In this document: one piece after another, positions 1 to 64,000 of the stretch | How positions within the stretch are numbered: position 1 is the first letter of the stretch | Layout of the letters: every line of letters begins with the position of its first letter | Source of the DNA: Candidatus Electrothrix aestuarii | Lineage (GTDB): Bacteria > Desulfobacterota > Desulfobulbia > Desulfobulbales > Desulfobulbaceae | Reading direction: 5' to 3' | NCBI GenBank assembly: GCA_032595685.2 | Contig: CP159373.1 | Coordinates: forward strand, 2,297,501-2,361,500 | Length of the DNA: 64,000 bases | The notes under the pieces: model-generated | Seen by the model: the letters and a program-made list of their open reading frames with translations, nothing else | The model's database searches: none | What the model was told of the DNA's origin: nothing | Program-made: the position numbers and the translations under genes

Positions 1-407
1 CGTCGCTGCGTCAGGGTTTCCCCATTGCGCAATATTCCTCACTGCTGCCTCCCGTAGGAGTCTGGCCCGTGTTTCAGTGCCAGTGTGACGGATCATCCTC
101 TCAGACCCGCTAACCATCGTAGCCTTGGTAAGCTCTTACCCCACCAACTAGCTAATGGTACGCAGACCCCCCCATGCGCGACAGCTTATAAATAGAGGCC
201 GTCTTTCTTGATCATTCCTATGAACAATCAACGTATTCGGTATTAATCCCCCTTTCGAAGGGCTATCCCAAACACCTGGATAGGTTATCTACGCGTTACT
301 CACCCGTGCGCCACTGTACTCAGTCCCGAAAGACCTTTCTCGTTCGACTTGCATGTGTTAAGCACGCCGCCAGCGTTCGTTCTGAGCCAGGATCAAACTC
401 TCCAGTT
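1..407 (-). rRNA. rrs: 16S ribosomal RNA, 5' part (truncated by window edge)
   Basis: The minus strand carries the conserved 5' segment of 16S rRNA. The complement of AGAGTTTGATCCTGGCTCAG lies near 384-403, and the complement of the universal ACTCCTACGGGAGGCAGCAG site lies near 43-62. The 5' end is placed at about 407 by comparison with the usual distance to the AGAGTTTGATC motif, and is good to a few bases. The gene is transcribed leftwards, so the remainder and any spacer tRNAs, 23S and 5S lie outside the window. A boxA-like leader element and three promoter-like pairs sit upstream. Confidence 0.97.
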
Positions 408-530
408 ATATATCCTGACCAATCACTTAAATTAAAACTTAAAAAATCAAGGATTGGACTTCTACAAAAAAAATGCCGCTGCAACTCGTGGCTGCATCGG
501 ACTTCTATGTATCGGCCCGCCTTATTACTG

Positions 531-550
531 TTCAGTTTTCAAAGATCAAT
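531..550 (-). promoter_or_regulatory. boxA-like antitermination site in rRNA leader
   Basis: On the minus strand this reads ATTGATCTTTGAAAACTGAA, very close to the boxA element that binds the NusB/NusE antitermination complex in bacterial rRNA leaders. It lies about 125 bases upstream of the 16S 5' end and downstream of the three promoter-like pairs, which is the expected order. The assignment rests on motif and position only. Confidence 0.65.
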
Positions 551-605
551 CCAGCGCTTCACTTTTTCTCGTTGCGCCATGTTTCGCTTCGCTGCGACGT
601 CCGCT

Positions 606-634
606 ATTATAACTCAGCTCGCTTTTAACGTCAA
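606..634 (-). promoter_or_regulatory. rRNA operon promoter, proximal (sigma70 type)
   Basis: On the minus strand there is TTGACG (629-634), a 17-base spacer and TATAAT (606-611), nearly the full sigma70 consensus. It is the closest of three candidates to the 16S gene and would start transcription about 195 bases before the mature 16S 5' end. The base run just before the -35 (AACAGC preceded by T/A-rich sequence) is repeated ahead of the next promoter, which suggests promoter duplication. Confidence 0.8.
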
Positions 635-724
635 GCTGTTTTTTAGCGACCCGATTTTTTTCAACTCAACTTCAAGGTGAGAACCGATCCGTTTAACTTT
701 CGTCGTCCGTTTCGGTGGGCGGTT

Positions 725-753
725 ACTTTAACTTTTTCTCGTCAAAGTGTCAA
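725..753 (-). promoter_or_regulatory. rRNA operon promoter, middle (sigma70 type)
   Basis: On the minus strand there is TTGACA (748-753), 17 bases, then TAAAGT (725-730). The sequence just upstream of the -35 (an A run followed by CAGC) matches that of the proximal promoter 120 bases downstream, so the two look like tandem duplicates. Confidence 0.65.
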
Positions 754-1007
754 GCTGTTTTTTTACTCCAGCTCGTTTTCCTCCTGTGCGATCTACCCCA
801 CAAGACTTTAGCTTGCTCTGTTATTTCGCACTGCCTGTTGCCAGGACTTTTTACTTCTTCGTTCGTTGCCAAACAAAGTAAATCGCCCTCACTCTAACCT
901 GCTTATTTAAAATAAACAAACAAAAAAGATCAAGCGCTGTACTGCTACTACGTATTACTTCTTGTTGCTCCGTGATGCGCTCCGGCAGTCACAAGCAACG
1001 AGCGGCG

Positions 1008-1036
1008 AATATACTGCACACAATCTCCATTGTCAA
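1008..1036 (-). promoter_or_regulatory. rRNA operon promoter, distal (sigma70 type)
   Basis: On the minus strand there is a perfect TTGACA (1031-1036), 17 bases, then TATATT (1008-1013). It lies between the 3' end of the TauE-like gene and the rRNA leader, 600 bases from the 16S 5' end. The stretch from 408 to 1095 holds no credible protein gene; its short open frames are incidental. Confidence 0.65.
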
Positions 1037-1095
1037 AGACTTTTATTGCTAGATGATGTTTTTTTCTCTAAGGAGAGATGTAGGAATCTTTCTGC

Positions 1096-1980
1096 TTAGA
1101 TAATAGAAAGATAGCGTAAGGCGATAAAGAGGATTGAGCTGGCGAGAAGAGCCTGGATTAAGCGAGAAGGGATATAGGGTTGAACTTTGGCACCACAGTA
1201 CATGCCAGCGCAACCACCGAGGCCAAAAAGTATACCTAAAGCCCAGTCCGGTGCCACGGCTGTTTCTGGAAAAAAGAGGGAAAGAAGTTGAAAGAACAGA
1301 ACTCCGGCAAGTGAGGTAATAAAGGTACCCATCAGTGCTGCACCTGCCACCGTATAAATAGGGAGCCCGAAGAAGGATATAAAGAAAGGGGCCATGAGTG
1401 CTCCACCCCCAATACCATAAATGCCACCTATGAGTCCAACAGCGAGACTTAGCAGTATAACCTTATGTGTGGAGGCCTTGTAGGTCTTTTCCCTAAAGGT
1501 AAAGCCAAGAGTGGTTGCGTTGAACCATGATTGCGTGATGGAATTGTCGGCATGAGGAGAAGTTGTTTTTTTTACCTTTACTGATTTGTTGCGAACTGTA
1601 GCGAGGAGTTTTCCTCCTATGTATAGAAGGACTATGCCTATAAAGCGCTTGAAGAAGGTGGGATCAAGAAGAAAGCGGGTCCGAATAATTGTCCCTACCA
1701 GCACGCCCGGCAGGGTACCGATAATGACCGCCCAAGTGAGCGGCCAAGCCATTCGTCCATCCCGAATGTACCGGTACACACCGCCTGGTATGGCAGTTAT
1801 GTTGAAAAGATGGTTCGTTGCACTGACAGATGGTGTGCTGAATCCTAAATAACTGACTTGAAAGGGGAGCAGGAGAAAGGCACCGGAAACTCCACCCATA
1901 GAAGTGAAGAAGGAGATGCAAAAGGCAACGAGTGGTGGCAGCCAAGGCTGTACCTCAATGTCGGCTGTTGGAAAATACAC
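1096..1980 (-). CDS. TSUP-family permease (sulfite exporter TauE/SafE)
   Basis: A 294-residue inner-membrane protein with two homologous bundles of hydrophobic helices, the first around residues 12-135 and the second around 172-294. They are separated by a charged loop (about 128-170). Both halves have the glycine-rich loops typical of this family (GGVSGAF near 29 and GIYGIGGGALMAP near 186). Family members move small sulfur or organic anions; the substrate here is unknown, though a sulfur compound would suit a sulfate reducer. The start is a GTG at 1980, 15 bases after the stop of the preceding small gene, so it is probably the last gene of the FecR/OmpA/HD-GYP operon. The annotated length is normal for the family. 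Confidence 0.85.
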   Translation of the reverse strand: MYFPTADIEVQPWLPPLVAFCISFFTSMGGVSGAFLLLPFQVSYLGFSTPSVSATNHLFNITAIPGGVYRYIRDGRMAWPLTWAVIIGTLPGVLVGTIIRTRFLLDPTFFKRFIGIVLLYIGGKLLATVRNKSVKVKKTTSPHADNSITQSWFNATTLGFTFREKTYKASTHKVILLSLAVGLIGGIYGIGGGALMAPFFISFFGLPIYTVAGAALMGTFITSLAGVLFFQLLSLFFPETAVAPDWALGILFGLGGCAGMYCGAKVQPYIPSRLIQALLASSILFIALRYLSII

Positions 1981-1995
1981 AGTTGCGAGAGAATG

Positions 1996-2280
1996 CTATT
2001 CCTCTGTCCACTTGCTGAGTATCTCTATGATATGCTTGGCCTGCTTGGTGCTGGAAATATTAAATTTTGATTTGGGCAAATATTGTCCGTTACGCTTTTG
2101 GTAGCGGCGGATTGAATATTTTTCAGCGCCATATTCCTCTTTGCTGCGGTTGTATTCCTGATAGCGAAAAAGAATAGTGGTCCATGCTCCTTTGGTGAGG
2201 ACCTCTTTGTCAAGCTCCTTGACTATTTGAAGGCCTTCTTCTTCATAGTTGATTGTTATTTCGTCTATCTCTGACGCCAT
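1996..2280 (-). CDS. Small conserved protein of unknown function
   Basis: A 94-residue acidic protein with no signal peptide or membrane segment. The start at 2280 is preceded by a clear ribosome-binding site (GGAGGAAACG), which supports it as a real gene. The C-terminal half (YSIRRYQKRNGQYLP and a following KSKFNIS) faintly recalls the PC4/p15 single-stranded-DNA-binding fold, but I would not name it on that alone. It sits between the HD-GYP gene and the TauE-like gene with gaps of about 54 and 15 bases, so it is probably co-transcribed with both. Confidence 0.7.
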   Translation of the reverse strand: MASEIDEITINYEEEGLQIVKELDKEVLTKGAWTTILFRYQEYNRSKEEYGAEKYSIRRYQKRNGQYLPKSKFNISSTKQAKHIIEILSKWTEE

Positions 2281-2334
2281 TCGTTTCCTCCGGGGTTGTA
2301 GGTAAGGTATCGTTCGGTTACGGAATAAATATAA

Positions 2335-4419
2335 TCAGCTTGTTCGTTTGTTTTTTGAACCCTTGTTTTCTTCAGTCCTCGTGACTGTCGATATATCATA
2401 AAAACGATCATGTATGTTTAAAAAAGCTTCTATGAGGTCAGGATCGAAATGCGTTCCACTATCAGCGACCATGATGTCCACGGCTTTTTTATGTTCGACC
2501 GGAACCTTGTAGGGGCGTTTTGAAGTTAACGCATCATATACATCGGCAATAGCCATAAGTCGTCCTGAAAGGGGGATATTCTCGCCGGAGAGTCCCTGAG
2601 GGTATCCGCTTCCATCCCATTTTTCCTGATGAGTATAAACGATTTCTAAGGCTTTTTCCAAAAAGTAGTTACTGCCTACCCGCTCTAATGCAGCTTCTAT
2701 AATCTCTTTACCATAATAGGTGTGCTTTTTTATTTCCTCAAATTCTTTAGCATTGAGGTGACCCGGTTTGAGGAGGATGTTATCCGGGACGGCTATCTTG
2801 CCAACATCATGGAGCGGGGCAACTTTGCAAAGAACGTCGATCTCTTCATTGTTAAGAATGTTGCTATACTTTTTGTTTTTTCGCAGTTCCTCTGCCATAA
2901 GGCGTATATACCCCTGCGTCCTTCTGATATGTCCTCCTGTTTCTTGATCTCGGGCCTCGGTTAAGGCAGTTATAATTTCGAGAATAGCTTCCTGCATACG
3001 CGCTATCTCTTCTTTCTTTTTGCGGGTACTGCGTTCGGAGCTATAAAGCTTTATAGGGTAGATGAAAGAAAAGTTAAGGAGGATGAGAAGGGCTGGGTAT
3101 AGCGGAGAAAGAAATATGCCGTAGGATGAAAAAAGAAATTTGCTTCCATAGAAAAGACCTGTTCCACAGAAAATGAATGTCAGGAGCGCGCCTTTTATCC
3201 CGCACCGAAAAAATAGAAAAGCGGCGGCCAGGCCTGTGAAGAAGATGATGGCTAATTCCATTCCTGTGCTCCATTGAGGAGGACGAAGAAAGGTGTTATT
3301 GAGGATGTTATCCACGATATTGGCATGAACTTCAACGCCAGGAACAGTATGTTCGCCCGGTATATCGTGGATGTCATTCAGTCCGACTGCTGATGTCCCA
3401 ATGAAGACTATCTTGTTGGTGAACTTGTTTGCAGGGGTGTTTCCGTCAAGGAGGTCTGCTGCTGAGATGTATTCAAAGGGTCTGCGGGAGGTGTCAGGCG
3501 CCTTTCTAAAATTCACGGCAAGATTGCTTTGTTTGTCCAATGGGATAAATTGCCCGTCGATAATGAGACCCGATGTGCCGTATTGTGATGTTTTGAGGAG
3601 TACTGTCTTGGGGGAGGTGGCTGCTATAAGGGTGGCAAGAGAGAGGTGAGGGTATATGTTATTCTGATACTTCATTAAAAGAGGGACTCTGCGTAAGATG
3701 CCATCATTGTCAGGCTCCACATTAAGGAAACCGTTCACGGCAACTGCATTGTCAAAACTTGGTAAGTTGCAGAGAAGAGCGTCTGCCTGACCAAGGGTAT
3801 CTGGTAAGTCTCTGTCCCGCTTGCTGTCTTGATGGATGATGATGGGTAAAGGGTGAACGGTGCAGTTAGTATTGGGTATCTGGCCGTGAAGAGCAGGAAA
3901 GTAGAGGCTGGTGACAAAATTTCCCTTCCTGAGGACTTCGGCGAGTAGGGCATCATTGTCCCGAAGACGCTCAGGTACCTTTTGGGGGTCGGGGATTTTC
4001 ATCTCGAAATGGGTTTCGAGGTTTTTGTAAACTTGTGTCAGAGATGTCCTGTCTGGCTCGGGAAACATGATATCTAATCCAACAGCCAGAGGCTCATCCT
4101 GCTGTATTTTTTTCAGGAGCTCGGCAACAAGGAAGCGCGGCCAAGGCCATTGCCCGTATTTATTAAGCGATTTTTCATCTATATCAACTATCAGTGGGGC
4201 GTCGTCGCTTGCTGGAGAGCGTGTTAATAAGAGGAAGAAATCGTAGATTTTCAGATCAATGGCGTTGAGGAAGGGAAAGGGGACAATACTGAGAAGGATG
4301 ATGATTGAAGTCGGCAAAAGAGAGATGGTAAAGGGTGCTAACCATCGGGCTCTTCTCTTTGTCTTGGCTTGAATAGGGGAAGACCTGGAATTGTTATCAG
4401 GTTCTGCTGTGATACTCAT
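2335..4419 (-). CDS. CHASE2-domain HD-GYP cyclic-di-GMP phosphodiesterase
   Basis: A 694-residue membrane signalling protein. An N-terminal helix (about 28-50) leads into a periplasmic CHASE2 sensor (about 50-380). Three transmembrane helices follow (about 385-455), then a short coiled linker and a cytoplasmic HD-GYP domain (about 475-680). The HD pair is in HDVGKIAVPDNIL and the GYP signature in HQEKWDGSGYPQG, with the later ADVYDAL helix also present, so the catalytic centre looks complete. HD-GYP enzymes hydrolyse cyclic-di-GMP. It follows the FecR-domain and OmpA-lipoprotein genes in one operon, which suggests that envelope events are sensed by CHASE2 and read out as a change in cyclic-di-GMP. 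The ligand is unknown. Confidence 0.9.
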   Translation of the reverse strand: MSITAEPDNNSRSSPIQAKTKRRARWLAPFTISLLPTSIIILLSIVPFPFLNAIDLKIYDFFLLLTRSPASDDAPLIVDIDEKSLNKYGQWPWPRFLVAELLKKIQQDEPLAVGLDIMFPEPDRTSLTQVYKNLETHFEMKIPDPQKVPERLRDNDALLAEVLRKGNFVTSLYFPALHGQIPNTNCTVHPLPIIIHQDSKRDRDLPDTLGQADALLCNLPSFDNAVAVNGFLNVEPDNDGILRRVPLLMKYQNNIYPHLSLATLIAATSPKTVLLKTSQYGTSGLIIDGQFIPLDKQSNLAVNFRKAPDTSRRPFEYISAADLLDGNTPANKFTNKIVFIGTSAVGLNDIHDIPGEHTVPGVEVHANIVDNILNNTFLRPPQWSTGMELAIIFFTGLAAAFLFFRCGIKGALLTFIFCGTGLFYGSKFLFSSYGIFLSPLYPALLILLNFSFIYPIKLYSSERSTRKKKEEIARMQEAILEIITALTEARDQETGGHIRRTQGYIRLMAEELRKNKKYSNILNNEEIDVLCKVAPLHDVGKIAVPDNILLKPGHLNAKEFEEIKKHTYYGKEIIEAALERVGSNYFLEKALEIVYTHQEKWDGSGYPQGLSGENIPLSGRLMAIADVYDALTSKRPYKVPVEHKKAVDIMVADSGTHFDPDLIEAFLNIHDRFYDISTVTRTEENKGSKNKRTS

Positions 4420-4475
4420 CCGTTAGCTTTTTCGGTGAAAAATGTTAGGGGAAAGTTGCGTAGAAGGGAATATTC

Positions 4476-5108
4476 TTAGCGGATAAAGATTTCTACTCTC
4501 CTGTTCTTTGGCTCAGCAACATTGTCTGCTGTTGGGATCATAGGATCGTTTTCGCCATGCGAAGAGACTTCAAGAAGTTTTCGGGGCGCACCTATAGCGA
4601 GCAGCTGGTCTTTGACGTGGATGGCTCTTTCGAGAGAGAGTGTGAGGTTGTATTCTCCGCTTGCTTCGGTATCTGCGTGGCCGATGATGGCAATTTCGCA
4701 AGGAAATTTTTCTTTTATCCTTTTGAGGATTTGTGGTAGCTGTTCCTGGGATTCTTTAGTTAGTTGTGTTGTTCCTGAAGAAAAGAAGAGGATGAATTGG
4801 TCGGCAGTGCCAGGGACGGCCTGTAGAGTATCATGAAAATCTTTTTGGATTGATTGCTTAGAGAGGATTTTGGTTCGTGCTGGTATATGATGGCTTGTGA
4901 CCAGGGCTGATTCGTTTGCTTTGGATAGCGTGGTTGAGCCTGCTTCGTTAGAAATGGTGATTTGTCCTACTTTGCCGTCCTGATCAGGAAGGAGAACGAA
5001 CAGGTCCTGGGCGCCTGAAGAGGGCGGTTGTTTAATATTTTTTTGAGCGCAGCCAGTAACTAGGGCTACGCTCATGAAACAGTACAAGATGAGAACATGT
5101 CTATGCAT
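4476..5108 (-). CDS. OmpA-family lipoprotein
   Basis: A peptidoglycan-binding outer-membrane lipoprotein. From the ATG at 5108 the protein starts with a short lipoprotein signal peptide ending in the lipobox VTGC. A variable region follows, then an OmpA C-terminal domain over roughly the last 110 residues (FSSGTTQLT, IIGHADTEASGEYN, LSLERA and the closing NRRVEIFI). A longer GTG-initiated form from 5138 overlaps the stop of the FecR gene by one base. The ATG is preferred because AAGGG stands 9 bases before it and because it places the signal peptide at the N terminus. It is co-transcribed with the FecR protein upstream and the CHASE2/HD-GYP enzyme downstream. Confidence 0.88.
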   Translation of the reverse strand: MHRHVLILYCFMSVALVTGCAQKNIKQPPSSGAQDLFVLLPDQDGKVGQITISNEAGSTTLSKANESALVTSHHIPARTKILSKQSIQKDFHDTLQAVPGTADQFILFFSSGTTQLTKESQEQLPQILKRIKEKFPCEIAIIGHADTEASGEYNLTLSLERAIHVKDQLLAIGAPRKLLEVSSHGENDPMIPTADNVAEPKNRRVEIFIR

Positions 5109-5137
5109 TGAAGAGGTCCCTTGGGAGTGTATTGGCA

Positions 5138-5590
5138 CTATTTTTTTGGAGCGGCTTTAACCAGAAAGCTTGTCCCTCTGACACCAACAACTGCAGTGGG
5201 GGTTTTAAATTTGACAGACTTAGGAGAAAGTTTTCCAATGGTGCCGGAAATGTACGATGCTGTCCCTTGAACCAGTTCTGTCAGAAAGGAGAAGCTACCC
5301 TTCTCAGGTTGGAAAACGTACTCGTTAATGTCGATTTCGCTATTGGATCCAAGCGAGATTCTGGTGTTATCCGTGAAGATAACGCCCATAGATCCATTTG
5401 AGCCGGTGGTGAGTTTGTCACCCATCTTGACCCGTATGCCGTCTTTTGCAATGATTTGCTGGCCATCTCGGAGAATGGTTGCAGATCCGCTTACTTTTCT
5501 AAGCCCCCCAACAAAGTCCTGAGCAAAGGTGAGTGGTGGTGCAAGTAACAAAACGGCAAGAAGCGATAGGATAATTCTCTTTCTCAACAT
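5138..5590 (-). CDS. Secreted FecR-domain protein
   Basis: A 150-residue exported protein with a clean signal peptide (cleavage after about residue 23, TFAQ). A FecR domain follows: GLRKVSGSATILRDGQ, then VKMGDKLTTGSNGSMGVIFTDNTRISLGSNSEI, ending with TPTAVVGVRGTSF. Stand-alone periplasmic FecR domains of this kind often accompany OmpA proteins and CHASE2 enzymes, as here; it is not a TonB-linked iron sensor. The start is preceded by AAGGAG. It is the first gene of the operon. The 187 bases upstream (5591-5777) must hold the promoter, but I see no clear sigma70 match there. Confidence 0.88.
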   Translation of the reverse strand: MLRKRIILSLLAVLLLAPPLTFAQDFVGGLRKVSGSATILRDGQQIIAKDGIRVKMGDKLTTGSNGSMGVIFTDNTRISLGSNSEIDINEYVFQPEKGSFSFLTELVQGTASYISGTIGKLSPKSVKFKTPTAVVGVRGTSFLVKAAPKK

Positions 5591-5777
5591 GATTTGCTCC
5601 TTAGTATTGAGATATAGGTTTGTGCGATGCTGAAGAGCATAATGTTTATCAGTATCGGCTGTTGGGACGCTTTTCTCCTGGCGGACTTTTTTATTTTACA
5701 ATGTGTAAGAGGTCGTTTCTGTTTTTTTATTAATCTAATATATTTAATCAAAAAAAGAACCATCTCTCAATAGGTAT

Positions 5778-6314
5778 TTATAAGGAAAAATCGTCCTTTG
5801 AGGGAAATCGTAGTTTTGTCTTGATTTCGTGTTGCATATCTTTTTGATATCTCTTCCAGTCTAGGTCCCAGGGGTCAGTTTTGCGATCTGGCGCGATATC
5901 ACGATGACCATATACATATATAATAGGGTGCCGTGTAAGGATATCTTTGGTCAGCAGGGTTAAGGCCTGATATTGGGCATCTGTGAAGTCAGTATCTTCG
6001 CTGCCGATTAGTTCTATACCGATGCTGAAGTCATTCACTCCCTCTCGTCCGTCTTCAGGCATTTTACTGATACCAGCATGCCACGCTTTTTTTTCCTCCG
6101 GGACTAATTGCCAGATCGTGCCACGTAAATCAATCAGATAATGCGACGAAACGCCATGTTTGTCCAGACATTCCTTGCAGGACGAAGGAGAAAAACGATT
6201 TTTTGCCTCTGGATTATGCATAGAATGGATGATCAGAGTGTCAATAATGATGGCTTCCGGCCGATCCTCGAACTGGTCGGTCGGCAGTTGACGAATGGTG
6301 ATATTTGTGAACAT
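5778..6314 (-). CDS. N-acetylmuramoyl-L-alanine amidase, AmpD-like
   Basis: A 178-residue amidase_2 protein without a signal peptide, hence probably cytoplasmic like AmpD, which trims anhydro-muropeptides during cell-wall recycling. Visible family features are IIHSMH near residues 29-34 (first zinc histidine), VSSHYLID, the WHAG motif near 83, SIGIELIG, and YVYGHRDIAPDRKTDPW near 134-149, which supplies the second histidine and the aspartate. Length and motif order agree with AmpD. It stands alone between the FecR operon and a strong terminator-like hairpin of the secreted PKD protein gene. Confidence 0.88.
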   Translation of the reverse strand: MFTNITIRQLPTDQFEDRPEAIIIDTLIIHSMHNPEAKNRFSPSSCKECLDKHGVSSHYLIDLRGTIWQLVPEEKKAWHAGISKMPEDGREGVNDFSIGIELIGSEDTDFTDAQYQALTLLTKDILTRHPIIYVYGHRDIAPDRKTDPWDLDWKRYQKDMQHEIKTKLRFPSKDDFSL

Positions 6315-6356
6315 GGAGTTTTTAGTGCTGCTTATGACAGAGATTGCAAGGCGGAA

Positions 6357-6386
6357 TAAAGAAAGGCGGAGCCTTGCGGCCCCGCC
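6357..6386 (-). terminator. Rho-independent terminator of the PKD-protein gene
   Basis: On the minus strand a 9-bp stem GGCGGGGCC / GGCTCCGCC (6378-6386 with 6365-6373, one G-T pair) is closed by a GCAA tetraloop and followed by CTTTCTTTATT. It lies about 35 bases after the stop of the 1190-residue protein. Confidence 0.8.
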
Positions 6387-6420
6387 CTGTTGTTGATTTT
6401 TGGTTACCGAACCGAGTCGC

Positions 6421-9400
6421 TTACTTCTTTCCCCTTTTTGATCTTCCCGGATTTTCTACTGTAACACGTCCTTCCGCAGTGGTTTCGTTACCGGATTGGT
6501 CTGTAGCAACAATTGTCCAGATAATATTGTCGCCAACTCCGCCGGAATCAGTAATAGTGATCGTATCGCCGGACACACTGACAACACAGGATTGCATCTT
6601 GCTGTGCTGCTTACCGCTTCCGGTGAAACCATAACATGAGTAATCCGTTATCTCAATTGCAGCAGAGCAGTTATCTGTTGCGGCCGCTGTGAATGAGATA
6701 GGTGCATCCGGGGGAGTAATCGTTGCCGGAGCATTCACCTCTATACTCGGAGCAAGAGTGTCTTCTACAGTCACGACTGCCGTGGCAGTTCCAGTATTCC
6801 CGTTCACATCTGTTACTTCCAGAGTGACTGTATTGTCTCCGAGATCGGCACAGGTGAACTCTGACGGAGCAACAGTCATGGATGCGATTCCACAGGTATC
6901 GCTTGAACCGTTATCAACATCAGCCGCTGCAATTGAAGCATTACCGTTGCTATCAAGTTGAACAGTTAGATCTTTTGTTTGCACATCAGGGGCAGTATTA
7001 TCAACGACTGTCACGTTAGCCACGCAGGAATCGGATTCACCGCTGTCATCGGTTACATTTAGAGTGACAAGATTCTGAACATCAACATCCGCACAAGAAA
7101 AATTCGATTTTGAGATGCTCAAGGTGACATGATCGCCCTCATCAGGGTCATAAGAACCGTTATCAATGTCTGTCGGTGAAATCGTCACATTGCCATTTGC
7201 ATCAAGTGATGCCTGTATGTCCTTGCACTTGGCAACCGGAGGCTCATTACAACGGTCGGCATAACCGATCTGAACTGTTGCAGTGCCTTCTTTAGTAAGG
7301 GTTAAGGAATCTGAGGAGGTGACCCGTAAACCGATAGTGTATTCACCATTCTCGTTCCAGGTGTGCTCTACATGCTCACCAAAAGCATCATCATATTCGC
7401 CATCGTTGTCCAAATCCCAATCCCAGGCCACAATCGTACCGGCCAGCGCAGTCGAGCCGGAGCCGTCCAGCGTCACAGTCTCTCCCTTACAATAGCTATA
7501 CGGGCCGCCCGGATCAGCAGTTGGGTTGCACAGCTCCGGGGCACCGTTAACCTCAACTGCCCTGGAGAGGCATCTCTGTCCATCAGCTGTCTCAGCCATA
7601 ATACGATACCAGTGCGGTTTACCCATTACAAAACTTCCAGCAACTTTGCTTGTATTTTCTGTCCGACCGATATCCTGAAAACCGAGGTTCGGACCTGTCA
7701 GACTCCGATAGATATAATACGTGTCAGCACCCACGTCCTCCCACTGAAGACTCACCGCGAGGCACAATGCAGTCCCGCTGACTTCGCACATACAACCGTC
7801 ATAGACATCAACAGTACCGAAGCCTTCGTCAGTAAGATCACCCTCACCACTTGAAGGATAAGCCTGAGAAGTATTGTCTGCCACCTGAAGACCGATGTTA
7901 TAAAAATCTGCTACAGGAAAATAACTTGTAAAGTTTGTTCCAAGATCAACGATCTCTCCACTTTCATCGGTGTAGTCAAAAGGCGCACCGGTCAAATCCC
8001 AGTTCCAGGCTGTAACCGTGTCATCGGAACATGTAGTACATCCTCCTTCGTGCTCTCCCACGTCAGGATCATATGAATCCGAACCGTCCAACTTTAAGGT
8101 GTCATCTTCACAGAGTGAAACCATATATGGAGAGAGGACTGTCGCCACAGGAGGATGAGGAGGATAGGTAATTTCAATGTTCTTGACATAGGTCGCGGTC
8201 CGCACCGGGTCATTGTCATCAGTGACCCTCAAGGTAACCGGATAGGTACAGGGGATTGTCTCGCAGGGAAAGGAGCTGGTAACGATACTCGGGGAATTGG
8301 TCAGCGTATCAAAGATGCCGTCATTGTCCCAATCCCACTCAAAGGTTGTTATATTATCAATGTCCTTGCCGTGCTCCGAGTGGTCAGAACAGCTCGGATC
8401 AAAGTTAATTTCAGCATCTGGATAATTCGGATTCGGATCTGCGTCAAAGCAGGCGATCGGTGCTTCGGCAAAGAGTACCGGCTTCAGAATAATTACAGCC
8501 CAAGCCGTCCCCAAATTGGGACCATAAAAATCCCAGTAATGATGATTTATCAGAGGGTCGGCAACACGATCCGCCAAGCCCTGTTGAGTGGCACTCCCTC
8601 GGTACCAGTCAAAGTTGTTGGAGCTGAAGGGCACCACCGGTTCAGGATTGGCCAGCCGCATGGCCTTGGCAAAGGCATAGTAGGCGTACAGGTGATTCTG
8701 TCCAAGCCAGTTGTAACCTGTAGTCCAGTTGTCAGCCAACCAGCGTTCACTACGAACCCAGCGTGGATCACTCGTTTCAGCCTCGACAAAGTCAAGCTGC
8801 ACCATTCCAGAGGGAGTCAGAGCATAGCTCCAGCCGGGACCTATGTAGCCGAAGCCTCCCCAAATATTCTGACCATCAATAGTATCCTGATGACTGTAGT
8901 CGAGCCAGTTATCATTATAGTCTTTGACCCATTCGGGAACTGTGCAGTTCCACGGTTCTTCCTGCGCCGGAATCATACCGATTGCTGCCCACTGCGCAGC
9001 CGAATTGTCCGGCCAGTCGTTCCAGTTGTACCGCCAACCGCCTTGAATCAGACCGTCACGCACTTCGTCACATTGACCCCAAGCATACATATCAATCATT
9101 TCCTGAATCACTTCACGATAGGTTTCGTTTGTTCCGTCACCATCGTAATCGCGACCTGAATCCGCATCCGGCGTACCTGAAGCGATAATTGCATCCATTA
9201 CCATACCGCCCTGATAGACCGGGCGATATCCACGGTCTTTGACCTCAATCCCAATGCCGTTGCCGTTCGTATCAGGGTTATCTCCGTGTTGAGGGCCAAT
9301 GCTCTGCGCTTGAGTCATCAGCATGCTTGAATTAGAAAAATATCCGTTGAACAGAAAATTCAAACCGTGCTCGACTGCTTCGACATAAGGATCCTCATCA

Positions 9401-9993
9401 GGGTTCCCGGTCTCTTTGTGGCCATTGATCTCAAAGGCATGAACTGCCGAGGCTGTAGGCGAGGCATAAAAACTGCTGTAAGACCAAACCATAATCGGCG
9501 AATTATCTAAGGATCGCAGAGTTGAAGTTGTACCTCCTCCGCTCTTATAAAGGTACCAAAGCCCGTTATCAATGGCGATATTGACCTTTGGGTCGAGCTT
9601 GTCTTCAGCGATTTTAACGAGATAATTGTCTGCAACATGATCAGCAAACGTATCGTCTACGTCGCTGACAAGCAGTCGAGCAGTAAAGGGTGTATCCTCA
9701 GCACCGTTGTAAACGTGGTCAATCTCCACATTGTATTTTGTTTTACCGCTCAGAGAAACGACAGCGGACTCTGTACCGTCACCGAAATTCCATTTGTACC
9801 AAATCTGTCCTCCATCGGTTGTTTTGACAACCGCCTTCAGCCTGATTGACTGGCCGTCAACGGCGGTGTGGGATTTGTAAATGTCTCCCTGCCAAGGGAC
9901 ACAGATAACTTTGTCAACTGCTGCTTCTGCGGTTGAGGAAAGCAACAGGAATAAACCTGTTGTCACCGAGAGCATACCGACTTTTTTTAACAT
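6421..9993 (-). CDS. Large secreted multi-domain PKD/HYR-like protein
   Basis: A 1190-residue exported protein. The signal peptide ends near residue 24 (STAEAA). A PKD-like domain (KWNFGDGT near 70) is followed by a region of about 400 residues rich in Trp, Tyr and Asn with no domain I can name; its repeated YGLNFLFNGYFS- and WAAIGMIPAQ-type segments suggest an alpha/alpha barrel. Further PKD domains lie near 530-615, 620-730 and 835-920 (WDWDNDGIFD, WNWDL, WDWDLDNDGEYDD), with a fibronectin-III-like domain near 745-830. HYR-like repeats fill about 925-1185, and the tail is basic (RSKRGKK). Such domains are typical of surface or periplasmic adhesive proteins. The gene follows the 118-aa gene by 124 bases, has AAGGAGG before its ATG and ends in a strong terminator. 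Confidence 0.82.
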   Translation of the reverse strand: MLKKVGMLSVTTGLFLLLSSTAEAAVDKVICVPWQGDIYKSHTAVDGQSIRLKAVVKTTDGGQIWYKWNFGDGTESAVVSLSGKTKYNVEIDHVYNGAEDTPFTARLLVSDVDDTFADHVADNYLVKIAEDKLDPKVNIAIDNGLWYLYKSGGGTTSTLRSLDNSPIMVWSYSSFYASPTASAVHAFEINGHKETGNPDEDPYVEAVEHGLNFLFNGYFSNSSMLMTQAQSIGPQHGDNPDTNGNGIGIEVKDRGYRPVYQGGMVMDAIIASGTPDADSGRDYDGDGTNETYREVIQEMIDMYAWGQCDEVRDGLIQGGWRYNWNDWPDNSAAQWAAIGMIPAQEEPWNCTVPEWVKDYNDNWLDYSHQDTIDGQNIWGGFGYIGPGWSYALTPSGMVQLDFVEAETSDPRWVRSERWLADNWTTGYNWLGQNHLYAYYAFAKAMRLANPEPVVPFSSNNFDWYRGSATQQGLADRVADPLINHHYWDFYGPNLGTAWAVIILKPVLFAEAPIACFDADPNPNYPDAEINFDPSCSDHSEHGKDIDNITTFEWDWDNDGIFDTLTNSPSIVTSSFPCETIPCTYPVTLRVTDDNDPVRTATYVKNIEITYPPHPPVATVLSPYMVSLCEDDTLKLDGSDSYDPDVGEHEGGCTTCSDDTVTAWNWDLTGAPFDYTDESGEIVDLGTNFTSYFPVADFYNIGLQVADNTSQAYPSSGEGDLTDEGFGTVDVYDGCMCEVSGTALCLAVSLQWEDVGADTYYIYRSLTGPNLGFQDIGRTENTSKVAGSFVMGKPHWYRIMAETADGQRCLSRAVEVNGAPELCNPTADPGGPYSYCKGETVTLDGSGSTALAGTIVAWDWDLDNDGEYDDAFGEHVEHTWNENGEYTIGLRVTSSDSLTLTKEGTATVQIGYADRCNEPPVAKCKDIQASLDANGNVTISPTDIDNGSYDPDEGDHVTLSISKSNFSCADVDVQNLVTLNVTDDSGESDSCVANVTVVDNTAPDVQTKDLTVQLDSNGNASIAAADVDNGSSDTCGIASMTVAPSEFTCADLGDNTVTLEVTDVNGNTGTATAVVTVEDTLAPSIEVNAPATITPPDAPISFTAAATDNCSAAIEITDYSCYGFTGSGKQHSKMQSCVVSVSGDTITITDSGGVGDNIIWTIVATDQSGNETTAEGRVTVENPGRSKRGKK

Positions 9994-10117
9994 AGCTTAA
10001 CCTCCTTTTTAAATTATGCAGGTGTGCTACCTGCCTGTTTATCGAATTCCAGCCCTGAAAAGGACCGGAACCCGCTTCTTCGCTATCCTGCTGTTCGCAC
10101 TTGAACAAGACCGCCAC

Positions 10118-10474
10118 CTACTCCTCCGGCTCCTCCTTTTTCCTACCCCGCTTAATCTCACTGGTCCGGGTGCCGCCAGCCATCTCGTACTCGCTGCTGT
10201 CCTTGCCGTATCTGACGCCCACCCCGGCCAGCATCCGACCGGACTTGGTACCGAGTTTTTTCTCCTGGTCGTTCAGTTTATTGAGTACTGCATCAGCCTG
10301 AGCAAGCAAGGTATTGTACTGCTCCAGAGTGGTCTGCACCTCGTCAATCTCGTCTTCAAAAGCCGCCACCGTAAGCCCACCGCCCAGATCCAGCTTTGGG
10401 TCAATGGATTTAAGATTGGTGGCTCGTTGCCGGGCATCGGCAATGACTTGAGATGCTCTTCGTTTGTAGGCCAT
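10118..10474 (-). CDS. Conserved 118-aa protein, paralogue of the 42.5-kb gene
   Basis: A soluble, highly charged protein with no signal peptide. It is clearly related along its whole length to the protein encoded at 42539-42925: both begin MAY(K/R)RR-like, share SQVI-DA near residue 8, IDP-LDLG near 25 and LTVAA, and end with MLAGV-V-YG-DS-EYEMAGGTR. The middle (about 35-85) is predicted helical, possibly a coiled coil; the C terminus is a charged tail (KRGRKKEEPEE). Function is unknown. AGGAGG stands before the ATG. It lies 24 bases after the heptad-repeat gene and ahead of the large secreted protein, so the three may be one transcript. Confidence 0.75.
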   Translation of the reverse strand: MAYKRRASQVIADARQRATNLKSIDPKLDLGGGLTVAAFEDEIDEVQTTLEQYNTLLAQADAVLNKLNDQEKKLGTKSGRMLAGVGVRYGKDSSEYEMAGGTRTSEIKRGRKKEEPEE

Positions 10475-10498
10475 GAGCTTTCCTCCTGAAAAAATGAG

Positions 10499-10786
10499 TT
10501 AATCTTTGTCGCTAAGGCGATTGTGCATGTTCGGTAGCTGTTCTGGGACGTTCAGAGACTCATCTCGCACACCCCGAATGACGTTTCCAATATTCGACAA
10601 CACGTTCGGAACATCCTGAAGCTCATTTTGGACGTCCAGAACGACATTTTGTATATGCAGATTCTCTTCCCGAACATCCAAAGTCTCGTTGAGGATATCC
10701 CGTATGACGTTCAGGACGTCCTGAACAAAGAATGGAATATCCAGAAGTTTGTTCTGAAGATCCGAATTATTATTTCGTGTAGACAT
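10499..10786 (-). CDS. Heptad tandem-repeat protein (11 heptads)
   Basis: A 95-residue protein. The ATG at 10786 is chosen because GGAGGTG lies 5 bases upstream; an open frame runs 33 codons further but without support. After a polar start (MSTRNNNSDLQNK) the rest is 11 consecutive seven-residue units with the pattern [LIV]-x-[DN]-[VI]-x-[NE]-[VE], for example VLDVQNE, LQDVPNV and LSNIGNV, closing with LSDKD. A strict heptad with hydrophobic residues at two fixed positions predicts a long amphipathic helix or coiled coil. No signal peptide is seen. I do not recognise the family. It is followed 24 bases later by the 118-aa gene. Confidence 0.65.
   Translation of the reverse strand: MSTRNNNSDLQNKLLDIPFFVQDVLNVIRDILNETLDVREENLHIQNVVLDVQNELQDVPNVLSNIGNVIRGVRDESLNVPEQLPNMHNRLSDKD
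10514..10747. repeat. 21-nt tandem repeat coding for the heptads
   Basis: The DNA behind the heptad protein is a degenerate 21-base tandem array of about 11 units. Several units contain short palindromes. The clearest is GTTCAGGACGTCCTGAAC, an exact 18-base palindrome at 10709-10726, and TGGACGTCCA occurs near 10629. The period is a multiple of three, so unit gain or loss would keep the frame. Confidence 0.7.
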
Positions 10787-11097
10787 GGACACCTCCGCAG
10801 GATATGGATGGAGGTTGGAAATATACGGAAATGCTTGGATAAGTTCCGTCATGCGGATCGACAATTGTATTCTTCGATAATACAACTGTTCAGTATTCTC
10901 CTGAACAAGTCAAGAAGAAAATAAAGTAGATTTAGGTGGATAAGTGAGAATAAGAACCGTTGCCGTTTCTTTGAAATAATTCCGCCTGATTCGAAGCGAC
11001 TCTTCTTGGACTGAATTCCGGCAGATGTTGCATTCCTTTTGCAACCTTTCTTCGGCTGACTTGTGTAGATGCCTATCTCCTGGTATAGTTGCCCATT
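10787..11097. other. Intergenic region between divergent genes
   Basis: No gene is supported here. A short inverted repeat TTGCA/TGCAA lies at 11028-11044. A promoter-like pair on the plus strand, TTGTGT (11061-11066), 17 bases, TATAGT (11084-11089), could serve cca, but it would start transcription almost at the ATG at 11098, so it is weak evidence. Confidence 0.4.
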
Positions 11098-12600
11098 ATG
11101 AGACAAAGCGAGCATTATATGTTTACCAATGCAAAGATAGCGGCCTTATTTCCAGGCGACTTGTTGGAACAGCTGGCTATTATACATAAAGACATCGGGG
11201 GCGAAGTTTATCTCGTCGGTGGTTCGGTGCGGGATCTGGTTCTGGGGAGGTCGCCGGGAGATCTTGATCTTACTGTCTCCCATAATGCCGAACTCTGGGC
11301 GGAGCAGCTGAGGAACCTTACTGGCGGGACCTATGTAGAGCTGGGAAGGGAGGAAGATGCGGCTAGGATTGTGCTTCGGCAGGGGCTGGATGTGGATTTT
11401 TCTTCATTCCGCAGTGGTGCGCAATCTATCGTCGAGGATCTTGAGCTGCGCGATATCACCGTGAATGCCTTGGCCGTGCCAGTGTATGGGTTGCTCGCCC
11501 AGGACTGGCGGGATGAGGATGAGCTGTTGGTCATTGACCCGACAGGTGGTCTTACGGACCTTAAACAACAGCAGATCAGAGTCATTTCCGAGAAGAGTTT
11601 TGCAGATGATCCCTTGCGGATGCTGCGGGTTTTTCGTTTTGCTGCGGTGCTTGATTTTATAGTGATGCCGGAAACTCTGGAGCAGGTCTGGCTGCAACGA
11701 GAAAGCGTTGAACGGGTAGCCAAAGAGCGAGTGGCCTATGAGCTGGACCTGATCATGGGATCACCCAGGGCACATCAGGCTTTTTCTGCCATGCGGGATT
11801 GCGGGCTGCTTTGGCAAGTCCTGCCCGAGTTGCAGGCAGGGCAGGGGATGAATCAACCTGCCAGTCATCATCTGGATGTTTTTGAGCATTGCCTGGAGGC
11901 TTTGAATCAGATGGAACGGGTGCTGGCAGGGCTAGAGCGGTATTTTCCTGAAACCTCTTCGGTGATGGAGAGATATCTGGAAGGAAAGCATAGGCGGGTG
12001 CAGTTGAAATGGGCAGCTCTGCTCCATGATGTGGGAAAACCCTATACCTATGGGATTAATGAGGCAAAAGGCGGACGTATCACCTTTTATAATCACGATC
12101 TACGTGGTGCTGATATTTTGACTGAGATTGCGCGGCGACTTCGTTGGGCCAAAGAAGATACTTCGGTTATTGCCCGATTGATTGCTGGTCATATGCGACC
12201 TTTTTTCCTCGCTAATAATCAGCGGCAAGATCGTTTGACCTTGAAGGCCTGTCTGCGTTTGGTGCGAAAGATCGGCGAACATTTGCCAGGGCTTTTTTTG
12301 TTGGCTATGTCCGATGCTCTTGCAGGAAAAGGAGAGGCCAGCCCTGAGGATATTGAGCAGGAGGTTGCAGGAATTTTTTTCCGCCTGCTCAAGGTGGAGG
12401 AAGAGCACGTGGTGCCGGTGCGGACGGCTCCGGCCCTGATTACCGGAAAAGACTTAATTGATGAGTTGGGGCTTACTCCCGGCCCTCTGTTTCGGATACT
12501 CCTTGAACGAGTGGAAGAGGCCCATATGGAACATCGGATCAGCACCCGTGAGGAAGCCTTAGCTTTGGCCTCTTCTGAAGCTCGGAAAAGGACCAGGTAA
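11098..12600 (+). CDS. cca: CCA-adding tRNA nucleotidyltransferase / poly(A) polymerase family with HD domain
   Basis: A protein of about 500 residues. The nucleotidyltransferase head carries VYLVGGSVRD near residue 40 and the two metal-binding aspartates in DLDLT near 55, followed by RDITVNAL and the DPLRMLRVFRFA signature of class II enzymes. A C-terminal HD domain (LLHDVGKP near 305, and a later GHMRPF) indicates an added phosphohydrolase function, as in several bacterial CCA enzymes. Class II sequences do not always separate CCA addition from poly(A) addition, so exact activity is inferred. ATG 11098 is preferred over an upstream TTG at 11089; ATG 11119 (MFTNAK) is also possible. It is followed 24 bases later by rlmE. 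Confidence 0.88.
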   Translation: MRQSEHYMFTNAKIAALFPGDLLEQLAIIHKDIGGEVYLVGGSVRDLVLGRSPGDLDLTVSHNAELWAEQLRNLTGGTYVELGREEDAARIVLRQGLDVDFSSFRSGAQSIVEDLELRDITVNALAVPVYGLLAQDWRDEDELLVIDPTGGLTDLKQQQIRVISEKSFADDPLRMLRVFRFAAVLDFIVMPETLEQVWLQRESVERVAKERVAYELDLIMGSPRAHQAFSAMRDCGLLWQVLPELQAGQGMNQPASHHLDVFEHCLEALNQMERVLAGLERYFPETSSVMERYLEGKHRRVQLKWAALLHDVGKPYTYGINEAKGGRITFYNHDLRGADILTEIARRLRWAKEDTSVIARLIAGHMRPFFLANNQRQDRLTLKACLRLVRKIGEHLPGLFLLAMSDALAGKGEASPEDIEQEVAGIFFRLLKVEEEHVVPVRTAPALITGKDLIDELGLTPGPLFRILLERVEEAHMEHRISTREEALALASSEARKRTR

Positions 12601-12624
12601 ACCGAACAGTTATTTTGAATTATT

Positions 12625-13221
12625 ATGCGGAAAGAACAGGATTTTTATTTTTATAAGGCAAAAAAAGACAATTACCCGGCCCGGTCAGTATATAAACTGG
12701 AAGAGGCACAGCGGAAATATAAATTTTTAAAGAAAAAACAGCGAGTCCTGGACCTTGGGTGTCATCCGGGAAGCTGGAGCCTCTATGCTGCTAAGGAAGT
12801 CGGCAGGCAGGGCGCGGTTGTTGGGGTTGACCTCCAGTATACCGATATTCCCACTCAAAAAGATCATGCCGAAATTCATTGGCTCTGTTATGATGTTTAC
12901 ACCGATGAACTGATCACTGAGTTACGCAAACTTTGGCCGGGTTTTCATGTCCTGATCAGTGATATGGCCCCTCGGACCACTGGAAATCAATTTTCTGATC
13001 ATCAGCACTCTTTGCGGCTTTGCCGCCGGGCCCTGGAAATTGCCGGGCTCATGCTGCACGATAACGGTAGCTTTTATTGCAAGGTCTTTCAAGGAGAGGA
13101 TTTCCCTGAATTTCAGCGGGAATGCAAAGAGCGCTTTGCTACGATTAAGGTGGTCAAGCCGCAGAGCTCCCGCAACGAGAGCCGGGAAGTGTTTCTGCTC
13201 GGTCGGGGGTTTAAGCGGTAG
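12625..13221 (+). CDS. rlmE: 23S rRNA 2'-O-methyltransferase RlmE (FtsJ)
   Basis: A 198-residue SAM-dependent methyltransferase. The SAM-binding motif is VLDLGCHPGSWS near residues 40-51. The family catalytic set is visible: lysine in the N-terminal SVYKLEE segment, aspartate in ISDMAP (about 112), lysine in YCKVFQG (about 152) and glutamate in SREVFL (about 187). The full FtsJ core is present with no extra domains. RlmE methylates U2552 of 23S rRNA in the large-subunit A loop. It follows cca closely, so the two RNA-maturation genes are probably co-transcribed. Confidence 0.92.
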   Translation: MRKEQDFYFYKAKKDNYPARSVYKLEEAQRKYKFLKKKQRVLDLGCHPGSWSLYAAKEVGRQGAVVGVDLQYTDIPTQKDHAEIHWLCYDVYTDELITELRKLWPGFHVLISDMAPRTTGNQFSDHQHSLRLCRRALEIAGLMLHDNGSFYCKVFQGEDFPEFQRECKERFATIKVVKPQSSRNESREVFLLGRGFKR

Positions 13222-13308
13222 AAAGGTTGAAACAGGAAAGAATACCATATTGAACAGGCCAGGAAGATTATGGGGATTTTGGCGGCTATGGTAAAACAGG
13301 TTGTATGA

Positions 13309-14160
13309 ATGAGAAGTGTTGTGAAAAAAGAAACTGTTCCGATGCGGTATCCAAAGTATTACAGGCAGCGTTATATCATGACGCTGCTGCAAAATCTGGA
13401 AAATGGTGTAACAGGGGCGGAGTTTCAAAAAGTTCTTTTCCTGTCTCAGCGCGAGACAGAAATTTCCTACTATGATTTTATTTCATCCGGTCGAGGTTTT
13501 TACTCCTTTCAGGCTGTTAACGATCTTGAGGTGCTGCATGAATCGGGCTGGCTTGAGATAGAAAATAATCATATAAGAGTGTTGCGTAATTTGCCTCATG
13601 AAAAAGGGTTAAAGCAGGCAGAGGCTTTGAAATTACTCTTTTTTGCTCGTGGTAAAAAATATCGCCAGGAACATCTTTTTTCTTCAAACTCCGTTGAGCA
13701 GAACAAAGTGCAGTATTTTGAAGGAGAGTCTGTTCTTTTTACCATAGGTTACGAGGGGATATCCTTTGAGCAATATGTCACCCGGCTTATGCAGCAGGAA
13801 ATCCGTTTGCTTTGTGATGTGCGAATGAATCCGATCAGCAGGAAATTTGGATTTTCAAAAAAACGGATGGCCGAGTTGCTTCCGACAGTAGGGATTGAAT
13901 ATCTGCATATTCCTGGGCTGGGTATTGCGTCCGGTAAAAGAAGAGACCTGAATACGGCCTCTGATTACCAGCATCTTTTTGCCGACTACAGGAAAGATCT
14001 GTCGAAGAAAAAGAAGCACCTTTTTAAGCTTACGGAACTTATGGGGCAATACGGGCGGCTTGCCTTGACCTGCTTTGAACATAAATCTTCGTTTTGCCAT
14101 CGGCACTGTATCAGTGACTATCTTCAAAAAGAGAAGAATCTGAAGGTCGTTCACTTATGA
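13309..14160 (+). CDS. DUF488-family protein with N-terminal winged-helix-like region
   Basis: A 283-residue cytoplasmic protein. The C-terminal part (about 140-283) is a DUF488 domain: FTIGYEGISFEQYV, then LLCDVRMNPISRK, EYLHIPGLGI, and a closing LTCFEHKSSFCHRH with conserved Cys/His residues. The first 130 residues (TGAEFQKVLFLSQRE, LEVLHESGWLEIENNHI) look like a helical DNA-binding or partner-binding region. The biochemical role of DUF488 proteins is not established. Its stop overlaps the start of the next gene by four bases (ATGA), so the two are translationally coupled. The pair interrupts a run of RNA and DNA housekeeping genes, which suggests an acquired module. An alternative start is ATG 13342. 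Confidence 0.75.
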   Translation: MRSVVKKETVPMRYPKYYRQRYIMTLLQNLENGVTGAEFQKVLFLSQRETEISYYDFISSGRGFYSFQAVNDLEVLHESGWLEIENNHIRVLRNLPHEKGLKQAEALKLLFFARGKKYRQEHLFSSNSVEQNKVQYFEGESVLFTIGYEGISFEQYVTRLMQQEIRLLCDVRMNPISRKFGFSKKRMAELLPTVGIEYLHIPGLGIASGKRRDLNTASDYQHLFADYRKDLSKKKKHLFKLTELMGQYGRLALTCFEHKSSFCHRHCISDYLQKEKNLKVVHL

Positions 14161-15011
14161 GTCTAAAGAGACGGGTTTTCATCACGGTCAAGACTTATCC
14201 GACCTTGTCCAGAAAGTACGATGAACTTGTCTGCACCGCCGGAATTTTGGATGACGGAAGCTGGGTGCGAATTTTTCCTTTGCCGTTCCGAAAACTCGCT
14301 TATGATCAATGGTACAGCAAATATCAGTGGATAGAGTTTGAGTTGGAGAGAAACACTGAAGATGTGCGACCGGAAACCTACAGGGTGGTTAACCGCGAAA
14401 CGATCAGGGCGATTGGCGATCCTGTGGGAACAAAAAAATACTGGCAGGAGCGCAAGGATATCATTTTTCAACGGAATAAAATTTACAGGAGCGTGTCTGA
14501 ACTGATCAATCTGGCTCATGCTAACGAACTCTCGCTTGCTGTTTTAAAGCCGCAGAAAATATTTGGCTTTGATATTGAAGAAACCGAGAGAGACTGGTCG
14601 AAAGATAAACTCGCCCTTCTTCAGGCGAAGGGACGGCAACTGTCTCTGTTTAAGACACAGGATGAATTGAAGAAAGAATTTTCTGTCGTGAGAAAATTGC
14701 CGTATAAGTTTTTCTATAAATTTGCTGATCAGGATGGGAAAGAATCCCGTCTGATGATCGAAGATTGGGAAATCGGCGCATTGTATTGGCGCAGCTATAA
14801 ACGTGCCGAGGGAGATGAGAAGGAAGCGATTGCCAAGGTAAAAGCAAAATACTTTGATCAATTCAGCAAACTGGATATTCATCTCTTTCTTGGAACGACA
14901 AAACAATATCACGGCTGGGCGAAAAATCCCTTTGTCATTATCGGCGTGTTTTATCCGCCGTACAATCCGCAGCCTATGTTGCCTTTTGGTAAGAACGCTT
15001 TCACTGTTTGA
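14157..15011 (+). CDS. Conserved partner protein of DUF488, possibly OB-fold type
   Basis: A 284-residue soluble protein with no signal peptide. The N-terminal region (KRRVFITVKTYPTLSRKYDE, then CTAGILDDGSWVRIFPLPFR) is beta-rich. The C terminus contains FLGTTKQYHGWAKNPFVIIGVFYPP, which reads like a conserved fold edge. I believe this type regularly accompanies DUF488 proteins and may be a double OB-fold nucleic-acid-binding protein, but the name is from memory and not proven by the sequence. It overlaps the DUF488 gene by four bases. It could belong to a defence or nucleic-acid-processing module, which is inference from pairing and position only. Confidence 0.65.
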   Translation: MSLKRRVFITVKTYPTLSRKYDELVCTAGILDDGSWVRIFPLPFRKLAYDQWYSKYQWIEFELERNTEDVRPETYRVVNRETIRAIGDPVGTKKYWQERKDIIFQRNKIYRSVSELINLAHANELSLAVLKPQKIFGFDIEETERDWSKDKLALLQAKGRQLSLFKTQDELKKEFSVVRKLPYKFFYKFADQDGKESRLMIEDWEIGALYWRSYKRAEGDEKEAIAKVKAKYFDQFSKLDIHLFLGTTKQYHGWAKNPFVIIGVFYPPYNPQPMLPFGKNAFTV

Positions 15012-15116
15012 GACAGGTGACCTTAAGTAGTACAGCATTGATTCAATGTTGTGCCACCAAAACATATTTTGCAAAATAGAACTTAGTTTACACATAACAA
15101 CGAAGGAGAAGTAACC

Positions 15117-15866
15117 GTGTCAGGACATTCCAAATGGAGCACCATTAAGAGGAAAAAAGGTGCCAATGATGCAAAACGAGGCAAGATTTTTACCAAGCTG
15201 ATCAAGGAAATTACTGTAGCTGCCAAAATGGGCGGTGGCGACCCGGATGGCAATCCAAGGCTGCGCAGTGCCGTTAACGCAGCCAAGGCCGAAAACATGC
15301 CTAAGGACAATATTGATCGGGCGATTAAGAAGGGTACCGGTGATCTGGACGGTGCAGTCTATGAAGAGATCCTCTACGAGGGCTATGGGCCTGCTGGTGT
15401 GGCTGTTCTGGTAGAAACCATGACTGATAATAAAAACCGTACGGTTGCGGATATTCGTCATTATTTCTCCAAAAGCAACGGCAACCTGGGCGAGTCTGGT
15501 TGCGTGGCCTGGATGTTTGATAAGCGTGGTGTGATCGTGGTGGATGCTGAAGGCGTGGAAGAAGAAGAGTTGATGGAGCTGGCTATTGAGGCTGGCGCTG
15601 AAGATGTGGTGGAGGAAGGGAGCAACTTCCGCATTTTCACTGCACCTGAGGACTTTAATGATGTGGTCGAGGCTCTGGAAAAGGCTGAAGTCAAGATGGA
15701 CGAAGCTTCCGTCTCAATGGTGCCGCAGAATACTGTGGAAGTGGTCGAAGAAAAGCCTGCCAAGAATTTGCTGACCTTGTTGGATAATCTGGAAGATCAT
15801 GACGATGTTCAGAAAGTACATGCCAATTTTGACATTCCAGATGAGATCATCGAGGCCCTGTCATAG
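15117..15866 (+). CDS. yebC: YebC/TACO1-family protein
   Basis: A 249-residue protein of the YebC family from the first residue ([20 protein letters not shown]) through [12 protein letters not shown] and [14 protein letters not shown] to the C-terminal domain. Members were long treated as transcription regulators; recent work on the family links YebC to translation of difficult (polyproline) stretches. The start is GTG 15117, supported by AAGGAG 8 bases upstream and by the invariant N terminus. Placement directly upstream of ruvC is a common arrangement in many bacteria. EF-P, which also helps with polyproline, is encoded later in this window. Confidence 0.93.
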
Positions 15867-15901
15867 GTGGCTTTCGGGCTCATTACCGGCAGACCGAGCC
15901 G

Positions 15902-16375
15902 GTGCGAATCATCGGCATTGATCCCGGTTCTCGAGTTACTGGCTACGGCATTATTGATAAGCAGGGACCAGGGCTCGGGTTTGTCACCTGCGGGACCATC
16001 CGTACAGGTACGGAAAAGGATTTTTCCCGTCGTCTACTGATCATCTTTGACGGACTTTCTGAGGTGATGGAACAACATACGCCGGAGGTTGCAGCGGTGG
16101 AAGACCTTTTTTCTGCTCATAATGTGCGTTCAGCCCTCAAGCTGGGGCAGGCCAGAGGCGCGGTTGTGACGGCGGCCATGAAGCAGGGGGTGTCAGTGTA
16201 TGATTACACGCCTCGGGTGGTTAAACAAGCTGTGGCCGGTTACGGGCAGGCTGAGAAAGGGCAGGTACAGCGCATGGTGCGTACTCTACTCGGTCTGAGC
16301 GGCGCGCCGAGTAGTGATGCTGCTGATGCGCTAGCTGTGGCTATTTGCCATGCCAATCATATCGATCGGTTGTAA
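15902..16375 (+). CDS. ruvC: Holliday junction resolvase RuvC
   Basis: A 157-residue crossover-junction endodeoxyribonuclease. Acidic active-site residues are visible in GIDPGS (D7), AVEDLF (about 66) and SDAADALAVA (about 139-142). The family length and order are normal. The start is GTG 15902 in the frame that gives RIIGIDPGS at the N terminus. ruvA and ruvB do not follow in this window, so the usual ruvCAB cluster is broken. The gene contains a CTCGAG site (15930-15935), the predicted target of the restriction enzyme encoded at 56.3 kb. Confidence 0.94.
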   Translation: MRIIGIDPGSRVTGYGIIDKQGPGLGFVTCGTIRTGTEKDFSRRLLIIFDGLSEVMEQHTPEVAAVEDLFSAHNVRSALKLGQARGAVVTAAMKQGVSVYDYTPRVVKQAVAGYGQAEKGQVQRMVRTLLGLSGAPSSDAADALAVAICHANHIDRL

Positions 16376-16399
16376 TTTCTCGCAGTCAGGAGGGATCCA

Positions 16400-16834
16400 A
16401 TGGCTAGAGTCCAACGCAAGCTGTTGCTCTATATTCCGATTATCGTAAGTCTTATTGCTCTCGGTCTGCCTGCCCGCCTAGCGCCGCAGTATCTGCCGAA
16501 TTGGTATGTCACCTATGCCGGTGATTTCCTCTGGGCTATGTTGGTTTATTTTCTCTATGCACTTCTTTTTCGTCTATCAACTCAATTTTCCTTTGTGATC
16601 GCTCTGGTCACAGCGTGCCTTGTCGAAATATCGCAGCTCTTTCATCCTGCCTGGTTGGATTATCTGCGTTCCATCCGTCTGTTGGGTTTTGTCCTCGGTT
16701 TTGGTTTTCTCTGGTCTGATCTGGTCGCCTATACGCTCGGGATATCCTTGGCTGCTGGCATTGATTTGTTCATATTGATTTGTTCATCTCAAAAGGAACG
16801 GAAAGCCAGGGGAGATAGAAAAACGGAGCATTGA
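16400..16834 (+). CDS. DUF2809-family membrane protein
   Basis: A 144-residue inner-membrane protein with four predicted helices (about 9-27, 40-60, 64-84 and 108-128). It shows the DUF2809 pattern: YAGDFLWAMLV, a conserved EISQLFHPAWLD segment, and GFGFLWSDLVAYTLG. The function of the family is not known. It begins 24 bases after ruvC with AGGAGG upstream of the ATG and is followed 20 bases later by maf, so ruvC, this gene and maf are likely one transcript. Confidence 0.85.
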   Translation: MARVQRKLLLYIPIIVSLIALGLPARLAPQYLPNWYVTYAGDFLWAMLVYFLYALLFRLSTQFSFVIALVTACLVEISQLFHPAWLDYLRSIRLLGFVLGFGFLWSDLVAYTLGISLAAGIDLFILICSSQKERKARGDRKTEH

Positions 16835-16853
16835 CCTATATCGGAGGTTATTC

Positions 16854-17456
16854 ATGTTTACTACCTGTAAGCCCCTTATCCTTGCTTCGGCATCTCCGCG
16901 TCGGCAGCAATTCCTGCAGGACCTTGGACTTAATTTTACAGCGCTGGCTGCTGATATTGATGAAACACCGGTGGAAAATGAGGAGCCTGACGCCTTTGCT
17001 CGCCGCATGGCCCGAGAAAAGGCTGAGCTCATTGCCCAGCATCATCCCGCCTCATGGGTCGTTGGTGCTGATACAGTGGTTACTCTTGGTGGGCGCATTC
17101 TTGGGAAGCCAGATGATGCGGAGCACGCTTTGGAAATGTTGCGTAGCCTGCAAGGTGAAAAACATCAAGTCATTACGGGGGTGGCTTTGCGTTGCGTGCT
17201 GGAAGATAGCAGCGAAATTTTGAGCAGGGCTACTGAAGTACGCTTTGCAAGGTTTAGTGATGCGATCCTTGCTGCCTATGTTCAGACAGGGGAGCCTCTG
17301 GACAAAGCCGGTGCCTATGGGATACAAGGGAAAGGGGGATTTTTGGTGCGTTCTATTGCTGGATCCTGCTCTAATGTTATTGGCTTACCTGTTAATACTT
17401 GTATTGGTTTGCTCCTGCATTACAATATTATTGCGCCTTTACAGGAAGGGAAATAA
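16854..17456 (+). CDS. maf: Maf-family nucleoside triphosphate pyrophosphatase
   Basis: A 200-residue protein beginning LILASASPRRQQFL (residues 6-19), the hallmark of the Maf family, followed by DIDET, a MAREKAE segment, VVGADTVVTLGGRILGKP and a C-terminal KAGAYGIQGKGGFLV loop. Maf proteins hydrolyse non-canonical or modified nucleoside triphosphates (dTTP/UTP-type or m7GTP-type subfamilies). Which substrate applies is not decided here. GGAGG lies before the ATG. Confidence 0.92.
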   Translation: MFTTCKPLILASASPRRQQFLQDLGLNFTALAADIDETPVENEEPDAFARRMAREKAELIAQHHPASWVVGADTVVTLGGRILGKPDDAEHALEMLRSLQGEKHQVITGVALRCVLEDSSEILSRATEVRFARFSDAILAAYVQTGEPLDKAGAYGIQGKGGFLVRSIAGSCSNVIGLPVNTCIGLLLHYNIIAPLQEGK

Positions 17457-17654
17457 TGGTATAATTTATAAATGGACTTTATTTTTTGCCTATAGGGCGT
17501 GTCGAGAGAAAACAGACTAAAGAAGAACGCTGTCCTTGCTGTTGTGTGGCGCTATTAGAAGACCATACTTCGGTATAATTGATGGGAAACTACGGGGCCG
17601 GGAAGGGGATTGCTACACTCCATTCCGGCTAAGAATTTTGCTGCGCAGCTGAAC

Positions 17655-19901
17655 ATGACTCCTATGAATACCCCCCAAGACCTGACCCCCAACTCAACAT
17701 CGGCGGACCAACAGTCAGAATCCAGCGGTATTGATAATATGTTTTCACAAACACTCTCAGAACTGATTGTGGAAAAGAAAGACCGTCAGGCTGATATTCT
17801 GCTCGACCAATTGACCTCCTGGTTGCATGGTGATAAGCCGCAGGTAAGGTCCGAGGCAATTAGCCATCTCACTGATACGTTGGAATTGCTCATTGCTCAT
17901 CGCGAGTGGCAGCGGATGGAAAAACTTCTGCCCACAGTTTCTCAGGCCCTCTCCATAGCTGCGAAGAATGATGAGGTTGTGTGGCAGATCATTACAGCTC
18001 TTTCCATCTTTGCTGCGTATCAGATTGAAATAGGGAGATATGCGCCAGCTCGTAAGGCACTGCTGATTTTTGGTGGGTACAATGCCTTACAAGTTGCAAG
18101 TGTTGATATACGTGAACAGGCAGAACAGCTCATCAGTGATCTGGCAACCAAGCCCCTTATGGAACTGTTGTTGATCGAATACTTGTATGATCGGAGTAAG
18201 GGAGAGGATGCAGGACGACTGCTTGTGCTTTTTGGTAAGACGGCAGCAGAGTTTCTGACTGAACCCCAGAGTCTCCAGCAAAGCCGGGGGAAACCCGATG
18301 CATTACTTAAGCTTTTTGAAAATATTGGCCCGGTAGCAGAAAGTAGCCTGGGCGCCTTGTTACACCGGACAAAGGATTGGTACCTCCTGAGGAACAGTAT
18401 AAAACTACTCGGTGAAATGGGCTCTTCTGCCTGCTTTAACGATATAACAGCCTTGTTAGATCATGATGATCTTCGTGTTAAGGGGGAGGTCTTGCGGGCT
18501 GCCAGTAAGATTGAGACAAAGGAGAAAAAAGAATTTTTTCTCAGAGCCTTGGCTACGGTACCCCGGCAACTCAAGGAGCCTGTTGTCGCTCTACTTGGAG
18601 ATATTCCAGACAGTAGTCTAGTGGCTCCTTTAGCGGACTTGCTGGATGAGACATCCTATGTGCGGACGAAAGCCGGGTATCAGTTGCGCACCACTATTTG
18701 CAAAACTCTTGGTAAGATCGGTTCGGTAAAGGCGGTTCCTACACTGAAAAAAGTTATTGCCGATAACACAGAAACAGAAAAAGAGGGTGGGATTGCAAGA
18801 GAAAAATTAGTTCAGGCCGCAGAACAGGCAATTCAGTATATTAATCACGGTGGTAAGTATAAAGCACATCGTGCTGCGGCAGATTCCCTCAATGTTCCTT
18901 TGAAGAATAATCCTGTTGCTGCACGGGAAACCAATATTGTGCAGATTGCTATGGCTGGTGATCAGGCCAGGGCAACCACGCAGCTTTTTGATTTAATTGT
19001 GGAGTGCGTACATAATCAGGATTTCTACAATGCCGAGCGCTTGAGAGAACGGTTTAATGAAATTAACCCCAATGCATTGACCGAGATCATTCAGGCTGCG
19101 GAATTGATTGAGCAGGAAAAAAATGGGGTGCAGGTACGTGGCTATCTGGAAATTTGGTCGAATTTACTGCGTGAACTGACAGCAGAAGAGTTCAGTGCTA
19201 TCTATCACGAGTTAGAAAATCGTGAGCTACAACCTGATGAGATTTTGGTCAATCAGGGAGATAAAAATGATGAGCTCTTTTTTATAAACCACGGCATGAT
19301 CAAGACTTTTTACCAGAAGAGCGGGCGTAAGGTGTATGTCAAAAGCCTCACTGGTGGAGATCTTGCGGGGGAAAATTTTTTTGACGCCTCAGTCTGGACC
19401 ATCAGCATGGCTGCCCAGACAGAAAGTAAGATTTCCATTCTTAAACGTTCCAGTTTTTCCCGTTGGCAAGAGGCTTTTCCAGGGCTTGAAGCCAAGTTGC
19501 GGGCATTTTATAATCGTTCCAATGATGTCCAGGATTTATTACTGCGTAAGGGCTTGAATCGCAGGGCCTTTGAGCGTTATCAGCTCGCGCGAAAAATAGA
19601 ATTTCAGATTATTAATAACCTGGGTAATTCTATGGGGCAGCGTTTTAAGGGCCGGCTCTCGGATATTTCACGTGGCGGTCTTGCCATGAAATTTCATCTT
19701 GCGCAAAAAAAACATATTCGGGTCCTTTTTGGCCGAAAATTGCATATCTCTATTCCTGTGGCAGGAAAACCTCCAGAGCTTAATGTCTATGGCACTGTTT
19801 TATCCATCAATCCAGCTGAGGGAGAGGGGAGCGAGTATAAACTCCATTTTGTGTTTGACGCTCCAATGGAGCAAGAAGCTCTTCAGCTGGTCCTGGGGTA
19901 A
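17655..19901 (+). CDS. HEAT-repeat / cyclic-nucleotide-binding / PilZ protein
   Basis: A soluble protein of about 748 residues that joins three modules. Residues about 40-480 are helical repeats of HEAT type (LLGEMGSSACFNDITALLDH and LGKIGSVKAVPTLKKVI are clear units). A cyclic-nucleotide-binding domain follows near 515-625 (NQGDKNDELFFINHG, GGDLAGENFF). A C-terminal PilZ domain has both c-di-GMP motifs: RAFER (RxxxR) and DISRGG (DxSxxG). It could therefore respond to a cyclic mononucleotide and to c-di-GMP, with the HEAT region as a protein-binding scaffold. The start is uncertain: a TTG at 17610 has AAGGGGA directly against it, too close for normal use, and ATG 17655 or 17664 lacks a clear site. 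Confidence 0.85.
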   Translation: MTPMNTPQDLTPNSTSADQQSESSGIDNMFSQTLSELIVEKKDRQADILLDQLTSWLHGDKPQVRSEAISHLTDTLELLIAHREWQRMEKLLPTVSQALSIAAKNDEVVWQIITALSIFAAYQIEIGRYAPARKALLIFGGYNALQVASVDIREQAEQLISDLATKPLMELLLIEYLYDRSKGEDAGRLLVLFGKTAAEFLTEPQSLQQSRGKPDALLKLFENIGPVAESSLGALLHRTKDWYLLRNSIKLLGEMGSSACFNDITALLDHDDLRVKGEVLRAASKIETKEKKEFFLRALATVPRQLKEPVVALLGDIPDSSLVAPLADLLDETSYVRTKAGYQLRTTICKTLGKIGSVKAVPTLKKVIADNTETEKEGGIAREKLVQAAEQAIQYINHGGKYKAHRAAADSLNVPLKNNPVAARETNIVQIAMAGDQARATTQLFDLIVECVHNQDFYNAERLRERFNEINPNALTEIIQAAELIEQEKNGVQVRGYLEIWSNLLRELTAEEFSAIYHELENRELQPDEILVNQGDKNDELFFINHGMIKTFYQKSGRKVYVKSLTGGDLAGENFFDASVWTISMAAQTESKISILKRSSFSRWQEAFPGLEAKLRAFYNRSNDVQDLLLRKGLNRRAFERYQLARKIEFQIINNLGNSMGQRFKGRLSDISRGGLAMKFHLAQKKHIRVLFGRKLHISIPVAGKPPELNVYGTVLSINPAEGEGSEYKLHFVFDAPMEQEALQLVLG

Positions 19902-20283
19902 TAATTTTATTGTGGGGGAAATAAAAAAATGTAGGGAGTTATTATGTGAGTAATGAATGGTGTTTTTTCTCTAATTTTAGATTATTATCTTCCTAAACTC
20001 TCTTTTTGTGTCTTTTTAAGTGTAAAGGGCTCTGTTTTATGTTAGAAAGCTGTTTGTTTTTTAATATTAATTCGTTAGGGTGGTGAAAAGAGCAGGGTCT
20101 TTTTTCGCAAAGACCGACGAGAGATGTGAAAAAAATTATACAGCTATAAAATATTCTTGACTGTTTTTTTAAAGTATCATATTTTGAATTTACAGTGGAG
20201 ATGTTGCTGTAAATAAAAAAATAGTGAACACGTTGCATGGCAACGAAATCAAGACCCTATTACAAAAGTCAAAGGAGATGGAT
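19902..20283. other. AT-rich intergenic region upstream of porin gene
   Basis: No gene is supported here. It contains a small hairpin (GGTCTTT/AAAGACC at about 20096-20116) and a good promoter for the downstream porin. Open frames across it are low-complexity. Confidence 0.6.
20157..20185 (+). promoter_or_regulatory. Candidate sigma70 promoter of porin gene
   Basis: TTGACT (20157-20162), a 17-base spacer and TATTTT (20180-20185) lie about 100 bases before the porin start. Spacing is ideal and the -35 matches five of six consensus bases. Confidence 0.6.
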
Positions 20284-21531
20284 ATGAAGAAAGTACTTGT
20301 TGCCGGTGCAGCATTGATGTTAGCGGGCGCTATGGTTTCAGCCGCATCTGCTGGAACACCTGGAGAGGCTCCTGTAGAAACCACAGGGATAAGCCTCAGT
20401 GGTGATGCGCGCGTTACCTATGTTGGATGGAGTGATTACGATCGTCAGGATTCTGAGACTGAATATAGTGATTATTTTGAATCTCGCGTGAGTGTCAACT
20501 TTGATGCTGTTGCGACAGGTGGAACTGCTGTTCATGCACGGCTCTACTTTGATGACGAGGGCTTTAACGATGATGTGCCCTGGAATGGAAACGGCGATGC
20601 GCAGCTTGGCGTATCCACAGATTATGCCTATATTGTAACTCCTCTGTCTGATACCCTGAGCGTAAAAGCTGGTCGCCTGCCCCTGAATTTTAGTGCATTC
20701 TATGCAGGTGAAATTCGCGCAACACGTCTTCAGGTAATTTATCACAGCGGTAATTTTAAGCTCATTCCTTGGATTGGCGTAGCCTCCGAAGATAATACTG
20801 ATCTGGACAACCTGGATGATAATGACTTCATGCAGTACGGTATTATTCCCGTACTCAAACTGAACGATGCTTGGAGCGTAAAAGGGTATTTTCGTTATAA
20901 TGACGATCAGAGAGAATGGGATACCGATCCTTCAGTTGATGATTCAGGCGCTACTGTGGCTGCAACAGCACATGACGATAGATCCGGTTTTGATGGAACC
21001 ATTCAGGTCGCAGGAAAAGCTGGTATGGTTGACCTGACAGCTCAGGTTGCGTATGTTGAAGCCGATTTTCAAGGTACTGAAGATGATGGAATTGGTTGTT
21101 TTGTCCAGGCTGCTTTTGGCACCCCGGCTGTTACTCCGATTCTTATCGCTGGTATGACCCAGGATGGTTTCCAGGCATTTCGTGACTTTGGTTTTGTCAT
21201 GGTTGGTGGTAATGAGTCCACAACTGTTGTTAATGTTGGTAATGCTTATGGTGACTTAGCGTTCGGTGCCTTGGTTCTGCAGCATGGTATCAGTGACCAG
21301 CTCAGCGTACAGGGTAACCTGCTCTATGCTTCCTATGATTATGATACTGAGGAGGCTAATATGCTTGATAGTGCTGTCGAGGTTTCCGGTGTTATGACCT
21401 ATGCTCTTTCTGAAAGCACCAGCTTTGAATATAAGCTAGGTTATTTGGCTCCGAGCTATACAGATGGTTCTTCTGATGTACTGGAAGATGCATACATCGG
21501 CCAGGTGCTTCGTATGAATGTTGCATTCTAA
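20284..21531 (+). CDS. Outer-membrane beta-barrel porin
   Basis: A 415-residue exported protein. ATG 20284 is chosen because AAAGGAG sits about 7 bases upstream; in-frame ATG 20278 is too close to that site. The signal peptide (MKKVLVAGAALMLAGAM, cleaved after ASA near residue 24) is followed by alternating beta strands rich in aromatic residues and by acidic turns. The chain ends in RMNVAF, the terminal phenylalanine recognised by the BAM machinery. Strands such as ARLYFDDEG and VKAGRLPLNFSAFYAG are typical of general porins. The pore specificity cannot be read. A strong promoter-like pair lies upstream and a terminator downstream, so it is probably an abundant single-gene transcript. Confidence 0.85.
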   Translation: MKKVLVAGAALMLAGAMVSAASAGTPGEAPVETTGISLSGDARVTYVGWSDYDRQDSETEYSDYFESRVSVNFDAVATGGTAVHARLYFDDEGFNDDVPWNGNGDAQLGVSTDYAYIVTPLSDTLSVKAGRLPLNFSAFYAGEIRATRLQVIYHSGNFKLIPWIGVASEDNTDLDNLDDNDFMQYGIIPVLKLNDAWSVKGYFRYNDDQREWDTDPSVDDSGATVAATAHDDRSGFDGTIQVAGKAGMVDLTAQVAYVEADFQGTEDDGIGCFVQAAFGTPAVTPILIAGMTQDGFQAFRDFGFVMVGGNESTTVVNVGNAYGDLAFGALVLQHGISDQLSVQGNLLYASYDYDTEEANMLDSAVEVSGVMTYALSESTSFEYKLGYLAPSYTDGSSDVLEDAYIGQVLRMNVAF

Positions 21532-21567
21532 GCTGTCTCTATAAACAAGCTTAGTCGAGAATAAAAA

Positions 21568-21594
21568 ACGAGTCCCTTGCGGGCTCGTTTTTTT
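21568..21594. terminator. Terminator between porin and kinase genes
   Basis: ACGAGTCCC (21568-21576) and GGGCTCGT (21581-21588) pair around a TTGC loop with one bulged T. The hairpin is flanked by an A run on the left and seven T on the right, so it can end both the porin transcript and the convergent kinase transcript. Confidence 0.85.
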
Positions 21595-21607
21595 GTTTCC
21601 AGAGAAA

Positions 21608-23431
21608 TTAAGGGTTTGGCAAGGTGATAATAACTTCTGTCCCTCCATGTTCCCGGCATTGAATGTGCAATTTTCCTTGATGATCCTTAATGATACGTTC
21701 TACCAGCGCCAATCCTACACCAGTTCCGGCTACCTTAGTTGTATAGAAGGGGTCTGAAACTCTTTGGAGATCAGCCGCTGCAATGCCCATGCCGCTATCC
21801 TTGACAGCTATGTGAATGTATTTCCTGTCTGTCGAGACCTCAATCTCTAAAGTTCCTCCATTTTCCATTGCCTCCACAGCATTACGTACCAGATGCACAA
21901 GCACCTTACGTATCTGTCGAGCATCAAGCTCACAGGTGAGCTGTTCAGGTGCCAACGCTTGGTACTTGATGCCTTGTTTTTCCATAGCATTATAAAAAAG
22001 CATCAGTGTTTTGATGATCAGCGGGTAGACAAGGACCGACTCTTTTTTGAGAGGGCTAATATCAACGAAGTTGAAAAGGTCTTCCAGGGTCTGCTCAATA
22101 CGTGTAACCTCCATAGCCATCATATCCAAAAATTTTAATTGCTGGGGATCGCTCGTCTTGCGACTGAGGAGCCTCGCAGTGCCGCCGATTGAGGTGATGG
22201 GGTTACGGATATTATGGGCAAGCTGAGCTGCAACTTGTCCCAGTACGGAGTAACGTTCAGATTCAACGAGAAGATCCTTGTTGGTCTCAAGTTCGTGGGT
22301 CACGAGTTCCAACTGCTTGATTTTCTCCTCCATATCAGCATAAAGCCGACAGTGCTCAATGGCGAGGCTGGCCTGACTGGCAAAGCTCTCCAAGGCACGG
22401 ATGAGCGGAGAATCAATTTCTTTGCCCGTAACAAAGTGATCCGCGATAATTACGCCAAGAGATCGAGTGGAGGAGTATAAGGGGACCACCACGAAATTGT
22501 CTTCCTGGAGAAGCCCCATCAAATCTACAGGAACCGAAAATTCGCATTGACCATGACAGACATTAATGGTTTTACGCTCCATTGCAGCCCGAATCAGGAG
22601 GTGCTCCCTGTTATCCGCTGGAATGCGTAAGGCTCGAACGATTTTATTGACTTCGCTATCCTCATGAAAGTCATGTCCCTTGATTGAGTCGATGATATCA
22701 TGAAAACGCAAGGCCCTATTGCTCATTTCTTGCCAAATCCTGACCGCATCTTCCCTGCATCCGGGGCCAACAGCTAACCTCCCTTCAAGCACGGTTCCTG
22801 TGGAGTCAAACAGGGCGAGAAAAGCTCGGTTAAACTTCAAGCCCTCCTCCGCTGTGATGCCAACGAGAATTGCCTGCAGAATTTCTTCCAGAGCTGTCAT
22901 GCCAAGATAGGCAGTGTTCATCTTCAAGGCCAGTTCATGCAGGAGCTGGATTCGAAAATGTGCCTGCTCAAGTTGCTGTTGGTATCTCCTGTTATTAATC
23001 TGTAGTCTTCTTTTTTCCAGAACTTTGCGGACAGTCTCCCAAAAGGTGGCTAGCTGGACTGGTTTGGTGAGATAATCATCTGCACCATGACGAAGACATT
23101 CCAGTGCAGTATGCAGGTCTGTGGCGGCAGACAGCATAATGATGGCGGTGCTCGGACTGGCCTCTTTGATCTCGGAAATCAGTTCTGTTCCGTCCCCGTC
23201 AGGAAGGTTGATGTCAAGAAGGATCAGAGCGATGGGGACGCTATGGAGCACCTGCCGGAATTCTTGTACAGAGCTTGCGGTCAGGGTCTTTAATCCCCGT
23301 TGATGCAGGAAGTTTTGCAGCAGAACAACAACAGCATGATAATCATCAACGGCGAGAATAACTTCATCACCTTCGAGAAATTCATTGTCATCCAGAGAAA
23401 CAGGTGGCAGTCTCAGTTCAGGACCCGGCAT
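21608..23431 (-). CDS. Receiver-GAF-histidine kinase
   Basis: A cytoplasmic sensor of about 607 residues. A receiver domain comes first (VDDYHAVVVLL, the phosphoacceptor in LILLDINLPDGDG, and the closing lysine in YLTKP). A GAF domain follows (about 165-375), then a short coil, a HisKA domain with phospho-acceptor histidine in LAHNIRNPITSIGG, and an HATPase domain (VRNAVEAMENGG, VKDSGMGI, DPFYTTKVAGTGVGLALV). A receiver at the N terminus usually means the kinase is itself the output of another kinase. No transmembrane helix is present. The TTG at 23443 is rejected in favour of ATG 23431. No response regulator lies next to it, so its target is unknown. Confidence 0.88.
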   Translation of the reverse strand: MPGPELRLPPVSLDDNEFLEGDEVILAVDDYHAVVVLLQNFLHQRGLKTLTASSVQEFRQVLHSVPIALILLDINLPDGDGTELISEIKEASPSTAIIMLSAATDLHTALECLRHGADDYLTKPVQLATFWETVRKVLEKRRLQINNRRYQQQLEQAHFRIQLLHELALKMNTAYLGMTALEEILQAILVGITAEEGLKFNRAFLALFDSTGTVLEGRLAVGPGCREDAVRIWQEMSNRALRFHDIIDSIKGHDFHEDSEVNKIVRALRIPADNREHLLIRAAMERKTINVCHGQCEFSVPVDLMGLLQEDNFVVVPLYSSTRSLGVIIADHFVTGKEIDSPLIRALESFASQASLAIEHCRLYADMEEKIKQLELVTHELETNKDLLVESERYSVLGQVAAQLAHNIRNPITSIGGTARLLSRKTSDPQQLKFLDMMAMEVTRIEQTLEDLFNFVDISPLKKESVLVYPLIIKTLMLFYNAMEKQGIKYQALAPEQLTCELDARQIRKVLVHLVRNAVEAMENGGTLEIEVSTDRKYIHIAVKDSGMGIAAADLQRVSDPFYTTKVAGTGVGLALVERIIKDHQGKLHIQCREHGGTEVIITLPNP

Positions 23432-23649
23432 GGTTATTTCCAAGTAAGTTAGCGTGTCTAATTTGATTTTTTAAGATTCTTTTTGTTATACCGCAAATTA
23501 TGCGGCTTTGCCCTGAAAAAGAATTGAGAAGAGAGGGGGAAGAGAATCTTGGATTGCCCGGTTAGGCTCTCCGTGGTAAAGATTATGGGAAAAAAGCTTG
23601 TCGTTCGCTGTGCTGATAGAGACAAGTTCATTATTAGTTCATCCTCTAT

Positions 23650-25674
23650 ATGAAAAATATTTTTGCAGACATTGGTCTCCTGGCAGAGCATCTCCCCGAT
23701 TACGAATCCCGTCCTGGTCAGTTGGAGATGGCAGAAGCTGTTGCCAAGCTATTAGAGCAGGAGGGCCAACAAGTCGGCTCGGAACAGGATAGTCCTTCTT
23801 TGGCACAGTGCCTGATCGTAGAAGCGGGAACTGGGCTGGGGAAAACCTTGGCATATCTTATCCCGGCAGTGCTCAGCGGGCGCAGGGTCGTTGTTTCCAC
23901 AAATACCCGTAATCTTCAAGATCAAATCCTTAAACGGGAAATTCCCTTTATTCAGAATGCTCTTGCTCCAGGTTTACGAGCAATGACAGTGAAAGGACGC
24001 CAGAATTATCTTTGTCTTTATAGATGGCATCAGATCGCTGATCATAAGCAGCAAGTCATCTTTCAGGAGCAAGTGGGCAACAAGGGAAAGCAGGGAAAGG
24101 GGATGTACGATGTACTTGATGAGTGGTTGCAACGAACCGTTGTTGCTGATCGTGCTGAACTCTCCGGAATATCAGGTGGCTCATTGCTCTGGCAAAAGAT
24201 CTGTTGCCTGCCTCATTTTTGTCTTGGTGCAGATTGCCCTTATGCTAATGCTTGTTATTTGAATCGTCTTCGCCGCTTAGCCGCATCCTGCCAGGTCTTG
24301 GTTGTCAACCATCATCTCCTCTTTTCTGACCTGGCAGTCCGGAAAAATGGCTACGGAGAGGTGCTCCCCAGGTATCAATCTGTTATTATAGACGAAGCAC
24401 ATCACCTGGAAAATGTGGCAGGTAATTTCTTTGGCTTTTCTTTTTCTAGGTATCAGGTCGTTGATCTGATAACAGATATAGAACAGAGCGTGCTGAAAAA
24501 GGGAGGAAAGACAAGTGGTTTATATGAAAGTATGCTCTCCGCAGCCAGAGCGCTTTCCGGCCTGAACGAACAATTTGCTGCAATGTTTCCGGTCCAGAAA
24601 GGAAGATTTCCCTTAAGGGATCTTTGGGAAGAGTATCCCGAAGTGCCAAAAGCACGAGATGCTGTTATGACGGCGTTACACTCTCTGGCAGAGCAGCTCG
24701 ACAAGATCAAGGGGCAGGATGAACCTTGGGGGCATTATGGACAGCGGAGTCAGGATATTGCCCATCATCTGGAGCAGATTACCTCCCCCTTACTCCTCCC
24801 TCATGGAGAGGCCGATCTGTCCAATTATATTCAATGGGTTGAGCGAACAGAAAAGAATCTTACCCTTTCCGCCACTCCTATTGATGTTGCTGAAGAGCTG
24901 CAAAGCACACTTTTTGCTGGCGCAGAACATTGTCTCTTTACCTCTGCAACGTTGAGAACCGAGGGGGGTGATGGGGGATTTAGTTATTTTCGTCAACGTC
25001 TTGGAATTCCTGAGACCACGCAAAGTTATTCTTTTTCCTCGCCTTTTGATTATCAAAAACGAACCTTGCTTTACGTCCCTGGAGATCAATTTCCCGAACC
25101 AAATGATGCGCAGTACAGAACAGCATTGCACCAGGAACTGTTGCAACTTATTACCTGCTCTAAAGGACGTGCTCTGCTCTTGTTTACCTCGTTTCAATCG
25201 CTGGAGCTTGCATGGCATAGTTTGCAGGATCAAGTTTCGTATCCCTTGCTGCGTCAAGGTACCTGCTCACGCTCCCTGTTACTGGAACGTTTTGCGGAGC
25301 AGACAAACTCTGTCCTTTTTGCTGTTGCCAGTTTCTGGGAAGGTGTTGATGTCCCTGGAGACTCTTTGAGCTTGGTCGTTATTGATAAATTGCCGTTTGA
25401 AGTCCCCAGTGACCCTGTTATTATGGCCCGCATGGAGAGAATTAAGGCAGCCGGAGGGAATCCATTCATGGATTTTCAGATACCCAGAGCGATTCTCACC
25501 TTGAGGCAGGGCGTAGGGCGTCTCATGCGGCGTGCAAATGATCGGGGAGTTATGGCGATTCTGGATGTCCGTTTATTTAGTAAATTTTATGGTCGCCGTT
25601 TTCGGGCGAACTTACCTGCTGCTCCAATCAGTAGGGATATGCAGGATGTGGAGATTTTTTTTAATGGAGAGTAA
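23650..25674 (+). CDS. DinG/XPD-family ATP-dependent DNA helicase
   Basis: A 674-residue superfamily 2 helicase. Walker A is EAGTGLGKT near residue 60. The iron-sulfur cluster cysteines stand in CCLPHFCLGADCPYANACY near 184-203. The DEAH box is IIDEAHHLE near 245, and C-terminal motifs include LFTSATLR, LLLFTSFQSLE, SFWEGVDVPGD and the motif VI RQGVGRLMRR. Family members unwind 5'-3' at replication-blocking structures such as R-loops. No exonuclease domain is fused to it, so it is DinG/YoaA-like rather than the Gram-positive nuclease form. The start at ATG 23650 gives a normal N terminus. Confidence 0.9.
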   Translation: MKNIFADIGLLAEHLPDYESRPGQLEMAEAVAKLLEQEGQQVGSEQDSPSLAQCLIVEAGTGLGKTLAYLIPAVLSGRRVVVSTNTRNLQDQILKREIPFIQNALAPGLRAMTVKGRQNYLCLYRWHQIADHKQQVIFQEQVGNKGKQGKGMYDVLDEWLQRTVVADRAELSGISGGSLLWQKICCLPHFCLGADCPYANACYLNRLRRLAASCQVLVVNHHLLFSDLAVRKNGYGEVLPRYQSVIIDEAHHLENVAGNFFGFSFSRYQVVDLITDIEQSVLKKGGKTSGLYESMLSAARALSGLNEQFAAMFPVQKGRFPLRDLWEEYPEVPKARDAVMTALHSLAEQLDKIKGQDEPWGHYGQRSQDIAHHLEQITSPLLLPHGEADLSNYIQWVERTEKNLTLSATPIDVAEELQSTLFAGAEHCLFTSATLRTEGGDGGFSYFRQRLGIPETTQSYSFSSPFDYQKRTLLYVPGDQFPEPNDAQYRTALHQELLQLITCSKGRALLLFTSFQSLELAWHSLQDQVSYPLLRQGTCSRSLLLERFAEQTNSVLFAVASFWEGVDVPGDSLSLVVIDKLPFEVPSDPVIMARMERIKAAGGNPFMDFQIPRAILTLRQGVGRLMRRANDRGVMAILDVRLFSKFYGRRFRANLPAAPISRDMQDVEIFFNGE

Positions 25675-25767
25675 TTGTTTCCTCCTTAACATCCATCCCG
25701 CTCCTTCGGGGGCGACAAAGAATGAAAGTGAGCCTGACCAGGTGCTCCGGCCAACTTTCAGAGGTAT

Positions 25768-26808
25768 ATGAAAGAAGGTATGTTGAAAGAAGAAAAGGCA
25801 ATTCCGGCTAGCGTGGATAAGGACTTTTTACGTGGTTTTATACAAGAGCAGGCGGTTCGAACTGAAGAGAGTATACGTTTGGATCTGGAAAAGAGTTTGT
25901 CTGGGAGCGACTCGCTCCTGTCTGAGGTCTTGCAGTATGCTCTTTTGCAAGGAGGTAAGCGGTTACGGCCTGTGCTTGTGATTCTCGGCTCCAGGCTTTG
26001 CGGGCGGGACGATGAAGACTTATATCTGTTAGCTGCGGCCTTTGAGTATCTGCATACTGCTACATTAATCCATGATGACGTGCTTGATCATGCCGAAAAT
26101 AGGCGTGGAAATGAGTCTGTGGTGAAAAAATACGGCACAGCCGCAGCCATCCTTGCCGGTGATTGGCTTCATGCCCGCTCGATGTATCTCATAGGTAGTT
26201 TGACTGCCCAACAAGGCCTTGATGTATTTTGCGCTGCAACGCAGGCGATGGTTGATGGTGAGTTCCTCCAGTTACGCTATACCGCAAATCCTATGGTGAC
26301 GGAAGAACAGTACCTTGCAGTTGTTCTGCGTAAGACAGCCTGTTTGATGAGCTCCACCTGCGAAATAGGTGCCTTATATGCGCATGCCGATGCGGAGCAA
26401 CAACGTGCCTTAGCGCGATATGGGGAAAGAATAGGGATAGCCTTCCAGATTGTCGATGATCTCCTGGATTATCTCGGAGACGAGCAGGCAACGGGCAAGG
26501 TGGTTGGGAATGATTTCATAGAGGGAAAAATGACCCTCCCTCTTATACATGCCCTTGCCCATGCCGCAGATGAGGAGAAGGCAGAATTGATTACAGGGCT
26601 CAAAACTCCGGCCAGAGATAAGACTGGATGCGCCAGAGCCCGACAGCTTATGCAGGCAGCGGACAGCTTTGCCTTCTCCCGTCAGCGGGCTCAGCAGGAG
26701 ATAGAAGATGGACTGGCAGCCTTGTCCTGTTTTGATCGGAGGCAGCACCAGGAGAGTTTGACCGTTTTAGAGCAGCTTGCCGAATATATTTTGCAGCGAG
26801 ATCGTTAG
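25768..26808 (+). CDS. ispB: Polyprenyl diphosphate synthase
   Basis: A 346-residue trans-prenyltransferase. The first aspartate-rich motif is DDVLD near residue 107, preceded by GGKRLRPVL. The second region has IAFQIVDDLLDYLGD. Lysine and arginine residues of the substrate site (GNDFIEGKMTLPLIHAL) are present. It would make the octaprenyl-type side chain for menaquinone; chain length cannot be read with confidence. The N-terminal extension of about 25 residues before the domain is a little long, so ATG 25780 is an alternative start. The gene ends at a convergent terminator shared with glgP. Confidence 0.85.
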   Translation: MKEGMLKEEKAIPASVDKDFLRGFIQEQAVRTEESIRLDLEKSLSGSDSLLSEVLQYALLQGGKRLRPVLVILGSRLCGRDDEDLYLLAAAFEYLHTATLIHDDVLDHAENRRGNESVVKKYGTAAAILAGDWLHARSMYLIGSLTAQQGLDVFCAATQAMVDGEFLQLRYTANPMVTEEQYLAVVLRKTACLMSSTCEIGALYAHADAEQQRALARYGERIGIAFQIVDDLLDYLGDEQATGKVVGNDFIEGKMTLPLIHALAHAADEEKAELITGLKTPARDKTGCARARQLMQAADSFAFSRQRAQQEIEDGLAALSCFDRRQHQESLTVLEQLAEYILQRDR

Positions 26809-26813
26809 GGGTG

Positions 26814-26841
26814 AAGGGAGGGTACTTCCTCCCTTTTTTTT
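26814..26841. terminator. Terminator between ispB and glgP
   Basis: AAGGGAGG (26814-26821) can pair with CCTCCC (26828-26833) around a short loop, followed by eight T. It lies in the convergent gap between the polyprenyl synthase gene and glgP. Confidence 0.75.
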
Positions 26842-26882
26842 GCGAAGCTCTAAAAAATATCCCCCGTTCCTTTGGGATGTGG

Positions 26883-29408
26883 TTATTTCTCTTTTGTTTT
26901 TTCAGGATGAAAAAGCACCCCGTCCTCTGGAATTTCTTTCCATTTGAGTTTGACAGGGCAGGGCTGGACATCCCATACCTTACGGCAGTATTCTTTGATG
27001 GAACGATCTGAAGAAAATTTGCCCATGCGGGCCGTGTTGAGAATTGACATTTTGCTCCAGCGAGTTTTATCTGCAAACAGACGACCAACTCTATCCTGAC
27101 AATCAATATAATTCTGATAATCAGCAAAAAGCATATATGGGTCATCATAGAGCAGAGAGTCGATAATCGGTTTGAAGAGTTCCCGGTCACCTGATGAGAA
27201 TATTCCAGAGCCGATCAGGTCGATGACAGCTCGCAACGACTCATTATGATGGTAATAATCCATAGGCGTATAACCTGTTCTCCGTAACTCCATCACTTCC
27301 TCAACATTCAGGCCGAACAGGAAGAAGTTTTCTTCCCCGACCTCCTTCCTTATTTCCACGTTTGCTCCGTCTAGGGTACCAATGGTCAGGGCACCATTCA
27401 TGGAAAATTTCATATTACCCGTACCTGATGCCTCCATTCCAGCCTGTGAGATTTGCTCGGAAAGATTGGCCATTGGGTAGACAATATGGCCGATTTTGAC
27501 ATTATAATTGGGGATAAAGAAAACCTTCAGCTGGTCGCGAACTGCGGGGTCATTATTAACGACCTGCGCAACAGAATTGATCAGCTTAATAATATGCTTA
27601 GCCATGAAATACCCAGGGGCGGCTTTGCCACCAAAGACAAAGAGACGTGGGGTTATTTCAAGGTTCGGGTTAGCCTTGATTCTGGTATACAGGGTGATGA
27701 TGTGCAGGATGTTGAGATGCTGTCGTTTGTATTCGTGTATTCGCTTGACCTGAACATCAAAGAGAGCTCTGTAATCAACAGTAATATTATCGCAGCACTT
27801 AATAAGAGATGAAAAATCTCGTTTGTTTGCTTCCTTCACATCTCGCCATGCGTCAAGAAAAGCTGCATCTTCGGTGAGTTCTTCCAGTTTGCGGAGCTCG
27901 TCTAGGTCGGTAAGCCATCGTTCGCCAATGGCCTCAGTGAGGAGATTGGTAAGCCGGGGGTTGCTGACCGCCATCCAGCGACGCGGGGTTACCCCGTTGG
28001 TTACATTGCGGATTTTTCCGGGATACATATCATTCCAGTCCGCCAGGGTATGTCTGCGCAGGAGATCGGTATGCATGGTTGCAACACCGTTGATGGTTTT
28101 GGATCCCATGCAGGCGAGGTTAACCATGCGAATTGATCGGGGAGTAGCCTCGTCGATCACGGACATTCGCTGTAATCGGGCATCATCCCCAGGGTATTTA
28201 ATCCGTACCTCATCAAGAAAGCGGCGGTTGAGCTCGTAGATGATTTCCAAATGGCGGGGCAACAGGCTACCGAAGAGCTCCAAAGACCATTTTTCCATAG
28301 CCTCAGGGAGCAGGGTATGGTTGGTGTAGCTGAGGGTCTTCTTGGTGATTTCCCAGGAAACATCCCAGTCGTAGAGATGTACATCAATGAGAAGACGCAT
28401 TAATTCGGGGACAGCTACTGCTGGATGCGTATCGTTGAGCTGTCCCTGGAAATATTCATGAAAATTGAATAAATTTCCGTGTCGGAAAAGATGCAGACGA
28501 ATCATGTCCTGTAACGAGCAGGAAACAAGAAAAAATTGTTGCTCAAGGCGGAGTTTTTTTCCTTGAAATTGCGTGTCATTGGGATAGAGCACCTTGGTCA
28601 CTGTTTCCGCCTTGATTTTATCTTCTACGGCCCCGTAATAATCACCAGTGTTAAAATCAGCAAAATCAAAGGAAGAATGTGATTCAGCACTCCAGAGACG
28701 CAGGTAATTGACCGTATTGACCTTGTAACCTGGAACGGGTACATCGTAAGGAACCCCGGTGATGACCCGGGCTGGACGCCAGCGAATCCTCCGGATGCCC
28801 CTTTCGGTGTGGTAGATCTCTGAATGACCGCCAAAGCCAACTTCGCAGGCCATAACGGGTTTTTTTATTTCCCAGGGATTTCCGGGATGCAGCCAGCGGT
28901 CACTGAGTTCTTTTTGCCAGCCATTGACGATTTCCTGGTCAAACATGCCGTATTCATAACGGATACCATAGCCGATGGCAGGGATTTCCAGGGAAGAGAG
29001 AGAATCAAGATAGCAGGCTGCCAGCCGACCAAGCCCGCCATTACCCAGGCCGGGCTCTTCCTCCTGATCAATGATTTCTTTGAGATTCAGACCACTCTCT
29101 TCAGCAGCCTGAGCAAAATCATCATATAAGCCAAGATTAACCAGGTTATTATGAAGATGAGGGCCGGTAAGGAATTCAGCTGAGAGATAGCAGACGATCT
29201 TGGGATCTTTTTCCAGCAGGTTTTCAATCGAATTGACAAAAATGTGCTGCATTCGGTCACGAAGGGTGTAGGAGAGCGCAAGATAATAATCATTCAGGGT
29301 AGCCGTCCTTGTTGTGACGCCTTGCCTGTAAAAGAGATTATAGGCAAAGGCCCTTTTTAGTTGATTAATGCGCTTCTTTTGTGGATCCTTTTTGACGACT
29401 GGGGTCAT
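26883..29408 (-). CDS. glgP: Glycogen/starch phosphorylase
   Basis: An 841-residue PLP-dependent glycosyltransferase (GT35) that releases glucose-1-phosphate from glycogen. The start is ATG 29408 (MTPVVKKDP), with GGAG about 9 bases before it; the open frame continues 53 codons upstream but into sequence unlike the family. Visible motifs are EEEPGLGNGGLGRLAACYLDS, the NDTHPA loop, VTNGVTPRRW, and the PLP-lysine segment ASGTGNMKFSMNG near residue 670. The length is that of a complete enzyme. Other glycogen genes are not adjacent, so regulation is not evident. Confidence 0.95.
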   Translation of the reverse strand: MTPVVKKDPQKKRINQLKRAFAYNLFYRQGVTTRTATLNDYYLALSYTLRDRMQHIFVNSIENLLEKDPKIVCYLSAEFLTGPHLHNNLVNLGLYDDFAQAAEESGLNLKEIIDQEEEPGLGNGGLGRLAACYLDSLSSLEIPAIGYGIRYEYGMFDQEIVNGWQKELSDRWLHPGNPWEIKKPVMACEVGFGGHSEIYHTERGIRRIRWRPARVITGVPYDVPVPGYKVNTVNYLRLWSAESHSSFDFADFNTGDYYGAVEDKIKAETVTKVLYPNDTQFQGKKLRLEQQFFLVSCSLQDMIRLHLFRHGNLFNFHEYFQGQLNDTHPAVAVPELMRLLIDVHLYDWDVSWEITKKTLSYTNHTLLPEAMEKWSLELFGSLLPRHLEIIYELNRRFLDEVRIKYPGDDARLQRMSVIDEATPRSIRMVNLACMGSKTINGVATMHTDLLRRHTLADWNDMYPGKIRNVTNGVTPRRWMAVSNPRLTNLLTEAIGERWLTDLDELRKLEELTEDAAFLDAWRDVKEANKRDFSSLIKCCDNITVDYRALFDVQVKRIHEYKRQHLNILHIITLYTRIKANPNLEITPRLFVFGGKAAPGYFMAKHIIKLINSVAQVVNNDPAVRDQLKVFFIPNYNVKIGHIVYPMANLSEQISQAGMEASGTGNMKFSMNGALTIGTLDGANVEIRKEVGEENFFLFGLNVEEVMELRRTGYTPMDYYHHNESLRAVIDLIGSGIFSSGDRELFKPIIDSLLYDDPYMLFADYQNYIDCQDRVGRLFADKTRWSKMSILNTARMGKFSSDRSIKEYCRKVWDVQPCPVKLKWKEIPEDGVLFHPEKTKEK

Positions 29409-29796
29409 AATGCTTTCTCCGTAGCTGTAATAGAGTAAGTAAGAGGGGTAAAAAACTGTACATAGATCTTGGTAAATTATACAGCAGAAAATGACCGGAG
29501 AGAGTCCTTCGTGCTTCTTCATCTCCCTTACCTGCTGGCTTTTGTCCGAAAATGGAGAAGTAGACAAAGGGAAAAAGAGGGGGGAGAGGGGCGGGGCAAT
29601 GGCTTGTTAATTGCGCTCTTAGAGTATCTTGCCAGAGCCGTGTTTGTTATCTCCTCGTTTGCGTGGGCAACTTTTGGGGGTAAGAAGAAAAAATAAAAAA
29701 CGGTAAAAAAAATTTTACAACTCTTCGATAATCTTTTATGATACAGACGAGGTTATTGAGTAACTTTCTATTTCAGAAAAGATAAGGAGGAAGAAA
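29409..29796. other. Intergenic region with promoter of the secreted Met-rich gene
   Basis: There is no gene with coding support between the divergent glgP start and the gene at 29797. A purine-rich block near 29560-29600 is low complexity. The only clear signal is the promoter listed separately. Confidence 0.5.
29714..29742 (+). promoter_or_regulatory. Candidate sigma70 promoter of Met-rich secreted protein
   Basis: TTTACA (29714-29719), a 17-base spacer and TATGAT (29737-29742) lie 55 bases before the start codon at 29797. Both hexamers are close to consensus. Confidence 0.65.
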
Positions 29797-30147
29797 ATGC
29801 TGCAAAAAATGAAATCTGGATCAGTTAAGGTCGCTTTGATGCTTACTTTAGCTGCTTCTGCGTTTGCCGTAAGCAACGTTCAGGCTATCGAGATCCCCAT
29901 CCCCACCGGAGATGCGGAGATTCAGACCGTGGTAAATAATACCAAGAACGATACTATGGTAAAAGACATGATGAACGCCACTCGTGCGGATGTCATCGTG
30001 AACATGTCTGCCGCTATGCCGCTGAAAAATCAGGTTATGGCTAAAATGCAGCCGATGATGATGAACAAAATTATGCAAACCCAGATGGATGCCCTGAAAA
30101 ATCCTAATGGTGGTATTCCGGGAAGCATTGCTCCTCCTCCTTTCTAA
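29797..30147 (+). CDS. Small secreted methionine-rich protein (paralogue 1)
   Basis: A 116-residue exported protein. The signal peptide ends at VQA (about residue 30), leaving a mature chain that begins IEIPIPTGDAEIQ and contains many methionines, including runs such as MAKMQPMMMNKIMQTQM. It ends in Pro-rich IAPPPF. It has AAGGAGG before the ATG, its own promoter and its own terminator. The protein encoded at 30447 shares its layout: an I-x-(I/L)P-x-P start, EI--V-N--K-D, M--TR-(A/D), and an IAP--F/E end, so the two are paralogues. Function is unknown. Met-rich periplasmic segments can bind copper or silver, which is only a suggestion here. Confidence 0.75.
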   Translation: MLQKMKSGSVKVALMLTLAASAFAVSNVQAIEIPIPTGDAEIQTVVNNTKNDTMVKDMMNATRADVIVNMSAAMPLKNQVMAKMQPMMMNKIMQTQMDALKNPNGGIPGSIAPPPF

Positions 30148-30446
30148 ATCGGTGGGAGAAGCCTAAGCAGGAAAACAGTATGAACTTTTTTTCGGCTTAA
30201 TTTTGTTGTGAGTCCACGAGGGGAGATTTAATGGCTCTCCTCGTGGATGCTTTTTGTTGATAAAATTACGAGAAAAGAGAAAAAGCTCTCATAGAAAATC
30301 CACTTACTTTTTTGTTTCTATGAGGTCGTTTGGTGTCTCCAGGTAGAGTCGGTCCTTAAAAAAATGAAATACGTTTGTTGTCCCTTTTTTGAGGGATAAC
30401 CTTTTAAAGGAAAAAAGAGTAAAATAAAAAAGAGGGAGAAAAGAAA
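30148..30446. other. Intergenic region between the two secreted paralogues
   Basis: It holds the terminator of the first paralogue (30214-30256) and then about 190 bases with no recognised gene, which should contain the promoter of the second. I see no sigma70 match that stands out. Confidence 0.4.
30214..30256 (+). terminator. Terminator of secreted paralogue 1
   Basis: CCACGAGGGGAG (30214-30225) pairs with CTCTCCTCGTGG (30235-30246), with one G-T pair and a 9-base loop, and is followed by a short T run. Confidence 0.8.
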
Positions 30447-30842
30447 ATGCAACAATGGAAAAAAATATCAATTCGTCTAGGATTAGCGGTTTCTTTAGCA
30501 GCTTTTGCTGGTTTAAATAATGCCCAGGCTCAGAATATTAGCCTCCCTCTGCCTGCGAATGCTCCTGAAATTACGTCTGTTATAAATAGTGTTAAAATGG
30601 ATGTCGGGCCCGATTCAGAGGCAGTAAAAGCAATAATGCGTCAGACCAGGGATAACATCAAAGAGCAACAGGCCAAAAGGCTTCCTTTGATGCCGGTATT
30701 TCGTAATACCATAGGCAATGCTGTCAGCACCAGAGTGATGGCCGCGACCCGAACAGCGACCATGAATGCACAGATGACCGCAATGCAGGACCCTGTTAGC
30801 CCGGATGCTGTTCCGACTATGATTGCTCCGAAATTCGAGTAG
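30447..30842 (+). CDS. Small secreted protein (paralogue 2)
   Basis: A 131-residue exported protein. The signal peptide ends at AQA (about residue 29) and the mature chain begins QNISLPLPANAPEI. It aligns end to end with the product of 29797-30147 but is longer and has fewer methionines and more arginines (RQTRDNIKEQQAKRLP). GGGAG precedes the ATG. It is separated from its paralogue by a terminator, so the two are expressed separately. It is followed by two terminators in tandem. Function is unknown. Confidence 0.72.
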   Translation: MQQWKKISIRLGLAVSLAAFAGLNNAQAQNISLPLPANAPEITSVINSVKMDVGPDSEAVKAIMRQTRDNIKEQQAKRLPLMPVFRNTIGNAVSTRVMAATRTATMNAQMTAMQDPVSPDAVPTMIAPKFE

Positions 30843-30867
30843 TATATATAGAGAAAGAAGTATGAAA

Positions 30868-30892
30868 GGAAGCCCGGTGGCTTCCTTTTTTT
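30868..30892 (+). terminator. Terminator of secreted paralogue 2, first
   Basis: GGAAGCC (30868-30874), a CGGT loop, GGCTTCC (30879-30885) and seven T. The stem is perfect. Confidence 0.88.
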
Positions 30893-30898
30893 GTTTTT

Positions 30899-30948
30899 AA
30901 GACCACCTTTTATTATATATTTTTATAATATGGGTGGTCTTTTTTTTG
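30899..30948 (+). terminator. Second terminator, insulating the riboswitch
   Basis: AAGACCACC (30899-30907) pairs with GGTGGTCTT (30933-30941) around an AT-rich, partly self-complementary loop, followed by a T run. With the previous hairpin it shuts off read-through into the cobalamin riboswitch. Confidence 0.75.
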
Positions 30949-31027
30949 AGGTGTGTTCGGATGAGTTAATGAGTGTGTATTTCCCTCCTTGACTTCGTTG
31001 CTTACCTTGACTACAGTATTGTCTGTT

Positions 31028-31215
31028 TTCAGGTGTCCGTTACATATAACTATATGGTCGGATGAAAAGGGAACCCGGTGTGAATCCGGGACGGGCCCGC
31101 CGCTGTAACCGGGGACGAACCTGCATAATGTCACTGTCTGTAACAGGCGGGAAGGCGCAGGGGAGAAAGAGCCGGAAGTCAGAAAACCTGCCTGGAAAAA
31201 ACGTTCAGATGCCTC
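31028..31215 (+). promoter_or_regulatory. Cobalamin (AdoCbl) riboswitch
   Basis: This shows the conserved core of the cobalamin aptamer in order: GGGAACCCGGTGTGAATCCG near 31068-31087, the GCCGCTGTAACCGGGGACG segment near 31098-31117 (B12 box area), and GAGCCGGAAGTCAGAAAACC near 31169-31188. A terminator-like hairpin follows at 31262 and then cbiK and an importer. High cobalamin should favour the terminator and lower expression of the downstream genes. Edges are approximate. Confidence 0.92.
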
Positions 31216-31261
31216 GGCAAAGGTCTGAACAATAGAGACGTTATCTGGGTACAGAAGGGAT

Positions 31262-31299
31262 ATCCCGGATCAATTTTTTAATTGGTCCGGGATTTTTTT
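31262..31299 (+). terminator. Riboswitch expression-platform terminator
   Basis: ATCCCGGATCAATT and AATTGGTCCGGGAT form a long, nearly perfect stem followed by seven T, about 50 bases after the aptamer. This is the likely switch that ends transcription when cobalamin is bound. Confidence 0.85.
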
Positions 31300-31352
31300 A
31301 TGGTCATCTTCTGGTGAGCCCCCTTCCCGGACCGGCAATACAGGGAGGTCCC

Positions 31353-32342
31353 ATGAAGTTACGTTCTTTTTTTCTGATTATGCTGCTGGTTTGCAGCACA
31401 ACAACCGGTTTTGCAAGTGAGGGATGGAAGGTGAAACATAAAAATGCCATTGTTTTGGCCATGTTCGGCACAACAGTCGAGCCTGCTCTGCAAGGATTGC
31501 TGAATATCCGCACCAAGATGATGGAGAAGTACCCGGAGACCCCGGTGAAAATAGCCTTTACCTCCAATATCATCCGCAAGAAATGGCAGGGCCGTGCTGA
31601 GGACCCCGCCTATAGCAAAGCGCATCCAGAGATCCCGGAAGAGGTACTGCAGGTCAAAACCGTGCTGGCCACCATTGCCGACCTACAGAATGTAGGCTAC
31701 GACACCATAGTCATTCAGCCTACCCACATTGCTATGGGCGAAGAGTTTCTTGACCTCGGCACCTATGTGGAGAGTCTGATGCATATCGGTACGGTAAAAA
31801 AAGAAAAATATAAGCCCTTTCATAAGGTCGTGCTTGGCCGCCCCGCTTTGGGAACCTATGGCCTGGATCACCCCTATGCTGAAGATATCACAGCTGCGGC
31901 AGAGGCTCTGGCTGCGGATGCCGAGCTGGCAGCCAAGGAAAAAGCAGCCTTGGTGTACATGGGGCACGGAAATGCGCATTTTCCCTCTGGAGGAGCGTAT
32001 CTTGAGCTTGCTGATAGAATGCGGGAATTATACCCTGACCTTGTTACTTTGATCGGTAATGTGGAAGGCTTCCCCACCCTTGAAGATGTGATAGAAAAGT
32101 TGAAACTACGGGGCATAAAAAAGGTGATGCTCAAACCCTGTATGGTGGTGGCCGGAGATCATGCCATGAACGATATGGCAGGTAATGATCCCGAAGAGCC
32201 GTCCTGGGAGATGATTCTGGAAAAGGAAGGCTTTGAGGTTGTCACTGTCAAGAAGGGGCTTGGTGAGCTGGATGCCTTTGCTGATATCTTTGTCAACCAT
32301 GCTGCGGATGCTGCTGCGGATGCGGAAATCGTGTTGAAGTAA
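31353..32342 (+). CDS. cbiK: Sirohydrochlorin cobaltochelatase CbiK, exported form
   Basis: A 329-residue class II chelatase that would insert cobalt (or iron) into sirohydrochlorin. ATG 31353 is chosen because GGAGGTCCC stands just before it; the open frame runs back to 31314. The first 21 residues are a signal peptide (MKLRSFFLIMLLVCSTTTGFAS), as in the periplasmic CbiK of Desulfovibrio. Active-site histidines stand in QPTHIAMGEEF near residue 131 and YMGHGNAHF near 203; GDHAMNDM near 271 supplies another. It is the first gene after the cobalamin riboswitch. An exported chelatase suggests a role in metal or tetrapyrrole traffic as well as cobalamin synthesis. Confidence 0.92.
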   Translation: MKLRSFFLIMLLVCSTTTGFASEGWKVKHKNAIVLAMFGTTVEPALQGLLNIRTKMMEKYPETPVKIAFTSNIIRKKWQGRAEDPAYSKAHPEIPEEVLQVKTVLATIADLQNVGYDTIVIQPTHIAMGEEFLDLGTYVESLMHIGTVKKEKYKPFHKVVLGRPALGTYGLDHPYAEDITAAAEALAADAELAAKEKAALVYMGHGNAHFPSGGAYLELADRMRELYPDLVTLIGNVEGFPTLEDVIEKLKLRGIKKVMLKPCMVVAGDHAMNDMAGNDPEEPSWEMILEKEGFEVVTVKKGLGELDAFADIFVNHAADAAADAEIVLK

Positions 32343-32355
32343 CGGTGCGGAGATA

Positions 32356-33393
32356 ATGGTTGCACGGTCAGGATTCTCTTGGGCAGCAGGGGGAGGTATG
32401 TGTCTTCTCCTGCTTGTTGTAGTGGTTGTCTCGGCCACAATGGGCTTTATGCAGATCCCTGCTGCAACCGTTCTTCGGCTTATCGGCCATTCCCTGTCTT
32501 GCAGCGCCGGAGATGTCGAGGTGGACCCGGTTATCAAGGCCGTGGTGATGGATGTGCGGCTGCCGAGAATCCTGGCGGCTGTTTTGGTCGGGGGGATGCT
32601 GGCCCTCTGCGGCACGGTGTTTCAGGCCATTCTCCTTAATCCGTTGGCAGATCCCTACACTCTGGGGATTTCCTCAGGTGCGGCTTTTGGTGCCTCCCTG
32701 GTCATTGTTCTTCAGGTGCTTGGGCTCACCCTGCCGTCAACTCTCTCGGTACCGATCTTCGCCTTTGCGGGCAGCATCGGTACCCTGTTCACGGTCCTGG
32801 CTCTTGCCTCTGAGGATCGACGGCTTTCCTCAACCAGTCTGATCCTGTCCGGGGTGATTGTGGCGGCCATCCTGTCCGCAGCCATTGGTTTTCTCAAGTT
32901 TATTGCTGACGAGCAGGTCGGGATTATTATCTTTTGGCTCATGGGCTCGCTCTCCGGGATATCCCTCCAGAATATTTTTCTTCTTCTGCCGGTGGCCTTG
33001 GTCGGCATGGCAGTCTGCCTGTTCTATAGCCGCGATCTTAATATCATGGCTACCGGAGAACGGGCCGCAGCCACCCTCGGCGTGAATACGGTGCGTCTGC
33101 GCTGGATTCTTCTTGTCACCTGTTCCCTCATGACCGCGCTCTGTGTCTCGGTTTCCGGGATTATCGGTTTTGTCGGTCTGATTGTTCCCCATCTCCTGCG
33201 TCATCTTATCGGCCCGGATAATCGCCAGCTGATCATTCTTTCCACCTTGGGTGGGGGCCTGCTCCTGCTCCTGGCCGATACCGTGACCAGGGCGGTGTTG
33301 CCAGCTGAAGTCCCCATAGGAGTGTTGACCGCCCTTATCGGTGGACCGTTCTTTGCCTATATCTTTAAAAAACGACAGCAGGAAAATGGCTAG
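32356..33393 (+). CDS. btuC: FecCD/BtuC-family ABC transporter permease
   Basis: A 345-residue inner-membrane protein with about nine to ten helices, of the vitamin B12 / iron-siderophore permease family. Family features include VRLPRILAAVLVGGMLALCG near residue 56, the LADPYTLGISSGAAFGA loop near 95, and IIGFVGLIVPHLLRHLIG near 263, which contacts the ATPase. The riboswitch and adjacent cbiK make cobalamin or a related corrinoid or cobalt-tetrapyrrole the most likely substrate. The stop overlaps the GTG start of the ATPase gene. The symbol is by context; a siderophore or heme permease would look similar. Confidence 0.85.
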   Translation: MVARSGFSWAAGGGMCLLLLVVVVVSATMGFMQIPAATVLRLIGHSLSCSAGDVEVDPVIKAVVMDVRLPRILAAVLVGGMLALCGTVFQAILLNPLADPYTLGISSGAAFGASLVIVLQVLGLTLPSTLSVPIFAFAGSIGTLFTVLALASEDRRLSSTSLILSGVIVAAILSAAIGFLKFIADEQVGIIIFWLMGSLSGISLQNIFLLLPVALVGMAVCLFYSRDLNIMATGERAAATLGVNTVRLRWILLVTCSLMTALCVSVSGIIGFVGLIVPHLLRHLIGPDNRQLIILSTLGGGLLLLLADTVTRAVLPAEVPIGVLTALIGGPFFAYIFKKRQQENG

Positions 33394-34196
33394 TGGATAG
33401 AATTGCTTCTGATATTCTCTGGCAGTTGGAGCAGGTTGCGTTCTCCTACAAGGATCAGCCCGTCTTAGCCGGAATAGATCTTACCCTGTCTTCCGGGAAA
33501 TGTTACGGTATCCTCGGGCCGAACGGCAGCGGCAAGACTACCCTGCTTGATCTGCTCTGTGGGCTGGCTGCCGCAGAGAAAGGGGAAATCAGCTATCGCG
33601 AAACCCTGCTCAAACAATGGCAGGCACGGGAACTGGCGCAACGGATTGCTTTGGTGCCTCAGGATTTCCAGGTTCGCTTTGGTTTTTCTGTGCGGGAAGT
33701 GGTGGAGATGGGGCGTCATCCCCATCTCGGTCGATTCTCCTCCCTGACGGAACAGGGGCATGCCCTGGTTGATGCGGTGATGGAGGAAATGGGCGTGGCA
33801 GGATTTGCGGCTCGCTCTGTAACCCGCCTGTCTGGTGGGGAAAAGCAGCGGGTCGCTGTGGCCCGTGCCCTGGTGCAGGACCCGGAGGTACTCCTTCTTG
33901 ATGAGGCCACCTCAAATCTGGATATTTATCATTCCCTGTCCATCCTTGCGCTGATCCGCCGTCGGGTTGTGGCCCAGGGCTTGACCGTAGTTGCTGCAAT
34001 CCATGATTTGAACCTGGCAGCCTATTTCTGCGACGAGTTGATCTTTTTGAAACACGGGCGGATTATCTGCCAGGGTCCGACCGATGAGGTGCTGCGGCCC
34101 CATGTCATAGAGGAGGTCTACGGCGTGGAGGCGCAGGTGCGGGAGGATGACTTTTCCGCCTGCAATCAGGTGAGTTACAGGCTGCCTGCGGCATGA
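33393..34196 (+). CDS. btuD: ABC transporter ATP-binding protein, BtuD-type
   Basis: A 267-residue ATPase. Walker A is GPNGSGKTTL near residue 45, the signature is LSGGEKQRVAVARAL near 143, and Walker B is VLLLDEATSNLD near 166, followed by the AAIHDLNLAA switch histidine. The start is the GTG at 33393, whose G is shared with the stop of the permease gene, which is typical of coupled subunits. It powers the importer with the permease upstream and the binding protein downstream. Confidence 0.88.
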   Translation: MDRIASDILWQLEQVAFSYKDQPVLAGIDLTLSSGKCYGILGPNGSGKTTLLDLLCGLAAAEKGEISYRETLLKQWQARELAQRIALVPQDFQVRFGFSVREVVEMGRHPHLGRFSSLTEQGHALVDAVMEEMGVAGFAARSVTRLSGGEKQRVAVARALVQDPEVLLLDEATSNLDIYHSLSILALIRRRVVAQGLTVVAAIHDLNLAAYFCDELIFLKHGRIICQGPTDEVLRPHVIEEVYGVEAQVREDDFSACNQVSYRLPAA

Positions 34197-34261
34197 GGGA
34201 TATAGGGCCAGGTCCCTGTGTCTGCCCGGTTCACATCAAACGGGATGTTCAGGGCAAACAC

Positions 34262-34276
34262 AGGGGCTTTGCCCCT
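34262..34276. repeat. Short hairpin element before btuF-like gene
   Basis: AGGGGCTTTGCCCCT forms a perfect 6-bp stem with a 3-base loop. It lies in a 111-base gap between the ATPase and the binding-protein genes. It looks like a dispersed intergenic repeat and has no T run to act as a terminator. Confidence 0.5.
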
Positions 34277-34307
34277 ACAGCAACAAAATTCAAACCAAGA
34301 GAAAACA

Positions 34308-35210
34308 ATGCTGAAACACATCTTTTGTACCATCCTGCTTTCTTGTCTTCTGGCTGCACCGGTGCTCGGAGAGCCCATTGTTGATAACGACGGCAGGGTG
34401 ATCCAGCCGAAGACAACCTATCAACGGATCATTTCCCTGTATGCGGCCCATACCCGCAACCTGATCGACATGGGGGCAGGGGAGCAGATTGTGGCAGTAG
34501 GACGGAGTGATAAGCAGAGGCCAGATCTGCCGACCTTAAGCTTTCGTGATGACCCGGAACGCCTGCTGGCCTTGAAGCCGGATCTGGTCCTGATCCGCCC
34601 CATGCTCAGCCGTTCGTATCCGCACATGGTGGAAAGCCTTGAGGCAAACGGCGTGACCGTGGTCTCACTCCAGCCTACCTCTGTGGATGAAATGTTCCGT
34701 TACTGGGAGACGCTCGGCGTTCTGAGTGGGCATAAGGATGAGGCCTCACAGATGATCGCCCGCTTCGGGACCGGGCTTGTGGAGATCAATCGACAGGTGG
34801 AGAGCATTCCTGCTGAGAAGAGAAAAAAAGTCTATTTTGAATCCATCCATAAGCGGATGAAAACCTTTGCCCCGGAGTCTATGGCCATGTTTGTTTTGGA
34901 ATCTGCTGGCGGAATCAACGTGGCTGCGGACGCTGTCCAGGTGCGCAAGAGTAATATTGCCGAGTACGGCAAAGAGCGTATCCTGTCCAAGGCAAAGAAG
35001 ATTGATGTCTTTCTGGCGCAGGAAGGACGGATGAATAAGGTGAGCACGGAGATGATCAAGAAGGAGCCGGGCTTTCAGGTGATTAAGGCTGTTCAGGAAA
35101 ATCAGGTCTTTCTGGTTGATGAGAAGCTGGTGTCGCGGCCTACGCTGGGTATGCTGGAAGGGATCAGGAAGGTATTTGCGCTTCTTTATCCGGTTGCTGA
35201 TGCTTCCTGA
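34308..35210 (+). CDS. btuF: Periplasmic substrate-binding protein, BtuF-type
   Basis: A 300-residue exported protein starting at ATG 34308 (MLKHIFCTILLSCLLAAP), with a signal peptide cleaved after about residue 21. It shows the type III periplasmic-binding fold: YQRIISLYAAHTRNLIDMGAGEQIVAVG, LALKPDLVLIRP and FQVIKAVQENQVFLVDEKLVSRPTLG. The longer open frame from 34218 is rejected because it places the signal peptide inside the chain. It ends the riboswitch-controlled transcript and presumably delivers a corrinoid or cobalt-tetrapyrrole to the BtuCD-type permease. Confidence 0.85.
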   Translation: MLKHIFCTILLSCLLAAPVLGEPIVDNDGRVIQPKTTYQRIISLYAAHTRNLIDMGAGEQIVAVGRSDKQRPDLPTLSFRDDPERLLALKPDLVLIRPMLSRSYPHMVESLEANGVTVVSLQPTSVDEMFRYWETLGVLSGHKDEASQMIARFGTGLVEINRQVESIPAEKRKKVYFESIHKRMKTFAPESMAMFVLESAGGINVAADAVQVRKSNIAEYGKERILSKAKKIDVFLAQEGRMNKVSTEMIKKEPGFQVIKAVQENQVFLVDEKLVSRPTLGMLEGIRKVFALLYPVADAS

Positions 35211-35262
35211 GCTGGGGCGTGAAAAATTAGCGTGTCTTTTGCGGGATGAGAGAAGAGGAGAT

Positions 35263-35335
35263 AAAGGCGGCTGAAATATGGGATCAGGTGCTTGTTTGGT
35301 CTTCTTGGAGGAATAACTTTTCAGCCGCCTTTACA
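35263..35335 (+). terminator. Long-loop inverted repeat after the btuF-type gene
   Basis: AAAGGCGGCTGAAA (35263-35276) and TTTCAGCCGCCTTT (35319-35332) are exact 14-base arms separated by 42 bases, followed by TTAC. It could terminate the cbiK-btu transcript, or be a small mobile inverted-repeat element; the loop is longer than usual for a terminator. Confidence 0.5.
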
Positions 35336-35463
35336 TGATAAGGTAACCACAGAGTGGGGTTTGTCAATGTGGGGTGAAGTTCTATCGCGAATCATTGAGG
35401 TCGAATTAAGGCTCTGAGAGGAGACGCATCAGCCATCAGTATATAGTTAATTGCCGATTCTTT

Positions 35464-35471
35464 ATTTCAGG
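35464..35471. repeat. Target-site duplication, left of IS66 element
   Basis: ATTTCAGG directly precedes the left inverted repeat of the IS66 element. The same 8 bases follow the right end at 37201-37208. Confidence 0.85.
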
Positions 35472-37200
35472 GTAACCGTTCAGACCCCTCTCATTTTTTA
35501 CGCAGCAAGAGGCAGAGGAGGTACATCCAGCCCCTGACGCCGAGCCGTGATAACCTCGGCGAGATATTTCCACGGACAGGCATTGCGCTTCCTACACGTA
35601 TCAATCACGCTCGCAAGTATGGCAAACACATGACTACCTTGACCATTACGGGTACCGTGGCTTAATTTGCGCGCAATAACCCAATGACGTAACGCTTGCT
35701 CCGCCTCATTATTGGTCAGGGGCCACGTCGGATTCGACAACACATGAAAAATCGTGTCCCAGTCGTTGAGAAATTCTCTGGCCAGCTCGCGTGTTTTTTT
35801 ATGATCTGAATCGCGATATTTCATGCAGCATTCTTTAAATTCGGCCAGGAATTCTCTGTATATTGGCAAAAGGTCCGTGGGTGGCCCCTCGCGAGCCTTG
35901 TAAATTACATCCATCAACTCGGTGAGTACCGCATGGGCCTCGGTGCCGAATGTGCGGGGATCATCGCTCAGGCTCTGTTTCAAACCTTTTGTCTTGCGCA
36001 GTAAATGCGCCCAGCAGCGGAGCCTGTTGAGGAACTTACGATAGGCATTGTAGCCGTCGCTCATCAGCACCCCTTAAAGGTTTGGCCGAGCACATAATCA
36101 ATTACTTTTTGGCTGCGAAGGCCAATGATGTAAAAGGTGACTTTCAGCGAGGTAAAGACCCATAACCATCGTTTTTCGGCCCACTCCTTCCAGGATGTCT
36201 CATCCACGAACAGGATCAGTGATTCACGCACCTCCTCAAGAAATTCATCGCTAAGGGGAGAAACGGCGCGGCCAGCTTCATGAATACATTGATTGATCGT
36301 GCCGATGCCCAAATCCAATCGCAGCCAATCCAGCAGAAATTCCCGGATGCGGCGGCGGGAAAGGCGCATGCGCTTGGAGAGGCACACGATCAGAGCCGTC
36401 AATTTTGGGTCGACCATGTGCCATTGACTTATTTCAACCCCCCAGTCTTCGTTTTTTCGAGACGATGGGGCATAAGCCGATTGACATGACCACAGCCGCC
36501 GCAAGTCGTGTCTCCGTAGATATGCTTGGTGTTGATCACCTCTATTCCCGGACCGGTGGCATCGCCCACCTCAATATCAATAACATAATGACCGGTGCGA
36601 GCGGTGAAGTCGCATGTTTCGTCCAGCTCAAGGTTACAAGCCGAGCAGGTGCCTGCTTTGTGAATGATGGTGTCGTGTACGGGAAGTTTTTGCGTTCGAC
36701 CATGCCCGGTGGCACCGGGTTGCTTGCCGGGTTTGTTGCCCTTGGGGCGATCATCGGTATTTTCGGGGGAATCCTGCTGGTCGGACCTGTCCGCATTCTC
36801 ATCATGCTCGGCGGACTCCTCGTTAGAATCGTCGAGTTCTATGTGCGTGGCTTCGACTTGCTCTTCATCCGGTTCCTCCTCGTCGGCTTGAGCGTCGGTA
36901 TCAAACCGGGCCCAGGGAAAGTTTGAGCTGGGAGGCATGGAGCTGTTTTCGGAATTTTGACCCAGCCGTTCGTGAAGTTCTTTGAGGTCATCAAGTGCGA
37001 GCAGGCACAGCTCCTTTGCACTCTTACCGGGCAAGGAGTCAATAAACTGCTTATCTATTTTTAGCAACTCTTCTCTGGATAGATGCATGCGAACTCAGAA
37101 CGTGGATAGATCTCGTAAAAAACGTTGTGACCGTTAAACTATCGTGATCCTCTTTTTTGTCCAGTTCTTTTTTTGTGGAATGAGGGGAGTGAACGGTTAC
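35472..37200. mobile_element. IS66-family insertion sequence, 1729 bp, with exact 8-bp target duplication
   Basis: The ends are terminal inverted repeats: GTAACCGTTCAGACCCCTC from 35472 on the left, and the complement of GTAACCGTTCACTCCCCTC ending at 37200 on the right (2 mismatches in 19). Eight-base copies of ATTTCAGG flank both ends, the duplication size known for IS66. The element carries one IS66-type transposase, on the minus strand and broken into three frames. No separate TnpA/TnpB accessory genes are visible, as in single-gene IS66 relatives. The intact target duplication implies a recent insertion. Confidence 0.92.
35498..37088 (-). pseudogene. IS66-family transposase, broken by two frame changes
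   Basis: Three overlapping frames together give one IS66 transposase. Part one (37088 to about 36440) has the acidic N-terminal region and a zinc-finger-like set (CSAC, CGGCGHVNRL). Part two (about 36440-36067) has the first catalytic aspartate in LFVDETSW. Part three (from about 36067) has the second aspartate in LMSDGYNAY and the catalytic glutamate in NNEAEQALRHWV. Each junction lies at a G run (minus strand) where one added G would restore the frame: near 36438, and near 36067 (AAGGGG before TGCTG). It is either a true pseudogene or two sequencing errors; programmed frameshifting is not known for this family. Confidence 0.88.
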
Positions 37201-37208
37201 ATTTCAGG
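37201..37208. repeat. Target-site duplication, right of IS66 element
   Basis: ATTTCAGG directly follows the right inverted repeat. It overlaps the stop codon of the Rpn gene (TGA at 37204-37206, minus strand), so the element landed exactly at that gene's end without shortening the protein. Confidence 0.85.
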
Positions 37209-38121
37209 AGGGTAACCCAAGGCAGCTTTTCGCTTCAGCTTCTGTCATCCCGGAATCGACGAGGGCCTGTATGGCCCTGGTTAAGGCTTCATCCTTTTGC
37301 GCCAATGCTTTGGCGTTTTCTTCCAGAGCTTCATCTTTCTCAGCAAGTATTTCCTTAATGACCTGATCTTTCTTAATGATAGTCCGCTCCAGAGACTCCA
37401 GTTCATCAAGGATATCGTCCTCCAGATCCATTGTGTCGCAGACATCTTCTTCCACTGCGGCCTTGAGCAGGCGGCGAATGACGATGCGGAATTCTTCGGG
37501 ATAATCCTCCTCGTTCAGATTGAGGAAATGCCGACTGTCCGACGCCTGCCGGCTCTGGTCAAAGATGCTGAGAAGGATCTCCAGATCATTCCGTCGCTTT
37601 TCTCTGAGTCGGGGGATCTGGATAATGTAGCTGTCATGGGTGAGGCTTTCGATGAACTCTTCTTTCTGGGGTAATTCCTCCTGCGTCGCTGCATCGATAT
37701 AGCTGCGCTGCACCTTGACCACCGGGCTTTCGGTATGTTCCAGAGGGTGTCCGAGGAAGTAAATGCAGATGATGGGCAAAGCCTTTTCTCCGGCACCGTC
37801 GTCTGTGGGGTAGACGTTGTTCGGATCTTGATATTGTCCGCCGAGATATTTGCGGAAGCGCATGATATCGGTGGGCAGCTTGGCCTTCTGGATTTCGATC
37901 AAAACCAGCTTGCGGCTGCCGTCCTCTTGGCGGATCACAGCGGAGAAGTCGATGCGGAAGACGGTGAGATTCAGGCCTATCTTCTTTCTGAACTCGGTGG
38001 GCTTGAACTCCAGGGTCTCGATTTCCTGATCAAGGATTTTGGAGAGGATCAGCTTGGCGATGCGCATATCGCCCAGCAGGAATTTGAAAACAACGTCGTA
38101 TATGGGGTTGGCGACTCGCAT
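37204..38121 (-). CDS. Rpn-family recombination-promoting nuclease / putative transposase
   Basis: A 305-residue PD-(D/E)XK nuclease-type protein. ATG 38121 (MRVANPIYDVVFK) is chosen because this is the invariant family N terminus; the open frame extends 51 codons upstream into repetitive sequence. Nuclease residues are visible in RIDFSAVIRQEDGSRKLVLIEIQ (D then E-x-Q near 75-95). The C-terminal third (about 225-300) is a charged coiled coil (IIKKDQVIKEILAEKDEALEENAKAL) ending in a small helical motif. Rpn proteins promote recA-independent recombination. The 5' end plus upstream DNA is duplicated at 38896-39080, and another Rpn gene starts beyond the right edge. Confidence 0.88.
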   Translation of the reverse strand: MRVANPIYDVVFKFLLGDMRIAKLILSKILDQEIETLEFKPTEFRKKIGLNLTVFRIDFSAVIRQEDGSRKLVLIEIQKAKLPTDIMRFRKYLGGQYQDPNNVYPTDDGAGEKALPIICIYFLGHPLEHTESPVVKVQRSYIDAATQEELPQKEEFIESLTHDSYIIQIPRLREKRRNDLEILLSIFDQSRQASDSRHFLNLNEEDYPEEFRIVIRRLLKAAVEEDVCDTMDLEDDILDELESLERTIIKKDQVIKEILAEKDEALEENAKALAQKDEALTRAIQALVDSGMTEAEAKSCLGLPS

Positions 38122-38226
38122 GGTTGACCGGGTTGGTTGCTGTATCTTTGGGGGATCGGGGGATGGTATGGTTGACGAGGCATCAGGTTGATGCAGTATA
38201 CTCGGGAATGAGGGAGGGGGCAATTG
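38042..38226. repeat. 185-bp direct repeat, copy A (5' end of Rpn gene and upstream)
   Basis: This segment covers the first 27 codons of the Rpn gene and about 105 bases upstream. It is repeated, with a few mismatches and small indels, at 38896-39080 in the same orientation. Between the copies lies the Phd/VapC remnant. Confidence 0.85.
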
Positions 38227-38316
38227 TTTCGGGGAAAAGAAGGGTAAGGAGATGAAAACGCCCTGAATCACCATGCGCGACTCAGGGCTTTATTTGTTCG
38301 TGGAGATGAAGAAAGA

Positions 38317-38550
38317 TTATTTCTCTGAAGGCTCCTGCTTGGAGAAGGTATCTCCATTGTCTTCCTGGTCAGACTCCGAAAAAAACCAGTTCTCAACGGT
38401 AATATCTAAGAAATGTTCAAAATCAGCTACGTTTGCTGTGGCGACTTCATGGTAATGCCGCTCAAGCTGCTTCATGACCGAAGAATCGGGCTGAGGTCTC
38501 AGCGGTTCGGAAAGAATATTCGTGTCGAGGAGGTATCTCGGCTTTACCAT
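38317..38550 (-). pseudogene. VapC-type PIN toxin with its middle deleted
   Basis: A 77-residue open frame. The first part (KPRYLLDTNILSEPLRPQ) is the N terminus of a VapC PIN ribonuclease with the first catalytic aspartate. After residue about 38 it passes without a stop into what looks like the C-terminal end of a PIN domain (VADFEHFLDITVENWF). VapC proteins are usually about 130 residues, so roughly 50-60 central residues, with the remaining acidic residues, are missing. The frame is kept. It overlaps the antitoxin gene by seven bases. It should lack nuclease activity but may still bind antitoxin. Confidence 0.75.
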
Positions 38551-38828
38551 GAGGATTCTCTTCCCGGTGAGGTTTCCCGAATTCCAGAAAATACCTCCTG
38601 GCAGTCATCAAGTTCATCTGCGTACTGATTCCGAAACTTCTTCAGTGCTTGGAAGAAATCCTGTTTCGGAGCGGAATGGAGTGATTGATATTCCGCAACG
38701 GAAACCAGTATCGCAACAGGTTCTCCATCCCGGGTCAGTCCGACTGAATGTCCCTGTTCGACAAAACTGACAATATTCTTCAGCTGCCGTGCCGCCTGTT
38801 TCATGTTGTATGATTTATCCGAGATCAT
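38544..38828 (-). CDS. Phd/YefM-family antitoxin
   Basis: A 94-residue protein starting at ATG 38828 (MISDKSYNMKQAARQ) with GGAG 7 bases upstream; an open frame reaches ten codons further. The fold is read from AARQLKNIVSFVEQGHSVGLTRDGEPVAILVSVAEYQSL, a typical Phd DNA-binding and dimerisation domain, followed by an unstructured toxin-binding tail (about 60-94). Phd proteins neutralise a toxin and repress their operon. Its partner, encoded immediately downstream and overlapping, is a truncated VapC. Confidence 0.85.
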   Translation of the reverse strand: MISDKSYNMKQAARQLKNIVSFVEQGHSVGLTRDGEPVAILVSVAEYQSLHSAPKQDFFQALKKFRNQYADELDDCQEVFSGIRETSPGRESSW

Positions 38829-38895
38829 CGTCTTGCTCCGTTTTATCTTTTTTTCCACAAAAGAATATTACCTGATGTAAACAGACACGGCAAGG

Positions 38896-39080
38896 AGAGA
38901 GGATCAGCTTGGCGATGCGCATATCGCCCAGCAGGAATTTGAAAACAACGTCGTATATGGGGTTGGCTACTCGCATGGTTGACCGGGTTGTTTGCTGTGT
39001 CTTGGGGAGTCGGGGATGGTATGGTTGACGAGGCATCAGGTAGATGCAGTATACTCGGGAATTGGGGAGGGGGCAATTGG
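38896..39080 (-). pseudogene. Truncated duplicate of Rpn gene 5' end (copy B of 185-bp repeat)
   Basis: It matches 38042-38226 over about 185 bases. It encodes only the first 27 residues of the Rpn protein, from ATG 38976 (RVANPIYDVVFKFLLGDM to KLILS), then diverges. There is no functional nuclease here. It marks the far side of the toxin-antitoxin module. Confidence 0.85.
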
Positions 39081-39327
39081 GAGTTGAGAGTTGGGAGTTG
39101 GGTGACCGGGCGGATTTTTGTTCAGAGAACAATGAGGTGTTTGGAGGTATAAAAATAGAGAGTTGAAGGCTCGCCCGCGACTTCATCGCTAAGATAGAGA
39201 AAGCGGGCGAAAATTTGGAACCTCAAACCGAATATGTAGCTGTGTGGGCGAGTAGATATCTGGTTGAGTATAGTGAGACTATCAGAGGGATATTTCTATG
39301 TTTTTAAAAGTGTAAGATTTGTTGTGA
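39081..39327. other. Intergenic region with short G-rich repeats
   Basis: It begins with about three heptamers of the GGGAGTT type near 39081-39101 and otherwise shows nothing I recognise. It ends at the 3' end of the receiver-caspase gene. Confidence 0.4.
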
Positions 39328-40497
39328 TTAATTGTTAGGCGCAAAAATAAAATCTCCTTCCTGGTATAGACAGTCAGCATCATCACTGCTATTGTAGATG
39401 TCAAAAAAATGAGGGCGTAGAGCTTCAGGCCATTTTTCATTGACGACCTTGTCGCGTAAATCATCAAATAATGATGATGTTGACAGCGGAGATACGTTTT
39501 TTTCTAGAATTTTTATAAGATGCTTTAGAAAATAGCTTTCATCCGGTGTTTTCTGATTAGCACAGGATGTCAATACTTTACGTGATGGATTTTTATGATA
39601 TTCTTTGCAGGCGATACCTTTATTACGACTATTGTCTCGACTGATTTTAAAAGACCAAGAATAACAGGCATCAATAATAAGAAGAATATGTTTTGCGGGT
39701 AACGGACGTAAATGACTTTTAATTTCAGCCGCCGAAATTTTATTGGAGTAACTGTCGTGTACGGCATCACATGGGAACCAGTACCCCTGTTTCTGCTCTT
39801 CAATCCACTCTGCATGACCAGCAAAAAAAATCATGAGGTTAGTATGAGCTGAAATTTTTCCTTTAAGATTATCTATAAAGTCGAGAATGTTTTTTCGGGT
39901 TGGATTTTCAACAACCTCACATCTGAATCTATAGCGTCTCTCCAGCAGTTCTTGAAGTTTTTTTGCGTCCTTCACCGGTTTGGTTAAATTGTCTATCATA
40001 GGATCAGTGTATTTTTCAACCGGAATAAAAATGCCAAAATATTCTCCAAAATCATATTTTGGCTGACAAAGTTCATTCAGCTTATTCTGAATGTTTTTAA
40101 AGTAATTTCCTTTTTTCTTGGATATATAATGCTCTTTTTCAAAACATTCCAGCTCATCATCACCGAGCCATAAAACCTTTTGAAAGGCTTCTCTAGCAGG
40201 ACCGGAAGGTGAATAAGCTGACAGGACAAAATAATGAATATGAGGCTTTTCTATGCGAAGAAGTTTAATAATTTTAACCAACTCAACTCCACTGAACTCT
40301 GAACGGCTATCAAGTTTTAAATCAATAAAAATACAAAAAAGATCACGATAGTTGTCACCGAAGCTCTTTCTCAATTTCTCCTCTGCTTCTATAACAGAAC
40401 AGGCAGTATAAACATTAAATTCATCAGAGAATACTTCTTGAAGTTCCTTCAAGGTTGCCTTTTCATCGTCAACAAACAATATATTCTTTTTTATCAT
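39328..40497 (-). CDS. Response regulator with caspase-like protease output domain
   Basis: A 389-residue protein combining two domains. Residues 1-130 form a receiver: LFVDDEKATL at the start, the phosphoacceptor aspartate at about residue 59 in CIFIDLKLD, and the conserved S/T in VLSAYSPSG. Residues about 165-385 form a caspase-like (clan CD) peptidase: the catalytic histidine (about 228) is in FFAGHAEW and the cysteine (about 278) in LLIIDACYSWSF, spaced 50 residues apart as in caspases. A receiver joined to a caspase-like domain is unusual. The start is ATG 40497; a TTG at 40545 is possible. It follows the GAF-GAF histidine kinase after about 63 bases on the same strand, so the kinase probably controls protease activity. 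The region is visibly AT-rich compared with mutS. Confidence 0.9.
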   Translation of the reverse strand: MIKKNILFVDDEKATLKELQEVFSDEFNVYTACSVIEAEEKLRKSFGDNYRDLFCIFIDLKLDSRSEFSGVELVKIIKLLRIEKPHIHYFVLSAYSPSGPAREAFQKVLWLGDDELECFEKEHYISKKKGNYFKNIQNKLNELCQPKYDFGEYFGIFIPVEKYTDPMIDNLTKPVKDAKKLQELLERRYRFRCEVVENPTRKNILDFIDNLKGKISAHTNLMIFFAGHAEWIEEQKQGYWFPCDAVHDSYSNKISAAEIKSHLRPLPAKHILLIIDACYSWSFKISRDNSRNKGIACKEYHKNPSRKVLTSCANQKTPDESYFLKHLIKILEKNVSPLSTSSLFDDLRDKVVNEKWPEALRPHFFDIYNSSDDADCLYQEGDFIFAPNN

Positions 40498-40560
40498 CTT
40501 TTCTATTCTGTTAAGATTGGTGTCCTTGTTAGAGGATAAGAACAATTTGAAATCAACTCG

Positions 40561-42444
40561 TTAATTGATATTGTTATATGCTGGCAATATAATTTCAAAA
40601 AGAGAGCCTTTTACCTCTCTGGTTTCATTGTAGATACTTTGGGCCTTTATTACACCGCCATGTGCCTCAACCATCTCCTTCACTGTGGGCAGTCCGAGAC
40701 CTGTACCTTGTGTGCTTAATGTAACAAACGGCTCAAAGATATTCATTCCATCTTCAAGCTGTGGCAACCCAGGACCATTATCTTGAATCTGCAAGATAAT
40801 CTTTCCTGTGTCCCTTTTTGTATGCAGCCATATTTCTGGAGTTTTCTGGTTCTCGCAACCTTCCTTAACAGCCTGTAGCGCATTTTTAATAAGCTCCTGT
40901 ATCGCCTCTGAAAAACGTATTTTATCAATTGACAATTCAGGTATATCATCAGATAAATTATAATGAATTCGAGAATCTTGTTCAGTTGATTGAGCAAATT
41001 TCGCTGCTTTACGAATCAAGTTATTGAAGTCAAGATCTGTTCTTTCCAACTCAACAGGCTTTGCAAACTGACCAAACTGTTTGACCATTTTTTTTAAATT
41101 TTCTGTTGTCGTACTGACGGTTTCGATCAGTTCAGATAGATAGTCATAGTCAGAATGTTCAAGGGTCTTTTGCTGATACATTTTATCGAATAATTTTTCC
41201 AATTTAATTTCAATATAATCGTACCGTAAAATTTGATTAATAATCCTGTGTGCCGCTTTTGCGGAAGCGAGGCGAAGTTGCCGCGTACTGTCATCCTGAA
41301 GTTTGAAATTTCTGATCGTCAAGGAAATGAGATTAGCTATAGTCTCCAGATGAAATTTATCGTCATCAGAAAAACAATCCCCAACACTAGGCTCTTTGTT
41401 TTCCAGCTTTATAAGGCCAAGACATTCATTTTTTATGACGAGAGGTACTGCAAGAAGATTTCGAAAACCATCTGTATCTCCCCATTGCTTTGTATCAATT
41501 TTCCCAAAATACATTTTTCTGTGGCGATACTCTTTCAGTTCACTCTTTGAATCAATTTTTATAGTTATTTGTTTCCTATACACGGATACAGTCAAACTTC
41601 TTGAGTCTTCTAGAGAGGTAATATCGTAATAGTTACCAATAATATGGGAGGAAAATCCTGTTCCGGCAACACATTTTAATATATTTTTATCATAAATATA
41701 TAAAGAAGCTGCTTCTGCATGAAAGTTTTTTTGTGCTGACAACAAGATAGTATTAAATAAATCTTTTTGCTTGAATGAACCGACAATATCATCGGTAACT
41801 TTTGAAAAAACATTAATTATGTTATTCTGTTGTTCCGAAGTCTGCTGATGCAGTCTGGCATTTTCCAAGGCAAGTGAAATCATGAAACCAACAGCTTTGA
41901 AAGAAGAAAATTCTTCTTCAGAAAATGATTCTGCTCCAATTTTATTTTCGATCTTTATAACGCCCGTAATTTGTTCTCCGATTTTTAGAGGTGCTGCCAT
42001 AATATTTCGCATCTCATCCATAATATTCCCTTCCTTGTCTTTTCCCCATATAGCATCATTATGTTTTTTTGCCCATGCAAGTCCTCCTTGTGCTAACTCA
42101 TTCATATGAGAACGATTTCTTATGTTGTATGATTTTCCTGTTGCAGCTATATGACCTGTGAAACTTTTCTCCTTCAACCCTTTTTCTTCTTTATCAATAT
42201 CATAGCATTTCCGTCCCTCTGCCAGTTTTTTTCCATAACCTGAGCCAGCAACGCATTCTATTACATTTGGGGAGCCTTTCTTTCGTAGAAAAATTGCGCA
42301 TACTTCGGCATGGAAAAGTTTTTGAGATAAATCAAGAGTTTTCTGTAGTAACTCATCCCTATGAAATTTTCCTGCAAAGGCCGTAGCAACTTCGTTGAGT
42401 ATTGTGTTTATGTTTAAACTCAGGTGAGTGTCTTGATCTTCCAT
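40561..42444 (-). CDS. GAF-GAF histidine kinase, partner of receiver-caspase
   Basis: A 627-residue soluble sensor kinase with no transmembrane helix. Two GAF domains come first (about 20-200, with AVCAIFLRKKG and MAAPLKIGEQITGVIKIEN; about 210-385, with AASLYIYDKN and LAVPLVIKNECLGLIKLEN). The likely phospho-acceptor histidine is in AKAAHRIINQILRYD (about 397), a variant of the usual H-box. The ATPase core is complete: IQELIKNALQAV (N box), IQDNGPGLPQ (G1), IFEPFVTLSTQGTGLGLPTV (F/G2). GAF pairs sense small molecules, cyclic nucleotides or redox state. It is transcribed with the receiver-caspase gene, its evident output. Confidence 0.9.
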   Translation of the reverse strand: MEDQDTHLSLNINTILNEVATAFAGKFHRDELLQKTLDLSQKLFHAEVCAIFLRKKGSPNVIECVAGSGYGKKLAEGRKCYDIDKEEKGLKEKSFTGHIAATGKSYNIRNRSHMNELAQGGLAWAKKHNDAIWGKDKEGNIMDEMRNIMAAPLKIGEQITGVIKIENKIGAESFSEEEFSSFKAVGFMISLALENARLHQQTSEQQNNIINVFSKVTDDIVGSFKQKDLFNTILLSAQKNFHAEAASLYIYDKNILKCVAGTGFSSHIIGNYYDITSLEDSRSLTVSVYRKQITIKIDSKSELKEYRHRKMYFGKIDTKQWGDTDGFRNLLAVPLVIKNECLGLIKLENKEPSVGDCFSDDDKFHLETIANLISLTIRNFKLQDDSTRQLRLASAKAAHRIINQILRYDYIEIKLEKLFDKMYQQKTLEHSDYDYLSELIETVSTTTENLKKMVKQFGQFAKPVELERTDLDFNNLIRKAAKFAQSTEQDSRIHYNLSDDIPELSIDKIRFSEAIQELIKNALQAVKEGCENQKTPEIWLHTKRDTGKIILQIQDNGPGLPQLEDGMNIFEPFVTLSTQGTGLGLPTVKEMVEAHGGVIKAQSIYNETREVKGSLFEIILPAYNNIN

Positions 42445-42538
42445 GACAGCTTATTCGTTATTCATGTTGTTTGTCTTTGAATTCAGTATGTTGAAAATGT
42501 AATTGGACCGTATGGGGACTAGAAGATCCATCAAAGGT

Positions 42539-42925
42539 TTACTGACTCTCTCCTTCCCCCTCATCCCCCGACTTCTTCCCACCCGCATGCGGATGCCGAT
42601 TAATATCACTCAGCCGGGTTCCTCCGGCCATCTCATACTCATTGCTATCCCTGCCGTACTTCACCTTCACCCCGGCAAGCATCTGCGAGGATAGATCACG
42701 AAGCTCTTTTTCTATTGCCTTGAAATTATTGCCCGCCGCATCGGCCTGGGCAAGTAACCCGTTGTAGGTATCCAAGGCTGTTTGCGCCTCGCTTATCTTG
42801 GCAGCATAGGCAGCAACGGTGAGATTATTGCCTAAATCGAGATTGGGATCAATTGCCCGCAGGTCATCAGTAGAGCGTTCCTGGGCATCAACGATGACTT
42901 GAGATGATTTGCGTCTGTAGGCCAT
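42539..42925 (-). CDS. Conserved 128-aa protein, paralogue of the 10.1-kb gene
   Basis: It belongs to the same family as the protein at 10118-10474, with shared SQVIVDA, IDPNLDLG, LTVAAYA and the C-terminal LAGVKVKYGRDSNEYEMAGGTR. The helical middle fits a coiled coil, and the tail is charged (HAGGKKSGDEGEGES). It lies 94 bases upstream of the GAF-GAF kinase on the same strand and might be co-transcribed with it. On its upstream side the broken IS4-type element begins close to its start, so its native promoter may have been displaced. Function is unknown. Confidence 0.75.
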   Translation of the reverse strand: MAYRRKSSQVIVDAQERSTDDLRAIDPNLDLGNNLTVAAYAAKISEAQTALDTYNGLLAQADAAGNNFKAIEKELRDLSSQMLAGVKVKYGRDSNEYEMAGGTRLSDINRHPHAGGKKSGDEGEGESQ

Positions 42926-42949
42926 CAGTAATTTTAAATTTTATTATTA

Positions 42950-44276
42950 TCAAGTCGATAGCCTTTTAATCTCAAGCTGTTCAAACATAAAATTTATCAG
43001 CTGAGACCAATTACTGAAAAATAAATATTTGGTTAATGCTTTCAGGTCATTAAAAAATGTTTTCCGGACAGACAAGACCGATCTGACGGCTTTGTATTTT
43101 TTATCAACAAATTCCAGGAAAGTATGGGCCAGAAATGCGACCAAGTTGAGAGTGAGCAAGGTGTTCGAGAGAAATTTATCACCATGTCTGAAATTGTGAT
43201 CTAAATGATAGCCTTTTGTTTTGAGGACATTATTGTTTTCATTTTCCACTTTCCATCGAGTTCTTCCGGCTTGTACTGTAGATTGAACATTGGTTCTGTC
43301 TATTTTAAAATCAGTGATAAAAGAATTCTTGTACAGAACCTCTTGTGTTTTGGTGTTGATGACGGTCAACTCAACCCAATTGACAAAAGGAGCGTCATCC
43401 CCCCCGCTTGAGGGGTAAGTTATTAGCATAACGATAAGTATGAAGCTCGTGAAATTTTCCGTTCCATTTTCTTTGAGAAGTTACTGTAATACCATCTTTC
43501 TTTTCAAGTTCGGCAACATACTGATAAAGGGTCGTATGTGAGGAGGGTTTGCAAATCAGGATAAAGCGAAAACTATGTGCCGATAATAAGTTGCAAAACG
43601 GCCCTCTGGAAAACAAGTCGTCTCCCAGGATGATAACTTTTCGATCCGATAAAGAGGAATTCCGTTCAATCCAGCGCTTAGCAGCATTCAACTCGCAATC
43701 CTGTTTTGCAGAACCATCCTGAGGGGTGACGAATTCCGGTTCCAGAGCGATGACCTTGTTGTTGTCCGGTGCAGCTACCACCGGAGTAAGAACCTTATGG
43801 GAATAACTCACCGTTCCATTGGAGTTACGAGTAACGGAACAGTTTTCACAATGTATTTTGGAGGAACGAAAAAATTCTGTACCATCTATCGGAACCAACA
43901 AATAATCATCCAGCACTCTATAACGATCCAAGTATCCAGCACTTTCAAGCCGATCAAAAGTTTCTGAAAAAATTGGATAAAAATTATCAGAAGTAAGGGT
44001 GTCAAGAAGATTACGGGTCTGATTGTCCGACATGATTTGTGTTATTCCGAACAAACTTTGAGCATTATTATGCCCGTGAGCCTGCCGCATTGCCCGCTGA
44101 TGAGATAAGAATGACGGGGATTGATTGAAAAACATGGAAAACGCACCTAACGCCGCATCCTTCATTGAATATGTGAGGTTTGGGCTGAATTTCCGGTAAT
44201 CCGGGAGTTCATCAAATATGCTATGGATCTGATTGACAAACGTATCGAATGTTAATTCGTTGGTATTTGAAGGCAT
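42950..44276 (-). pseudogene. IS4-family transposase, frame broken in a G run
   Basis: Two frames join into one IS4-type transposase of about 450 residues. The N-terminal frame (44276-43395) carries catalytic aspartates in LVPIDGTEFF and VIILGDDLFSR. The C-terminal frame (43429-42950) carries the Y-R-E-K-type motif of the IS4 family in RTRWKVENENNNVLKTKGYHL. The break falls in a run of seven G (minus strand, near 43400); six G would keep the frame. Either a slippage mutation, programmed slippage or a sequencing error is possible. I could not fix the element's terminal repeats. Confidence 0.85.
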
Positions 44277-44411
44277 AAGCAGAGGACTCGTGTGATATTG
44301 ATCATGCCTTTCAATAACACATATTCGTTAAATAAAATAGTATGTTGTCAAATTTATAATTGCTGTTCCGAGCCGGAAATATACAAAACGATACGGATTA
44401 AAGGGGGAATA

Positions 44412-44705
44412 ATGAAAAAGAACAAAAAGGCGTTTGCGCCCATCGATCAGGAAGAAGAAGAGCTGATGGCATCAATCGAGCATGACGATTGGCAGCCTGT
44501 CGATGACCTTGAACAGGAGAAGACAAAAGCTGTTGCCGCCGCACGAAACACCCTGAAAAAAGACAGGAGAATCAATCTCCGGCTCACTGAACAGGACTAT
44601 TACCGGATACAGATAAAGGCTGCCGAGGAAGGTATACCCTATCAGACCCTTATCTCCAGCATCGTCCACAAATACCTTAACGGCACTCTGAGAGCAAAGG
44701 CGTAG
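44412..44705 (+). CDS. Orphan CopG-type antitoxin
   Basis: A 97-residue protein from ATG 44412, with AAGGGGG just upstream; the open frame starts further back, at 44292. The C-terminal half (RRINLRLTEQDYYRIQIKAAEEGIPYQTLISSIVHKYLNG) is the CopG-antitoxin form of the ribbon-helix-helix fold. The N terminus is an acidic linker. The usual partner toxin gene immediately upstream is absent; the IS4-type element ends there instead. It may be the surviving half of a module. Confidence 0.8.
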   Translation: MKKNKKAFAPIDQEEEELMASIEHDDWQPVDDLEQEKTKAVAAARNTLKKDRRINLRLTEQDYYRIQIKAAEEGIPYQTLISSIVHKYLNGTLRAKA

Positions 44706-44742
44706 TGCAACCTCTTCTTTCACAGTCCCATAAATTGACCTC

Positions 44743-47424
44743 TCACTCCTCCCGCATCACCTCCACCAACTCATACAACAGATCATGGGCCTGCCTCGGC
44801 GTCAGTTCATTAGGGTCAATCTCCTTCATGCGGGTACGCAGGGGATCTTCCTTAGGCGGGAAGAGGGTTAACTGGCAGGGATGGGGCTTTCTCTTCACGG
44901 ACACCGCAATAGTCGGTTCCCCGGTGGCGGTGAATTCACCTTTCTCGATATTGGTGAGGATCTCCTGGGCCCGGTCAACCACATGGTCCGGGACCCCGGC
45001 CAGGGCCGCGACCTGGATACCATAGCTGCGGCTGGCAGCACCCTGGACCAGTTTATGGAGGAAATGGACCCGATTATCCCGTTCCCGTACCGCAATGGAA
45101 TAGTTCTGAATCCGTTCGTGGGTGGTGGCCAGGTCGGTGAGCTCATGGTAATGGGTGGCGAACATGGTCTTGACCCCGCGCCCGTTTTTGTCCGCCAGTT
45201 CCTCGGCCACGGCCCAGGCAATAGCCAGGCCGTCGTATGTTGAGGTTCCGCGTCCGATCTCATCCAGGATCACCAGGCTGTGCTCCGTGGCATTATTAAG
45301 GATATTGGCGGTCTCATTCATCTCCACCATAAAGGTGGACTGGCCCCGGCGCAGGTCATCCATTGCCCCGACCCTGGTGAAGATGCGGTCCACAATGCCG
45401 ATCTCGGCCCAGTCCGCCGGGACAAAGCTGCCGATATGGGCCATGAGGACAATCAGGGCGGTCTGGCGCAGCACTGTGGACTTACCCGCCATATTGGGAC
45501 CGGTGATGATGAGGAGCTCGTTTGCCTCCTGATCCAGTGAGACATCATTGGGCACAAAGCTGCCCGGATCCAGGGAGCGTTCGATCACCGGGTGACGGCC
45601 CTCCACAATGGAGACAGTGCGTTTATCAGTGATAGTCGGGCGGATGTACTGATAATGGTCCGCAGCGCGGGCCAGGCTGACGAGAAAGTCGGTGCGGGCG
45701 ATAGAGAGGGCCGCAGCCAGCAGGCGTTCGCTCTGGGCTGCAATCTTTTCCCGGATATCGAGGAAGAGGCTGTATTCCAGGGTGAGTCGCTTTTCCTGGG
45801 CCGTGGAGATCTTGTTCTCCAGCTCCTTGAGCTCCGGGGTGATAAAGCGCTCTGCATTGACCAGGGTCTGCTTGCGGATGAAGTCCTCGGGCAGCTCCCC
45901 TTTATGGGCCCGGCTGACCTCGAAATAATAGCCGAACACCCTGTTGAAGCCCACCTTAAGCTTGGCAATGCCAGTGCGCTCCCGCTCCTTGGCCTCCAGG
46001 TTGAGGATGAGCTGCTTGCCATCCCTGAGCAGATAGATCAGCTCGTCCAGTTCCCCATGAAAGCCCTCCCGGATTAAGCGTCCTTCGCGCAGGGTTATCG
46101 GTGCATCATCGCGGATGGCCTTGTCGATCAGCTCGTGGAGATCAAAGAGCGGGTCCAGCTCCATGCCGATCTCCTGCAAGAGGCCTCCGGGGGTATTCAT
46201 AAGGAGCTTTTTCAGGTCCGGCAACTGGCCCAGAGAGACTTTCAGGGCGGCCATGTCCCGGGCATTGCCCTGTCCCAGCACCAGCCGACTACAGAGGCGC
46301 TCAATATCATAGATACCAGCCAACAGCTCCTGAAGCTCCCGGCGCAGGGTATACTCATTGAGCAGGATCTCCACTGCTGTGAGGCGCTGTTCGATCTTAT
46401 CCGCATCCTGGAGGGGAAAGAGCAGGCGCTGCCGGAGCAGGCGGGCCCCCATCGGGGTGGAGGTCAGGTCCAGCACTGAGAGGAGGGAGCCCTTGCGCTT
46501 GCCACCGATAATGGTCTCGGTCAGCTCCAGGTTACGGCGGGAGGATTCATCGATAATCAGGAAACCTGAGCGGGTGAGCAGGCTGAGCTGGCGGATAAAG
46601 GAGAGATCGGTCTTTTGGGTCTCCTGGATATAGGTGAGCAGGGCCCCGGCAGCGCAGATCCCGGTCTCCATATCCTGACAACCGAATCCTGCCAGCGAGC
46701 TGGTCTTGAAATGCTCGTTCAGGGTGGTCAGGGCGGTGTCATAGGTGAATGACCAGGCCTGCCGCTCCGTGAGGCAGAGGCCTGGAATCAGGGTACACAG
46801 CATGTCGCTGAGCACGGCAAGGGATTCCGTCTCCTCGTCGGCAAGGAGCAACTCTGCCGGTTGCATCCGGGTGATCTCGTCGATGACCGGATCAAGGTTT
46901 GCATCCTGGAGCGGGATCTCACTGATCAGGAAGTTGCCGGTGGAGACATCGAGAAAGCTCAGGCCGATCGTGAGCAGCTTCTGTCCCTTGCGGGCCGCCG
47001 TCAGGGCGCAGACAAAGGTGTTGGCCTTCTCATCCAGGAGCTGATCGTCCGTGGTCACCCCTGGACTGACCACCCGCACCACCTCCCGCTTCACGATGCC
47101 CTTGGCTTCTTTGGGATCTTCGGCCTGCTCGCAGATCGCCACCCGGTACCCTGCCTTGACCATCTTGCTCAGATAGCCGGAAACCGCATGATAGGGCACC
47201 CCGCACATGGGCACCTGGTTCTCGTCGCCCTTATTGCGCGAGGTCAGGGTGATGCCCAGCACCCGCGAGGCGGTCTCGGCATCCTCAAAGAACATCTCGT
47301 AGAAGTCGCCCATGCGGTAAAAGAGGATCGTGCCCGGATGCTGCTCCTTGATTTCCAGGTACTGGCGGAGCATGGGGGTGATTTTAGGGGCGGCGGGTTG
47401 TTTCCGGGTGGTTTTGGTGGTCAT
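44743..47424 (-). CDS. mutS: DNA mismatch repair protein MutS
   Basis: An 893-residue MutS. The mismatch-binding Phe-x-Glu is in MGDFYEMF near residue 40. The connector, lever and clamp regions follow, and the ATPase has Walker A in GPNMAGKST near 643 and Walker B in LVILDEIGRGTSTYDG near 718. The C-terminal tail ends with the LTPRQAHDLLYELVEVM dimer/tetramer helix. The gene is complete and visibly GC-richer than the island upstream, which is why long false frames appear on the opposite strand. It marks the return to core chromosome after the accessory island. Confidence 0.95.
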   Translation of the reverse strand: MTTKTTRKQPAAPKITPMLRQYLEIKEQHPGTILFYRMGDFYEMFFEDAETASRVLGITLTSRNKGDENQVPMCGVPYHAVSGYLSKMVKAGYRVAICEQAEDPKEAKGIVKREVVRVVSPGVTTDDQLLDEKANTFVCALTAARKGQKLLTIGLSFLDVSTGNFLISEIPLQDANLDPVIDEITRMQPAELLLADEETESLAVLSDMLCTLIPGLCLTERQAWSFTYDTALTTLNEHFKTSSLAGFGCQDMETGICAAGALLTYIQETQKTDLSFIRQLSLLTRSGFLIIDESSRRNLELTETIIGGKRKGSLLSVLDLTSTPMGARLLRQRLLFPLQDADKIEQRLTAVEILLNEYTLRRELQELLAGIYDIERLCSRLVLGQGNARDMAALKVSLGQLPDLKKLLMNTPGGLLQEIGMELDPLFDLHELIDKAIRDDAPITLREGRLIREGFHGELDELIYLLRDGKQLILNLEAKERERTGIAKLKVGFNRVFGYYFEVSRAHKGELPEDFIRKQTLVNAERFITPELKELENKISTAQEKRLTLEYSLFLDIREKIAAQSERLLAAALSIARTDFLVSLARAADHYQYIRPTITDKRTVSIVEGRHPVIERSLDPGSFVPNDVSLDQEANELLIITGPNMAGKSTVLRQTALIVLMAHIGSFVPADWAEIGIVDRIFTRVGAMDDLRRGQSTFMVEMNETANILNNATEHSLVILDEIGRGTSTYDGLAIAWAVAEELADKNGRGVKTMFATHYHELTDLATTHERIQNYSIAVRERDNRVHFLHKLVQGAASRSYGIQVAALAGVPDHVVDRAQEILTNIEKGEFTATGEPTIAVSVKRKPHPCQLTLFPPKEDPLRTRMKEIDPNELTPRQAHDLLYELVEVMREE

Positions 47425-47457
47425 GATGAAGTTTTATTAATCAGATCTTCCGGTGAA

Positions 47458-47727
47458 TTATCGCGGGAAATACCTGTAGATTTCTTTCCGATGCAGGCAG
47501 CGGACAAAGATAAGCTCATTATCAACGAATTCCAGTCCTATCCTGTAATCGCCTATGCGTACACGAAAGAACGTATCGTATCCTTTGAGCTTTTTCACTT
47601 GCCTGACAGCGGACAAATTTTCAGCCTCTTTGCAGAAAAAGATAAGTTCCTTAATCCTCTTGAGCAGTTTGCCGTCCTTTATGCGCAGCAGGTCTTTGGA
47701 GAATCTTGCTTCAAACTTGACATTCAT
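47458..47727 (-). CDS. RelE/ParE-family toxin
   Basis: An 89-residue basic protein with the compact RelE/ParE layout: KFEARFSKDLLRI at the start, a helical middle (IKELIFFCKEAENLSAVRQV), then LKGYDTFFRVRIGDYRIGLEFVDNELIFVRCLHRKEIYRYFP. RelE enzymes cleave mRNA on ribosomes and ParE proteins poison gyrase; I cannot tell which applies. It overlaps its antitoxin gene by four bases, the normal arrangement. Confidence 0.85.
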   Translation of the reverse strand: MNVKFEARFSKDLLRIKDGKLLKRIKELIFFCKEAENLSAVRQVKKLKGYDTFFRVRIGDYRIGLEFVDNELIFVRCLHRKEIYRYFPR

Positions 47728-47933
47728 TCCACTGTCCTGTCAAGGATGGATAACACTTCGTCTTCTGAAACAAAATCGTTGGTTCTGCCTTCGGCAATGG
47801 CATTTGCCATACCGACCTCCTCCAGTGCTTCCAGCAGAATGTCATAAATGAGGTCTCGCTTGCTTTTGAGTAACTCTATCATTACTTCGGTGAGCAGCTC
47901 CTTGGTTTTCTCGTCACTGATAGAAAGTTCCAT
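47724..47933 (-). CDS. Antitoxin of RelE/ParE module
   Basis: A 69-residue acidic protein. A helical region (about 8-45) is followed by an unstructured, acidic C terminus (GRTNDFVSEDEVLSILDRTVE) of the kind that wraps a RelE/ParE toxin. The family name is not certain. It starts before and overlaps the toxin gene by four bases. A palindromic repeat array lies upstream of it. Confidence 0.75.
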   Translation of the reverse strand: MELSISDEKTKELLTEVMIELLKSKRDLIYDILLEALEEVGMANAIAEGRTNDFVSEDEVLSILDRTVE

Positions 47934-48301
47934 GCTGAGTACCTTGTGTATTGTTCGTTGTGGAGACTGTAACCGGGGCGGCAGCAGCCTGAAAGTGGCA
48001 TCGTAAGCTGGTATCTTTATATTATTCCAGAAAACAGACGGTAATGCACGAAATAAGACCTTGGTCCTTTCTTCAGAAAGTCCCCAGGGACTTTGTTTTT
48101 GAACTCCCCAGGGAGTTGCACCACAACTACGTAGGGAGTTACGACAGAACTACCCGGGGACTTTGATACGAACTACCCGGGGACTTTGATACGAACTCCC
48201 TGGGTAGTTTGATTTCAACTACACAGGTAGTTTGATTTGAACTTCCTTGGGAGTTTGAAATGAACTTACCGGGGAGTTCCTGGTAAACTACGTGGTGCGT
48301 T
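47934..48301. other. Intergenic region holding a palindromic array
   Basis: About 145 bases between the antitoxin start and the array contain nothing I recognise. The rest is the tandem repeat listed next. No open frame here has coding support; the one at 48139-48351 only reads through the repeat. Confidence 0.6.
48078..48301. repeat. Tandem array of short palindromes, period about 23 nt
   Basis: About ten units, each a 16-base palindromic core of the form AACTMCCNRGGGAGTT followed by a 7- to 8-base spacer (often TGATAC or TGATTT). Perfect cores include AACTCCCCAGGGAGTT at 48102-48117 and AAGTCCCCAGGGACTT at 48078-48093. The 23-base period rules out a steady reading frame, so this is non-coding DNA. 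Every unit can form a 7-bp hairpin, in DNA or RNA. Confidence 0.9.
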
Positions 48302-48523
48302 TTACTTTTTCTGCCTGCGCTGCTGTTTCTGCCGCTCCAGCAGCTTTTCAAAGAAGCCCTTCAGGTTGAGTTTGATGCCGATAACAGGGACAGTCCATTC
48401 CGGTTCAACAGTCTCATTGAGAATTTCCGTCCATGTTGTGGTATCCTGCGGACTGGCCTTCTCCGCCACTCGTGCCAGCTCTTCCTTATCCTTGGGCTGC
48501 ACCAGGCCCAACAGCTCATGCAC
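48302..48523 (-). CDS. Small ORF of unknown function downstream of K+ channel
   Basis: A 73-residue reading frame from GTG 48523 (VHELLGLVQP to RRQKK), continuing 62 codons further upstream without an ATG. It reads as a plausible amphipathic protein (KDKEELARVAEKA, WTVPVIGIKLNLKGFFEKLLERQKQQ), but no ribosome-binding site is obvious. It may be the tail of a gene whose start was lost, or a frame-broken remnant. It follows the channel gene by about 80 bases and ends exactly at the palindromic array. Confidence 0.35.
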   Translation of the reverse strand: MHELLGLVQPKDKEELARVAEKASPQDTTTWTEILNETVEPEWTVPVIGIKLNLKGFFEKLLERQKQQRRQKK

Positions 48524-48605
48524 GCTGTATTTCTTGCTGGTTCCCTCTGGAATATATATGCTAATGCATGGAATAGGATATGTACATTTCGGAGGTAGCC
48601 GGTTC

Positions 48606-49397
48606 TCAGGGAATCTCCTTCCCGCAATGCGGGCAGATCGTCTTCTGCTCCCTCTGTTTCTGGATTGCCTCAACAAATCCCGCCCCCAGAATCCCTGTCG
48701 GCAGGGCAAACATCCCTATCCCAAGAATAGCGATCACGCTTGCACAGAATTTGCCCATTAACGTGACAGGGTACATATCTCCATAACCAACAGTCGTCAG
48801 TGTGGCAACCGCCCACCACATGGTTGCGGGGATGTCTGAGAAGGCATCCGGTTGCACTGTGTTCTCGCAATAATACAGCACCGTTGAGGAGACAACTAAA
48901 AGGATAGCCATCAGGACGGATGTAAGGACGAGCTCTTCCTTTTTCGTCAGGAATACCTGCCTGATGACATTGAGCGATGAGTAGTACCGACCGATCTTGG
49001 CGATACGGAGGATTCGCAGGAGGCGCAGGACGCGGAGCGCCCGGAGGTCTATTCCCAGAAACGGCAGGTAGAACGGAAGGATGGCAAGAAGATCGATAAT
49101 CGGCATTGGCCGGAAGGCAAAGCGAAGCCGTTCGTAAAGACGCCCGGTATATCGCGGATGATCCGTGCATGACCACAAGCGTGCCAGGTATTCAATGGTG
49201 AACACCGCAACAGAGAACACCTCAAAGCCGTTGAAGAACCCGTCAAGGCGTTCCTGGATAGACTGAACTGAACCAATGATCACTGCGAGGACATTGAGAA
49301 AGATCAGGGTGAGGATAACGCTGTCGAACACACGGCTGGCTCTGTCTCCGGGGGCAGCTACCTCAACAATTTCCCACGTACGTCTGTGAATATCCAT
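48606..49397 (-). CDS. Voltage-gated potassium channel
   Basis: A 263-residue six-helix channel. S1 starts near residue 20. The voltage-sensing S4 carries regularly spaced arginines (RALRVLRLLRILRIAKIGRY, about 119-138). The pore has the selectivity filter TVGYGD near 220, with S5 and S6 around it. A short cytoplasmic tail ends in CPHCGKEIP. A complete Kv-type channel of this length is normal for bacteria. Its start directly follows the stop of the 331-aa gene with no spacer, so the two are translationally coupled. Confidence 0.92.
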   Translation of the reverse strand: MDIHRRTWEIVEVAAPGDRASRVFDSVILTLIFLNVLAVIIGSVQSIQERLDGFFNGFEVFSVAVFTIEYLARLWSCTDHPRYTGRLYERLRFAFRPMPIIDLLAILPFYLPFLGIDLRALRVLRLLRILRIAKIGRYYSSLNVIRQVFLTKKEELVLTSVLMAILLVVSSTVLYYCENTVQPDAFSDIPATMWWAVATLTTVGYGDMYPVTLMGKFCASVIAILGIGMFALPTGILGAGFVEAIQKQREQKTICPHCGKEIP

Positions 49398-50393
49398 TCA
49401 AGTGAGGGCGGTGATAAGTTGTTGTATATGCGGATTGGAGCGGCTGTAGCTTACAATTGCCACGTCAAGATCATATTCTGCGTATATGGTCAGAGCCCGT
49501 TGTATCGCCGCTATAATCCACTCAATTCTATTGCCAAAGGCTCCGCCACCGATCAGCGTCAGGTAGACTGTCTTGTTCCCTGTCTGTTCCCGGTTGAGGA
49601 GGGCAGCGCAGATTGTTGCTTCGTAAGAAGCCTCTAGGACCAGCGTGGCAAAGTGCTCCCATAGATTGGACGAAAAGGCAGAATAGGCAACCGGCAGGGC
49701 TGAGCAATAGGCCTGGGAAACCAAGTGCGATGAGTTTCGCAAGGTGACTTGCGTATTCCACTGGATGCCGATGCGTAATAATTGACGGAGCGTATCTCGT
49801 TCTGCTTCGGAAGCCGCCTGGAGACGATGGGCAATGGCGAGTAAGCCGTCTCGTGAGGGCAGGGCGTATCCGTTCTGCATTCTCCACAGACGATTGTCAG
49901 AATTCCCCAGGAATGTCCCTACGTCCGCCAGACAGTCGATCTGGCGATCTATTGTCTGACCAACTTCATCGTTTATCGGGACAAAATAGTTGCGATAGAT
50001 TGTGCCTGCCCCAGCGGCAATGGCACAGGCAGGTCCCTGGGTGAAATCCTGCGCATAGCGCGTGACGCCTTGCTCAGGTGTAACATTGGGCGACACCATC
50101 TCCAGTAGGTTAAACTGGGAAGCCACCTGGAAGAGTGTACCCGCATTGGAGGCATCTGTGTGCAGCTCCTGCGTATCTGCCAGGATCTCTCGTACGTGTA
50201 TTCCTTGCTTGCCTTTGGGGCAGGAGAGGGCTTTCTCCCTTAGTTCGCCTAAACTCGGTATCTCCAGGGAACCCCAGATGAACTCTTTGCCGTTCACCTG
50301 GGAACGCATTGCCGATCCCTTGATAGAGAGGTTCTCGTAGATTTGCTCTGTGCTTCCTTCACGAAAGCCTGTCAGCTCTTCAAACCATGTCAT
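49398..50393 (-). CDS. Conserved 331-aa protein, possibly macrodomain-like
   Basis: A soluble protein without signal peptide. It belongs to a conserved type that I recall in bacteria and eukaryotes, with features such as QVASQFNLLEMVSPN, TQGPACAIAAGAGTIYRNYFV, NGYALPSRDGL and GGGAFGNRIEWIIAAIQRAL. The glycine-rich GAGTIYRN and GGGAFGN loops resemble ADP-ribose-binding loops of macrodomains, so an ADP-ribose-related role is possible but not shown. It is the gene immediately before the K+ channel and follows the broken metallophosphoesterase. Confidence 0.65.
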   Translation of the reverse strand: MTWFEELTGFREGSTEQIYENLSIKGSAMRSQVNGKEFIWGSLEIPSLGELREKALSCPKGKQGIHVREILADTQELHTDASNAGTLFQVASQFNLLEMVSPNVTPEQGVTRYAQDFTQGPACAIAAGAGTIYRNYFVPINDEVGQTIDRQIDCLADVGTFLGNSDNRLWRMQNGYALPSRDGLLAIAHRLQAASEAERDTLRQLLRIGIQWNTQVTLRNSSHLVSQAYCSALPVAYSAFSSNLWEHFATLVLEASYEATICAALLNREQTGNKTVYLTLIGGGAFGNRIEWIIAAIQRALTIYAEYDLDVAIVSYSRSNPHIQQLITALT

Positions 50394-50420
50394 CCGACTT
50401 GCTCCTGATTATTCTCCTGA

Positions 50421-50911
50421 TTAATCCAACGGCAACTCATGCAGCGAGCCCTTGAGCTGCTTGCCCGCCTCTAATATCGCATAGGAACAGGGCATCCCGT
50501 ACCTGCTGATCGACTGAAAGGCACCAGGATTGATGATCAGCTTGCCAGCAACCCAGTGGCAAACTGCCTGATGGGTATGCCCATAGATCATGCAGTCTGC
50601 TTCCGGGAAGAGGTCCAGGAGGCCGGATTCTATGTCATAGCCCAGGCGGTTGCCGTGGGTCACCCCGATGGTGAAGTCGCCGAGCTGAATGGTCAGCTGG
50701 CTGGGCAGGGCATAGCAGGTGTTGATGGTGCAGCAATTGCCATGCACGGCATGCACAGTCTTTCCCTGAAAGGCATCCAGCAGGGAGAGGTCGACCAGAT
50801 CACCGGCATGGATGATGATATCGCAGTCGGCAAAACAATGCTCAACGCGCTGAAGGAACTCTTTATTGACCGTGGTGAGATGGTATCTGAAAGTATGCCT
50901 GCTTTAATCAT
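50421..50911 (-). pseudogene. YfcE/MJ0936-type metallophosphoesterase, frame broken at the DxH motif
   Basis: The gene starts at ATG 50911 (MIKAGILSDT, GAGAG upstream) and continues, after a one-base frame change near 50882, as HLTTVNKEFLQRVEHCF, DIIIHAGDLVDL, VHAVHGN, VTHGNRLG and MIYGHTHQA. These give the metal ligands of a full phosphodiesterase. The break is at ACC-ATC where ACC-CAT is expected, so one C of a three-base run is missing and the histidine of the D-x-H motif is lost. As read, the product would stop being a phosphoesterase after ten residues. A sequencing error is quite possible. Confidence 0.8.
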
Positions 50912-51047
50912 GAGAGGAGTCCTGTCCTGTTTCCGTGCCCTTGCGCAGCCAGGAACTCGCCCTGGGCACTGGGTGTACCTGCCGCAAGAAGTAATCCGTT
51001 CACTGTAAAAGAGTTGTCCTTACTTGACAAGAAAAGAGAGGGAAAGG

Positions 51048-51076
51048 TTGCAAATAACAGGGCTATCCCGTAGTAT
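51048..51076 (+). promoter_or_regulatory. Candidate promoter of efp
   Basis: TTGCAA (51048-51053), 17 bases, TAGTAT (51071-51076), 60 bases before the efp start. Each hexamer matches four of six consensus bases, so the call is moderate. Confidence 0.4.
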
Positions 51077-51135
51077 TAGGCCAAAAACTTACCCAAGAGT
51101 TATTTTCCAAAGACAACACAAATTAGGATAGACCA

Positions 51136-51702
51136 ATGTACACAGCATCAGATCTGCGTAAGGGACTCAAGGTTCAAATTGACGGCGATCCATATATTAT
51201 TACTGATTTTGAATTCTCCAAACCTGGCAAAGGCCAGGCTTTGTACCGCACCAAGATGCGGAATATGATCTCAGGCAATCAGTTCACCAATACCTATCGT
51301 TCCAACGATAAGTTTGAAAAGCCGGACCTGGAAGAGCGCACTATGCAATACCTCTACTCCCAGGATGATGAATTCCATTTCATGGACACGACCTCCTACG
51401 AGCAGATCTTCCTGACCAGGGAGCAGCTCGGGGATAACCTGAACTTCCTTAAGGATAATATGGAGGTGCAGGTGCTCTTCTTTGGCGGCGATCGCCCTAT
51501 CGATATCAGCATGCCCACCTTTGTTGAGCTGGAAGTCACCCGCGCTGATCCTTGGGTCAAGGGTGATACCTCGGGCACCGATACCAAGCCGGTAACCGTG
51601 GAGACAGGGTTTCAGCTCCAGGTTCCTCCCTTTGTCAACGAAGGGGATAAGATCCAGATCGATACCCGCTCTGGCGATTATATCACCAGGGTAAAGGACT
51701 GA
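51136..51702 (+). CDS. efp: Translation elongation factor P
   Basis: A 188-residue EF-P. Its three beta-barrel domains are complete, and the loop that reaches the peptidyl transferase centre carries the lysine in KPGKGQALYRTK (about residue 34), the site of beta-lysylation or other modification in related species. The C terminus (GFQLQVPPFVNEGDKIQIDTRSGDYITRV) is canonical. EF-P rescues ribosomes at polyproline. No modification enzyme is visible in this window. A promoter-like pair lies upstream. Confidence 0.95.
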   Translation: MYTASDLRKGLKVQIDGDPYIITDFEFSKPGKGQALYRTKMRNMISGNQFTNTYRSNDKFEKPDLEERTMQYLYSQDDEFHFMDTTSYEQIFLTREQLGDNLNFLKDNMEVQVLFFGGDRPIDISMPTFVELEVTRADPWVKGDTSGTDTKPVTVETGFQLQVPPFVNEGDKIQIDTRSGDYITRVKD

Positions 51703-51882
51703 GTACTTATCAGCTGAGGAAGGGCGGGGAACAGCTGCAATCCCTCCAGGCTTGTGGTCCCTGTCTTTGACGCTTCTTTGTTCTCCCGGCTGTCGGGATG
51801 CGTTTTTTATTGAGGAGGACATTCGAGCGCTCATTCTCCCTTCCTTTCTACCTGGTGCGAGGGGAGTTTTAACGAGATAACC

Positions 51883-53262
51883 ATGAAGAAGAAAACGTTC
51901 CGTCAGCTCTTTCTGGTTATAGTTTTCATAGCCACTGGCAGCACCGCTCTTTGGTTTATTTCTTCAGATGTCCTGCAACCATCCGGGGCAATGCGGGATA
52001 TTCGCCAGCAAGGGAAACTGCGGGTCATCATGACCAATAGTGCCAATGTGTACTACCTCTACAGAGGGGAGTACATGGGCTTTGAATATGACCTGGTCCA
52101 GGCTTTTGCCGAGTATCTTGGTGTTGAATTGGAAGTGTTGACCCCGGATTGGGACACGATGTTTCAGCAGCTTGATGCTGGTGAGGCCCATCTTATTGCT
52201 GCGGGCCTGACAATCACTCCGGCACGGGAAGCACTGGTTGATTTTTCCGACGGTCATCTCCAGGTGCAGCAGCAGGTCATTGTGCATAAAAGGAATAACA
52301 CGATACAGGAGCTTGCCGATCTGGAGGAAACGCCTCTCCATGTTCGCGTAGGCACTTCTTATGCTGAACGGATTGATGAACTTCAGCAGGATGGTTACGC
52401 CTTGCAGACAGTGTTGCATGCCAATGTACCAACCGAGGAACTGATCCGTCAGGTAGCAGATCAGGAAATCGAAGCAACCGTGGCAGACTCGAATATTGCT
52501 CTCTTAAATCAGCGCTATTATCCCGATATACGTATTGCCTTTCCTGTTGAAGAGGCGCAGACCGTTGCCTGGGCAGTGCGTCGTGGAGAGACAGAACTGC
52601 TTGACCGGATCAATGCCTTTTTCGATTTGCTTGAAGAAAACGGGACCTTTGCCAGGATTTATGAGCGATACTATCGGGATGTGAGCATTTTTGATTATGT
52701 GGACCTGAAGAAGTTTCATAAACGGATCAAGACTCGCCTGCCGAAATATCAGGATATTATCCGTAAGGAAGCGAAAAGATATGGTTTTGACTGGCGCCTG
52801 ATTGCTGCGGTGATCTATCAGGAATCACATTTCAATCCCAGGGCCAGGAGTTATACCGGAGTACGCGGGCTTATGCAGATTACCAGGACCACAGCCAGAG
52901 AGATGGGGATAACCAACCGTCTCAATCCTGCGCAGAGTATACGGGCCGGTGTAGGGTATCTTGCGAAACTCTATGCCCGTTTTGCCGATATCCAGGATTC
53001 GTATGAACGGCTGCTGTTTGCGCTGGCCAGTTATAATATCGGATACGGGCATGTGCGGGATGCCCAGAAGATCTGCCAGCGCAAGGGATGGAATCCTAGC
53101 CGCTGGGCCGAAATGGAGAAGGCCCTGCCGTTACTCCGACTGAAGCAATATTATAAGGATGCTGAGTACGGTTATGCCAGAGGAACAGAGCCGGTTCGCT
53201 ATATTAAGCGTATTCTGCTCTACTTTGATATTCTTAAACAGAAAAACCGGGTAGAGGGGTAA
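51883..53262 (+). CDS. mltF: Membrane-bound lytic transglycosylase MltF
   Basis: A 459-residue envelope protein with an N-terminal hydrophobic segment (about 9-28), a solute-binding-type domain (about 40-265, beginning GKLRVIMTNSANVYYLYRGEYMGFEYDLVQAFAEYLG), and a lytic transglycosylase domain (about 285-440). The catalytic glutamate is in YQESHFNPRARS (about residue 313), with GLMQITRTTA and the YNIGYGHVRDA segment behind it. MltF enzymes cleave peptidoglycan between MurNAc and GlcNAc. It is followed within 5 bases by the HsdR_N-type gene. Confidence 0.9.
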   Translation: MKKKTFRQLFLVIVFIATGSTALWFISSDVLQPSGAMRDIRQQGKLRVIMTNSANVYYLYRGEYMGFEYDLVQAFAEYLGVELEVLTPDWDTMFQQLDAGEAHLIAAGLTITPAREALVDFSDGHLQVQQQVIVHKRNNTIQELADLEETPLHVRVGTSYAERIDELQQDGYALQTVLHANVPTEELIRQVADQEIEATVADSNIALLNQRYYPDIRIAFPVEEAQTVAWAVRRGETELLDRINAFFDLLEENGTFARIYERYYRDVSIFDYVDLKKFHKRIKTRLPKYQDIIRKEAKRYGFDWRLIAAVIYQESHFNPRARSYTGVRGLMQITRTTAREMGITNRLNPAQSIRAGVGYLAKLYARFADIQDSYERLLFALASYNIGYGHVRDAQKICQRKGWNPSRWAEMEKALPLLRLKQYYKDAEYGYARGTEPVRYIKRILLYFDILKQKNRVEG

Positions 53263-53267
53263 AGGAT

Positions 53268-53834
53268 ATGCAGCGTAAGAACCCTGATCATCATTTGGTT
53301 TATGGCACCCTCAAGGATTACCTGACTGGCGAGGAATTGCCGGATACGGACGATGAACGACTTCGGCAGGAGTTGGCCCGAATGATGGTGGAAGAAAAGG
53401 GCTTTAAGCCGGAGGAGTTGGAGCCTCGTCTCAGCGTGGAGACGATATTTAACCATGTCTTTGTCCGCTCCGTCATTGATTTGACCGTCTCCTGGAAGGG
53501 GCAGCGTCTTTTGGTTCTTCGCTATGGCCCCGGCTCTCTGGTGACCCGCGAAAAACCAGCCTTAGCTGCGGCGCGGGTCCTGGAGAGTTCCTATTGTATT
53601 CCCTTGGCCGTGGTGACCAATGGTCGAGATGCCGAGCTACTGGAGACCCGAACCGGCAAAGTCTTAGCTACCGGTATGGAGGCTATTCCTGATCGGGTGC
53701 GGGCTGAGGAGCTGGCGCAGGAATATCTCGCTTATCCTCCCCCTACCGGCGCAGCGCGGGAACGTAACCTACGGGTGCTGAATGCCTTTGACCTGGAGGT
53801 CTGCTGTCGGAATTTTTCGTTGGGCTTGTTTTGA
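53268..53834 (+). CDS. HsdR_N-type (type I restriction R N-terminal domain) protein
   Basis: A 188-residue stand-alone protein resembling the N-terminal nuclease-like domain of type I restriction R subunits. It shows RLRQELARMMVEEKGFKPEELEPR, an IDLTVSWKGQRLLVLRYGPGSL core and a VTNGRDAELLETRTGKVLATG segment. In true HsdR the domain has a PD-(D/E)XK site; here the core gives D and a following E/R-type strand, but I cannot confirm an intact site. No HsdM or HsdS is adjacent. It overlaps neither neighbour and follows mltF by 5 bases. Confidence 0.7.
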   Translation: MQRKNPDHHLVYGTLKDYLTGEELPDTDDERLRQELARMMVEEKGFKPEELEPRLSVETIFNHVFVRSVIDLTVSWKGQRLLVLRYGPGSLVTREKPALAAARVLESSYCIPLAVVTNGRDAELLETRTGKVLATGMEAIPDRVRAEELAQEYLAYPPPTGAARERNLRVLNAFDLEVCCRNFSLGLF

Positions 53835-53871
53835 GAGGGGCTGGGGAGTTTCTTTCTGTATCTGCACGGCG

Positions 53872-54408
53872 TTATTCATCTAGTTCTTCACGGCAGGCTG
53901 TGCTGATTCTGCTCTGGTTTCTTCCGCAATACTTGGCCTGAAATAACCTCATATCTACCAGGTTGACTAATGTTTTGGTGGAGAGTCCCGGCCTCGGCCA
54001 GAGGCTATGCCCCCCGATACTGATCGTCACCACAGAGGCTGTATCAGAATACTCATGGGGGATAGCTAAGGAACGCACCTCTGCAAGCATTCGGTCGGCG
54101 ATCACGAGCGCACCGTGGGCATCGGTGTAGGGGAGGAGAATGGCGAACCTTTCCCCTTCATACCGGGCTGCCAAGTCTGTTGGGCGGCGGAGTGTTGAGT
54201 GAAGGCATCGGCCTACCCGCCTGAGGCAGACATCAGCAGCAGGGCTGTCGTAGTGCGCATGAAAATCTATGAACTGATCAATATCGCAAAAAAGAAGAGA
54301 GAGTGGATTCTCTGTTTTTTGCGCATTCATCCAAGCCCTCTTGAGCTGCTTGTCAAAATATCGTCTATTGGCGATGCCTATGAGGCTATCTTGGTACTCC
54401 GGTTTCAC
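53872..54408 (-). CDS. GGDEF-domain protein with degenerate active site
   Basis: A 178-residue single-domain protein: DSLIGIANRRYFDKQL, LLFCDIDQFIDFHAHYD and TISIGGHSLWPRPG are clear GGDEF-domain signatures. The active-site motif itself is YEGERFAI in place of GGDEF or GGEEF, so diguanylate cyclase activity is doubtful and a binding role is more likely. There is no sensor domain. It starts seven bases after the stop of the HET-C-like gene on the same strand, which implies shared translation. Confidence 0.8.
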   Translation of the reverse strand: MKPEYQDSLIGIANRRYFDKQLKRAWMNAQKTENPLSLLFCDIDQFIDFHAHYDSPAADVCLRRVGRCLHSTLRRPTDLAARYEGERFAILLPYTDAHGALVIADRMLAEVRSLAIPHEYSDTASVVTISIGGHSLWPRPGLSTKTLVNLVDMRLFQAKYCGRNQSRISTACREELDE

Positions 54409-54415
54409 GTGGCCC

Positions 54416-56218
54416 TCAATTACTCATGTCAAAGCCTAAAATGCTCTGGTTATTCTTCGGGTTCTGCAAAGCATACCAGAACCATTTTACATTTAAGGAA
54501 CTGATGGCTTTTCGCAGGCTTTTTACCGCATCACCTTGCTCAATGTGAAATTGCGGGTGGACATAGCGGCGTTTGAGTAGCGGTTCCAATTCGCTGAAGC
54601 TTGCTCCCTGAAAATATTTCACCAGGACCTCTGTTGAGGCCTCTGCTGCCAAGGCGCAGGAGAGTTTATAGGACAATTTGACTGCATCGTTGGTTTTGTC
54701 CTGATCTTTGGCTAATAGGGCGTGATGGGGGAGGATCATCCTGCCGCTTTCTTCTGCCTCTGTGATTTCTTTGCGCAGATAGTTTTCAATGGTGTGTTGA
54801 TGAAAGAGGAGTTCGCCTGCCTTGCGATACTCCCGAAGCCTTTCCTCATTATGCAGTGTTACATCCTTGAGGAGGAGATAGGCATCAACGAACTGATCCT
54901 GTCCCTGGAGGATATCTTTGACAAGCGGGTCAACCAGATAATTCATGAAAAAGTGGGAAATTCCCGCCTGTATTTGGTCTATCTGTCGGGAGAAATCAAG
55001 GTAGAGCTCTATGGGGCCTCTGACTTTCTGGATGATATCAAGATCTGAAAAGGTGTTAAAGAGAATGTGGAGCAGCCTGTCTTCTTTTTCCTTTTTTCCG
55101 TCCTTTTTATTTTCCTGAGTATGTGTTTCCTCATCGTGACTGTGGATGTTATCAATGGCCAGATGAAGCAGAGTGTGGACGGTGTCAATGGGATCAAAAC
55201 GTCCTGTCACCACTGGGGTCGCTTTGCCCGTGCGTTGACCCGTTGATGGCTCTTTATGGAGCACAAAGGCGTTAAAGGTGCCAACCTCGGTTTTATGGGC
55301 CAGATGATGAATTCGTTTATTCCAGTACTCATCCAGAAACCTTTCTTCTGCCAGGCAGATGAGAAGCAGGTCAGAGTAATTGCTGTGGGCATAAAAATCC
55401 TGAAGGGTGTGCAGACCATGTCCTAACAGTTTTAAGGCCTGATAGTCGGTAAGGCGATTTTGCTGGGTGCTGCTTGGGTCTACATCCTGGGTTGCATCAA
55501 AAGCCTTTTTTAGCCAATCTTGCTTGGTGTACTTCAGGGCTTCCTGGACGGTGGAGGTCATGAAATCCCGATTTTTATACCCTGCGAATTCCGACGCTTC
55601 CCGGTTATCTAGTACCTGTTCATTTCCTTGTATAATATACTGGTCCGTTACATCAAAATGGTCTAAGGGAAAATAGACACCGATTTCTTCCGCTGTACCG
55701 GTGGTTACGCCGGGGGCGCTCGGCTCCTCCAAGGAGAGGAAATCCTCCATTTCTCCCATGTCCTTGCTGAATTTCCAGGCATCTTTTGTGGAAGTCCATT
55801 CGTCACCCCATAGAGCAGCTATGAGATTTTCCCATCTTTTGCTGAAATCGGGCCGAGTATGAAAAATGGACGGGAGAACATAACTGCCGTCTTTTCTGTT
55901 TTGATAATAGTCGCTTTTTTTATCTTCTCTGGTACGCTCCATTCGTTCCAGCTCTTTTCGGCCTATACATCTTCTCAGCCAGTTGAACTGAACAGGTCCA
56001 GGGGAATTGGGATCGTTATCGCTCTCTAAGTCCTGCGTCCTTTCCGGGATAAAAGAAAAAAACGCGCTGGTCTGATTGATGTCTGTCAGCCAATTACCCA
56101 TCCAGAGCGGATAAAATATTTTTTGGTATTCCGAGTTGTTTTTTAAGTCCTCGGAGAGGAGGTCATAGCAACGTTTGAAAGCACAGTATGAAATGGCTCT
56201 GTGTTTATCAATATTCAT
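54416..56218 (-). CDS. HET-C-like protein
   Basis: A 600-residue soluble protein without signal peptide. The segment ALKLLGHGLHTLQDFYAHSN (about residues 270-290) is the hallmark of the HET-C family, named from fungal heterokaryon incompatibility, and a second His-rich segment (HTLLHLAIDNIHSHDEETHT near 350) follows. The N terminus (ISYCAFKRCYDLLSED, LWMGNWLTDINQTSAFF) is also of family type. The spaced histidines and aspartates recall the zinc-phospholipase-C/P1-nuclease helical fold, which is inference. It lies directly upstream of the degenerate GGDEF gene and about 80 bases downstream of the restriction pair. Confidence 0.8.
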   Translation of the reverse strand: MNIDKHRAISYCAFKRCYDLLSEDLKNNSEYQKIFYPLWMGNWLTDINQTSAFFSFIPERTQDLESDNDPNSPGPVQFNWLRRCIGRKELERMERTREDKKSDYYQNRKDGSYVLPSIFHTRPDFSKRWENLIAALWGDEWTSTKDAWKFSKDMGEMEDFLSLEEPSAPGVTTGTAEEIGVYFPLDHFDVTDQYIIQGNEQVLDNREASEFAGYKNRDFMTSTVQEALKYTKQDWLKKAFDATQDVDPSSTQQNRLTDYQALKLLGHGLHTLQDFYAHSNYSDLLLICLAEERFLDEYWNKRIHHLAHKTEVGTFNAFVLHKEPSTGQRTGKATPVVTGRFDPIDTVHTLLHLAIDNIHSHDEETHTQENKKDGKKEKEDRLLHILFNTFSDLDIIQKVRGPIELYLDFSRQIDQIQAGISHFFMNYLVDPLVKDILQGQDQFVDAYLLLKDVTLHNEERLREYRKAGELLFHQHTIENYLRKEITEAEESGRMILPHHALLAKDQDKTNDAVKLSYKLSCALAAEASTEVLVKYFQGASFSELEPLLKRRYVHPQFHIEQGDAVKSLRKAISSLNVKWFWYALQNPKNNQSILGFDMSN

Positions 56219-56299
56219 AATGACGAGCTCCTTGTTCTCATGGCCTTACGGACACAACCGTTCTCTTAGAAAGAGAGTTTTTTTGTTTGAAGAGTCGTG

Positions 56300-57034
56300 T
56301 TACTCCATTCGTGCTGCTTCAGCTGCAACATGACCTGCTAACGAACTGACAAAGGCTTTGATGCCTGTTAGTGGTGAGAGTTCGGAAAACGAGCCGGAAC
56401 CGGCACGAGGGCTAATAATAAGAGCGGCTTTTGTATACAGCTGCTCTTTCATCAGCTTTTGGCATAATAAGTCGTATCGTTGGATGTACGAAGTGTTTGA
56501 AAATTCCTGGAAGAGAGGAAAATGTGGTGAGGTGTCGCGAATCGGAGAACGCGATTTTGGGGCATCTTCAACCAGCATCAACCAGCCGACAAAAGGGCGA
56601 GATTGGTTGCCAAAAGCTCCTTCTCTATATGCTGTCCAGAAGTCGTGCGCAGTGCCTATAGCCTCTTCAGCTCTATTATTGAAGTTGTTGCCAAAAGATG
56701 GGCCAGCTTGGCTCTTTAATTCAATGGCTGCTATTAATTCGCCTCGGTGCGTCACTAATAAATCCCAAAGCTTTGTTGGACGGAAGAAACCCGGTAGTGT
56801 CAGAGCAGAGCGCCGTTGGTGGATTTTAATATTATTCAGGCCGTTTTCCTGGATAATGTTGATGAACAGGTCGATAAAACCGTCCATATTTTTTCCTGCT
56901 GTTACACCTGCCCGTTCTCCCTGATCCAATTTGCCGGATTTTTTTTGCTGTGTTCGAGCAGTAGAGCGACTTGCCCAGAAAATTTGCACTGCTCTTTCTG
57001 TTTTTGTCTTGTAATCTGAAAGGGTAAGGGGCAT
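56300..57034 (-). CDS. PaeR7I/XhoI-type type II restriction endonuclease
   Basis: A 244-residue endonuclease of the XhoI family, expected to cut CTCGAG. Family segments are visible: [43 protein letters not shown] with the ELK of the PD-(D/E)XK centre near 125, and [27 protein letters not shown] near 132-158. The cognate methyltransferase gene ends three bases upstream of its start, so the methylase is translated first. The window contains at least one CTCGAG, at 15930-15935 in ruvC. Confidence 0.88.
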
Positions 57035-57037
57035 GAA

Positions 57038-58774
57038 CTATTCTCTGCTTTCGTTAAGAGTGATTTTGTCTTCCTCGCTTAAACCATACAGCTTAAAGGC
57101 TGCTCGGTTGCAAGCCGTAAGATTCCTTGAGGAACTGGCTATAATAAGCTCTTCGCGGATTGATGGGGAAACAGTATTCCACTGGGGAATCCTTATCCGT
57201 CGTAAATATTGGGCTTGAAAACGGAAGTAGCCACCACGCATCTTTGTTGAGTATGTTGTAATGAATAATTTTGTAATATCGGAGAGCAATACGGCTTGAA
57301 GAGCTTGTAGCTCCCATTTATCAGAAATAATATAATATAAATTATGATGAGGATAGAGCTTTCCTGGTTCAAAAACAATATGAGCGCCACCTTTAATGTC
57401 AGGAATTAAAAGTTTAGGGCGATATGTGAGAGAAGGGTTGATACGATCAATAGTTCTATACCAGTTTGCCGGAGATTTTTTGGCACAATGTCGGTTGGCT
57501 ATAGTTGTTTTATGCTGGTATAGATATTTTTTTAATTTTGGATAGGTATTGAGATTGACCAGTGTGCCGGTGCTGTCAAACGGATTTATGATGCCATCGC
57601 CTTGCCAGATGACCTGGCCGGTTTTAATATCCTTTGTTCTTGCCAGAGGGAGCTTACGATTTTTTTCTACATCAAGTGTGTCATACTTTCCTATAAAAAT
57701 TTTGTCCGCACCTGTTGCTACACCGATGCCTATCTTACAGCCTGTTTCTTCAATTGTCGGGAAACTGAGCTCCAGGCGGCGTAATAACGAGAGCATTTTA
57801 TCTGTTGGGTCAAGTAACCACGGAGCATCGTTATGAAGAACATTGTGTAGTTCCTGGATCACTGAATCCTTGGGTAGGGCTGGAGCAAGGAGTTCGGCAG
57901 CCAAAGTAGATAAGGATTTTTTTTCTATTTTGGGTTTTCGGAGGATTCTTGTTGGGCCATTTCGTTGTTTATTAATTATCGTTATAGCAGGGTAGGTGCT
58001 GACATCGGATAAAAAGGCATTTGTTCCCACCATGTCTATATATATTTTCAAATGATAGTTGCCGGATATTTTTTTTCGTAATGGGCCACCGTATTTGTTC
58101 TTCATCCAGCGATCTGCACAGATAAATCCCAGTACACCGGAATCCTCTAACAAAGACAATGCCTTTTCGAAAAACGGAACATAGAGGTCTGCACGATCAT
58201 ACATCGTTTGAAAGCGGCTTCTGTATTCCCTGAGAAGAGGGGAGGGGATGAGCTCCTGTCTCACGTAAGGAGGATTCCCTATAACGAAATTAAATTGCTG
58301 GTCCAGAGGGGTGAGGAGGAAATCTCCTTGCAATAGCCATGTGTCAGCAAGTTTGGTGGCTTGGTTATGAGATATTCCGTAGCTCGTTAACTTGGTTATT
58401 ACAGTTTGTTTAGTTGTTGTGAAGCTTTGCCGGTGCAGTTCTGTAGCAACGAGAGAATGTTGCAATTCTTTATAGTCTTCTGATATTGAATGGCGCTTCC
58501 ATGAGGCAAGCAGGCGGTCAAGCAATGGGAGAAGAAAATTGCCGTTTCCGAAAGAAGGCTCCAGGATTCGTTTTTTAAAAAGAGGTTGATCCTCGGTAAA
58601 ACCGATCAGATCAAGTATGAAATTGACAACTTCAGTCCGAGTATATACGGCTCCGCGAACTTCGCGGTTATTGGTTTGCGCAAGCTCTTTAAGGGCTGTT
58701 TTTACTTCTTGAGTGACTGGTGGAGCTCCAGAGTGGGTAAGTTCAAATAACGTTGTTTGGACCAAGCTGGACAT
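57038..58774 (-). CDS. DNA adenine methyltransferase of PaeR7I/XhoI type
   Basis: A 578-residue N6-adenine methyltransferase. The catalytic motif is [13 protein letters not shown] near residue 164-176, the SAM-binding motif is [17 protein letters not shown] near 70-86, and the C-terminal part (about 300-570) is a target-recognition region. It protects the host from the endonuclease encoded three bases downstream. The layout (methylase first, then endonuclease on one transcript) is a common safe order. No separate control (C) protein is seen. Confidence 0.88.
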
Positions 58775-58856
58775 ATGTTGAGTTTGTTAGAGATACTTGT
58801 TTATCTTCTAGTTATTCATTTGTTATTAAAGACTTCCTTGGTGCAGTGCGTCTAAT

Positions 58857-60191
58857 TCAAGTTTCTTGAATATCGGGATCCCTGTTCTGCTCCGCCGGAA
58901 GGAATTCGATCAATCCTCGTACGATAGCCAGGAGCCACCAATATTGGCGGAAATTCATAATATCCGTGGACATTGCCTCTATGGTAACAGCAGCAAATAT
59001 TCCTGCAAGGGCTGGGCCTAAGAGTACCATGCGAGGATTATGAGAAGGAGTGTGCAATATTTTTACGATAAGATACCCGATGCAGAGCCATAAGCCGAGT
59101 ATTTCCAGCAGCCCTATGAACCCGAGTTCCGCCAAGGTCCCGAAATATGTCGAATGAGGATCCCACCGTGGGAAGTTGGGAGGATGCAGCCCCTGTTGTT
59201 GCAGCTTTGCTATAAAGTTATTGTAGTTTCCAGGCCCAATCCCCCAGCCCTTGCTTTGCATGAGAGCAATGAGGCTTGAATGTTTGTTGTGGAAATAGTT
59301 TGTCAGATAGAGAGCATAAGGTTTGTCCAGAATGGGAAAGATGTAAAGCGGCTCGTTAGAGATATAACTGAGGCGTCGAAGCGGTGCTGTCTTTTCCTCG
59401 TTCATGGGCGTGAGAATGCAATGCGTTCCCAGGATATGGATTAGGGCGCAGAGTATGACAAAGAGAATAAGGAGTTTTTTGCTATTCCAGGTCGTCTGCT
59501 TTTTTTTGTTTGCGTGGAAATGGTGGGTAACCGCGATACCTGCGAACAGGCAGACCACAGTTTTTGAAAATGTGAGGAAGAATCCTCCTGCTAAGATCAG
59601 CAGGATGCCGATTGCAGAGAATGTTTTTTGTTTTTTCAGTGTGAGCAAAGAAGAAATATGGAAAATGAGTCCAATACTCAGAAAGCTTGCCAACATATTG
59701 GGAGTGGCAGTAAATGCACGGGCTTGGGCAATCTCTCCTAAATATGGGTACGGGCGGGTGAGGACTAATGGTGTGCGAATATCCAGCAGGGTATAGAGGA
59801 GCCAGCCAATAATTCCAAGACTCGCAGCGATGGTTGCCGTAAGAACCATCACTTTGTGAAACTGGACAAGGAGCGACCTGTCTATTGCTAATCGTATTAG
59901 AAAGTACAGGAGAACGAGATATACGGTCCCGATAAGCTCAATGATATTCAGATGAATGCTTCTGTTGTGAAGGTAGGGGATGACATTAACAAGAGGCCAA
60001 AGCAGCACAAGGATGTCGAGTTCTCTCCACGCATCCTTGGAAAGAAGTTTTTTGATATTTCGGGAAGCACTGAGAAGAAAGGGAAGGAAGATGAGTTCGG
60101 CAAGCTGGAGTTTGTATCCAAGCTGAGGGATATACCATAACCTTTGAAAAGGTATGGTGAGAAGATGGGCCTGCCAGAGTTTATTTTTCAT
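58857..60191 (-). CDS. O-antigen ligase-like / polysaccharide polymerase membrane protein
   Basis: A 444-residue protein with about ten to twelve helices. It begins at ATG 60191 (MKNKLWQAHLL), where AGGAAAAG lies upstream; an upstream open frame of 79 codons does not look like the same protein. A long periplasmic loop near the C terminus ends in GWGIGPGNYNNFIAKLQQQGL and WDPHSTYFGTLAELGFIGLLEILG, the pattern of the WaaL/Wzy O-antigen ligase domain. No glycosyltransferases are adjacent, so the glycan and acceptor cannot be named. Confidence 0.78.
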   Translation of the reverse strand: MKNKLWQAHLLTIPFQRLWYIPQLGYKLQLAELIFLPFLLSASRNIKKLLSKDAWRELDILVLLWPLVNVIPYLHNRSIHLNIIELIGTVYLVLLYFLIRLAIDRSLLVQFHKVMVLTATIAASLGIIGWLLYTLLDIRTPLVLTRPYPYLGEIAQARAFTATPNMLASFLSIGLIFHISSLLTLKKQKTFSAIGILLILAGGFFLTFSKTVVCLFAGIAVTHHFHANKKKQTTWNSKKLLILFVILCALIHILGTHCILTPMNEEKTAPLRRLSYISNEPLYIFPILDKPYALYLTNYFHNKHSSLIALMQSKGWGIGPGNYNNFIAKLQQQGLHPPNFPRWDPHSTYFGTLAELGFIGLLEILGLWLCIGYLIVKILHTPSHNPRMVLLGPALAGIFAAVTIEAMSTDIMNFRQYWWLLAIVRGLIEFLPAEQNRDPDIQET

Positions 60192-60616
60192 GCTTTTCCT
60201 GCGAGAAAAAAATCGACTCCGTAATTTTATTACTCCAGCCCAGAAAGAACAAGAGTAAGAGAACTGGTGCGTGGTACATAGCGGCATCTCCTGAATCTGG
60301 TAGGGAAGATAATACTCTGTAATCATAGCATAGAGAGGATAGAGCGGCGAACTTTTTTGTTCTTTTGCTCTTGATAAGAGGGAAGTCAGTGCAGTCTCCT
60401 TTCCCAAGAGATAATATTTGACATCCATTGGATACGCTGTAAAATTCTTCGATCGTTTATACTCTGCAATTGATCAATACTGTGGGCTCGTTGCCTTTCT
60501 CTGCTAATGTGCCTGGGGTATATAGCAAAATTTTGTCTATTGATGGAGCAACGAATATATATGGGCACGGTAAGTTTTTTGAAGAAGTGTAAGAGAGGGG
60601 CTCCTGAAGGGCAATT
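60192..60616. other. Intergenic region between divergent genes
   Basis: No gene with coding support is recognised in these 425 bases. The minus-strand frame that runs upstream from the O-antigen ligase-like gene lacks a good start or family resemblance. Confidence 0.45.
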
Positions 60617-61120
60617 ATGAAAGTGGCTGATACTGACTCGAAACTGGGTCGCAAGTTGGAAACATGGGTTGTCAGAGAAAAAAAAGAAGAAGCAATCCCC
60701 AAGCTAAAGAGAAAACTGGAGAACTGGCTCACTGAGGAAGAAAGAAAAGAGCAGTTCTATGTTGTTGAAGAGAAAAAAAGGCTGAGCCGTAAGGTCTTGA
60801 TGGCGACGAACAAGCGCTTAGTACTTTTTGATAATAATATTTTTGGCATGCTCAAAGATAGCAGCGATAAGATATGGACTCAATTCATCTCTGTGCATCT
60901 TACAGAAGGAGTTTTGACCTCGTCATTAGAGCTCAATTTTTTTCGCTATTACGATGCACCGAATCATAAAGATTCGGTCAACTGGGTGCTGTCTGCACTG
61001 GATAAGGAAAAGGCGAGAGAATGTTATACTTATCTCAAAGGGAAAGAGATGTCTTTGATTGAGCTTCGGCGTAAGCTAGCTCCTGTGGCTTCGGTGGCAT
61101 CGGCAGCAATGAAAAAATAG
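60617..61120 (+). CDS. PH-domain-like (YokE-type) protein
   Basis: A 167-residue soluble protein. A charged helix at the start (residues 8-45, rich in K and E) leads to a bacterial pleckstrin-homology fold: QFYVVEEKKRLSRKVLMATNKRLVLFDN, then WTQFISVHLTEGVLTSSLELNFFRYYD and NWVLSALDKEKARECYTYL. Such domains are found in bacterial stress and membrane-associated proteins, but their roles are not known. It is followed 83 bases later by thrC. Confidence 0.78.
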   Translation: MKVADTDSKLGRKLETWVVREKKEEAIPKLKRKLENWLTEEERKEQFYVVEEKKRLSRKVLMATNKRLVLFDNNIFGMLKDSSDKIWTQFISVHLTEGVLTSSLELNFFRYYDAPNHKDSVNWVLSALDKEKARECYTYLKGKEMSLIELRRKLAPVASVASAAMKK

Positions 61121-61203
61121 CTTTGTTCTGTGAACAAAATGAGCAGAAGAGAATGGATACAGTGACTCTGTTCGATTAACTCTATGTACGTACGGGAAAA
61201 AGA

Positions 61204-62598
61204 ATGAAATATATCAGCACCAGGGGCGGGATAGAGCCCATTACATTTGATCAGGCGGTCATGATGGGATTGGCTCGGGATGGGGGCTTGCTGCTCCCGG
61301 AAACTCTGCCTTCAGTCTCGGAGCAGAAGCTGGAAGCCTGGAAGAATCTTTCCTATCAGCATCTCGCCTTGGAGGTCTTAGACCTGTTTACCGGCGACAT
61401 GCCCCGCGATGATCTGGAAGACCTGATCGAACGGGCCTATAGCTCCTTCCGTCATCCCCATGTTACGCCGGTACGTAAGACCGATGATCTGTACATTCTG
61501 GAGCTTTTTCACGGCCCAACCCTTGCCTTTAAAGATGTAGCCCTACAGTTACTCGGCAACCTGTTTGAGTATGAGCTGAAAAAGAGCGGCGGTTTTATGA
61601 ATATCATCGGGGCGACTTCCGGTGATACCGGGAGTGCAGCTATCTACGGTGTGCGGGGAAGGAAGGGGATTAATATCTTTATCCTTCATCCGCATGGGCG
61701 GACCAGCCCGATTCAGGCCCTCCAGATGACCACGGTTACAGATGAGAATGTCTTTAATCTTGCTGTGAACGGGACCTTTGACGATGCTCAGGCTATCGTA
61801 AAAAAACTGTTCAGTGATCTGGAATTCAAGGATACATATCAGCTGGGTGCAATCAACTCCATTAACTGGGCCCGGGTCCTGGCCCAGGTGGTCTATTACG
61901 TCTTTGCCTTTCTCAAATTGCGTAAGCAGGGCTTTTCGTCAGTGGATTTTTCTGTACCCACGGGTAATTTCGGCGATATCTTTGCTGGCTATGTAGCGAA
62001 GAAACTATTGCCTGAGGGTTGCATCAAGCGTCTGATTCTGGCCACGAACTCCAATGATATCCTGACCCGCTTTGTTAATAAGGGGGATTACTCTATTGCT
62101 GGCGATGTCACCCCAACCTACAGCCCATCTATGGATATTCAGATTGCCTCAAATTTTGAGCGCTACCTCTACTATCTGCATGGACAGGATGGTGCCAAGG
62201 TGAAGGCAGATATGGAGACCTTTGCCGCCACCGGCAGCATGGATCTTTCCGCCTTCCATGAGCAGGCAAGCCAGGATTTTGTCTCGCGTTCTGTTTCCGA
62301 AGAGGAGACCATTACCACAATTCGGGAGTACTATCAGAAGCACGAGTACTTACTGGATCCTCATACGGCAGTGGGCGTTCGGGCGGCTCAGGAACTCCGG
62401 GAAGACCGGCCAGTGGTGTGCCTTTCTACAGCGCATCCGGCCAAGTTTGGTGAGGCTGTACGCAAGGCTACAGGTAATGAGGTTGAGCTTCCTTCCATTT
62501 TGGCGGGCTTAGCGGAAAAAGAGAGTCGCTGCGAAATCCTGGATGCTGATATTGCCCTGATCCGGGAGTATGTGGAGAAAAATGCGCTGGAAGGATAA
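61204..62598 (+). CDS. thrC: Threonine synthase
   Basis: A 464-residue PLP enzyme converting O-phosphohomoserine to threonine. The PLP lysine is in HGPTLAFKDVALQLLG (about residue 110), and the phosphate-binding loop ATSGDTGSAAIYGVRGRKG near 142 is intact. The N terminus (MKYISTRGGIEPITFDQAVMMGLARDGGLLLPETLP) is normal for the family, so the full gene is present. It ends before a good terminator and converges with the EI24/CysZ-like gene. Confidence 0.95.
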   Translation: MKYISTRGGIEPITFDQAVMMGLARDGGLLLPETLPSVSEQKLEAWKNLSYQHLALEVLDLFTGDMPRDDLEDLIERAYSSFRHPHVTPVRKTDDLYILELFHGPTLAFKDVALQLLGNLFEYELKKSGGFMNIIGATSGDTGSAAIYGVRGRKGINIFILHPHGRTSPIQALQMTTVTDENVFNLAVNGTFDDAQAIVKKLFSDLEFKDTYQLGAINSINWARVLAQVVYYVFAFLKLRKQGFSSVDFSVPTGNFGDIFAGYVAKKLLPEGCIKRLILATNSNDILTRFVNKGDYSIAGDVTPTYSPSMDIQIASNFERYLYYLHGQDGAKVKADMETFAATGSMDLSAFHEQASQDFVSRSVSEEETITTIREYYQKHEYLLDPHTAVGVRAAQELREDRPVVCLSTAHPAKFGEAVRKATGNEVELPSILAGLAEKESRCEILDADIALIREYVEKNALEG

Positions 62599-62641
62599 GG
62601 GGGGCTTCTTGTAATATTTTCTTCAGAGCTCAGTTTGAGCC

Positions 62642-62677
62642 AAGGAGGTAGCGCTTAGAGTGTTACCTCCTTTTTTA
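62642..62677. terminator. Terminator after thrC
   Basis: AAGGAGGTA (62642-62650) pairs with TACCTCCTT (62664-62672) around a 13-base loop, followed by TTTTAT. It separates thrC from the convergent gene at 62700. Confidence 0.8.
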
Positions 62678-62699
62678 TGGGATGCTGTAGGGAAAACGA

Positions 62700-63458
62700 T
62701 CAGGAAGCAAGTTGTTGTGTTGCTTCGTCTCGTGGTTCATCAAAGAGTAATACGCCAAGGGCAACCCCGCTGATTACCGAATAGGTTGGTCCGATAAACC
62801 AGCCGACGACCGGAATCATGGTGATAAGGAAACCAGCTGCGCCAAAGAAGAAGACTTCCAGCTTTTTGCTCCAGAGCAGGGCGAGGGCCTGTTTCGGTGT
62901 CATGCCGCGTCGATCCAGGTAGGGGTCAATAAAGGCGGCGCTACTCAGGAACATCTGGAAGAAAAAGACCACAGCGGTGGAGAGAGCCGGGCCTGCAACC
63001 GGGATTACCGAGAGGACGAATCCAGCAACTACCACCAGCAGCGAAGCGAGCACTATGACTAAGAGCATCAGGATAAGCCGGTGGATAGAGGAGAGGATGG
63101 TTCGGCCGGTGGGAATAGACTTGCCGGTCATGATGGACTCTGTCTCCTCAGCCACGAGATCAAGAAAAGGGGTGAAGACCAGCAGGACAAGGCTGCGGAA
63201 GACGATGTAGAGTGGTCCTGCTACCAGGATGCTCAGGGCGATCCAGATGACAAAGCCGATCCATTCGGTCCAGGTCTGGTTCGGGAAGAGAAGGTGCTGG
63301 AGATAATCAGACAGCTCCCAGCCCAGGCCAAAGAAGCCTGCTATGGAAAGGGGGACCAGTAGAACAGAGAGGGCGATGGGAAGGCGAAGTCTTCGCCATT
63401 GTCCGTGTTTCCAGATTACTTCGTGGCCGACCTTAAAGGCTTTGATGGTGTTTTTCAT
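62700..63458 (-). CDS. EI24/CysZ-like membrane protein
   Basis: A 252-residue inner-membrane protein with about six helices. It matches the EI24 domain layout: KAFKVGHEVIWKHGQWRRLRLP at the start, GPLYIVFRSLVLLVFTPFLDLVAEETESIMTG, a long middle helix pair ending in SVIPVAGPALSTAVVF, and a C-terminal PVVGWFIGPTYSVISGVALG. CysZ proteins of this type take up sulfate; other members are uncharacterised. No sulfate-assimilation genes are adjacent, so the name is by family only. Confidence 0.8.
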   Translation of the reverse strand: MKNTIKAFKVGHEVIWKHGQWRRLRLPIALSVLLVPLSIAGFFGLGWELSDYLQHLLFPNQTWTEWIGFVIWIALSILVAGPLYIVFRSLVLLVFTPFLDLVAEETESIMTGKSIPTGRTILSSIHRLILMLLVIVLASLLVVVAGFVLSVIPVAGPALSTAVVFFFQMFLSSAAFIDPYLDRRGMTPKQALALLWSKKLEVFFFGAAGFLITMIPVVGWFIGPTYSVISGVALGVLLFDEPRDEATQQLAS

Positions 63459-63507
63459 GGTGTATTGAGTGAGGTGGTTCGCTTAGTTGGTTTCGGTAAG
63501 CAGGTCA

Positions 63508-63625
63508 CCCGGCGCGTTGCACCGGGCTAATTAATACATACATATTGTCCCTTCAGGACATGCCTGCCCGCACTCTTGCCCCAACGGGGCTGTATCTATC
63601 CAGCGCAGGGTAACACCCTGTGCGC
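63508..63625. repeat. Cluster of four short hairpins
   Basis: Within about 118 bases there are four hairpin-capable units: CCCGG/CCGGG (63508-63526), GTCC/GGAC with a CTTCA loop (63547-63559), GCCCC/GGGGC with an AAC loop (63578-63590), and CGCAGGGT/ACCCTGTG (63604-63622). It lies between the EI24/CysZ-like gene start and the 3' end of the Rpn gene. It resembles dispersed intergenic repeat sequences and has no T run for terminator function. Confidence 0.6.
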
Positions 63626-63627
63626 GG

Positions 63628-64000
63628 TTAATCAGTCTTCAGCCCTTTCACTTCCTCCACCGTCAACCCGGTCATGGCTGCAATTTTTTTAATGTCCAGT
63701 AGGTTGGATTGTAGCAGGTTCAGTGCAATTGCTTTTTTCTCTTCTTTTCGCCCCTCCATTTTCGCCGCCGTCCATGTGGACTCTGTCATGCTGGCCTGAT
63801 AGTGCAGATCCTCCTGATAAGCGGCATAGGCTCGGCGCTCCTCTTCGGAGAGCTTCATGATGTCCAGCTCTGCCTTGGCCTTTTCTAAGCCCTTTGCATG
63901 GAAATCGTCCCTGATCTCCTCGTTCTTGAGGAAGTAGATCCATTCATCCAAGGTATCTTTCGCAACATCATCAAAGCTGTTCACTTTGATGAGCCAGTAT
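63628..64000 (-). CDS. Rpn-family nuclease, C-terminal part (continues past window)
   Basis: The frame runs off the right edge; the last complete codons at the edge read YWLIKVNSFDDVAKDTLDEWIYFLKN, so the ORF start at 63984 (a GTG) is not the true start. The visible part has the helical EEERRAYAAYQEDLHYQASM segment and the closing AAMTGLTVEEVKGLK motif, which are the C-terminal parts of Rpn/PDDEXK-family transposase-like nucleases. The nuclease core lies beyond the window. Confidence 0.85.
   Translation of the reverse strand, partial: YWLIKVNSFDDVAKDTLDEWIYFLKNEEIRDDFHAKGLEKAKAELDIMKLSEEERRAYAAYQEDLHYQASMTESTWTAAKMEGRKEEKKAIALNLLQSNLLDIKKIAAMTGLTVEEVKGLKTD

What the first reader, a model, noticed from the sequence alone, without database searches (positions are those of the whole stretch)
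39328..42444. Two-component system with a caspase-like protease as output
The sequence shows a GAF-GAF histidine kinase followed on the same strand by a protein in which a complete receiver domain (D59) is fused to a caspase-like domain with its His228/Cys278 pair intact. Caspase-like proteases in bacteria are linked to self-killing and defence, and receivers usually drive DNA binding or enzymes such as cyclases; direct phosphorelay control of a caspase-like protease is rarely described. The block is AT-rich and sits inside a mobile-element island, so it may be a horizontally acquired stress or abortive-infection module. A small conserved protein (42539) lies just upstream.
Basis: partly seen in the sequence, partly recalled or inferred. 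Interest (0 to 1): 0.85.

Follow-up and report, generated by a model that had tools for sequence, protein, structure and literature searches.

The report
Receiver-caspase fusion beside its kinase
A bacterium, probably a cable bacterium, carries a two-gene unit in which a sensor kinase sits next to a phosphorylation-switch domain fused to a caspase-type protease, in a kind of genomic slot that in its relatives often holds antiviral defence genes, so it may be a self-killing or defence circuit run by a classic bacterial signalling relay.

Summary
Minus-strand gene 40561-42444 encodes a GAF-GAF histidine kinase; 15 bases on, 39328-40545 encodes a receiver fused to a caspase. Both folds were modelled: the caspase half matches metacaspase 4 and MALT1 (Z about 21), the receiver half matches receiver domains. 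The receiver is divergent (below Pfam's cut-off) but keeps its switch residues; the caspase dyad H228/C278 is intact. The kinase's H-box (HRIIN) is atypical, so phosphotransfer is unproven. None of 174 other caspase ORFs fetched carries a detectable receiver. The caspase groups with mostly exported Bacteroidota/Syntrophaceae caspases, and the pair is markedly AT-rich: probably horizontal gain. The small upstream gene is informative: it is multicopy, and its downstream slot holds an AT-rich gene in 12 of 27 copies examined. Of 10 such cargo genes tested, 5 match defence models (restriction-type methyltransferase, Hachiman HamA, Uzume UzuA, two candidates), against 1 of 10 flanking controls (p 0.07). 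This favours, but does not prove, a defence role. The closest known logic is Detocs, but no buffer receiver lies within 16 kb and the effector is a caspase. I rate it a new variant of a known kind; biochemistry and phage assays are needed.

The parts
39328..40545 (-). receiver-caspase fusion gene, 405 aa from TTG (389 aa from ATG 40497)
40051..40497 (-). receiver domain, residues 1-149 (ATG numbering)
   Evidence: Pfam E 9.3e-4; model pLDDT 86.6 and receiver hits in PDB
40321..40323 (-). codon of Asp59, predicted phosphorylation site
   Evidence: invariant among 28 receivers
39331..40050 (-). caspase (Peptidase C14) part, residues 150-389
39814..39816 (-). codon of catalytic His228
   Evidence: invariant among 22 caspases
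39664..39672 (-). codons of Asp276-Ala277-Cys278: catalytic Cys and the Asp expected to favour a basic P1 residue
   Evidence: D276 invariant, C278 at least 90% among 22 caspases; meaning of the Asp is recalled
40561..42444 (-). histidine kinase gene, 627 aa: GAF, GAF, H-box region, HATPase_c
41248..41250 (-). codon of His399, candidate phospho-acceptor in AAHRIINQ
   Evidence: read from sequence; no Pfam HisKA match
42539..42925 (-). small multicopy protein gene (128 aa), proposed anchor of the cargo slot

Best explanation
A two-gene signalling unit. The soluble GAF-GAF kinase senses an internal cue (unknown) and autophosphorylates. The phosphoryl group passes to D59 of the receiver, which frees or dimerises the attached caspase. 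The caspase then cleaves host or phage proteins, probably after Arg or Lys, and arrests or kills an infected or stressed cell; defence is the likelier use. Shown here: both folds, intact catalytic and switch residues, gene order, AT-rich make-up, position in a slot whose other occupants are often defence genes. Inferred: autophosphorylation, transfer to D59, activation, protease activity, substrates, defence.
For: Folds; conserved residues; kinase ATP-binding boxes N, G1, F, G2; genes 15 bases apart on one strand with matching GC3; caspase grouping with Bacteroidota/Syntrophaceae sequences; AT-rich cargo after 12 of 27 anchor-gene copies against 1 of 27 upstream neighbours; 5 of 10 cargo genes match defence models at E under 1e-20 against 1 of 10 controls.
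Against: Single locus with no orthologue found. Receiver under Pfam's cut-off. H-box has Arg where HisKA kinases have an acidic residue, and no HisKA match. The cargo contrast is weak in numbers (p 0.07) and its sites are not all independent. The PADLOC copy gives the kinase no match at E 1 and the fusion only a 32-bit match to its caspase model. Some cargo genes have no defence match.
Confidence: 0.55

Rival explanations
1. A kinase-controlled caspase for ordinary regulated proteolysis or filament development rather than defence: the kinase reads a metabolic or redox cue and the caspase trims chosen host proteins.
For: GAF domains are general sensors (established knowledge). The genome has 10 C14 domains, and another anchor copy is followed by an exported-looking caspase with TPR and CsgG-like genes, not a known defence system. 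Several cargo genes have no defence match.
Against: Foreign base make-up, absence from the relatives sampled and a slot shared with restriction, Hachiman and Uzume genes.
Confidence: 0.22
2. The receiver works without the kinase, as a ligand- or nucleotide-responsive or oligomerising switch, as proposed for receivers in conflict systems.
For: Divergent receiver; the idea of histidine-kinase-independent receivers in conflict systems (PMC8195603, passage); atypical H-box of the kinase.
Against: Phosphorylation residues are all kept and a kinase gene lies 15 bases upstream.
Confidence: 0.1
3. A chance fusion or decaying cargo without a present function.
For: No orthologue found; long branch in the tree; mobile-element remains nearby.
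Against: Both reading frames are full length with the key residues and boxes intact.
Confidence: 0.08

Closest known systems
Detocs (defensive two-component system, DtcA-DtcB-DtcC)
   Same: A histidine kinase gene next to a response regulator that carries an effector, used in phage defence (PMC11249213 and PMC11728103, passages).
   Different: Two genes, not three: no separate buffer receiver within about 16 kb. Caspase effector instead of the ATP-cleaving PNP. Sequence kinship to DtcA/DtcC not tested; the primary paper was not held.
Bacterial caspase homologues (orthocaspases/metacaspases, Peptidase C14)
   Same: Caspase fold and His-Cys dyad.
   Different: Receiver at the N-terminus. Table 1 of PMC8283722 lists 35 accessory domains in 473 cyanobacterial orthocaspases, including HisKA and HATPase_c (4 each), but no Response_reg. 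Of 114 N-terminal parts scanned here (query included) the commonest companion is Glucodextran_B, 39.
VMAP/iSTAND/TERNS conflict systems
   Same: Caspases and receivers both occur among their parts (PMC7159879, PMC8195603; passages).
   Different: In those passages receivers occur apart from histidine kinases, and no receiver-caspase fusion is mentioned; I did not read the papers whole.
Response regulators with enzymatic output (for example CheB, cyclases; recalled)
   Same: Receiver controlling an enzyme in the same chain.
   Different: The enzyme is a caspase-type protease.

Membership tests
Peptidase C14 / caspase fold | caspase fold | tested here: met
   Foldseek E 5.5e-10 to MALT1; VIA Z 21.4 to metacaspase 4, 205 residues aligned, rmsd 2.5
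Peptidase C14 / caspase fold | catalytic His-Cys dyad | tested here: met
   H228 invariant, C278 at least 90% among 22 sequences
Peptidase C14 / caspase fold | proteolytic activity | not testable with these tools
   needs an assay
Response regulator | receiver fold with Asp-Asp, phospho-Asp and Lys | tested here: met
Response regulator | Pfam Response_reg gathering score | tested here: not met
   19.8 bits against 30.2; 21.9 bits for the N-terminal part alone
Histidine kinase | HATPase_c domain with N, G1, F, G2 boxes | tested here: met
   E 1e-18; boxes at 517, 555, 570, 580
Histidine kinase, HisKA type | HisKA dimerisation and phospho-acceptor domain by Pfam | tested here: not met
   no HisKA match up to E 0.1; H399 sits in HRIIN instead of H-[DE]-x-x-[NT]
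Detocs | kinase gene beside a response regulator with an effector domain | tested here: met
Detocs | separate buffer receiver (DtcB) in the operon | tested here: not met
   the nearest other of 98 receiver matches in the genome lies about 16 kb away; the small upstream protein has no Pfam match
Detocs | PNP effector of the best-described system | tested here: not met
   the effector is a caspase
Detocs | sequence kinship to DtcA/DtcC | not tested
   I had no reference sequences; the PADLOC copy gave the kinase no match at E 1
Detocs | protection from phage | not testable with these tools
   needs phage assays

The most novel reading that the evidence does not exclude
A new immune circuit in a multicellular (probably cable) bacterium: a soluble phosphorelay directly switches a cytosolic caspase, made by replacing the export and N-terminal part of a Bacteroidota-type caspase with a receiver, and delivered as interchangeable cargo into a multicopy defence slot anchored by a small protein gene and, at some copies, marked by a 68-base hairpin-forming element.
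Probability: 0.3. Interest if true: 0.86.

Novelty: new variant of a known kind. Interest (0 to 1): 0.68.

Why it matters
If true, apoptosis-type protease control would be wired straight into the commonest bacterial signalling relay, giving a phospho-switchable caspase that can be tested in vitro. The anchor gene also gives a handle for finding more defence cargo in this genus; two cable-bacteria genome papers that I text-searched contain neither 'phage', 'defense' nor 'caspase' (PMC10580974, PMC12093952).

Tried and rejected
Orthologue hunts that found none. Receiver alone against plasmids: only weak general response regulators. Kinase: 57 relatives at E 1e-20, 6 with a match (own genome included), others kinase core only; 73 family genomes, 2 with a match; 32 genomes, 0; 296 Bacteroidota, 0; plasmids, 1116 records, best ones core only and at most 5 covering 80% at about 22% identity; its GAF-GAF part, none; viral contigs, none. 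These are samples; the first look scored only a few candidates per genome in large groups, and the tool warns that an empty answer without a positive control shows little.

Receiver check on caspases. An early filtered receiver HMM missed the query's own receiver, so I repeated it with filters off: it ranks the query first (E 0.0092, the model not containing it), next row 0.25, over 178 caspase ORF rows of which 4 are the query, so 0 of 174 others. At least five genes are in those rows twice, and some ORFs are cut by locus ends. Pfam on 113 N-terminal parts plus the query did not show Response_reg among the 25 commonest families; up to three other members could still match. Left out there: 52 ORFs with under 100 aa before the domain, plasmid loci and identical parts.

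Alignments A1 and A2 mixed receivers and caspases, misplaced the receivers and were dropped. A first tree of 161 rows flagged the query as a long branch; for the 150-row tree 11 other long rows were removed, among them one own-genome paralogue (L004). The tree is the quick kind (LG+G4, midpoint root).

Cargo. 28 stretches plus the window gave 27 anchor ORFs; three stretches (L220, L240, L241) gave none. The GC3 threshold 0.38 was chosen, so 12 of 27 is exploratory, and several sites are orthologous pairs (L214/L219, L215/L221, L216/L224), so the p values (0.0004 and 0.0055) are nominal. The 10 cargo genes given to PADLOC are first downstream genes of 10 sites, chosen by me; the window site, L224 (same cargo as L216), L225, L220 and sites without AT-rich cargo were not given. 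More distant copies (for example in G016) have ordinary downstream genes. HamA in L221 is a partial match (185 of 314 positions). The second slot comparison (L215 against L221) shares the upstream flank only.

The idea that the 68-base element is an integron attC site was not upheld by its ends (my reading); it folds as a hairpin (z -4.4 and -2.9). No Rfam family in 36000-46000. Promoter-like consensus matches are 22 against 12.5 +/- 3.8 expected and terminator-like 6 against 3.4 +/- 2.1; I built nothing on them. No PDB relative by sequence at E 0.01. NCBIfam's caspase model matches at 47.5 bits, below its cut-off of 140.

Papers: searches (open-licence library only) showed no receiver-caspase protein in their listings. 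I saw passages of PMC8195603, PMC7159879, PMC3501461, PMC11249213, PMC11728103, PMC10952713, PMC7517822, PMC10926707 and PMC12093952; section 15 whole and passages of PMC8283722; zero hits for my terms in PMC7475262 and PMC10580974. Figures, including Fig. 2 of PMC3501461, were not seen. The Detocs primary paper was not held and is cited from other papers' words.

Full report
What is there. On the minus strand the order is small gene 42539-42925, kinase gene 40561-42444, fusion gene 39328-40545. The kinase has two GAF stretches and a HATPase_c domain; I see no export or membrane part in it (my reading). The fusion has an N-terminal receiver and a C-terminal caspase. Kinase stop and fusion TTG start are 15 bases apart (63 if the ATG at 40497 is used). 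Third-position GC is 0.30 and 0.31; the small gene has 0.55, the gene 44743-47424 (mutS by my reading) 0.77.

Is the caspase real? Pfam C14 scores 60.5 bits against a cut-off of 21.4. The AlphaFold2 model has block pLDDT 87-97 over residues 151-280. Foldseek finds MALT1 and caspase-3; VIA-align gives Z 21.4 to Arabidopsis metacaspase 4 and 21.3 to MALT1. His228 and Asp276 are invariant and Cys278 at least 90% conserved in 22 aligned caspases. Asp two residues before Cys fits a basic P1 preference (recalled for metacaspases and paracaspases; [quoted passage not shown]

Is the receiver real? It scores below Pfam's cut-off and is the weakest of 98 receiver matches in its genome, yet D11, D59, G70, G112 and K127 are invariant over 28 receivers. 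Modelled with 25 other receivers it reaches pLDDT 86.6 and pTM 0.84, and its best PDB matches are receiver domains. So it is a divergent receiver with an intact switch site.

Is the kinase a kinase? N, G1, F and G2 boxes are present. The candidate phospho-acceptor H399 lies in AAHRIINQ, with Arg where HisKA kinases have Asp or Glu, and Pfam HisKA gives no match. An HRxxN box recalls HisKA_2/HWE kinases (from memory). Activity must be measured.

How unusual is the fusion? With filters off, a receiver model that does not contain the query finds the query at E 0.0092 and none of the 174 other caspase ORF rows better than 0.25. Usual N-terminal companions, of 114 parts scanned (query included), are Ig-like Glucodextran_B (39) and Sel1 (16). 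In print, Table 1 of PMC8283722 lists 35 accessory domains in 473 cyanobacterial orthocaspases, with HisKA and HATPase_c in 4 each, but no Response_reg. Papers on conflict systems mention receivers and caspases as separate parts. No search listing showed a receiver-caspase protein; the library is partial.

Where does it come from? In a quick tree of 150 caspase domains the query groups with 24 Bacteroidota and deltaproteobacterial (mostly Syntrophaceae) sequences (SH-aLRT 97), not with the own-genome paralogues kept in the tree. Its branch is long (1.13), its join to its nearest row is weak (77), and one own paralogue had been dropped as a long row, so its exact place is unsure. By score too, its best matches outside are Bacteroidota (147 bits) against 70 bits for the best own paralogue. 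By a crude hydrophobicity measure 19 of the 24 relatives have an export-like N-terminus; the fusion does not. This suggests that a receiver replaced the export part of such a caspase. No orthologue of kinase or fusion was found in the genomes sampled.

The neighbour that matters. The small upstream protein has 7 matches in its genome and matches in 8 of 27 genomes searched (own included), up to 13 in one. I fetched 28 stretches around copies in this and six related genomes. Over 27 anchor ORFs (window included), the first gene downstream has GC3 under 0.38 in 12, the first gene upstream in 1, and all other genes in the stretches in 37 of 251. At one conserved position (same 485-aa gene upstream, same 715-aa gene downstream) this genome has an 898-aa AT-rich gene and G007 a 213-aa AT-rich gene: the slot exchanges cargo. 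Of 10 cargo genes scanned, 5 match PADLOC models at E under 1e-20: a restriction-type methyltransferase (L214), PDC-S31 (L218), HamA of Hachiman (L221, partial, with a DEAD-box gene further on), UzuA (L223) and PDC-S06 (L229). Of 10 flanking control genes 1 does, a generic TPR model. The contrast is suggestive, not decisive (p 0.07). A 68-base hairpin-forming element follows the small gene at 8 sites and recurs further downstream in L221; L215 has only a distal copy; the window site lacks it.

Mechanism. I take the pair as a phosphorelay that switches a caspase, most likely for defence (confidence 0.55 for the whole chain). It works like Detocs, a kinase plus a response regulator carrying an effector. 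Membership is not shown: the nearest other receiver is about 16 kb away, the effector differs, and sequence kinship was not tested.

Host. A genome of the same genus, G007, is one contig of 5,089,909 bases, matching the 5.09 Mbp circular genome of Candidatus Electrothrix scaldis (abstract of PMC10926707). So the host is probably a cable bacterium, a multicellular filament; this rests on size alone.

Limits. One locus, no biochemistry, sampled genomes, a partial literature library, an exploratory cargo threshold, and related sites counted together.

Noticed in passing
window 42539-42925 and anchor copies in L214-L241: Small multicopy gene whose downstream slot holds AT-rich, exchangeable cargo in 12 of 27 copies; 5 of 10 cargo genes tested match defence models. 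It looks like a genus-wide defence slot.
   Followed up: partly
L214:7908-7975, L218:2148-2215, L219:7892-7959, L221:7995-8062 and 2884-2951, L222:7913-7980, L223:8057-8124, L225:2027-2094, L228:7087-7153, L215:4853-4915: 68-base imperfect palindrome after the anchor gene (8 sites) or further downstream (2 places); folds as a hairpin as single-stranded DNA (z -4.4 and -2.9 for two copies). Sequences diverge right after it. Possible recombination site.
   Followed up: partly
L215:4963-8336 (-), own genome: A second anchor copy is followed by an AT-rich four-gene block with a TPR protein, an export-like caspase and a CsgG-like protein.
   Followed up: no
own genome G000: 10 Peptidase C14 domains and 98 receiver matches in one 5.1 Mb genome; only 1 of 14 control genomes has any C14 match.
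   Followed up: no
window 23650-25674 (+): DinG-like helicase with a strong match to a PADLOC typeIV_DinG model (E 7.5e-133); no CRISPR search was made.
   Followed up: no
window 38042-38226 and 38897-39079: Duplicated stretch (111 and 76 bases, 96% and 92% identical) just downstream of the fusion gene; a Phd/YefM-type antitoxin gene (38544-38858) lies between the copies.
   Followed up: no
window 42950-44276 (-) and 35498-37088 (-): Upstream, two overlapping ORFs in different frames that look like one broken transposase (my reading; no Pfam or NCBIfam match). Downstream, IS66 transposase split over several ORFs.
   Followed up: no
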